Assembly: GCA_027451705.1 (NCBI GenBank)
Contig: DAIDIT010000190.1
Coordinates: 1 to 32,139, forward strand
Length of the DNA stretch: 32,139 nt
Reading direction: 5' to 3'
From: Pseudomonadota bacterium
Lineage (GTDB): Bacteria; Myxococcota; Myxococcia; Myxococcales; JAKAPL01
Shown here: piece after piece, positions 1 through 32,139 of the stretch
Layout of the letters: every line of letters starts with the position of its first letter
How positions within the stretch are numbered: the first letter of the stretch is position 1
Made by a program: the position numbers and the translations under genes
The notes under the pieces: model-generated
Seen by the model: the letters and a program-made list of their open reading frames with translations, nothing else
Database searches by the model: none
Told to the model about the DNA's origin: nothing

Positions 1-930
1 TACCCGGGATCGCGAGCCGCGTACCCGAGGCACCGAGCCTCGTACCCAGGGTCGGGAGCTTCGTCCCCGAGAAAGTCCGCGGCGTACCCAGAGAAGCGCG
101 CGGCGTACCCGAGAAAAGTCGCGGCAGACCCGACGGCGCGAGCGGCGTACCCACGCTCCCGAGCCTCGTACCCGCGTTCGCAAGCCCGAGACCCGCAATC
201 GCGAGCCTCGTACCCGAGAAAGCCCGCGGCGTACCCGAAGAAGCGTGCGGCGTACCCGACCCGACGTTCGGCATACCCCGCCATCTCGGCCTCATTCCCC
301 GCCTTGCGAGGCACGGGAGCACGGTGCCGAGCCTCGTCCCCGTGGTCCCGAGCGACGTACCCGGCCTCGTGAGCGGCGTACCCGCGCTTGTCAGCGACAG
401 ACCCGGCCTTGTCGGCGGCGTACCCAGCCTACCGAGCCTCGGGAGCAAGCTCCCGAGCCTCGTCCCCACGGTACAAAGCGACGGACCCAGGCCAACGAGG
501 CTGGTCCCCGCGCTTCCGAGCCTCGTACCTGCCCTTGTCAGCGACGTACCCCGCCATCCCAAGGCGGGAAGCCGCCCTCCGAGGCTCGTTCCCGCGGGTC
601 CGAGCCTCGGGACTTCGGACCCAAGGCTCGGAAGCCCGCTCCCGAGCGTCGTACCCGCGCCACCGTTCGACGTCCCCGCCCTTCCGAGCGTCGTCCCCCG
701 CCTTCCGAGCCTCGCCCCCGCGGGTCCGAGCCTCGGCACCTCGGACCCAAGGCTCGGAAGCCCGCTCCCGAGCGTCGTCCCCGCCCTTGCCAGCGCCGTC
801 CCCCGCCTTCCCAAGGCGGGAAACCGCCATCCGAGCCTCGTCCCTGCGCTCGTGCTCGACGTTCCTGGCCTTCCAAGCGAGGGCACCCTGGTCCCGAGCG
901 ACACCACCACGATCCCCTGCGACGTCCCCG
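1..930. repeat. Array of ~45 degenerate 21-bp tandem units
   Basis: The motif TACCCG (or TCCCCG, GACCCG) recurs at 1, 22, 43, 64, 85, 106, 127, 148, 169, 190, 211, 232, 253, 274, 295, 337, 358 and so on to about 925, always on the same 21-bp phase; the few poor units (316, 442, 568, 610, 631, 883) still keep phase. Each unit ends in a GAGCCTC, GCGGC or GCGAC variant. A larger block is duplicated at 601-654 and 727-780 (126 bp apart, 6 units), and another at 552-583 and 804-835 (252 bp, 12 units). The array continues beyond the left edge. Because 21 is a multiple of 3, long frames stay open on both strands, so open frames alone do not prove coding. 21 bp is also two helical turns. Confidence 0.9.
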
Positions 931-1046
931 ACTTCGCCCGCGACGGAAGCCGGGTGCAAAGCCTTGGCAACAGCGGCGCAACCCGCCTTTGCTCGATGCG
1001 CCCGCTCGCTTCCGTGGAGCCTAAGGACGAGGCGCCGCGGCTTTGA
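3..1046 (+). CDS. Possible heptad-repeat protein, 5' end outside the window
   Basis: This plus-strand frame is open from the left edge to a TGA at 1044-1046, about 347 codons. It reads as heptads of the form [VI]-P-x-x-x-S-[LGD], for example VPALVSD, VPGLVSG and VPALPSL, followed by a non-repetitive C-terminus of roughly 50 residues. Of the competing frames I favour this one because substitutions between the duplicated blocks fall 0/5/8 on its codon positions 1/2/3, with GTA/GTC/GTT and CCC/CCT swaps synonymous. A hairpin begins 5 bp after the stop. No family is recognised, and the start and any signal peptide lie outside the window. The alternative is that the array is non-coding and the frame only a consequence of the 21-bp period. 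Confidence 0.33.
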   Translation, partial: PGIASRVPEAPSLVPRVGSFVPEKVRGVPREARGVPEKSRGRPDGASGVPTLPSLVPAFASPRPAIASLVPEKARGVPEEACGVPDPTFGIPRHLGLIPRLARHGSTVPSLVPVVPSDVPGLVSGVPALVSDRPGLVGGVPSLPSLGSKLPSLVPTVQSDGPRPTRLVPALPSLVPALVSDVPRHPKAGSRPPRLVPAGPSLGTSDPRLGSPLPSVVPAPPFDVPALPSVVPRLPSLAPAGPSLGTSDPRLGSPLPSVVPALASAVPRLPKAGNRHPSLVPALVLDVPGLPSEGTLVPSDTTTIPCDVPDFARDGSRVQSLGNSGATRLCSMRPLASVEPKDEAPRL

Positions 1047-1050
1047 GGTC

Positions 1051-1091
1051 GAGGCGAGTTCGACTGCGAATGCGATTTCGAACTGCGCCTC
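1051..1091. terminator. Inverted repeat between convergent genes
   Basis: The arms are GAGGCGAGTTCGA at 1051-1063 and TCGAACTGCGCCTC at 1078-1091, complementary except for one bulged base, with a 14-nt loop. It lies 5 bp after the stop of the plus-strand heptad frame and 11 bp after the DUF1328 stop on the minus strand, where a shared bidirectional terminator would sit. There is no long T tract on either side, so intrinsic termination is uncertain. Confidence 0.5.
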
Positions 1092-1102
1092 GAACGACCG
1101 GC

Positions 1103-1267
1103 TCAGGTGGTCACGCGGCGGCGGTTCAGGAACGAGACGAGGGCGAGGACGAGGAAGACGACGAAGAGGATCTTGGCGATGCTGGCCGCGCCGGCGGCGA
1201 TGCCGGTGAAGCCGAAGATCGCCGCGACGATCGCGATGACGAAGAAGACCGCAGTCCAGTAGAGCAT
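1103..1267 (-). CDS. DUF1328 small membrane protein (YtjA-like)
   Basis: This 54-residue protein begins [17 protein letters not shown] and continues through a glycine/alanine-rich turn into a second hydrophobic helix ending in NRRRVTT. That order (MLYW start, first helix, GFTGIA turn, AKILF, second helix) is typical of the DUF1328 family, small two-helix inner-membrane proteins of unknown function that are usually 50-60 residues long. The ATG at 1267 is preceded on the minus strand by a GAGGGGGGA purine run suited to ribosome binding. A longer frame extends upstream to 1726 but is low-complexity and unlikely to be translated. No operon partner is visible. Confidence 0.85.
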
Positions 1268-1722
1268 GCCCGTCCCCCCTCGGAACCAAGGTGGCCACGG
1301 GTGGGGTGTGGGGCAAGCTGGGGTCATTGCGGCCGACCTCGCGTCTGGACTCGGGTGCCCCCCCACCCCGTCCCTCCCCCGCAATGCGGGGGAGGGGGAG
1401 CGCCGGGTGACCGCCCACCCCGGCCCTACCACACCGACCCAAACTGGCGTCACTCCCCCTCCGCTCTCGACCAGATGCGCGCCTGGAAGATCACCCGGGG
1501 CCGGCCTAGAAACCTCAGCACTTCCGCGGCCTGAGCTCCTCGGGAACTCATGCATGGCCCCGTGGGAGAATCGGCCGCGCCGACCTCGAGAGCGAGCCCG
1601 TCCGAGCGATCCTCGAGCGGCTCGCGCGCACCGGCCACCTCGCGCTCGGGGACACTTTGGATCCAGCCGCGGATCAGCCGGCGCCTTTCCCTCTCGAAGT
1701 GGAGAAGTGACAACGGCAGGCG
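1268..1722. other. Intergenic stretch without a convincing gene
   Basis: These 455 bp lie upstream of the DUF1328 gene. They contain a REP-like palindrome (1372-1396) and a short plus-strand frame (1510-1710) ending [19 protein letters not shown] that looks protein-like but has no ATG, GTG or TTG start. It could be a decayed gene end. I see no clear promoter, RNA gene or other element. Confidence 0.5.
1372..1396. repeat. REP-like GC-rich palindrome
   Basis: CCCTCCCCCGC at 1372-1382 and GCGGGGGAGGG at 1386-1396 form a perfect 11-bp stem with a 3-nt AAT loop. Palindromes of this form are scattered through intergenic DNA of many GC-rich bacteria as REP-type elements. Only one copy is seen in this window. 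Its role is unknown; it could also form an mRNA stem-loop. Confidence 0.65.
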
Positions 1723-1818
1723 TCATGCGCGGCAGTTCAAGTCGAGCGGGTCACCGAAGCGCTGCACGACCGTGACGGCGCCGCAGCGCCGCTCGCCCGG
1801 CTCGCATGACGTCTCGGT
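1723..1818 (-). pseudogene. Fragment of an IS91-family transposase
   Basis: The minus strand reads [17 protein letters not shown] followed by CRA and a stop at 1723. This matches from memory the IS91/IS801 transposase core segment CGAVT-[VF]-[VI]-QRFG-x-x-LNLN, which normally continues directly into the HFH motif. Here the frame stops where HFH should begin, and upstream it runs into the end of the Cys-rich gene at 1821. Only about 30 codons remain, with no visible element ends. It looks like the relic of an old insertion next to the accessory gene. The short length limits certainty. Confidence 0.5.
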
Positions 1819-1820
1819 TC

Positions 1821-3857
1821 TCAGGAGCGGAGCGTTCGGCGGCGACGGAGCGCCGCGAGCAGCGCGAGGGCCGCGAAGAGCGCGTCGCCGCCGCCGGCCG
1901 TGCTGCAGCCTCCGCTCTTTTCGCCCGGCGCGGGCACGGCACCGCCGGACGCGCTGCCTGCGTCGGACGTGGTCGTGCCGGCGTCGTAGGGCGGAGCGAC
2001 GCACGCACTCTCGACGCACACGTCGCCCGTGGCGCAGTCGGCGTCCGACGCGCACGACGAGCGGCAGCCCGTGACGCCGCAGGCGTACGGCGCGCAGGTC
2101 GTGGTCGCGCCGCTCCGGCAGGAGCCCTGGCCGTCGCACGTCGAGGCCGCGGTGGCAACGCCGGAAGCGCACGCCGCGTCCGCGCACGTCGTCGTCGCGC
2201 CCGGGAACGCGCAGGCGTCGCGAGCGGTGCCGTCGCACGCGCCCGCGCACGTTCCGCTGCCGCCGCACGGCGCGCGTCCGCCGCGCGGCGCGCCCGAAAC
2301 CGCGACGCACGTGCCTTTGCTGCCCGGCTCCGCGCACGCCTCGCACTCGCCGCCGCACGCGGAGTCGCAGCAGACGCCGTCGACGCAGTGGCCGCTCGCG
2401 CACTGCGCGTCGGCGGCGCAGGCGGTCGCGGCGGCGAGCTTCGCGACGCACACGCCGGACGCGCAGAAGTCGCTCGACGCGCAGTCGGCGTCGCGCGCGC
2501 ACGTGCCGAGGCACACGTCGCCGCCGCACACGTACGGCCTGCACGCGATCGTCTGCGCGGCCGGGCACGCGCCTCCGCTGCAGTTCGCGGCGAGCGTGGC
2601 GACGCCGCTCCCGGCGTCACAACTCGCGGCGCGGCACGCGCTCGTCGGGTACGTGCACGCGTCCGTGGTCGTGCCGTCGCACGCGCCCGCGCACGCCGAG
2701 CCGTCGCTCGCGCACGCGGTCCGACTCCCGTGCGGCGCGCCGACGACCGCCGTGCACGTGCCGAGGTGAGCCGGCAGGTCGCAGGCTTCGCACTGGCCGG
2801 TGCACGCCGAGTCGCAGCAGTGGCCGTCCACGCAGTGCGCGCTCTGGCAATCGGCGGACTGCGCGCACGCGGCGCCCTGCGGACCGAGCTCGCACGTCCC
2901 CGCGTAGCACTTCGCGCCGGCCGCACAGTCGCCGTCCGACGTGCACGACGTCTCGCACGCGCCGTTCGCGCACACGAAGAGGCCGCACAACGTCGCGGCC
3001 GCGGGCGCGGGGCAGCCCGCGGACACCCCGTCGCAAGAGCTCGCCGGCTGCGCGCCGCCCGCGGTGCACGCGGCCGCGCTGCACATCGTCCCGCTCGCCT
3101 TCGGCGTGTAGGTGCAGCCGCTCGCGGGATCGCAGGCGCCGGTCTGGCACGCGCCGGGTGGCGCGCAGGTGATCGCGGTGCCCGCGCAGGTGCCCGCGGT
3201 GCACGTGTCGTTCGTCGTGCACGCGTTGCCGTCGTCGCAGGCCGTGCCCGAGAGCGCGGTGCAGACGCCGTCGGCCGTCGCTCCGCCCGCCACGCTGCAC
3301 GCCTGACAGGGGCCCGCGCTACCGCCGTTGTACGCTTGGCCGCACGCCGAGTTGCAGCAGATGCCGCCGACGCACGAGAGCGTGCCCGCGCAGTCGCTCG
3401 CGGTGATGCACGACCCTCCCTGGTTGTCCGCCACCGCGATGGCGGTCAGGTTGAGCTGGAGCGTGTCCAGCTCCTGGAGTTGGAGCGTGGCGAGATACTG
3501 GTTTCCGGTCAAGGCGTCGGGGAGCCGCCAGATGATGGAGTACGGCTCGGGGACGCCGGCCTGGTTCTCGAGAGGCCCGGCCGAAATGTAGCCGGTCCCC
3601 GTGGTCCCGCTGAGGAAGTAGTAGTTGAACCCGTCGTTGATGTCCGGCTGGCCGTTCGGGAAGTTCGTGCTGACGTCGATCTGCGCGCCATTCCGGAACT
3701 GGCCGACGGGCACGTAGACGTAGCGGCTTAGTTGGGCGCGCGCGACACCGGGCGCCGCCACCAGCGCGACGAACGCGAGCGTTGCAGCGAGACGGCGTGG
3801 CGCGGAGGCGCGGACACCGGGGGCGATCCGCACGAGGGAAGAGAATCGAGTTTTCAT
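1821..3857 (-). CDS. Secreted Cys-rich repeat protein with MYXO-CTERM-like anchor
   Basis: The product is 678 residues. It starts with a basic stretch and hydrophobic helix ending GVARA, a likely signal peptide cleaved before QLSRYVYV. Next comes a domain of about 140 residues without cysteines (QFRNGAQIDVSTNFPNG) that I do not recognise. The rest is Cys-, Gly- and Ala-rich, with units such as HCVDGxCCDSACxGxCEAC occurring in at least two long modules of about 120 residues, plus SDxDCxxGxxC units. The C-terminus (SGGCSTAGGG, hydrophobic helix, RRRR) resembles the MYXO-CTERM sorting signal of surface proteins in Myxococcota. I chose the ATG at 3857 because it gives the signal peptide; an in-frame extension to 4070 lacks sense. 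Function is unknown; surface or adhesive roles are guesses. Confidence 0.85.
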   Translation of the reverse strand: MKTRFSSLVRIAPGVRASAPRRLAATLAFVALVAAPGVARAQLSRYVYVPVGQFRNGAQIDVSTNFPNGQPDINDGFNYYFLSGTTGTGYISAGPLENQAGVPEPYSIIWRLPDALTGNQYLATLQLQELDTLQLNLTAIAVADNQGGSCITASDCAGTLSCVGGICCNSACGQAYNGGSAGPCQACSVAGGATADGVCTALSGTACDDGNACTTNDTCTAGTCAGTAITCAPPGACQTGACDPASGCTYTPKASGTMCSAAACTAGGAQPASSCDGVSAGCPAPAAATLCGLFVCANGACETSCTSDGDCAAGAKCYAGTCELGPQGAACAQSADCQSAHCVDGHCCDSACTGQCEACDLPAHLGTCTAVVGAPHGSRTACASDGSACAGACDGTTTDACTYPTSACRAASCDAGSGVATLAANCSGGACPAAQTIACRPYVCGGDVCLGTCARDADCASSDFCASGVCVAKLAAATACAADAQCASGHCVDGVCCDSACGGECEACAEPGSKGTCVAVSGAPRGGRAPCGGSGTCAGACDGTARDACAFPGATTTCADAACASGVATAASTCDGQGSCRSGATTTCAPYACGVTGCRSSCASDADCATGDVCVESACVAPPYDAGTTTSDAGSASGGAVPAPGEKSGGCSTAGGGDALFAALALLAALRRRRTLRS

Positions 3858-3865
3858 CGTGCAGA

Positions 3866-3893
3866 GTCTTACCGAGCCCCGGTCGACCGTCAA
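3866..3893 (-). promoter_or_regulatory. Candidate sigma70 promoter of the Cys-rich gene
   Basis: On the minus strand TTGACG (3888-3893), a 16-bp spacer and TAAGAC (3866-3871) precede the ATG at 3857 by 8 nt. Transcription would begin at or next to the start codon. No Shine-Dalgarno sequence is visible, which is consistent with a leaderless mRNA. Confidence 0.45.
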
Positions 3894-4159
3894 GCTGAGG
3901 AAGGACGGAGAGCGAACGGGGTTGGCAATCATGAAGCGGAGCTCGAGCCCAAAATGAGCGACCGTACGGGCAGTGTCCGCTCCCTCGTAATGCCCGAGCG
4001 ACCCACGCACGCCGCGACGGCGGTCTCGGAGCCCGTTTTTCGACGAGCCGTTCAGCTCCTGAACGCACACGGCGGCCGTGACGTGCGCGGAGAAGTTTCG
4101 AACTTGTCGAGGAGGAGGGGGAAAGCCGGGTGGCCCACCCCGTCCCGAACTCGATTGCG

Positions 4160-4188
4160 TTGCCCTTCGCGGGGCCGCGCGCTAGCGT
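4160..4188 (+). promoter_or_regulatory. Candidate sigma70 promoter of the DUF1015 gene
   Basis: TTGCCC (4160-4165), a 17-bp spacer and TAGCGT (4183-4188) lie 23 nt before the ATG. The predicted short leader contains GGAGG at 4202-4206, spaced 5 nt from the start codon. Confidence 0.45.
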
Positions 4189-4211
4189 GGCCGCCCAACT
4201 TGGAGGCTGCC

Positions 4212-5546
4212 ATGCTGGAGATCGCTCCGTTTCGCGCCGTCCGCTATGCCGACTCTTCGCCCGAGGGGCTCGGGCGACTCATCGCGCCGCCCTACGACGT
4301 CATCTCGCCTCCGCAGCGCGAGCGGTTCGCGGCGCTGGATCCGCACAACGTGGTCGAGTTGATCCTGCCGCTCGATCGGCCGGGGGACGGGGCGGCGGAG
4401 AACAAGTACGTGCGCGCGGGGCGGAGCTGGCGGCGCTGGATCGCGGAAGGGGTGCTGCGGCGCGATCCGGAGCCGGCGCTCTACGTCCTGCACCAGCGCT
4501 TCACCTGGGACGGCGTCACGCACCTGCGCAAGGGGTTCCTCGCGCGGCTGCGGCTGCGCGAGTTCTCGGAGGGCGTGGTGCTGCCGCACGAGAAGACGCT
4601 CTCGGGGCCGAAGGCGGACCGGCTCGAGCTGTTCAAGGAGACCCGGGCGAACCTCTCGCCGATCTTCTCGCTGTACCCCGACGAGCGCGGCGAGGTGGAG
4701 GCGCCGCTCGCGGCCGCGATCGACCGCGCGCCGGACGCCTCGGCCGAAAGCGACGACGGGCACGGGCCGATCGAGCAGCGCCTCTGGCGGGTCGCGAACC
4801 CGGCGGCGGTCGCGGCGGTGCGGGACGCCATGGCGGGCCGCCGCGCCTACATCGCGGACGGGCACCACCGCTACGAGACGGCGCTCGCCTACGCGAAGAT
4901 CGCCGACGCGGCGCGCGCGCCGGGGAACGCGCACCACTACGTCCTCTCGTACTTCTGCGGCATGGACGACCCGGGACTGTTGATCCTGCCGACACACCGG
5001 ATCCTGCACTCCATTTCCGGCTTGGACTTCGGCCGCTTCCTCGAGGCGGCGCGGGCCTTCTTCGACGTCGTGCCGGCCGCGGGCGACGTGCGGACGCCGG
5101 GGGGCCTCTCTGCGACCTTGCGCGCGCTGCGGGAAGAGGGCGAGCGGCGGCCGAGCTTCGTGGCGGTCGGGGAGGGTGCGGCGCGCGCTTCGCTGCTCGC
5201 GCTCCGGAAGGAGGCGGCGCTCGAGGGGATCGCGGAGCTGCCGAAGAGCCCGCGGGTCCGGTCGCTCGACGTGGCGCTCCTGCACGGCCTGCTGCTCCAG
5301 CGGACGCTCGGCCTCTCGCCGCAGTCGCAGGAGCGGAAGGAGAACCTCGACTACGTCAAGGAGGCGGCCGAGGCGGTCGCGGCCGTCGTGGCCGGCAAGG
5401 CGCAGGCGGCCTTCCTGCTCAACGGGACGCGGATGCGGCAGGTGCGCGAGGTGGCCGAGGCGGGCGAGGTGATGCCGCAGAAGAGCACCTTCTTCTACCC
5501 GAAGCTGCCCTCCGGCCTGGTCTTCAACCCGCTCGACGCGGACTAG
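4212..5546 (+). CDS. DUF1015 family protein
   Basis: The 444-residue product has the order and motifs of the DUF1015 family: APFRAVRY near the start, PPYDVIS (about residues 31-37), LPHEKTLSGPKADR, ADGHHRYETAL, NGTRM and the C-terminal MPQKSTFFYPKLPSGLVFNP. Length is typical. It is predicted soluble. The family is widespread but without an established function; the invariant HHR motif and the KST-F-YPK tail suggest an enzyme active site, which is inference. The ATG at 4212 has GGAGG 5 nt upstream. The stop overlaps that of the convergent transporter gene by 3 bp, so the two transcripts would overlap. Confidence 0.88.
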   Translation: MLEIAPFRAVRYADSSPEGLGRLIAPPYDVISPPQRERFAALDPHNVVELILPLDRPGDGAAENKYVRAGRSWRRWIAEGVLRRDPEPALYVLHQRFTWDGVTHLRKGFLARLRLREFSEGVVLPHEKTLSGPKADRLELFKETRANLSPIFSLYPDERGEVEAPLAAAIDRAPDASAESDDGHGPIEQRLWRVANPAAVAAVRDAMAGRRAYIADGHHRYETALAYAKIADAARAPGNAHHYVLSYFCGMDDPGLLILPTHRILHSISGLDFGRFLEAARAFFDVVPAAGDVRTPGGLSATLRALREEGERRPSFVAVGEGAARASLLALRKEAALEGIAELPKSPRVRSLDVALLHGLLLQRTLGLSPQSQERKENLDYVKEAAEAVAAVVAGKAQAAFLLNGTRMRQVREVAEAGEVMPQKSTFFYPKLPSGLVFNPLDAD

Positions 5547-6928
5547 GCGGCGGCGGCCGCGGTCGACGCGCCGTCGCTCTGCCGCTCGAAGTGGCGGGCG
5601 ACGCCGCGGAAGATCAGCGCGACCACGAGCATGACGCCGGTCTGGATGGCGAAGTAGGTGCCGGGCGACAGCTTGCCCCAGAGCTTGACGAACGGCGCGC
5701 CGATGCAGAAGTCGCCGATGAAGACCGTCACGAGGAAGGCCGAGGTGATGAAAGACTTCGTGTTGGGCGCCGCCTGCTCGAACGCGAACTTGAGGCCGAT
5801 GGACGAGACGCCGAGCTCCGCGTAGCTGATGACGAGCGTCGCGACGACTTCGAGCCAGGCGGTCACCCGGCCGGTGGTCCCGACCGCGTAGCCGGCGAGC
5901 GCCATGATCGCCATGCAGGCGATCACGACGACGAACCCCTCCATCATCCGCCGGGTGTCGGGGATCTCGGCGCCGCCGTTCTTCTTGCGGGCCCGCTCCC
6001 AGCGCCAGTTGAAGACGGGCGTCAGGAAGAGGATCGCGAACGGGTTGATCGCCTGGATCTGCTCCGCCGAGATGCTCCAGCGCCAGCTCCCGAAGTGGAG
6101 GAGGGTCAGGTCCATGTGGTCGCGGGCGAAGAAGATCCAGGTGGTCGCGGACTGGTCGTAGACGAACCAGAAGAAGACGATGAGGCCGAAGACGGGCGCG
6201 ACGCGCTTGAGGCTGTTCCACTCGGCCGCCCGCTGCTCCTCGGTCTTCTTCTCGCGGTTCACCGTCTCCACGACGTAGTGGCGCTTGCCGAGGGCGAAGA
6301 TCCCGAGCGCGACGGTCATCAGGGCGGCGGGGAGCAGGAACGTGACGAAGTAGGCGTGCGGCAGGGCGGCGTGGAACGCGGCGAGCTGCGCGGCGCTGGC
6401 CCCGGGGCCCGGCGGCGGGGCGAGGTAGTTGCGCAAGGCCGGCACGGCGATGGTCGTGATCGCCGACCCGATGTTGATCGCGGCGTAGTAGTAGGTGAAC
6501 GCCTCGGCGATCAGGTGTTCCTTCCCCTGCTTCTCGTAGATCATCCCCATCAGCGGCGAGCAGGAGGGCTTGATGGTGCCGGAGCCGACCGCGAGGAGGA
6601 ACAGCGAGACGTAGAGCGCGAACGTCGTCTGGATGCTGCCGAGGAGGAGCTGCCCGAAGACGTACGGGAAGAAGAAGTAGACGATCGTCTTGTAGCGGCC
6701 CAGGAAGCGATCGGCGATCCAGCCTCCCGGCAGGCAGAAGAGGTAGCAGGCCGCCATGAAGATCTCGCCGATGACCGACGCGTTGGCCTGCGAGAAGCGG
6801 AGGCGGTCGACGATGTAGACCGCGAGGACCGTCCGCATCCCGTAGTACGACGCGCGCTCGGCGAGCTCGCCGAAGAAGACGAACCAGAAGCCCTTCGGGT
6901 GCTCCCTCAGACGTGCGATCGCGCCCAT
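5543..6928 (-). CDS. POT/PTR family proton-dependent oligopeptide transporter
   Basis: The product has 461 residues and about 12 hydrophobic segments. The signature of proton-coupled peptide transporters is near the N-terminus: GELAERASYYGMR at residues 20-32, carrying the ExxER motif and YYG. The loop after helix 2 reads GGWIADRFLGRYKTI, as in this family. POT proteins import di- and tripeptides with protons across the inner membrane; substrate cannot be read from the sequence. A likely AAAGG ribosome site lies about 10 nt upstream of the ATG. It is transcribed divergently from the Fur gene and ends over the DUF1015 stop. Confidence 0.9.
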   Translation of the reverse strand: MGAIARLREHPKGFWFVFFGELAERASYYGMRTVLAVYIVDRLRFSQANASVIGEIFMAACYLFCLPGGWIADRFLGRYKTIVYFFFPYVFGQLLLGSIQTTFALYVSLFLLAVGSGTIKPSCSPLMGMIYEKQGKEHLIAEAFTYYYAAINIGSAITTIAVPALRNYLAPPPGPGASAAQLAAFHAALPHAYFVTFLLPAALMTVALGIFALGKRHYVVETVNREKKTEEQRAAEWNSLKRVAPVFGLIVFFWFVYDQSATTWIFFARDHMDLTLLHFGSWRWSISAEQIQAINPFAILFLTPVFNWRWERARKKNGGAEIPDTRRMMEGFVVVIACMAIMALAGYAVGTTGRVTAWLEVVATLVISYAELGVSSIGLKFAFEQAAPNTKSFITSAFLVTVFIGDFCIGAPFVKLWGKLSPGTYFAIQTGVMLVVALIFRGVARHFERQSDGASTAAAAA

Positions 6929-6985
6929 GTTCGCCGTGCCTTTCGCAGTGGAGGCTCTCCGGCCGAACGGAGGCCGGGAGCGCCT

Positions 6986-7015
6986 GTCTTAGACCAAGAC
7001 CACCGGCGGACTCAA
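6986..7015 (-). promoter_or_regulatory. Candidate sigma70 promoter of the peptide transporter
   Basis: On the minus strand TTGAGT (7010-7015), an 18-bp spacer and TAAGAC (6986-6991) give a leader of about 50 nt. The -10 box is identical to that of the Cys-rich gene. It lies back-to-back with the fur-type promoter, with 14 bp between the two -35 boxes. Confidence 0.45.
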
Positions 7016-7029
7016 GCCGCGGCCTCCGG

Positions 7030-7058
7030 TTGACGGGGGCTCGGCCGCTCCGTACGAT
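7030..7058 (+). promoter_or_regulatory. Candidate sigma70 promoter of the Fur-family gene
   Basis: TTGACG (7030-7035), exactly 17 bp, then TACGAT (7053-7058) is a strong match in this GC-rich background. The -10 ends 12 nt before the ATG at 7071, leaving a leader of only about 6 nt and no room for a normal ribosome site. No AT-rich classical Fur box is visible nearby. Confidence 0.6.
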
Positions 7059-7070
7059 GGCGCCCGGGGT

Positions 7071-7556
7071 ATGAAACCAGTTCGCAATATCGCGCCGGAG
7101 CCGACCGAGACGCCGGCCGAACTGCTGCAGCGCTACCTGACCCGCCAGGGGCTCAAGTCGACTCGGCAGCGGTCGATCATCGTCGAGACGTTCCTCGCGG
7201 CCGAGGGCCACCTCGACGTCGACCAGCTCCTCGCGCGCGTGCGGGTGCAGGACCCGCGCGTCAGCGCGGCCACGGTCTACCGCACGATGAAGCTCCTCAC
7301 CGAGTGCGGCCTCGCGCACGCGCAGAACTTCGGCGGCGGACACACCCGCTACGAGAGCACCTTCCGCCGCGAGCACCACGACCACCTCATCTGCACCGGC
7401 TGCGGCACGATCGTGGAGTTCGAGAACGACCGGATCGAGGCGCTCCAGGACCAGGTGGCGCGCCACCACGGCTACACGATCCACGACCACAAGCTCGAGC
7501 TGTACGGCCTCTGCCGCGACTGCCAGGCGCGGGCGGCCCGGGGCGCGCGCCTCTGA
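7071..7556 (+). CDS. Fur-family metal-dependent transcriptional regulator
   Basis: The 161-residue protein has the Fur layout: an N-terminal winged helix (QGLKSTRQRSIIVETFL, then the recognition region VSAATVYRTMKLLTECGL) and a C-terminal dimerisation/metal domain with HHDHLICTGCGTIVEF (residues 102-117). Structural zinc cysteine pairs are C108/C111 and C148/C151. The His/Asp/Glu-rich stretch supports metal sensing, but the sequence does not tell Fur from Zur, PerR or other branches. A slightly long N-terminus (about 15 extra residues) is present. A cytochrome-like gene follows after 3 bp and a TlpA gene after that, which may place a redox or metal response in one transcript. Confidence 0.92.
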   Translation: MKPVRNIAPEPTETPAELLQRYLTRQGLKSTRQRSIIVETFLAAEGHLDVDQLLARVRVQDPRVSAATVYRTMKLLTECGLAHAQNFGGGHTRYESTFRREHHDHLICTGCGTIVEFENDRIEALQDQVARHHGYTIHDHKLELYGLCRDCQARAARGARL

Positions 7557-7559
7557 GCG

Positions 7560-7823
7560 ATGCGCAAGGCGGCTGCCATCCTCCTGGGCCTCGCGGCCTG
7601 CGCGTCCGCCCCGCCCGTGCCGGGGCCGAACGATTCGGCCGGGGTGCGGCGCGGCCACGAGCTGTACATGGCGAAGTGCACGCTCTGCCACGACGCGGTC
7701 CCGCCGGGCGATCACGCGCGGTCCGAGTGGCCGCGGCTCGTCGACCGCTTCGCCCCGCGGGCGCGGCTGGCCCCCGAGCAGAAGGCCGAGATCCTCGCCT
7801 ACCTCCAGGAGTATTCGCGGTAG
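7560..7823 (+). CDS. Small c-type cytochrome-like lipoprotein
   Basis: This 87-residue protein starts with a short basic end, a hydrophobic run and LAAC (C14), a plausible lipobox. A single CxxCH heme-attachment motif follows, CTLCH at residues 40-44, then a short helix ending LAYLQEYSR, as in the last helix of small cytochrome c domains. No methionine occurs after the CxxCH, so the usual distal axial ligand is missing; heme may be five-coordinate or bound by another residue. The start lies 3 bp after the Fur-family stop without a clear ribosome site, suggesting translational coupling. Electron transfer in the cell envelope is inferred. Confidence 0.7.
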   Translation: MRKAAAILLGLAACASAPPVPGPNDSAGVRRGHELYMAKCTLCHDAVPPGDHARSEWPRLVDRFAPRARLAPEQKAEILAYLQEYSR

Positions 7824-7832
7824 ATTCGGGGG

Positions 7833-8345
7833 GTGAGGCGAGGGCGGTCACGGTCGTTTGCGAACGGGCTCGCCGCGCTCGCCCTCTCGCTCGGCTGTGC
7901 CCACGCCCCGCCCTCGCCGGACGTCGATCCCCACGAACTCTCGCTGCCCGACCTGCAGGGCCGGCCGGTCTCGCTCGCGGGCTTCTCGGGCAAGGTCCTG
8001 CTCGTGAACTTCTTCGCGACCTGGTGCTTCCCGTGCCTCGGCGAGATCCCGCTGCTCGTGGAGCTCCAGACGAAGTGCGGGGCTGACGGACTCCAGGTCG
8101 TCGGCATCGGGCTCGACCGCGAGGCGGAGGTCGTGCTCCAGCCGTTCGCGGACTTCTACCACCTGAACTACCCGGTGCTCGTCGGCGCGGACCGCTTCGC
8201 CGACCCCGGCCTGCCGCTCGGGCCGGTCCACACCCTGCCGACGACCGTCCTCATCTCGCGCGACGGGAAGGTCCTGGCGCGCTGGGAGGGCATGCTCCCG
8301 CGACCGGCGCTCGACGCGCTCGTCGACCGGGCGCTCCGGAAGTGA
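7833..8345 (+). CDS. TlpA/ResA-like thioredoxin-fold protein
   Basis: The product has 170 residues, starting at GTG with a GGGGG run just upstream. An N-terminal export signal ends near LSLGCAHA, possibly lipidated at C22 though the lipobox is imperfect. The thioredoxin fold follows: LPDLQGRPVSLAGFSGKVLLVNFFATWC, active-site CFPC (C65/C68), and a cis-proline segment TLPTTVLI. TlpA/ResA proteins reduce disulfides outside the membrane, often in cytochrome c maturation, which fits the adjacent CxxCH gene. The gap to the cytochrome-like gene is 9 bp, suggesting one operon with fur. The partner thiol donor is not in the window. Confidence 0.87.
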   Translation: MRRGRSRSFANGLAALALSLGCAHAPPSPDVDPHELSLPDLQGRPVSLAGFSGKVLLVNFFATWCFPCLGEIPLLVELQTKCGADGLQVVGIGLDREAEVVLQPFADFYHLNYPVLVGADRFADPGLPLGPVHTLPTTVLISRDGKVLARWEGMLPRPALDALVDRALRK

Positions 8346-8396
8346 ACGGCTTTCTGGACGGCGCGGCCGCGGGTGCTACCCTTGGGTGCAACGGCG

Positions 8397-8698
8397 ATGA
8401 TCTCTCGGACGCTCCAGAAGTTCACGCTGTTCGCCGCCGCCTCGGGCGGCATCGCGGTCGCGACTCTCTTCGACGGGCGCGGCCTCCGCCGCTGGCAGGC
8501 GCTGCGGGAGGAGGTCGCGGCGGTCCGGGCCCACGACGACGCGCTCGCCCGGGAGAACGCCGCGCTCGCCCGCGAGGTCGACGCGCGCGAGCACGACCCG
8601 CGCTACCAGGTCCGCGCGGTCCGCGAGGAGCTGGGCTTCGTCCGTCCGGGCGAGCTGCTCCTCGAACTGGACGAGCAGGACGAAGCCGGGCGGCTGCC

Positions 8699-8702
<4 letters not shown>
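8397..8702 (+). CDS. ftsB: FtsB/DivIC-like septum formation initiator
   Basis: The protein has 101 residues: a short cytoplasmic start, one transmembrane helix (about residues 9-24), a coiled coil rich in Ala, Glu and Arg (REEVAAVRAHDDALARENAAL), then the typical tail DPRYQVRAVREELGFVRPGEL. This is the FtsB/DivIC layout; the family forms a trimer with FtsL and FtsQ that activates septal peptidoglycan synthesis. I chose the ATG at 8397 because it places the helix near the N-terminus; a GTG at 8373 is possible. TACCCT at 8377-8382 may be a -10 box but no good -35 is seen. The stop overlaps the GTG of the next gene by 4 bp. Confidence 0.85.
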
Positions 8703-10885
<2,183 letters not shown>

Positions 10886-10898
10886 TCGATCGAAAGAC

Positions 10899-10927
10899 TT
10901 CAAAAATCGACGCCGGCCGTCTATCAT
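10899..10927 (+). promoter_or_regulatory. Candidate sigma70 promoter of the PIN-PhoH gene
   Basis: TTCAAA (10899-10904), 17 bp, TATCAT (10922-10927). Transcription would start near 10934, after the out-of-frame ATG at 10926, giving a leader of about 66 nt to the CTG start. The leader can fold: GGGACC 10935-10940 pairs with GGTCCC 10975-10980, enclosing a palindrome GTGGCGCCAC at 10947-10956. Confidence 0.55.
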
Positions 10928-10999
10928 GGCGGCGGGGACCAGGGCGGTGGCGCCACGACCGGGTGGCAGCCCGCGGTCCCGGAGCCCACGAGGACCATC

Positions 11000-12313
11000 C
11001 TGGTCAAGAACTTCATCCTCGACACGAACGTCCTGCTGCACGATCCGCGGGCGCTGTTCCACTTCGAGGACAACAACGTCGTGATCCCGATCTACGTGAT
11101 CGAGGAGATCGACCAGTTCAAGCGGGACCTCTCGGAGCTGGGCCGCAACGCGCGGCAGGTGGCGCGCTACCTCGACGACTTCCGCACCAAGGGCTCCATC
11201 GGGGACGGGGTCGCGCTTCCGGGGGGCGGCAAGGTCCGGGTCATCTTCAGCATGCGCGACCTGCCCAAGGCGATGGCGAACGGCGCCCTCACCGACAACC
11301 GCATCCTCGCGGTCGCGCTCGACGTCAAGGAGAAGGAGCCCGCGGTCCCGGCGATCTTCGTCACCAAGGACACGAACCTCCGCATCCGCGCCGACGCGCT
11401 CGGGTTGCGCGCGCAGGACTACGACGCCGAGAAGGTCGAGATCTCCGACATCTACACCGGGCTGCGCGAGCTGCCGGTGACGGCGGCCGAGGTCGACGCC
11501 TTCTACCAGAGCGGCGAGCTGGCCAAGGACGGCGCCTCGTTCGCCCCGAACGAGTTCGTGCTGCTCAAGGACCGCGACAGCCCGCAGCACACGGCGATGG
11601 GCAAGTTCCGCGCCGACCACGGCAAGGTCGTGCCGCTCATCCGCGTCCAGAAGGAGGGCGTCTGGGGCATCCGCCCCCGCAACAAGGAGCAGACGTTCGC
11701 GCTCGACCTGCTGCTCAACGACGAGATCAAGCTCGTGACGATGGTCGGCAAGGCGGGCACCGGCAAGACCCTGATGGCGATCGCCGCCGGCCTGCACAAG
11801 ACGATGGAGGAGGGCATCTACCACCGGCTCCTCGTCTCGCGGCCCATCTTCCCTCTCGGCCGGGACATCGGCTACCTGCCCGGCAGCGTCGAGGAGAAGC
11901 TCAACCCGTGGATGCAGCCCATCTTCGACAACGTCGAGTTCCTGATGAACCTGTCCAAGGCCGACAAGAAGGCCGGGCGGAGCTACCACGAGCTGATCGA
12001 CCTGGGCATCCTGGCGATCGAGCCGCTGACCTACATCCGCGGGCGTTCCATCCCGAGCCAGTACATCATCGTGGACGAGGCGCAGAACCTGACCCCCCAC
12101 GAGGTGAAGACCATCATCACCCGCGTGGGCGACGGGACGAAGATCGTGTTGACGGGCGACCCGTACCAGATCGACAACCCGTACGTGGACTCGACCAACA
12201 ACGGGCTCATCCACGTCGTGAACAAGTTCCGCACCGAGAAGCTCGCCGGCCACATCTCTCTCTCGAAGGGGGAGCGGAGCGCGCTGGCCGAGCTGGCCGC
12301 GAACCTCCTGTGA
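11000..12313 (+). CDS. phoH: PIN domain-PhoH family ATPase (PhoH2/YlaK type)
   Basis: The 437-residue protein joins an N-terminal PIN nuclease domain (about 1-150, catalytic D8 in ILDTNVLLHDP and further acidic residues in VIEEIDQFKRD, TDNRIL and TKDTN) to a PhoH ATPase: Walker A GKAGTGKT at residues 250-257 and Walker B IIVDEAQN with D359/E360. Related PhoH2 proteins are reported as RNA helicase/nucleases. The frame has no ATG, GTG or TTG between the upstream stop (10883) and a GTG at 11081, yet the conserved start of the PIN domain precedes 11081. CTG at 11000, with GAGGA 5 nt upstream, is the likely start. Starting at 11081 would delete 27 residues including D8. Confidence 0.88.
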   Translation: MVKNFILDTNVLLHDPRALFHFEDNNVVIPIYVIEEIDQFKRDLSELGRNARQVARYLDDFRTKGSIGDGVALPGGGKVRVIFSMRDLPKAMANGALTDNRILAVALDVKEKEPAVPAIFVTKDTNLRIRADALGLRAQDYDAEKVEISDIYTGLRELPVTAAEVDAFYQSGELAKDGASFAPNEFVLLKDRDSPQHTAMGKFRADHGKVVPLIRVQKEGVWGIRPRNKEQTFALDLLLNDEIKLVTMVGKAGTGKTLMAIAAGLHKTMEEGIYHRLLVSRPIFPLGRDIGYLPGSVEEKLNPWMQPIFDNVEFLMNLSKADKKAGRSYHELIDLGILAIEPLTYIRGRSIPSQYIIVDEAQNLTPHEVKTIITRVGDGTKIVLTGDPYQIDNPYVDSTNNGLIHVVNKFRTEKLAGHISLSKGERSALAELAANLL

Positions 12314-13128
12314 GCAGCCCCCTTCCAGACCGGCCGGAGACGCGAGCGGGGGTGGGCGTGCCGAAGGCCTCGAACCTCGAGCCGCCGTCGCGGCGCGAGG
12401 CGCGGCTGCGGCGACTCGGCCGGATGGCGGGGCTGCGGCAGGAGAGCCTGGCGGTCTTCCTCGGCCCGGACGTCCACGACGCAGCGCTCTGGTCGCGCCT
12501 GTTCGGCTGCAAGACGATCGTCGTCGACTCCGACGCGGCGGCCCTGCAGCGGCTCGAGCGCGACGCCGAGGCGCTGGGAATCGGCAACCTCCTGTCGCTG
12601 CACGAGATGGACCCGCTCGCCCCGGAGCTTCCCGACGACGACGCCGGCGCGAACCTCGTCGTCGCGCAGGGGCTCGCGACGGCCCTCGGCTTCGACGCGG
12701 CGGCCGAAGCGCTGCGCCCCCGGCTCGGCGCCGACGGGATCGTGGCGCTGTTCGCCCGCACCTGGGTCGTCCCGGCGGTGTCCGACGAGGTGCGCAGCCT
12801 CTGGGAGGCCCGGGCGAAGGGACCGATTCGCACGGTCCGCGAGACGCTCGAGCGGCTCTCGCAGATTGGCTACGAGCCGATGGCCTGCGAACTGGTCCCC
12901 GCGTCGGCGTGGGACGAGTACTACGTGAAGCAGGACGGATTCCTCGCCGCGATGGCCTCGGGCGCGGGTCCCGAGACCGAGGCGGGCCGGGCCCTCGCGT
13001 CCTTGCGCGAGGAGAGCCGGGTCCACGAGGCGGGCGGCCGGACGTCGGCCTCGGCCGGCTGGTTCGTCGGCCGGCGCGTCGAGCCGGATTCACCGCCCCG
13101 CTGGCCGCGGCGCGGGTTCGGCGAGTGA
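12310..13128 (+). CDS. Probable class I methyltransferase-fold protein
   Basis: This 272-residue protein begins at a GTG that overlaps the PhoH stop by 4 bp. Residues 45-150 follow a Rossmann/methyltransferase pattern: a strand-loop segment LAVFLGPDVHDAALWSR, an acidic end of strand 2 (IVVDSD), a third acidic segment (LHEMDPLAP) and a strand with ANLVVAQGL. The glycine-rich first motif is degenerate (FLGPDV rather than GxGxG), so S-adenosylmethionine binding is not assured. No substrate can be named. Coupled translation with PhoH could hint at RNA, but that is only context. Confidence 0.6.
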   Translation: MSSPLPDRPETRAGVGVPKASNLEPPSRREARLRRLGRMAGLRQESLAVFLGPDVHDAALWSRLFGCKTIVVDSDAAALQRLERDAEALGIGNLLSLHEMDPLAPELPDDDAGANLVVAQGLATALGFDAAAEALRPRLGADGIVALFARTWVVPAVSDEVRSLWEARAKGPIRTVRETLERLSQIGYEPMACELVPASAWDEYYVKQDGFLAAMASGAGPETEAGRALASLREESRVHEAGGRTSASAGWFVGRRVEPDSPPRWPRRGFGE

Positions 13129-13703
13129 TCCCGGCCGTCGCGCTGTGCGGCCTGCTCGGCGCGGGCCAGCTGCCGGGAGACGTCCACCTCGTTCCTCCGC
13201 TCTCGCCGCCGGCCGCGGCGCTGCGGGCGGGGCCGGCGCCACAGGGCGCCGTCGCCGCGACCTCGGCACGGAGGCTTCCGGAGCGCAAGTCGTCCGCCCT
13301 GGCGCTGGGCCTGACCCTGGCCGTCGAGCTGCCGACCCTGTTCCTGGGCCCCTCCGCCGGTCATGCCTACGCGGGCGAGTGGGAGCACTTCGCAATCACG
13401 GGCGGGGGGCGGATCGCCGACCTCGCGCTGCTCATGGTGCTCGAGAAGTTCGTGCCCGGCTTCGGCATCGGCCCCCTCTACGCCATCCTCCACCCCGAAC
13501 ACCTCGGCGCCACCTTCGCCGCCTACCCGGTCGCGTTCCCGATCGACCTGATCCTGGTGCTCGCGCTCGTGGGCAGCGGGGTCTACGACGCCGTCGACGC
13601 GTGGTTCGCGGCGGCCCGGGCGAACGTCGGGCTCGCCGACGCGGTCCCGGGGAGGCCGTCAGCTCCGGCCGCGGCGGCCGTTCCGCCGCCGGCCCGTCCC
13701 TGA
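13125..13703 (+). CDS. Hypothetical membrane protein
   Basis: The 192-residue product starts at a GTG overlapping the previous stop by 4 bp. It has a weak N-terminal hydrophobic segment, a Pro/Ala-rich linker, and then about three hydrophobic helices (LALGLTLAVELPTLFLG, IADLALLMVLEKF, FPIDLILVLALVGSGVYDAVDAWF). The segment GFGIGPLYAILHPEHLG lies between helices. I recognise no family. It appears to be the last gene of the phoH transcript. Its last 45 bp overlap, tail to tail, the end of the small minus-strand gene that follows. Confidence 0.65.
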   Translation: MIPAVALCGLLGAGQLPGDVHLVPPLSPPAAALRAGPAPQGAVAATSARRLPERKSSALALGLTLAVELPTLFLGPSAGHAYAGEWEHFAITGGGRIADLALLMVLEKFVPGFGIGPLYAILHPEHLGATFAAYPVAFPIDLILVLALVGSGVYDAVDAWFAAARANVGLADAVPGRPSAPAAAAVPPPARP

Positions 13704-13967
13704 GAAGGGCACGACCTTGTCGGTCGCGGGACCGGTGATCGGAACGGGCAGCGAGCGCCGCTGGCGCGCCTTGACGGGTGTAAGCGGCTCGATCACGAAG
13801 CAGCGCGTGCACGAAACGCGCTGGGGAAGGACGCTGGCCCCTCGGCCGGTCCGGACCACCTGGTGGCCGCACTCGAGTTCGAGGAAGACGTGCGGCTGGC
13901 CGCCCTTGCCGGGCGCCCGAACGGCGCGGGTCACTGCGCGCTTGGGAATGGTGAACACGGACTGCAT
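13659..13967 (-). CDS. Small protein with a C-G-H / CxxC putative zinc site
   Basis: This frame encodes 102 residues: MQSVFTIPKRAVTRAV, a segment HVFLELECGHQVV, then RVSCTRCFVIEPL and a basic, low-complexity tail. The CGH and CxxC about 20 residues apart could bind one zinc ion. It starts 6 bp after the UbiE-like stop and would be its operon partner. The 45-bp overlap with the convergent membrane protein gene covers only the basic tail. Function is unknown; I consider it probably real because cysteine spacing and order look protein-like. Confidence 0.55.
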   Translation of the reverse strand: MQSVFTIPKRAVTRAVRAPGKGGQPHVFLELECGHQVVRTGRGASVLPQRVSCTRCFVIEPLTPVKARQRRSLPVPITGPATDKVVPFSGTGRRRNGRRGRS

Positions 13968-13973
13968 CCTACT

Positions 13974-14750
13974 TCACAGGCTCGTCGGACCGCCAGCCCT
14001 GGGATCCGCTCGGGAGACGATTCTGCTCTTGGTCGCGAGGATGCGGTACGCCGCGCCGAGGCTGTAGGCCCGCACCTCGGTCTCGCAACCGAGTCCTTCG
14101 AGGCGGCGGGCCATCTCGGCGGCCGGGAGGTGCGCGAGGATGCTCTCCGCCAGGTAGGCGAAGGCGTTGGGATCGGCGAAGGGGCGCACCAGGGCCGGAA
14201 CCGCGTGCCGGAGCCAGAAAGCGTGGAACGCGCGCCACGGGGCGGGGCCGCCCGGCGGGAAGGTGTCGAGGAGCACGAGGCGCCCGCCGGGTCGCAGCAC
14301 TCGGACCAACTCGGAGAGCGCGCGATCCGGGTCGGGGAAGTTGCGGGAGGTGTAGATCGTCGTGACGAGGTCGTAGCTCGCCTCGGGACGGGCGATGGCC
14401 GCTGCATCGCCCTCGAAGTACCGGCCCTGGGGGTCGCGCCTCTGCGCCTCGGCGATCATGCCGGGTGACAGGTCGAGACCTTCGATCTCCAGCCCCGGGC
14501 ATCGATCGCGGAGGAACCGGCCGGTCCAGCCGGTCCCGCAGCCCACGTCCAGGACGCGCTGGCCCGATCGCAGGTCGAGGTCCGAGAGGGCGGCGCGGCG
14601 CCAGAGCGTCGTCTGCCCGAGGGAGATCACGAGATTGAGGCGGTCGTAGCGGGGAGCGAGGCGGTCGAAGAGGTCGCGGACGAAGACCCGCTTCGGCTCG
14701 CCGCGAAGGGCCGCGGCCTGGGCGGCGGTGGGAGAGGTCGCGTCGGTCAT
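13974..14750 (-). CDS. ubiE: UbiE/MenG-type quinone methyltransferase
   Basis: The 258-residue protein carries the UbiE/COQ5 signature near the start, LFDRLAPRYDRLNLVISLGQTTLWRR, then SAM motif I RVLDVGCGTGWTG, motif II-like LEIEGLDLSPGM, and YDLVTTIYTSRNFPDPDRAL and LRPGGRLVLLDTFPP. Family members C-methylate the ring of demethylmenaquinone or of a ubiquinone precursor. The quinone type cannot be told here. I chose the ATG at 14750; the frame is open to 14924 but that extension is not protein-like. Another SAM methyltransferase acting on small molecules remains possible. Confidence 0.8.
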   Translation of the reverse strand: MTDATSPTAAQAAALRGEPKRVFVRDLFDRLAPRYDRLNLVISLGQTTLWRRAALSDLDLRSGQRVLDVGCGTGWTGRFLRDRCPGLEIEGLDLSPGMIAEAQRRDPQGRYFEGDAAAIARPEASYDLVTTIYTSRNFPDPDRALSELVRVLRPGGRLVLLDTFPPGGPAPWRAFHAFWLRHAVPALVRPFADPNAFAYLAESILAHLPAAEMARRLEGLGCETEVRAYSLGAAYRILATKSRIVSRADPRAGGPTSL

Positions 14751-14774
14751 GGTCGCGCACGGATGCCCCTCGGA

Positions 14775-14788
14775 TTGACGAAAGTCAA
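14775..14788. promoter_or_regulatory. Inverted repeat TTGAC-N4-GTCAA, possible operator
   Basis: TTGAC (14775-14779) and GTCAA (14784-14788) are separated by GAAA, 25 bp upstream of the ubiE-like ATG and 124 bp before the aidB-like gene's -35 box. On the minus strand it also offers a TTGACT -35 box, but no good -10 follows at 16-18 bp. A dimeric regulator site is possible; unproven. Confidence 0.35.
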
Positions 14789-14911
14789 CCTCGATGCCGC
14801 GGTGGAATAGCCCGCACGCGGTCCGCGGCGACTTGATCTCGGTCATTCCGACGCGCCGCGGAGCCTCGAGGTGGCGGGTGCAATTCCGCCGCGTTCGCCG
14901 AGCCAAAGCGG

Positions 14912-14940
14912 TTGTCACGACCACGGCTGCGGTCTACGAT
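14912..14940 (+). promoter_or_regulatory. Candidate sigma70 promoter of the AidB-like gene
   Basis: TTGTCA (14912-14917), exactly 17 bp, TACGAT (14935-14940). The -10 ends only 6 nt before the ATG at 14947, so the predicted first transcribed base is the A of the start codon. No ribosome site is present between them. Confidence 0.6.
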
Positions 14941-14946
14941 CCCCGC

Positions 14947-16626
14947 ATGGCCTTCATTCAAGACGCCCCGACGCTCGGCAACCAGTTCCACGACGACCGC
15001 GTGCTGCGGTCCTACCTCGCGAGGAGCCTGCCTCCCGACGTGAGTCGGGCGATCGAGCCCGAACTGGCGGATCTCGGCGGACTGGCGGGGGGCGAGCTGT
15101 TCGATCTCCAGCAGGTAGATCGGAGCAACGAGCCGAGGCTCGTCCAGTGGGACCCGTGGGGACGGCGCATCGACCGGATCGAGGTCACGGCGGTCTGGAA
15201 GAGGGCGCAGCGGCTCGCCTGCGAGCGTGGCGTCGTCGCGGCCGCCTACGAGAAGAAGTACGGCGCCTACTCCCGCATCCAGCAGATGGCGCTGGTCTAC
15301 CTCTTCGACCCCTCGACGGACACGTACAGTTGTCCGCTGGCGATGACCGACGGCGCGGCGAAGACGCTGCTCACCCACAAGAATGCGGCGTTGATCGATC
15401 GCGCGGTGCCGAGGCTCACGAGCCGCGACCCGTCGCGCGCCTGGACCTCGGGCCAGTGGATGACGGAACGGACCGGCGGTTCGGACGTCGGCCTGAGCGA
15501 GACCGTCGCGAAGCAGGAGGGCGGGCAGTGGCGGCTCTGGGGAACGAAATGGTTCACCTCGGCCATCACTTCCGACATGGCGCTGACTCTGGGGCGGCCC
15601 GACGGGAACGGCAAAGGCGGCCGCGGGCTCGCGCTCTTCTACGTGGAGACGCGGGCGCAGGACGGGACGCCCAACGGGCTGACGGTGGACCGGCTCAAGG
15701 AGAAGCTGGGCACGCGAAAGCTGCCCACCGCGGAGCTGACGCTGTCCGGGACGCCCGCGATCCCGGTCGTGGGCCTCGCGCACGGGGTCAAGTCCATCAC
15801 GCCGATGCTGGCGATCACGCGGACGTGGAACGCGGTCGCGGCCGCGTCCGGGATGCGGCGGGGACTGGCGCTCGCGCGCGACTTCGCCCGCAGACGGGTG
15901 GCGTTCGGCGCGCCGTTGTCGAAGAAGCCCCTTCACCTCGAGACCTTCGCAGGACTCGAGGCGGAGTACGAGGGCGCCTTCCACCTCGCCTTCCGCGCCG
16001 TCGAGCTGCTCGGCCAGGAAGAGACCGGCGAACTTTCGCCCGAGGGCGCGCGGCTCCTGCGCCTGGTCACGCCGCTCGCGAAGCTCTGCACCGGGCGCCA
16101 GGTCATGGCCGTCATGCCGGAGGTGGTCGAGGTCTTCGCAGGCGCCGGCTACGTCGAGGACACCGGCGTCCCCCGGCTGCTGCGCGACGCACAGGTGCTG
16201 CCAATCTGGGAGGGCACGACGAACGTCCTCTCGCTGGACGCGCTGCGCGCGATGGCCGAAGGCGGATCGCTCGAGGCGCTTCTTTCGGAAATCGAAGCGC
16301 TCGGATCCGCGGGGCGGAGCGGCGCGCTCGCCGCCGCCGGACGCGAGGCGGTTTCGGCGTCGCGCAGGGCCGCCGGGTGGCTCGCCGAGGCGCGGCACCG
16401 CAGCCCGGAGATCACGGAGGCCGGCGCGCGCGGGGCGGCGCTGACGCTCGCCCGATCGCTCGCGCTCGCGCTGCTCGTGCGGCACGGTCAGTGGTCGATC
16501 GAGCACGAGCGCGACGGACGGGCGGCGGCGGCCGCGGTCCGCTTCGCGCACCACGGGGTCGACCGATTGGCAGAGCCGGATCCCGCCTCCGCGGCGCTCG
16601 CCGACGACCAGCCTCTCCCGGCCTGA
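14947..16626 (+). CDS. aidB: AidB-like acyl-CoA dehydrogenase
   Basis: The 559-residue protein fits the AidB branch of acyl-CoA dehydrogenases, longer than the usual 380-400 residues. FAD-binding and substrate motifs include WMTERTGGSDVGLSE and WGTKWFTSAITSDMALTLGRP; LPIWEGTTNVLSLD holds the expected catalytic glutamate at E422. E. coli AidB is a FAD protein induced by alkylating agents; its physiological reaction is not settled. The N-terminal 150 residues (NQFHDDRVLRSYL, YEKKYGAYSRIQQMALVYLF) match the AidB type. The gene is monocistronic: it has its own promoter and a hairpin follows its stop. Confidence 0.85.
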   Translation: MAFIQDAPTLGNQFHDDRVLRSYLARSLPPDVSRAIEPELADLGGLAGGELFDLQQVDRSNEPRLVQWDPWGRRIDRIEVTAVWKRAQRLACERGVVAAAYEKKYGAYSRIQQMALVYLFDPSTDTYSCPLAMTDGAAKTLLTHKNAALIDRAVPRLTSRDPSRAWTSGQWMTERTGGSDVGLSETVAKQEGGQWRLWGTKWFTSAITSDMALTLGRPDGNGKGGRGLALFYVETRAQDGTPNGLTVDRLKEKLGTRKLPTAELTLSGTPAIPVVGLAHGVKSITPMLAITRTWNAVAAASGMRRGLALARDFARRRVAFGAPLSKKPLHLETFAGLEAEYEGAFHLAFRAVELLGQEETGELSPEGARLLRLVTPLAKLCTGRQVMAVMPEVVEVFAGAGYVEDTGVPRLLRDAQVLPIWEGTTNVLSLDALRAMAEGGSLEALLSEIEALGSAGRSGALAAAGREAVSASRRAAGWLAEARHRSPEITEAGARGAALTLARSLALALLVRHGQWSIEHERDGRAAAAAVRFAHHGVDRLAEPDPASAALADDQPLPA

Positions 16627-16653
16627 CGCGGGCCGCAGTTGACGGCGATCAAG

Positions 16654-16676
16654 TGACGCGGCGCCCAGCCGCGTCA
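16654..16676 (+). terminator. Stem-loop after the AidB-like gene
   Basis: TGACGCGGC (16654-16662) and GCCGCGTCA (16668-16676) form a perfect 9-bp stem with a 5-nt loop, followed by TTCT. It lies 28 bp after the stop. The T tract is short. Because it also lies 32 bp before the chorismate mutase-DAHP synthase start, an attenuator role in that gene's leader is an alternative. Confidence 0.65.
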
Positions 16677-16707
16677 TTCTCCGCCCCCCTCAGCCGTGGA
16701 GGAGCGG

Positions 16708-17811
16708 ATGCCGAACGACGTCGATGGAGCGCTGTCTGCCCTGCGGGGGCGGGTCGACACGCTCAACCTCGAACTGCTCGCGTTGATCTCACAACGCGCC
16801 CACGTGGCCCGTGAGATTCACGGCTTGAAGGTCGCTTCCGGGCGACCCGTCCACGACCCGGAGCGCGAACACCAGATGATCGAGCGGCTGGTCGCCGAGA
16901 ATCCCGGCCCGTTTCCGGCCGGCGTCGTGGCCCAGCTCTTCGGGGAGCTCTTCGCGGCGACGAAGTCGCTGATGGAGGGCGAAGAGCGGTTGAGGCTCCG
17001 GGTGGCCAGAGCGCCGGGCGAGCCGGACCGGCTCGTGCGGGTGGGGCCCGAGGCGGTCGGACGCGAACCGATCCTGATTGCCGGCCCATGCTCGGTCGAG
17101 AACGCGTTCCAGATCGACCAGACTGCGGCGTTCCTCGCCTCGCGCGGGGTCCGCTTCCTCCGCGGTGGTGCCTTCAAGCCGCGGACCTCGCCGTACGATT
17201 TCCAGGGGCTCGGGGCCGAGGGGCTCGAACTGCTCGGCGCGGCAGCGAAGCGCCACGGCCTGCGGAGCGTCACGGAGGTCGTCGACACCCGCCACGTGGA
17301 GATCGTCTGCCGCCACGCGGACGTGCTGCAGGTGGGGGCGCGCAACATGCAGAACTTCGAACTCCTGAAGGAGGTGGGACGGGCGTCGCGGCCAGTCCTG
17401 CTCAAGCGCGGCCCGGCGGCGACCCTGCACGAGCTGCTCCACGCGGCCGAGTACATCGCCGCGCAGGGGAACGGACAGATCCTGCTGTGCGAGCGCGGCA
17501 TCCGCTCCTTCGACAACCAGACCCGCAACACCCTCGACATCTCCGCCGTGGCGCTGCTGCGGAGGGCGACGGCGCTGCCCGTGCTCGTCGATCCGAGCCA
17601 CGCCGCGGGGCGCAAGGACATCCTCGCGCCCCTCGCCAGGGCGGCGCTGGCGGCCGGGGCCCAGGGCATCCTGCTCGAAGTGCATCCCTGTCCCGCGGCC
17701 GCACGCTCCGACGCCCAGCAGCAGCTCGACTTCGGCGAATTCGATCGCTTCCAGGCGGAGGTGTTCGGGCCTCGCGTCGAGGCTCGGCCGGCGGCGGAGG
17801 TGCGGTCGTGA
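16708..17811 (+). CDS. aroF: Chorismate mutase-DAHP synthase fusion
   Basis: The 367-residue protein has an AroQ-type chorismate mutase helix bundle in residues 1-95 ([32 protein letters not shown]) and a type I-beta DAHP synthase beyond: [50 protein letters not shown] and [10 protein letters not shown]. It catalyses the first step of the shikimate pathway from phosphoenolpyruvate and erythrose 4-phosphate. In related fusions the mutase domain mediates feedback inhibition by chorismate or prephenate. GGAGGAG ends a few bases before the ATG at 16708; an in-frame GTG at 16696 lies in that site. It overlaps the U32 gene by 4 bp. Confidence 0.93.
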
Positions 17812-19391
17812 GCGCGCCGGCGCCTGCCGCGACGACGGATCCCGGACTCAAGTTCGCGTCGTCGGAGATCGGCAAGCTCGAGCCCAAGGAGCGCCCCGTG
17901 CGCTTCTCGGTCGCGTGCAACTTCGATCCGGCGCTGCTCGACGCCGTCGCCGCACAGCCGGTCTACGAGGTCTTCGGCAAACTCACCGCGGACTTCTTCG
18001 GAGGCGGCCGGCCGTCGTTCTACCTCCCCAGGGTCGATGCCCGGCGGCTCGAGGACTACGTTGCCCGCGCGCACGCGCGGGGCGTCGAGTTCAACTACCT
18101 CCTCAACGCGTCGAGCATGAACAACGTCGAGTTCACGACGCGCGGACAGCGGGAGCTGCGAAAGCTCCTCGACTGGCTCAGCGAGGTCGGTGTCGACACG
18201 ATCACCGTGGGGAACCTCTTCTTCCTGCGGCTGATCAAGAAGCGCTATCCGCATTTCGGCGTCCGAGTCTCGTCGCACCGGGAGACTGACAACCCCCGCA
18301 AGGCGCGCTTCTGGGAGGACAACGGCGCAGACTGCATCGTCATCTCGGAGACGACGATCCACCGGGAACTCGAGGTCCTTCGGGCAATGCGCGAGGCGGT
18401 CCGGGTCGACCTCTCGCTCATCGTCAACAACTGGTGCCGGCAGGACTGCGCGATCGCCAGCAACCACGCCGTGCTGCTGTCGAATGCCTCGCGGAGCGAG
18501 GCGCAGCACTTTCCGCTCGACTACTGCTCGGTCTACTGCAACGCCTACCGGCTCGAGGAGCCGGTCAACTACGTGCGCGCGAACTGGATCCGGCCCGAGG
18601 ACCTCCAGCGCTACGTCGACCTCGGCTACACGAACTTCAAGATCGTCGAGCGCAACACGCCCACCGACCTGCTCGCGATGCGCGTGCGCGCGTACGCCGC
18701 CCGGCGCTACGACGGCAACCTCCTCGACCTCGTCCAGAACTACGCCTACCCGAAGTCGGTCTTCAAGCAGGAGGACCGGGCGTACTATTCGCTCGGCCGG
18801 CTCGTGAAGTACTTCGCGAAGCCGACCGAGGTGAACCTCTTGCGCTTCTCGCAGATCGTCGAGTTCGGCAAGACGCTGTCGATGCTCTACCCGCGCGAGG
18901 GCGACAATCCCGTCTACGTCGACAACCGGTCGCTGGACGGCTTCCTCGACCGCTTCGAGAAGGTCTCCTGCGAGGACCTCGACTGCGAGAAGTGCCGCTA
19001 CTGCCACGACTGGGCAGAAAAGGCCGTTCACATCGACCCCGACTGGCGAAAGCGGATGACGGGGGTCTACGACCGGCTGCTCGACGACCTCCACGGGGGC
19101 ACCCTCTGGGAAAGCTACGCCGCCTCCGCCGTTCGGCTGTTGTTGCGGGGGCTCGGACGCGGCGCACGGCGCGAGTCCCCGCGGGCTCCCGGCACGGGCG
19201 GCGCCGCGCTGCCGAAGCTCGGAGGGCGCCGGGTCGGCGGACGATCGGTCGCTCCGAAGCGGACGCCCTGCGACCGGCCGAAGCCCTCCGGCTGCGTGAG
19301 CGTCGGCAACGCGGGACCCGCGCCGGACTCGGTCTGCCGGGGTGGCGGAGAGTGTGCCGCCCCGGAGCTGGTGAAACTCCGGGTGGGGTGA
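17808..19391 (+). CDS. U32 peptidase-like protein with two cysteine clusters
   Basis: The 527-residue product starts at a GTG overlapping the DAHP synthase stop. The middle resembles the U32 family barrel: [46 protein letters not shown]. Cysteines occur as C210/C214 (CRQDC) and C240/C244 (DYCSVYC), and again as C388/C393/C396/C399 ([12 protein letters not shown]). U32 proteins include proteases and the iron-sulfur hydroxylation partners UbiU/UbiV and TrhP; Cys spacing suggests an iron-sulfur cluster here rather than a protease. The last 90 residues are low-complexity, Arg/Gly/Pro-rich, unlike the rest, and end in a hairpin. No substrate is known. Confidence 0.75.
19361..19383. terminator. Hairpin at the U32/aroA convergence
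   Basis: CCCGGAG (19361-19367) pairs with CTCCGGG (19377-19383) around a 9-nt loop, inside the last codons of the U32 gene and 18 bp past the aroA stop on the minus strand. A second possible stem pairs CCGGGG at 19338-19343 with CCCCGG overlapping the same left arm, so the two are alternatives. No T tract is present. Confidence 0.4.
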
Positions 19392-19400
19392 GGGCCCTAG

Positions 19401-20663
19401 CTAGCCGAAGCGGACGCCGGCGCGGCCGAGCTGATCGTAGAAGCCGGGGAAGCTCTTGGCGACGCAGTCCGGGTCGCCGAGCGACAGGCGGGCCCCGGCG
19501 CAGACGGCCAGGGTCGCCGCAGCCATCGCGAGGCGGTGATCGCCGCGGCTCTCGAAGGTTAGTTCGGCGCGCCGCTCGGAGGGCGGCATGACGCGAAGCG
19601 CTTCTCCGTCCACTTCCTCCGTTCGGCCGCCCGCCGCCGCGACGAGCGCGCGGATGCCCTCGAGCCGGTCGCTCTCCTTGAGCCGAAGTATGGAGAGGTC
19701 CGTGAACGTCGAGGGAGCCGGCAAGACGCAGGCGACCGCGGCGAGAGTCGGAATCAGGTCCGGACACAGACGCGCCGAGGCCCTCAGGCCACCACCGGCG
19801 ACGCCCGTGACGCGGATGCCCGACTCCGGGTCGCCGTCGACCACGAGACCGATCCCGGCCAGCAGATCGACAACGCTCCGGTCTGGGTGGTCCGAGCCCA
19901 GATCGACGCCGAGGACGGTGCCACCGCTGCGCCAGGCGAGGGGCAGGAGGTACCCTGCGGCCGACCAGTCGGCCGGGACCGGGGGGACGGCGGATGCGGG
20001 CCGGAATGCGCCGAGCGTCGCCGCCTCCGGCCGGACGTCGAGGGCAAAGCCCGCCTCCGAGAGCGAGCGCGCCGTCAGGTCGAGGTAGCCGCGGCTCGGA
20101 ATGGTCGACGCGAACTCGACGGTCCAGGGGCGCTTCTCGCGGGCTGCGAGCGCGGCCGCCGCGAGGAGAAGTGCGGTCGCGAACTGGCTGCTCTCCGAGC
20201 CCGCGGTACGGAAGCGCGCCGGCCCCGTGTCCGCCGTCCCGACAATTTCGATCGGCCAGGGAGCGCCGAACTTCAATCGGAGCCCGCGGGAGCCCAGGGC
20301 CTCGCGCAGGGCGTCGGCGAGGGGGGCGTGCGGGCGCGCGCCCAGCCGTGCGCTGCCCTGGAGACGATAGGTCCCGGTCGAGATGGCGGCCTGCGCCATG
20401 ACAATCCGAAGAGGGGCGGCTCCGTCGCCAAGATCGATGTCCCGGCCGTCGGAGGGGACCGGCCCCTCGAGCGCGGCGAGTGCGGCTTCGAGGCGTTCGA
20501 CGTCCGAGGGCCAAGGTCGAGGAAACGCGCGCATCGACGCGAGCCAGTCCGGGCGCCCGGCAATGCGCGCAAGGACGAGGCGGCGGAGCGCGCCGGATTT
20601 CGACATCGGCGGCTGCAACTGCGCGGGATGGAGCGTTCGGGCGTCCAGAACGAGCCGGCTCAT
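19401..20663 (-). CDS. aroA: EPSP synthase (3-phosphoshikimate 1-carboxyvinyltransferase)
   Basis: The 420-residue protein catalyses step six of the shikimate pathway. The phosphoshikimate site is visible as S21-K22-S23 with R27, matching K22/S23/R27 of E. coli AroA. SSQFATALLLAA, DLIPTLAAVACVL, LKESDRLEGI, GDHRLAMAAATLA and CVAKSFPGFYDQL are family motifs. It is a divergent member: the usual NAGT-x-R segment reads GDGAAPLR, keeping only the arginine, and the first motif lacks the common PG-D/S-KS-x-S form. Its start overlaps the aroB stop by 4 bp; it is the last gene of the operon. Confidence 0.87.
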   Translation of the reverse strand: MSRLVLDARTLHPAQLQPPMSKSGALRRLVLARIAGRPDWLASMRAFPRPWPSDVERLEAALAALEGPVPSDGRDIDLGDGAAPLRIVMAQAAISTGTYRLQGSARLGARPHAPLADALREALGSRGLRLKFGAPWPIEIVGTADTGPARFRTAGSESSQFATALLLAAAALAAREKRPWTVEFASTIPSRGYLDLTARSLSEAGFALDVRPEAATLGAFRPASAVPPVPADWSAAGYLLPLAWRSGGTVLGVDLGSDHPDRSVVDLLAGIGLVVDGDPESGIRVTGVAGGGLRASARLCPDLIPTLAAVACVLPAPSTFTDLSILRLKESDRLEGIRALVAAAGGRTEEVDGEALRVMPPSERRAELTFESRGDHRLAMAAATLAVCAGARLSLGDPDCVAKSFPGFYDQLGRAGVRFG

Positions 20664-21712
20664 GGACGGACCCCCGCGCGCCACGCGGGCAGGACCGACC
20701 GCCACGTTCTGACGGGAACGGAAAGGACGGTCGCGGCGCCGGGCCCGGTCAGGAAGACCATGCGCAGCGTCCCCCCTTCGGACTTCTTGTCTGCCGCGAG
20801 CAGTCGGCCGATCGCGGCCGCCGTGTGTCCCCGGATCGCGCGGGCGAGCGCTCTCCGGCAGGGCGAACGACCGTCGAGAACCTCGAAGCAGGCTTCGACC
20901 TCGAGGGCATCGGCGTCCGGGGTGACGCCCAGCCGGCGGCCGACGTCCAGCGCGCAGACGACGCCGAGCCGGACGGCCGCGCCATGCGAGAGCCGAAAGC
21001 CCGTGACGCTCTCGAGGACGTGGCCGAAGGTGTGGCCGAAGTTGAGGACGGCCCGGCGGCCGGTTCGGTCGAACGGATCGGAGGAACAGACACGCGCCTT
21101 GAGCGCGCGGGCGTCCGAGACGAGGCGCAGCGTGGTCGGGCGCCGCCTCGTCCACCGGCTCCAAAGATCGGCGTCGAGGCAGACGGCCATCTTGTAGGCC
21201 TCCACGAGACCGTCGATCCGCTGCCGTTCGGAGAGCGTCGCCCAGAACTCGGGGCAGAGCCACGACTCGGAGGCCGGGTGGAAGACGCCGGCGGCGTTCT
21301 TGACCAGGTGGGCTCCGCTGGCGACGTGAATCGCTCCCTTTCCGCCGATGCTGCTGTCGACCGCGGCGAGAAGGGTGGTCGGCACGTGGATCAGCCGGAT
21401 GCCACGCTTGGTGAGGGCCGCGGAGACGGTTGCGACGTCGCCGATCGTTCCCCCGCCGACGGCGACCAGCGTTCCAGCCCGGCTGAGCCCGACGGTGGCA
21501 CCGAGGAGTCGACCGAGGCCGGCGAGGGACTTCGTCGACTCGGCCGCACGGACCCCCAGGATGCGCGCATGGGGGGGAATGTCGCCGACCACCGTCGGGT
21601 GCAGACGTGCGACGCGTGCGTCGGCCACGACGAGTGTCTCCGCAGGCAGCCGGCGCGCAAACGAAGCGAAGGCCCCCCATCGATCCGGTGGCGCGGCGCT
21701 GGACGTCGTCAT
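20660..21712 (-). CDS. aroB: 3-dehydroquinate synthase
   Basis: The 350-residue protein converts DAHP to 3-dehydroquinate using NAD and a metal ion. Motifs: VAVGGGTIGDVATVSAAL (residues 84-100), the loop HVPTTLLAAVDSSIGGK (109-125) and predicted metal ligands E171 (VEAYK), H227 (NFGHTFGH) and H243 (SHGAAVRLG). GGKGAIH replaces the common GGK-T-[AG]-[IV]-N. The N-terminal domain is a little short. The ATG at 21712 begins 4 bp after the aroC stop; a longer in-frame start at 21823 would lie inside aroC and is rejected. Confidence 0.9.
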   Translation of the reverse strand: MTTSSAAPPDRWGAFASFARRLPAETLVVADARVARLHPTVVGDIPPHARILGVRAAESTKSLAGLGRLLGATVGLSRAGTLVAVGGGTIGDVATVSAALTKRGIRLIHVPTTLLAAVDSSIGGKGAIHVASGAHLVKNAAGVFHPASESWLCPEFWATLSERQRIDGLVEAYKMAVCLDADLWSRWTRRRPTTLRLVSDARALKARVCSSDPFDRTGRRAVLNFGHTFGHVLESVTGFRLSHGAAVRLGVVCALDVGRRLGVTPDADALEVEACFEVLDGRSPCRRALARAIRGHTAAAIGRLLAADKKSEGGTLRMVFLTGPGAATVLSVPVRTWRSVLPAWRAGVRP

Positions 21713-21716
21713 GGGA

Positions 21717-22736
21717 TCAGCCCTGGTGCGGGTAGGCGCGCCATTGCAGCCACAGGTCGGCCAGGACCAGCGAGACCATCGCCTCGAGGACGGGCACGAC
21801 GCGCGGCAGGATGCACGGGTCATGTCGCCCGGACAGGGCCGCCTCTCCCAGGGTCGCGGGGGGCTTCAGGAAGACGCGAAGGCAGATCGGCTCGCCGTTG
21901 GAAAGCCCGCCCTGGATGCCGCCGTAGGAGGAAGCACTTCGATGGAACACGCTTCCAGGAACACGGAGCGCCTCGGGGAGATTGGCGGGGCCCCACGTGA
22001 CGCCCGAGACGGTTCCCACGCCAGCCGCGGCGTCCGCGAGGCGCGCCTTGAGCTTGCCGAACACGGGCTCGCCGAGACCCACCGGCAGGCCTCCGATGCG
22101 CAGGTCCACGGAGCCGCCGAGGCTGTCGCCGCGTGACTTCGCGTCGATGATCGCGGCGGCCATCGCGTCGGCGACGGCTTCGTCAGGGCAGCGGGTGGGG
22201 TGGCGGTCCACGTCCGCCCGGCGGAGCGCCGCTGGCGGCTCGGCCGCGGCGATGGCCCCGACGGACGAGACCCACCCGACGATCGTCGCCGACGGAAGTT
22301 CGCGGGCGAGCAGGGCCTCTGCCACGGCGCCGCCGATGACACGGCCGACCGTCTCGCGACCGCTGGTTCTTCCTCCGCCGCGGGGATCGCGGTGCTTGTA
22401 GCGCTCGCGCCAGACCGCGTCGGCGTGGCCTGGACGATCGTGCGGCGTGACGGTGTCGTAGTCGGCAGGTCGAGCGTCGCGGTTCCGGACGAAGGCGGCA
22501 ATGGGGGTGCCGAGCGTACGCCCCTCGTAGATGCCCGACAGGATCTCGACCTGGTCGGTCTCGCGCCTGGCCGAGGTGAGCGCCGATTGTCCCGGACGCC
22601 TCCGATCGAGCGCCGCCTGGATCGCCGCCCCCGCCAGGGCGACACCGGCGGGACAACCGTCGACGACCGCGCCGACCGCGGGCCCGTGGCTTTCGCCGAA
22701 TGTCGTCAGCCGAAAGAGCCTGCCAAAGCTGTTCAT
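21717..22736 (-). CDS. aroC: Chorismate synthase
   Basis: The 339-residue protein performs the last shikimate step, conversion of EPSP to chorismate with reduced FMN. Conserved segments in order: MNSFGRLFRLTTFGESHGPAVGAVVDGCPAG, RRRPGQSALTSARRETD, VEILSGIYEGRTLGTPI, DYDTVTPHDRPGHAD, RDPRGGGRTSGRETVGRVIGG, and GRHDPCILPRVVPVLEAMV near the end. Length is slightly under the usual 350-390. Start ATG overlaps the aroDE stop by 4 bp. Confidence 0.94.
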   Translation of the reverse strand: MNSFGRLFRLTTFGESHGPAVGAVVDGCPAGVALAGAAIQAALDRRRPGQSALTSARRETDQVEILSGIYEGRTLGTPIAAFVRNRDARPADYDTVTPHDRPGHADAVWRERYKHRDPRGGGRTSGRETVGRVIGGAVAEALLARELPSATIVGWVSSVGAIAAAEPPAALRRADVDRHPTRCPDEAVADAMAAAIIDAKSRGDSLGGSVDLRIGGLPVGLGEPVFGKLKARLADAAAGVGTVSGVTWGPANLPEALRVPGSVFHRSASSYGGIQGGLSNGEPICLRVFLKPPATLGEAALSGRHDPCILPRVVPVLEAMVSLVLADLWLQWRAYPHQG

Positions 22737-24028
22737 GTGGTCTCCTCGCGCGGCCCCTCGCCCGCCTTCGCCTCGCGCTCGGGGGTCCAGAGCAGCCGCT
22801 GGGCGCGGGCCTGAGCGGCGAACCAGCGAGGTCCCAGGAAGACGGGCGTCCCGCCGCGCTCCCGAATCGACCGTGCGATTCGCGAGCCGGATTCGCCATA
22901 GGCGACGACCCCGACACGGGCGGCGCAAAAGGCGAGCCGCGGGGGCGGGTCGACGCGCTCCGGCCACGTCCAGACGACGGCGCCGGAGATGGCGGTGGGC
23001 GTGACGTCGGCTCGGCGGATCACGGCGAGTGGATGGCCCATTTGCCGGCACGCAACGCGCAAGGCTTTCGTCACGCCGCCGTCGCCGAGGGCCGTGAGCG
23101 CGCCGCCGCCCAGTGCCGGCAGCGCGGCGAGCGCACCCGCGACGTCGGTATTTGCGGCGTACCAGCGGTTGCCGCGGCGCACGAGCGTATTGGCGGCAGG
23201 TTCGGCTGCGCCCAGCAGCCGCGCCACGGGCTCCTTGAAGGGGCTCGTCACGGCCAGCCCGTCGTAGAACGGCAGCAGCGCATCGAGGAGCGGCCCGAGG
23301 TTCGTGTCGGGCGGAAGGTCGATCCGATCGAAGGGCTGCCGGTGGACGAGCGGCGACCGTGCCCGGCGGATGCGGTGGCCGAGCAGCGCCCGGCGTGGCC
23401 CGGCTCTTCCAGAGCGTTGGTCGCGCACGGCGTCGGCCAGTAGACGTTGACCCGCCGCCGCTGCCCATCCGTCACCCGTCGCCACGTACTCGAGCAGGTT
23501 CGAGCGCGAAAGGAGGCACCGGAGGGGCAGGGCGGTATCGCCCGTGGCCAGGACGGTGACCCGTCCCGGGAACCGCTCCTCGAGCGCCGCCTGGGTCTCG
23601 AAAAGCCGTTCCCACGTCCGCGGCGACCCGGCCGGTTCGACGTGCTTGACGAAAACGCCGTCCTCCGCTCCGACACCCTCCCACGTTCGGACGGCCTCGC
23701 GGACGTCGAGCGGGGCCGCGGCGTGGTGGGACAGGAGCAGTCGGGCCGGCAGCGGCGCGGCCTCGAGGACTCCATCGGTCCGCGGGCCCACGGGCCGATC
23801 GACCCACGACGCGGCTTGGTGCCAGCGTGCTGGAATGGCAGGACCGCGATCGGCGACGATCAGCGGGAGGATCGCGGCGAGAGGACGCGGCTCGATCGAA
23901 TCGGGCGGGTGGAGGTCCGTCCGGATCTCGAGCAACGCCGCGCCGCGCGCCGCCGCCGCCGCGGCAAACGCCTCGGCCGCCGCCCCGCGCACGTCCGGTG
24001 GTAGGGTCACCACGAGGCGGGCGGGCAT
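22733..24028 (-). CDS. aroDE: Fused 3-dehydroquinate dehydratase-shikimate dehydrogenase
   Basis: The 431-residue protein joins two steps of the pathway. Residues 1-200 are a type I dehydroquinase: EIRTDL (E34, R36), SHH (H101/H102) and the Schiff-base lysine K128 in VFVKHVEP. Residues 213-410 are a compact shikimate dehydrogenase: GHRIRRARSPLVH, VTSPFKEPV with catalytic K265, ANTDVAG with D295, and a nucleotide loop GDGGVTKA. The first serine of the usual S-x-S-P motif is Ala here, and the AroE half is shorter than the usual 270 residues. GGAGGG lies 6 nt before the ATG. Its first 22 bp overlap the aroK 3' end. Such fusions are known from plants and some bacteria. Confidence 0.88.
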   Translation of the reverse strand: MPARLVVTLPPDVRGAAAEAFAAAAAARGAALLEIRTDLHPPDSIEPRPLAAILPLIVADRGPAIPARWHQAASWVDRPVGPRTDGVLEAAPLPARLLLSHHAAAPLDVREAVRTWEGVGAEDGVFVKHVEPAGSPRTWERLFETQAALEERFPGRVTVLATGDTALPLRCLLSRSNLLEYVATGDGWAAAAGQRLLADAVRDQRSGRAGPRRALLGHRIRRARSPLVHRQPFDRIDLPPDTNLGPLLDALLPFYDGLAVTSPFKEPVARLLGAAEPAANTLVRRGNRWYAANTDVAGALAALPALGGGALTALGDGGVTKALRVACRQMGHPLAVIRRADVTPTAISGAVVWTWPERVDPPPRLAFCAARVGVVAYGESGSRIARSIRERGGTPVFLGPRWFAAQARAQRLLWTPEREAKAGEGPREETT

Positions 24029-24714
24029 CGATTCCCTCCGGCGGCGGGTGACGTGCTCACGAGAAAATCGACGAGCGGGATGGTCGAGACGGCAGCGTGG
24101 AGCCGCGTCCGCTCCGCGTAGATGCGCTCGATCTCCTCCTCGACCGTCAAGCCGGGACGAAGTCGCGGGCGGGAACGATCGGCGAGCAGCCGCTCGCGGT
24201 ACGTTTCGGCAGTGATCGGAATCTCGACCGCGAGCCAGCCGTGCAGGGTGTCGGCATGGTTGGACAGGAAGCCGCCGCCCGTCGCGACGAGAGCCGGCGG
24301 GTGCAACTCCAGGAACGCCGCACGTTCGGCGGCGCGAAAGCCCGCCTCGTCGGCAGGAAACCAGTCCGAGGGAGGACGGCCAGTCCGGCGTTCCACCAGC
24401 TCGTCGAGGTCGCACGCCGGAAGCCCCGTCCACGCCGCCAGGAGAGGGAGCAATCTCGACTTGCCGGCGGCGCGCTGACCGACGAGGGCCGCGGCGGTCG
24501 GCGCGATCGGCGCCGTTGCCCGGCGTGCCACCTTCTTCGCGTAGTCTTGGCGGAGCGATTCCGCCAGCCGCGGGTCGACGCAGTCCCAGACGGCTTCGAG
24601 CACGGGCGCTCTCTCCATGGGCATCGGGGCCGGCGCCTGGGCTGTCCAGCCGTCGACGTCGCGGCTGTCCGTCTCGCATCCCGCCCAGAGCGTGTCAAGA
24701 AAGACCGCGCCCAT
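24007..24714 (-). CDS. aroK: Shikimate kinase with N-terminal extension
   Basis: The 235-residue product has a shikimate kinase domain from about residue 74: Walker A GQRAAGKS (79-86), CDLDELVERRTG with D102/D104, FRAAERAAF, LVATGGGFLSN and the lid RSRPRLRPG. It phosphorylates shikimate with ATP. An N-terminal extension of about 75 residues (GAVFLDTLWAGCETDSRDVDG, then a helical part VLEAVWDCVDPRLAESLRQDYAKK) has no family I recognise; standard enzymes have about 170 residues in total. ATG 24714 is preceded by GGTGG; internal ATGs exist in the extension. It is the first gene of the operon. Confidence 0.82.
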   Translation of the reverse strand: MGAVFLDTLWAGCETDSRDVDGWTAQAPAPMPMERAPVLEAVWDCVDPRLAESLRQDYAKKVARRATAPIAPTAAALVGQRAAGKSRLLPLLAAWTGLPACDLDELVERRTGRPPSDWFPADEAGFRAAERAAFLELHPPALVATGGGFLSNHADTLHGWLAVEIPITAETYRERLLADRSRPRLRPGLTVEEEIERIYAERTRLHAAVSTIPLVDFLVSTSPAAGGNRCPPASW

Positions 24715-24741
24715 GGCAACCACCGGGTCCCATGTTAGGGT
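24713..24741 (+). promoter_or_regulatory. Candidate promoter of the ABC1 kinase gene
   Basis: ATGGCA (24713-24718), 17 bp, TAGGGT (24736-24741), ending 7 nt before the ATG at 24749. Matches are moderate. It overlaps the divergent aroK start codon, so the two genes share a 34-bp gap and their transcription may interfere. Confidence 0.35.
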
Positions 24742-24748
24742 GGCCGGG

Positions 24749-26047
24749 ATGGCGAAGGTGGTCCAAGGTTCCCGGATTGGCCGGCTCGGTCGCCTGGCGG
24801 CCCTCTCCGGGCGTGTCGGGGGCAGCCTGGTCGCCCGGGCGGCGAACCGCTTCTCCGGCGGCGACGGCAGCGAGGCGCAGCGCTGGGCGGCGCAGCAACT
24901 CGTCGAAACCCTCGGTCGGATGAAGGGCCTCGCGCAGAAGGTCGGACAAGCCCTTTCGATGGACGTGGACCACCTGCCGCCGGAGGTCCGCGAGGTGATT
25001 GCATCGCTCCAGGGCAAGAGCGAGCCTCTCGACGCCGCCGCGATCGTCGAGGTCGTCGAGGACTCGCTCGGAGCGCCGCTCGACTCGCTCTTCGACGAAT
25101 TCGAGCGGCAGCCGTTCGCGGCCGCGTCACTCGGCCAGGTCCATCGGGCCCGATTGGCCGATGGGCGGCGCGTTGCGGTCAAGGTCCAGTACCCGGGTAT
25201 CCGCCGTGCGCTCGAGGCCGATCTCGAGAACGTCGGGATGCTCGTCCGCACCGTGGGACTCCTCGGTGGACCCTTTGACGGCAAGCCCTACTACGACGAA
25301 GTCCGCCGCGAGATCGAAAAGGAGGTCGACTATCGACGGGAGGCTCAGAGCGGCCGCCGCTTTGCGGAGTTGCTCTCGCGCCACGCCGGGCTCGCCGTCC
25401 CCGGGGTCGTCGCCGAGAGGAGCTCGGACCGGGTTCTGACGACGGAACTGCTCGACGGAAAGCCGCTGTCCGAGGTCCTGAAGGCGTCCCAGACCGTCGA
25501 CCCGGAACTCCGCTACAGACTTGCGTGTGGGCTGGCCGCAGCTCTTTTCGGCCCGTTCCTGGGGGCCGGGGTGGTACACGCGGACCCGCACCCGGGGAAC
25601 TTCGTCGTCCTTCCGGACGGCCGGCTCGGCGTCCTGGACTTCGGGGCGGTCAAGGAGCTGTCGCCACCTTTCGCCGAGGCGCACCGGACGCTCTACCGGG
25701 CGGCGCTGTCGGGACGGCTGGATTCACCCGTCGAACTGCTGGAGCACGCGGGCTTCACGCTGACGGCTCCGCGGCAGGAGGTCGCGGCGTTCGTCGGGCG
25801 GATCTTCGACATCATCCGTCGTCCCGTCGCGGAGCCGTTCTACGACTTCGGTCCGGATCGGATGACGGCGGACCTTCGCGCTCTCGTTCGATCGAACTTC
25901 AAGACGTCGATGGGCCTCCGGCCGCCTCCCGAGGGGCTGCTCTTCTTCCGCGCGATCTTCGGCCAGTCGATGAACTTCCGGGCGCTGCACGCGGCAGGCG
26001 ACTTCCGCCGCTGCTACGAAGAAATTCTCCGAGCGTCCATTCCCTGA
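24749..26047 (+). CDS. ABC1/AarF/UbiB-family atypical kinase
   Basis: The 432-residue protein has the hallmarks of the UbiB/ADCK family: the KxGQ motif in RMKGLAQKVGQALSMD, LPPEV, the alanine-rich nucleotide loop AAASLGQVHRA in place of a glycine loop, VAVKVQYPG with the ATP lysine, the catalytic stretch VVHADPHPGNF and the metal-binding DFGAVK. Family members support ubiquinone or other isoprenoid-lipid biosynthesis through ATPase activity. No C-terminal transmembrane pair is clear. It diverges from aroK with a 34-bp gap, and its last 34 bp overlap the end of the convergent transglutaminase gene. Confidence 0.9.
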   Translation: MAKVVQGSRIGRLGRLAALSGRVGGSLVARAANRFSGGDGSEAQRWAAQQLVETLGRMKGLAQKVGQALSMDVDHLPPEVREVIASLQGKSEPLDAAAIVEVVEDSLGAPLDSLFDEFERQPFAAASLGQVHRARLADGRRVAVKVQYPGIRRALEADLENVGMLVRTVGLLGGPFDGKPYYDEVRREIEKEVDYRREAQSGRRFAELLSRHAGLAVPGVVAERSSDRVLTTELLDGKPLSEVLKASQTVDPELRYRLACGLAAALFGPFLGAGVVHADPHPGNFVVLPDGRLGVLDFGAVKELSPPFAEAHRTLYRAALSGRLDSPVELLEHAGFTLTAPRQEVAAFVGRIFDIIRRPVAEPFYDFGPDRMTADLRALVRSNFKTSMGLRPPPEGLLFFRAIFGQSMNFRALHAAGDFRRCYEEILRASIP

Positions 26048-28050
26048 TCGGCGCGCCCGCCAGTCCCTCCGAGCTTTCGGATGCGGGCGCGAAGCGCGCG
26101 TGCCTCCGGAACGTCGATGGGTCGGGCGCCAAAGCGCGCCGCGGCAATGCGCCCGAGGAGAGGGCCCACCTCTTCCGCGAGCTGCGCATGCTCGCTGCTC
26201 AGCCGAGCGAGGATCTCCTCGTGGGTTTCGGAGAGCCCGCGCGCGACGCCGCGGCTCGCCAGGCGCCGAAAGAGCGCCGCCTCGAGGCGCAACGCCACCT
26301 CGGGCCTGCGCTGCCGGCGAAGGGCCACGAGGGCGGCGACGAGCAGCAGCACGACCCCGGACAACAGGGCGGTTCGGTGTCTCGTCCTCGGCAAGGAGAA
26401 CGGCCAGGTGGGGTGCCGCAGGTGGCGGATCAGCCAGCCGGCGGTCTGCTGCTGGGTGTTCATGTCGAAGTCGATGACGCCGTGGAGCCAGCGGAGCCGC
26501 GCGGAGTCCCAGAGATCGACCGCCCTCTGCCAGAGCTTGGTGTGGTCGAGGCCCGGGCCCCGGAGATCCGGCGGCGTCGCGTCGACCACCACGAAGCCCT
26601 TCCCGGGAACCCAAGCCTCCGCCCACGCGTGAGCGTCCCAATCGCGCAGCGTCAGTCCGTCGGCGGTCGGGTCGCCGTAGTAGCCGCCCACGTAGCGCGC
26701 CGGAATCCCCCGGGCGCGCAGCAGCACGGCCGCCGCGGTCGCGAAGAGCTCGCAGTGGCCGCTGCGGCGCCCTAGAAAGTCGTCGAGCGGGCTCTCGGTG
26801 GCGTGCAAGTTTCGCGAGTACGTGAAGGTCGACAGGTAGCCCACGACCGCGGCAATGGCGTCCGATGGGGAAGCGCCGTCCGGAACGAGACGCCGCGCGA
26901 GCGCCGACGTCTCGGGCGAGAGGGACGGCAGTTGGAGCGACTGCGGCGATGTTTGGGAGTCCGGCGCGGCGTTCCGGTTCGCGACGCCGGCCTCGAACCG
27001 GAAGTGCCTCGTGCCCGAGCCCGGCTCTGCGAGACGAAGATCGCCGTCACGGGACTGCATCAACAGGGCGTTCGGCCCGATCGGCCAGAGCGACGACAGT
27101 CCCTCGGGGACCGGGAGCAGGCCCGACGAGTCCGGGAAGAAATCGAACGTCCCCCCGAGCGACCGCTCCCCGGGCCTCGAGTGGACCGACCGGACGAGAC
27201 TTCCGTGACTCGCCGCCGGAATCCAACCACGGCCGGTGAACGTCTCGAGCGTCACGGCGCGCCAGTAGCGCGCCGCCCGGAGGTCACCATCGAGCTCTGC
27301 CCGTAGGACGAGCCGGGCGCTGTCGCCGATGCGACCCGAAGCGGAGAGATCGACGTGGTCCGTGAGCCCCGTGACCGGCGTCCCGCCCGAGCCGGCCTGG
27401 AACATGCCGACACGGGCACGGGGAAAGATCGGGAAGACGAGGGTGGCGAAGGCGGCCGAAAAGAGGCCGAGGCCGGCGGCGAAACCCAGCAGGCTTCGCG
27501 AGGTCAGCTCGGGGGCGGCGAGCAGGGTGGAGGCCTGCCGTTCGGCCTCCTCCTCGATGCCGCGGCGAAGCTCCGAGAGCAGCATCGAGATGGACGCCAG
27601 CACCGCGTAGGCCACGAGCGCGATCCCGTAGAGCATCTCGCCGGTCAGCGCAGCGCCCGATGCGAGGACCAGCCAGCACGCGAGGTGGAGCATTCCGTCG
27701 TCGCCGGGCGTCCGTCGGACGAGCAGCCTGTTCGCGCAGACGATCAGCGCCGCCTCGGCCGCCGCGATCGGGAGCCGTGAGCGATCCCCCCGCGACAGCA
27801 TCAAGACCAGCGGCACGCCGAGGATCGTCGCCGCATTGACGGCAACGGCGAAGGTTCGCCACGGTCGCTCGCGCACGAAGAAGCCCACGATCCAGGCGGT
27901 GCCGAAACCGATCATCGCCGGCAGCGGAAGCTGCTCGCCGACGGCGGCACCGGCGAACGCCGCGGCCGCCGCGAGGAAGAGCGCCGCCCGCTGGATGACG
28001 TGGAACCGAAGCGCCGGCCGCTGGGCGGCCTCCGAGGTCGAAGGGGTCAC
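26014..28050 (-). CDS. TgpA-type membrane transglutaminase-like protein
   Basis: The 678-residue protein opens with several membrane helices (DUF3488-like part, residues about 20-230), then a periplasmic region with a transglutaminase fold: Cys in SGHCELFATAAAVLLRARGIPARYVGGY, His in DAHAWAEAWVPGKG and Asp in VVDATPP. A further helix (TALLSGVVLLLVAALVAL) and a cytoplasmic DUF4129-like tail follow. This is the TgpA layout, which acts in the cell envelope; substrates are unknown. GTG 28050 overlaps the DUF58 stop by 4 bp. A much longer frame continues upstream through DUF58 and MoxR but only as an alternative frame of those genes. Confidence 0.9.
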   Translation of the reverse strand: MTPSTSEAAQRPALRFHVIQRAALFLAAAAAFAGAAVGEQLPLPAMIGFGTAWIVGFFVRERPWRTFAVAVNAATILGVPLVLMLSRGDRSRLPIAAAEAALIVCANRLLVRRTPGDDGMLHLACWLVLASGAALTGEMLYGIALVAYAVLASISMLLSELRRGIEEEAERQASTLLAAPELTSRSLLGFAAGLGLFSAAFATLVFPIFPRARVGMFQAGSGGTPVTGLTDHVDLSASGRIGDSARLVLRAELDGDLRAARYWRAVTLETFTGRGWIPAASHGSLVRSVHSRPGERSLGGTFDFFPDSSGLLPVPEGLSSLWPIGPNALLMQSRDGDLRLAEPGSGTRHFRFEAGVANRNAAPDSQTSPQSLQLPSLSPETSALARRLVPDGASPSDAIAAVVGYLSTFTYSRNLHATESPLDDFLGRRSGHCELFATAAAVLLRARGIPARYVGGYYGDPTADGLTLRDWDAHAWAEAWVPGKGFVVVDATPPDLRGPGLDHTKLWQRAVDLWDSARLRWLHGVIDFDMNTQQQTAGWLIRHLRHPTWPFSLPRTRHRTALLSGVVLLLVAALVALRRQRRPEVALRLEAALFRRLASRGVARGLSETHEEILARLSSEHAQLAEEVGPLLGRIAAARFGARPIDVPEARALRARIRKLGGTGGRADQGMDARRISS

Positions 28051-28982
28051 GATCGCACTTCCACGCCGGCGAGCACGTCGAGGATGCGGGCGAGCTGTCC
28101 GTCGCCATGGCCTTCGGGGACGAGCGCCTCTGCGCCTCGGTTCAACGAGATCGCGAAGCCGCGATCCAGAAGCGCCGCTGCCCGGAATGCGGCACGTCCG
28201 ACCTCGATCTCGAATGCGGTCGCCGTGGCGCGTTCCGGGAGTTCGATCCGCTCCCGCCTCCGCGCGTACCGCTCGCGGTCGAGCGCGACGAGCCGGCCGG
28301 CCCGTGCGGTCGGCGCCCAGGCGATGGTGCGCGCGTCCTCTCCGTCTCGGTACGGGCGCAACTGCCAGAAGTCCTGTCCCTCTCCGACGCCCGCGGCGGG
28401 AGAGTCGCCCGACGGCAGATCGAATCCGGCGGCCGAGATCTCGCATTCGAGCGGCGACGGGTGAATCAGGAGTTCGGCGAGGCGGTGGAGGCGCAGCGAC
28501 TTCTCGAAGAGGCCGAACGGAAAGCGCGTGGCGACCCGAATGGAGTCGAGCGCGACGCGGCCACGCCGCGCCGGCGTCCATTCGTAGGTCCGGGCCTCGG
28601 ATTCGCAGGCGCGGACCAGCGGGAAATGGCAGCGGCCTCCGGTCGCGAGATCCTCGACGAGCAGGCCGAACGAGGCCGACCGCTTGGCATTGCGGATCAC
28701 CAAGCCGACGAGGGCGGGCTTGCCGGCCGTGGCGGACCGCGGAGCGCGCCGTTCGACGTCCAGGCCGCGGAGACAGCGCTCGGACAGGATCCCCGAGGCG
28801 ACGACGACCCCGAGCATCAGTCCGCAGGTGAGGAAGATGAGGTTGTTGCTCGTGTTCAGCCCCGCGATCCCCATTCCGACCGTGAGCGCCAGATAGAACC
28901 AGCCCGGCCGGGTGATGCGGAGCTGCCGCGGCGCCCGATCCAGCAGGCGCGCGGGAAGGGCGAACGGTCGGGCGACGGGCAC
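28047..28982 (-). CDS. DUF58 domain protein
   Basis: The 311-residue protein starts with two transmembrane helices (GWFYLALTVGMGIAGLN and NLIFLTCGLMLGVVVASGIL), a beta-rich region (about 75-170), and the DUF58 signature DFWQLRPYRDGEDARTIAW, followed by ALDRERYARRRER. DUF58 proteins are nearly always encoded with MoxR ATPases and transglutaminases and are thought to act in envelope complex assembly; some carry von Willebrand-like folds. GTG at 28982 lies 9 bp after the MoxR stop. The downstream start overlaps by 4 bp. Confidence 0.9.
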   Translation of the reverse strand: MPVARPFALPARLLDRAPRQLRITRPGWFYLALTVGMGIAGLNTSNNLIFLTCGLMLGVVVASGILSERCLRGLDVERRAPRSATAGKPALVGLVIRNAKRSASFGLLVEDLATGGRCHFPLVRACESEARTYEWTPARRGRVALDSIRVATRFPFGLFEKSLRLHRLAELLIHPSPLECEISAAGFDLPSGDSPAAGVGEGQDFWQLRPYRDGEDARTIAWAPTARAGRLVALDRERYARRRERIELPERATATAFEIEVGRAAFRAAALLDRGFAISLNRGAEALVPEGHGDGQLARILDVLAGVEVRS

Positions 28983-28991
28983 GGCCTCGCC

Positions 28992-29948
28992 TCAGGGAAC
29001 GGGGACCCTCTCGGATATGTCCGAGAGGACCCTCTCGGCGGCGGCCGCCGCCGCGCCGGCCCGCGCGCCGGCGAGGACGACGCGGTGCGCGAGGCACGGT
29101 GCCAAGAGCGCCTTCACGTCGTCGGGAAGCGCGTAGTCCCGACCCCGGATCAGCGCCCGCGCTCGGACGGCGCGCCCCAGGAGCAGTGCGCCCCGAGTCG
29201 ACGCCCCCGCCGCGAGGTGAGGACTCTGCCGCGTCGCCTCGACGAGGCGGAGCAGGTAGTCCGAAACGGGCGGGGCGATCGTCACGGCACGGGCTGCTTC
29301 CTGGGCCGACCGCAGCGCTTCGGCGCCCTCGGCGATCGCGGCGAGGCTCTCGACCGTCGGGCGATCGCCGTCCTGCTCGACGAGCCTCCGCTCGTCCGAC
29401 GGGGGCGGATAGCCGAGGCTGACTCGCATCAGGAAGCGGTCGAGCTGCGATTCGGGGAGCGGATAGGTGCCCGCGTGCTCGAGAGGGTTCTGAGTCGCGA
29501 GGAGGAGGAAGGGGCTCGGAAGAGGGTGGGTTGCGCCCTCGAGCGAGACGCTTCCCTCCGCCATCGCCTCGAGGAGGGCGCTCTGGGTGCGCGGCGATGC
29601 ACGGTTCAGCTCGTCGACGAGCACGACCTCGTGGAAAATCGGCCCGGGGCGGAACTGGAACGTGGCGCGGGCCGCATCGAACACGGTCACGCCCACGACG
29701 TCCGAGGGCAGCAGATCCGACGTGCACTGAACGCGTCCGAACCGCAAGCCCAGGACGGCCGCCAGGGATCTCGCCAACGTGGTCTTGCCGACGCCCGGTG
29801 CATCCTCGACGAGGACATGTCCGCCCGCAATCGCCGCGACGAGAGACTGCTCGATCACCGCCCGCTTCCCGAGGACCACCTGCTCGACCGCATCGAGAGC
29901 GGCAGCGAACCAGGACGCCGGGGAGGAGCTTGCAGAAGGTCGCTGCAC
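28992..29948 (-). CDS. MoxR-family AAA+ ATPase
   Basis: The 318-residue protein has Walker A (VLVEDAPGVGKTTLARSLA), a MoxR region DLLPSDVVGVTVFD, Walker B VVLVDELNRASPRTQSALLEAM, sensor 1 LLATQNPLEHAGTYPLPESQLDRF and a C-terminal helical lid with HLAAGASTRG (sensor 2). MoxR ATPases are chaperone-like and act with the DUF58 protein next to them. Translation begins at GTG (29948) without a strong ribosome site. It follows the FrzS-like gene by 44 bp. Confidence 0.92.
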   Translation of the reverse strand: MQRPSASSSPASWFAAALDAVEQVVLGKRAVIEQSLVAAIAGGHVLVEDAPGVGKTTLARSLAAVLGLRFGRVQCTSDLLPSDVVGVTVFDAARATFQFRPGPIFHEVVLVDELNRASPRTQSALLEAMAEGSVSLEGATHPLPSPFLLLATQNPLEHAGTYPLPESQLDRFLMRVSLGYPPPSDERRLVEQDGDRPTVESLAAIAEGAEALRSAQEAARAVTIAPPVSDYLLRLVEATRQSPHLAAGASTRGALLLGRAVRARALIRGRDYALPDDVKALLAPCLAHRVVLAGARAGAAAAAAERVLSDISERVPVP

Positions 29949-29961
29949 GCGCGGAAGGCTC

Positions 29962-29985
29962 GGCTGCGGCCGTTGACCGGCAGCC
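29962..29985 (-). terminator. Weak stem-loop between FrzS-like and MoxR genes
   Basis: GGCTGC (29962-29967) and GCAGCC (29980-29985) can form a 6-bp stem, extended by two pairs with a bulge. No T tract follows. It might lower read-through from the FrzS-like gene into MoxR rather than stop it. Confidence 0.3.
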
Positions 29986-29992
29986 TCGGGAA

Positions 29993-31558
29993 CTACGGCC
30001 GCTGCTCCTCCGCCCCATCGTCGACCTCGATTTCAGGTTCGTCGAGGAGCTGGAGTGCAATGCCGAGCGCCTTCTTGACCTTCTCCCTGAGCTTCTCGTC
30101 GGCCTTGATCTTCTGGTAGGCCTTGACCGCGCGCTCTTCATTCTTGCCCGCGGTCTCTTCGAGCGAGGCGACGCGGCTTCGCACCTCTTCGAGCGCGCCC
30201 TGGGATTCTTCGAGCTGCGCACGGGTGCCGTTCAGCTCCGCCGACAGCTCGTCTGCGCGGCTGCGCTCCGCCGCCAACTCCCCCTCCAGCTCGGTCAGGC
30301 GTGCGCGGCTGGCCTCGAGATCCGATTCGAGGCGTCGGGCCTCGCTCTCGTGGCTGTCCGCCTTCCCGCGCGCCGCGGCCAGCTCCTCCTCCGCGCTCTG
30401 GGCTTTGGCCGCACTCTGCTTGGATTCCTCGCGCGCGGTGGCCAGATCGCGCTCCGTCCGCTTCTGGCCCGCGACGAGCGCGTCGACCTTCTGCTGAAGC
30501 ACCTTGAGCTGGCCGTCCCGCTTGCCGACCTCGGCCTCGCGCTCCGCGAGCTCTTGCTCGAGCGCGTTTTGCTTGTCTCGCTCTTCGACGAGCTCCTTGT
30601 CCTTGGCGTTGAGCTCCTCGCGAACCTTGAGCAACTCCTTGTCGCGCTGGGCCAGCCGTTCCTTGACCGCGAAGTACTCCTTGTCGCGGCTGCCGGAGGT
30701 GGGCTTCGCCTCGGACTGCGCCTGTTCGAGCTGGCGCTCGAGGGATTGGACCTGCTCGCGAAGCCGCGCCAACTCGCCATCGTCGGCAGCGGCCGCAACC
30801 GGGACGACGGCCGGCGGGGGGCGGGTCCGGACACGCGGTGCCGGAGCGGCAGGGGGCGGCGGCTCGGCCGCGGGGGAGTCGAGGCCCGCGAGCAGGGCGT
30901 CGTCCTCCTCGTTGGGCGCCGGGCTCCCGGATCCGTTCGGCAGGTGGGCGATCGTCGTCGCCTCGAGCGGCTCGTCTTCCTTCTCCTCGAGGTTCTCGAA
31001 GGCCGCGTCCAGGACGGCCAGATCCTCGTCGCCCGGAAGAGTCTCGGGCGTGGGGGTGGGCTCCTCGGCGTCGACCGAAATCTCCTCGACTTCCTCGACC
31101 CGGATCGGTTCCTCGGCGCCGACGGAGACGTCCTCCGCGAGGCCGGAAATGTCGAGCGGTTCGTCGGCGCCGTCGGCCTCGGGAAGTCCGATGAGCGCAC
31201 CGATCTTTTCGACGAGCGCGTCCGAGCCGAAAGGCTTGAGGAGGTACTCGTCGGCGCGTCCGACCTTGAGTTTCTTGTGGTCCTCGAACGTCTTCTGCTT
31301 CGCCTCGGCGGAAGTCAGAACGACGGGAATGGCGCGCAGCGCGTCGTCCTTCTTGAGCTTGCTGCAGATCGAGTAGCCGGACGCCTTTGGCAACTCGACG
31401 CAGAGGACGATCAAGTCGGGCATCTGCTGGCGTGCGAGGTCCAGACCTTCCTTGCCGTCGCCGGAGTGAAGGACCTCGAACCCCTTGACCTCGAGGTCCT
31501 GCGTCACGTTCCCGACCAAGGCGGCGTCGTTGTCGATGAGGAGGATCTTCTTCGCCAT
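29993..31558 (-). CDS. frzS: FrzS-like pseudo-receiver/coiled-coil protein
   Basis: The 521-residue protein has a receiver fold in residues 1-125, an acidic and proline-rich linker (126-265), a long coiled coil (about 265-490: REQVQSLERQLEQAQ, LAQRDKELLKVREEL and so on) and an acidic tail. The receiver is atypical: D9/D11 and K108 are kept, but the phospho-acceptor position is C53 (LIVLCVELP where LD is usual). Myxococcus FrzS has the same layout, a non-phosphorylated receiver (Ala at that site as I recall) and the shared segments YxICxKLKKDD and ADEYxxKP; it localises to poles in type IV pilus motility. Orthology is inferred. Confidence 0.75.
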   Translation of the reverse strand: MAKKILLIDNDAALVGNVTQDLEVKGFEVLHSGDGKEGLDLARQQMPDLIVLCVELPKASGYSICSKLKKDDALRAIPVVLTSAEAKQKTFEDHKKLKVGRADEYLLKPFGSDALVEKIGALIGLPEADGADEPLDISGLAEDVSVGAEEPIRVEEVEEISVDAEEPTPTPETLPGDEDLAVLDAAFENLEEKEDEPLEATTIAHLPNGSGSPAPNEEDDALLAGLDSPAAEPPPPAAPAPRVRTRPPPAVVPVAAAADDGELARLREQVQSLERQLEQAQSEAKPTSGSRDKEYFAVKERLAQRDKELLKVREELNAKDKELVEERDKQNALEQELAEREAEVGKRDGQLKVLQQKVDALVAGQKRTERDLATAREESKQSAAKAQSAEEELAAARGKADSHESEARRLESDLEASRARLTELEGELAAERSRADELSAELNGTRAQLEESQGALEEVRSRVASLEETAGKNEERAVKAYQKIKADEKLREKVKKALGIALQLLDEPEIEVDDGAEEQRP

Positions 31559-31595
31559 GGACTCCCCGGCGCGAGAGGAGAGACAAACCCCCGGA

Positions 31596-31625
31596 AGCCT
31601 AGAGGAAGAAGGCGCGGGGTGTCAA
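31596..31625 (-). promoter_or_regulatory. Candidate sigma70 promoter of the FrzS-like gene
   Basis: On the minus strand TTGACA (31620-31625), a perfect -35 box, an 18-bp spacer and TAGGCT (31596-31601). The leader would be about 31 nt, ending with GGGGAG just before the ATG at 31558. This is the only clear promoter upstream of the MoxR-DUF58-transglutaminase run. Confidence 0.55.
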
Positions 31626-31663
31626 ACTATTGCTGGCCACCCGGCCCCTGCGGCCGCCGAAGG

Positions 31664-32139
31664 CTAATGCGCCGCGTCGGAGCCGCTCCCGCCAGAGAGC
31701 AAGGCGAGCGTCTCGGAGCGTTCGAGGTCGCTGACCAGCGAATAGACGATCTCGTTCCGACGCCAGACCGCGACGTTGTAGCCCTGGACCGTCGTGAGCA
31801 GAACCTCGCGATTGGCGACCCGGCGGACCTGTGCCCCCCGGATGCGCAGATCTCGATCCGGATCGGAGAGGATGAAGAGCGAAACGCGGTGGCCCGGGCC
31901 GGCGCCGTACTCGAGGTAGGCCGCGTCACGGGCCCCGAGGTGCGACAGCCTCCCACCGACCAGCTCCAGCCGACGTGCCGGGAAGGCCGGGGGCCGGACG
32001 GCAAAGCCGAGGTGGTGCTCGAACAGCGGCATCAGGTGGCTCATGTCACCCGTCACCTCGAGCGGCAGCGCCCGGGTGTGCATCCGGACAGCGTCCGCAA
32101 CCACCCACGGCGCGGCGCCCTCGGACGTCACCCGGTTGA
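31664..32139 (-). CDS. Anti-sigma-factor-like protein, C-terminal part
   Basis: The frame runs off the right edge with no stop upstream; at least 155 codons are present. The visible part matches the extracytoplasmic half of transmembrane anti-sigma factors: a VADAVRMHTRALPLEV start as found just after the membrane helix, HLMPLFEHHLGFAVRPPAFPARRLELVGGRLSHL, AAYLEYGAGPGHRVSLFIL, and VAVWRRNEIVYSLVSDL. The zinc-binding domain and membrane helix expected upstream would be outside the window, together with the sigma factor. GTG at 32131 could be mistaken for a start. Confidence 0.65.
   Translation of the reverse strand, partial: NRVTSEGAAPWVVADAVRMHTRALPLEVTGDMSHLMPLFEHHLGFAVRPPAFPARRLELVGGRLSHLGARDAAYLEYGAGPGHRVSLFILSDPDRDLRIRGAQVRRVANREVLLTTVQGYNVAVWRRNEIVYSLVSDLERSETLALLSGGSGSDAAH

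Follow-up and report, generated by a model that had tools for sequence, protein, structure and literature searches.

The window analysed here, a stretch of 32,139 nucleotides, opens within a tandem array of 45 in-phase 21-bp units (positions 1 to 945, no strand assigned) with a plus-strand consensus close to TACCCGCGCTTCCGAGCCTCG. When the sequence is laid out at 21 bases per line, the units remain in register from base 1 to about 945, with zero phase shifts. Indeed, identity at lag 21 across the array reaches 0.60, compared with 0.305 +/- 0.014 in shuffled sequences (z 21), and is maintained at lags 42 (0.53) and 63 (0.54), while off-phase lags give about 0.29. The strict 21-bp phase of some 45 units, held despite sequence drift as claimed in the original prediction, is therefore real, but the array is longer than the 925 bp first assigned to it. 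The last 141 bases of the adjoining contig C231 are an exact copy of window 1-141, showing that the contigs break within the array, and two extra units continue it on the minus strand of that contig (G000:C231:142-183). The full array thus extends from approximately -41 to 945 and comprises about 47 units, two of them upstream of the window on C231. A possible last, decayed unit is present at the right edge (946 to 966, no strand assigned; weak model match at 907-963).

On average, 9.7 of the 21 bases differ between units, which therefore do not derive from one recent expansion; this contradicts the reservation, made at the outset, that the phase might be the chance product of such an event. 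The best-kept unit columns are CCC (3-5), GC (16-17) and CG (20-21). A 126-bp higher-order repeat, with six units per superunit, is located at 505 to 848 (no strand assigned; copies 60-79% identical), and this superrepeat is discernible through most of the array. Strong quasi-palindromes, for instance CTCGGGAGCAAGCTCCCGAG, are found mid-array (430 to 640, no strand assigned; folding z -5.2); strong folding is confined to this middle part, both ends of the array folding poorly.

On the right, the array is flanked by a gene for a small DUF1328 membrane protein (1103 to 1267, minus strand), whose 3' end faces the array. On the left, a plus-strand reading frame on C231 apparently stops some 110 bases short of window base 1; this frame was read from the sequence, the gene caller having not called it. 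Since the array is flanked by these two elements, it seems to lie between convergent genes.

Related arrays and retention of the phase

The array on contig C64 is a paralogue of the window array, with 85% identity; their first 655 bases align ungapped, with 59 substitutions. A third related array, on C131, carries 44 in-phase units. A one-base slip is observed near the right end of the C64 array, and the phase in the window/C64/C131 family is strict but not absolute. A plus-strand gene, which ends at about 4237, and a minus-strand gene enclose the C64 array; these flanks are not related to the ones around the window array. The preference for convergent genes suggested by these two loci was not retained, as 52 arrays of this period show no orientation bias. 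Contigs break inside arrays both at window 1-141 (141-bp exact overlap with G000:C231:1-141) and at the end of C131 (31837), so that the assembly is fragmented by the arrays and probably lacks further copies of them. A young sister array of 14.6 copies of a 21-bp unit, with 89% matches and no indels, was also found in this genome (L083:3376-3681, on G000:C150).

Within 131 in-phase units, about 190-381 substitutions are accompanied by at most one phase shift, the lower figure counting half of the minimum spanning tree and the upper figure all of it. In a mutation accumulation study of Myxococcus xanthus, 12 non-repeat indels and 39 indels in all were recorded per 428 substitutions (PMC11069108). 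At these ratios, 3-34 phase shifts would be expected; P lies between 0.19, a non-significant deficit obtained with the lowest indel ratio, and values below 1e-6. Since non-repeat indels in M. xanthus amount to only about 3% of substitutions (PMC11069108), the deficit is suggestive of constraint rather than decisive and depends on the indel ratio used. Moreover, the count of phase shifts is biased because arrays are recognised by their phase. The original argument that neutral repeats normally gain and lose bases was thus overstated in view of this low ratio, yet its core, that strict phase together with drifting sequence needs an explanation, is upheld.

Relatives carry arrays with periods of 41, 43, 83 and 85 bp, which indicates that one-base indels do arise and can then be propagated. 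For instance, 15.6 copies of 43 bp at L088:2765-3432 (G004:C137) read as a pair of 21 + 22 bp; this is a propagated single-base insertion that breaks the helical phase along the array.

Coding status of the array

The 59 substitutions between the window and C64 arrays are split 22/19/18 over the three codon positions. When 15 comparisons within the window/C64/C131 family were pooled (614 differences), no synonymous excess was observed in any of the six frames (z -0.8 to 1.2). As a positive control, 633 differences from 20 arrays located within predicted genes gave z 4.6 in the proper frame, which demonstrates that the codon test has power. The codon-position G+C of the array (0.61/0.79/0.76) is not gene-like either, third positions of genes here reaching about 0.9 or more. 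Stops are present in several array frames, while two plus-strand frames are stop-free in all three related arrays, which we take as chance in G+C-rich repeats. Searches of the array against Pfam, and against Rfam and tRNA models, gave no match. Collectively, codon tests and composition show that the array is not protein-coding, and the seven-codon protein units initially considered had to be abandoned.

The 21-bp period across genomes

To place the array in its genomic context, seven genomes were picked without regard to repeats and sampled over 164-627 kb each; for G004 and part of the array's own genome, a draft MAG of 69.7% completeness in 267 contigs, some sampled contigs were known from earlier matches and different stretches were taken. 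Arrays were detected by TRF and divided into coding and non-coding by our own simple codon-usage gene caller, a crude split, and periods of 21, 22, 41-43 or 83-85 bp were counted as one period class. In five genomes, this class accounts for 33 of 53 non-coding arrays but only 4 of 45 coding ones (Fisher p 3e-8). Its share of non-coding arrays is 11/20 in the own genome (window excluded), 12/16 in G001, 2/3 in G002, 7/9 in G004 and 1/5 in G010, and none of the six non-coding arrays found in G054 and G022 (same order, 200 kb each) has such a period. Several short non-coding arrays with a 9-bp unit around CGATCGG/CGGACCGAT were seen in G010 (L207, L213, L215). In one of the sampled genomes, an array occurs about every 26 kb. 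The non-coding arrays peak genome-wide at 21, 42+/-1 and 84+/-1 bp, in agreement with the earlier suggestion that 21 bp represents two turns of DNA.

Arrays of this length belong to several families with unrelated units, 12 such families being counted in the own genome and, in two relatives, 6 and 8. Since unit sequences are unrelated between families, length is the property in common: the window array shares its period, but not its sequence, with other non-coding arrays of its genome and of relatives. When the unit was sought elsewhere, R1, a sequence model of four units, matched the own genome 56 times, recovering the window, C64, C131 and C150 arrays along with weaker ones. On the other hand, neither BLAST nor the unit model matched the array in a genome of the same genus, which carries 21-bp arrays of its own, and matches of the model in other relatives were few or weak, except in G004. 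A survey of named species with the DUF1015 protein provided 3 loci only.

The second part of the two-turn suggestion, a protein site presented on one face of the DNA, fared less well. Sharing of 5- or 6-mers between families does not exceed the level of random intergenic DNA (few families, consensus sequences only) and, in the absence of a shared motif, a sequence-specific protein is unsupported. A motif that the window array would share with the G004 arrays was not retained either: the unit model matches the latter at E down to 2.9e-6, but these matches come from two or three array families and may be due to chance. Two hairpin candidates were also discarded: a hairpin preceding arrays (GAAGCGAAGCG) has only 2 of its 5 copies near arrays, and hairpins as a hallmark of 21-bp arrays are equally frequent in non-coding arrays of other periods.

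Class assignment and possible basis of the period

The founding paper on repeats of constant size and variable sequence, a class known from many bacteria, is reportedly that of Subirana and Messeguer in J Bacteriol 2020. Bacterial tandem repeats of this class keep one size, 20-21 or 52 nt, while varying in sequence, and are species-specific and mostly non-coding (Subirana and Messeguer, PMC8161180). The window array very probably belongs to the 20-21 nt type as a non-coding member, since it displays the defining features tested: its 47 tandem units, well above four, are all of 21 bp, with lag-21 identity of 0.60 against about 0.30 at neighbouring lags; it is non-coding; several families of the same length but of different sequence coexist in each of three genomes (12, 6 and 8); and its sequence is species-specific, as judged from the lack of BLAST or unit-model matches in the same-genus genome. 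Like the described arrays, it has no known function. It differs from them in its uncultured myxobacterial host, in its six-unit higher-order structure and paralogous copies, and in being much longer (47 units) and more degenerate than the Bacillus arrays, for which the typical 4-10 units is a figure for the 52-nt type (PMC8161180). A short sequence typical of a species' arrays, described for the class but not defining it, was not found here, at low power. Thus, with the window array, a class that is known but unexplained gains a long and degenerate member, a very diverged case in which phase outlives sequence.

Among other known systems, the 52-nt repeats of Bacillus and Firmicutes (PMC8161180) likewise combine constant length with unconserved sequence, and in our reading both lengths are near whole helical turns (5 and 2), but their length is different and was not seen in this analysis. 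The intergenic tandem repeats of archaeal Borgs (PMC12660748, PMC9879509) are also non-coding, with units novel to each region; unlike the present arrays, they are not tied to one repeat length, as described, and reside on extrachromosomal elements. For bacterial arrays, conservation of unit length without conservation of sequence has had no accepted explanation so far. The present data show the class to be common in non-coding DNA of a myxobacterial clade, and the controlled codon test separates it from coding repeats.

Subirana and Messeguer noted that 20-21 nt corresponds to two helical turns, and proposed either binding of nucleoid proteins that need a constant repeat size or transcription into small RNA (PMC8161180). 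Tandem copying of units and of six-unit blocks is evident in the array. We propose that units would arise by tandem duplication and would then drift by point mutation, and that arrays may persist at 21 bp because neighbouring units need a spacing of about two helical turns. The most likely reason would be a DNA-binding protein of the nucleoid type, bound to adjacent units along the same helical face. Class membership, duplication with drift and a retained two-turn spacing provide, as a whole, the best explanation of the array, with a probability of roughly 0.55; that the spacing is kept specifically for a DNA-binding protein is a more tentative element. The retained spacing is favoured by the fact that phase outlives sequence and that coding arrays, in which seven codons would be tolerable, have no 21-bp peak, which is what a period relevant to DNA would predict. 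It is disfavoured by the G004 arrays of 41, 43 and 22 bp, in which helical phase is lost along the array, by the lack of orientation bias of array positions relative to genes and by the lack of a short motif common to array families. A further step, which we consider doubtful, would be to regard the 21-bp period as a mechanical code that is under selection and independent of sequence, with a nucleoid protein or process specific to the clade requiring tandem segments two turns apart. If so, any sequence would serve provided that the spacing is maintained, and the window array would be old and degenerate but still phased.

The strongest competitor to the retained spacing is a purely mutational origin, in which some enzyme or replication feature of the clade duplicates DNA in steps of about two turns, the arrays being functionless and small indels rare. 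This is a possibility of some weight, if below even odds: unit sequences are unrelated, species-specific and devoid of a common motif, array positions are unbiased, turnover is rapid (the R1 family is missing from the same-genus genome), non-repeat indels are scarce in M. xanthus, as cited above, and periods such as 41 and 43 resemble propagated single-base indels. Nevertheless, a pure duplication bias should give coding arrays a 21-bp peak too, whereas only 4 of 45 fall in the class, and the window, C64 and C131 arrays are strongly diverged yet almost without phase shifts. Recognition of the two-turn spacing by a DNA-binding protein and duplication in two-turn steps are hypotheses of about the same probability. 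Since array-rich and apparently array-poor genomes occur within one order, this order offers a setting in which to seek the responsible gene.

That the array is transcribed into a non-coding RNA, structured or sponge-like, with repeats that bind a protein or RNA, appears improbable. Folding of window 430-640 is far stronger than in shuffled sequences (z -5.2) and the 52-nt type of the class is transcribed in Bacillus coagulans (PMC8625621), but the two ends of the array fold poorly, strong folding is as frequent in non-coding arrays of other periods, a search for promoter- or terminator-like sites gave none, and Rfam gave no match. A CRISPR-like array, or an iteron or partition (parS-type) array, is very unlikely in spite of the regular spacing. 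The units drift throughout and a constant repeat with unique spacers is absent, as the original prediction had already recognised for CRISPR. Iteron arrays and parS clusters rely on a conserved protein-binding sequence; iterons of 17-22 bp are familiar from plasmids, and a regular spacing of about 21 bp similarly puts sites on one DNA face. In contrast, the arrays here are numerous, spread over many contigs and unrelated in sequence between families, with only the period in common. Finally, it is hardly conceivable that the array belongs to a gene for a heptad-repeat protein (seven residues per unit), since neither the equivalence of 21 bases to seven codons nor the two stop-free frames outweighs the codon test, the base composition, the lack of a domain match and the sister arrays of related genomes with periods that are not multiples of 3.

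Two other elements of the window deserve mention. A dispersed, REP-like perfect palindrome, CCCTCCCCCGCNNNGCGGGGGAGGG, is located at 1372-1396; it has 45 copies in its own genome at up to 2 mismatches (0 for the reversed control) and forms a 44-bp tandem array on C231 at about 6706-6863. Further on, a 749-aa reading frame (1821 to 4070, minus strand) encodes a cysteine-rich repeat protein with only weak DUF7107/Dickkopf-like matches in Pfam and none in NCBIfam, ending in a Gly/Cys, hydrophobic and Arg-rich tail that resembles a MYXO-CTERM sorting signal.
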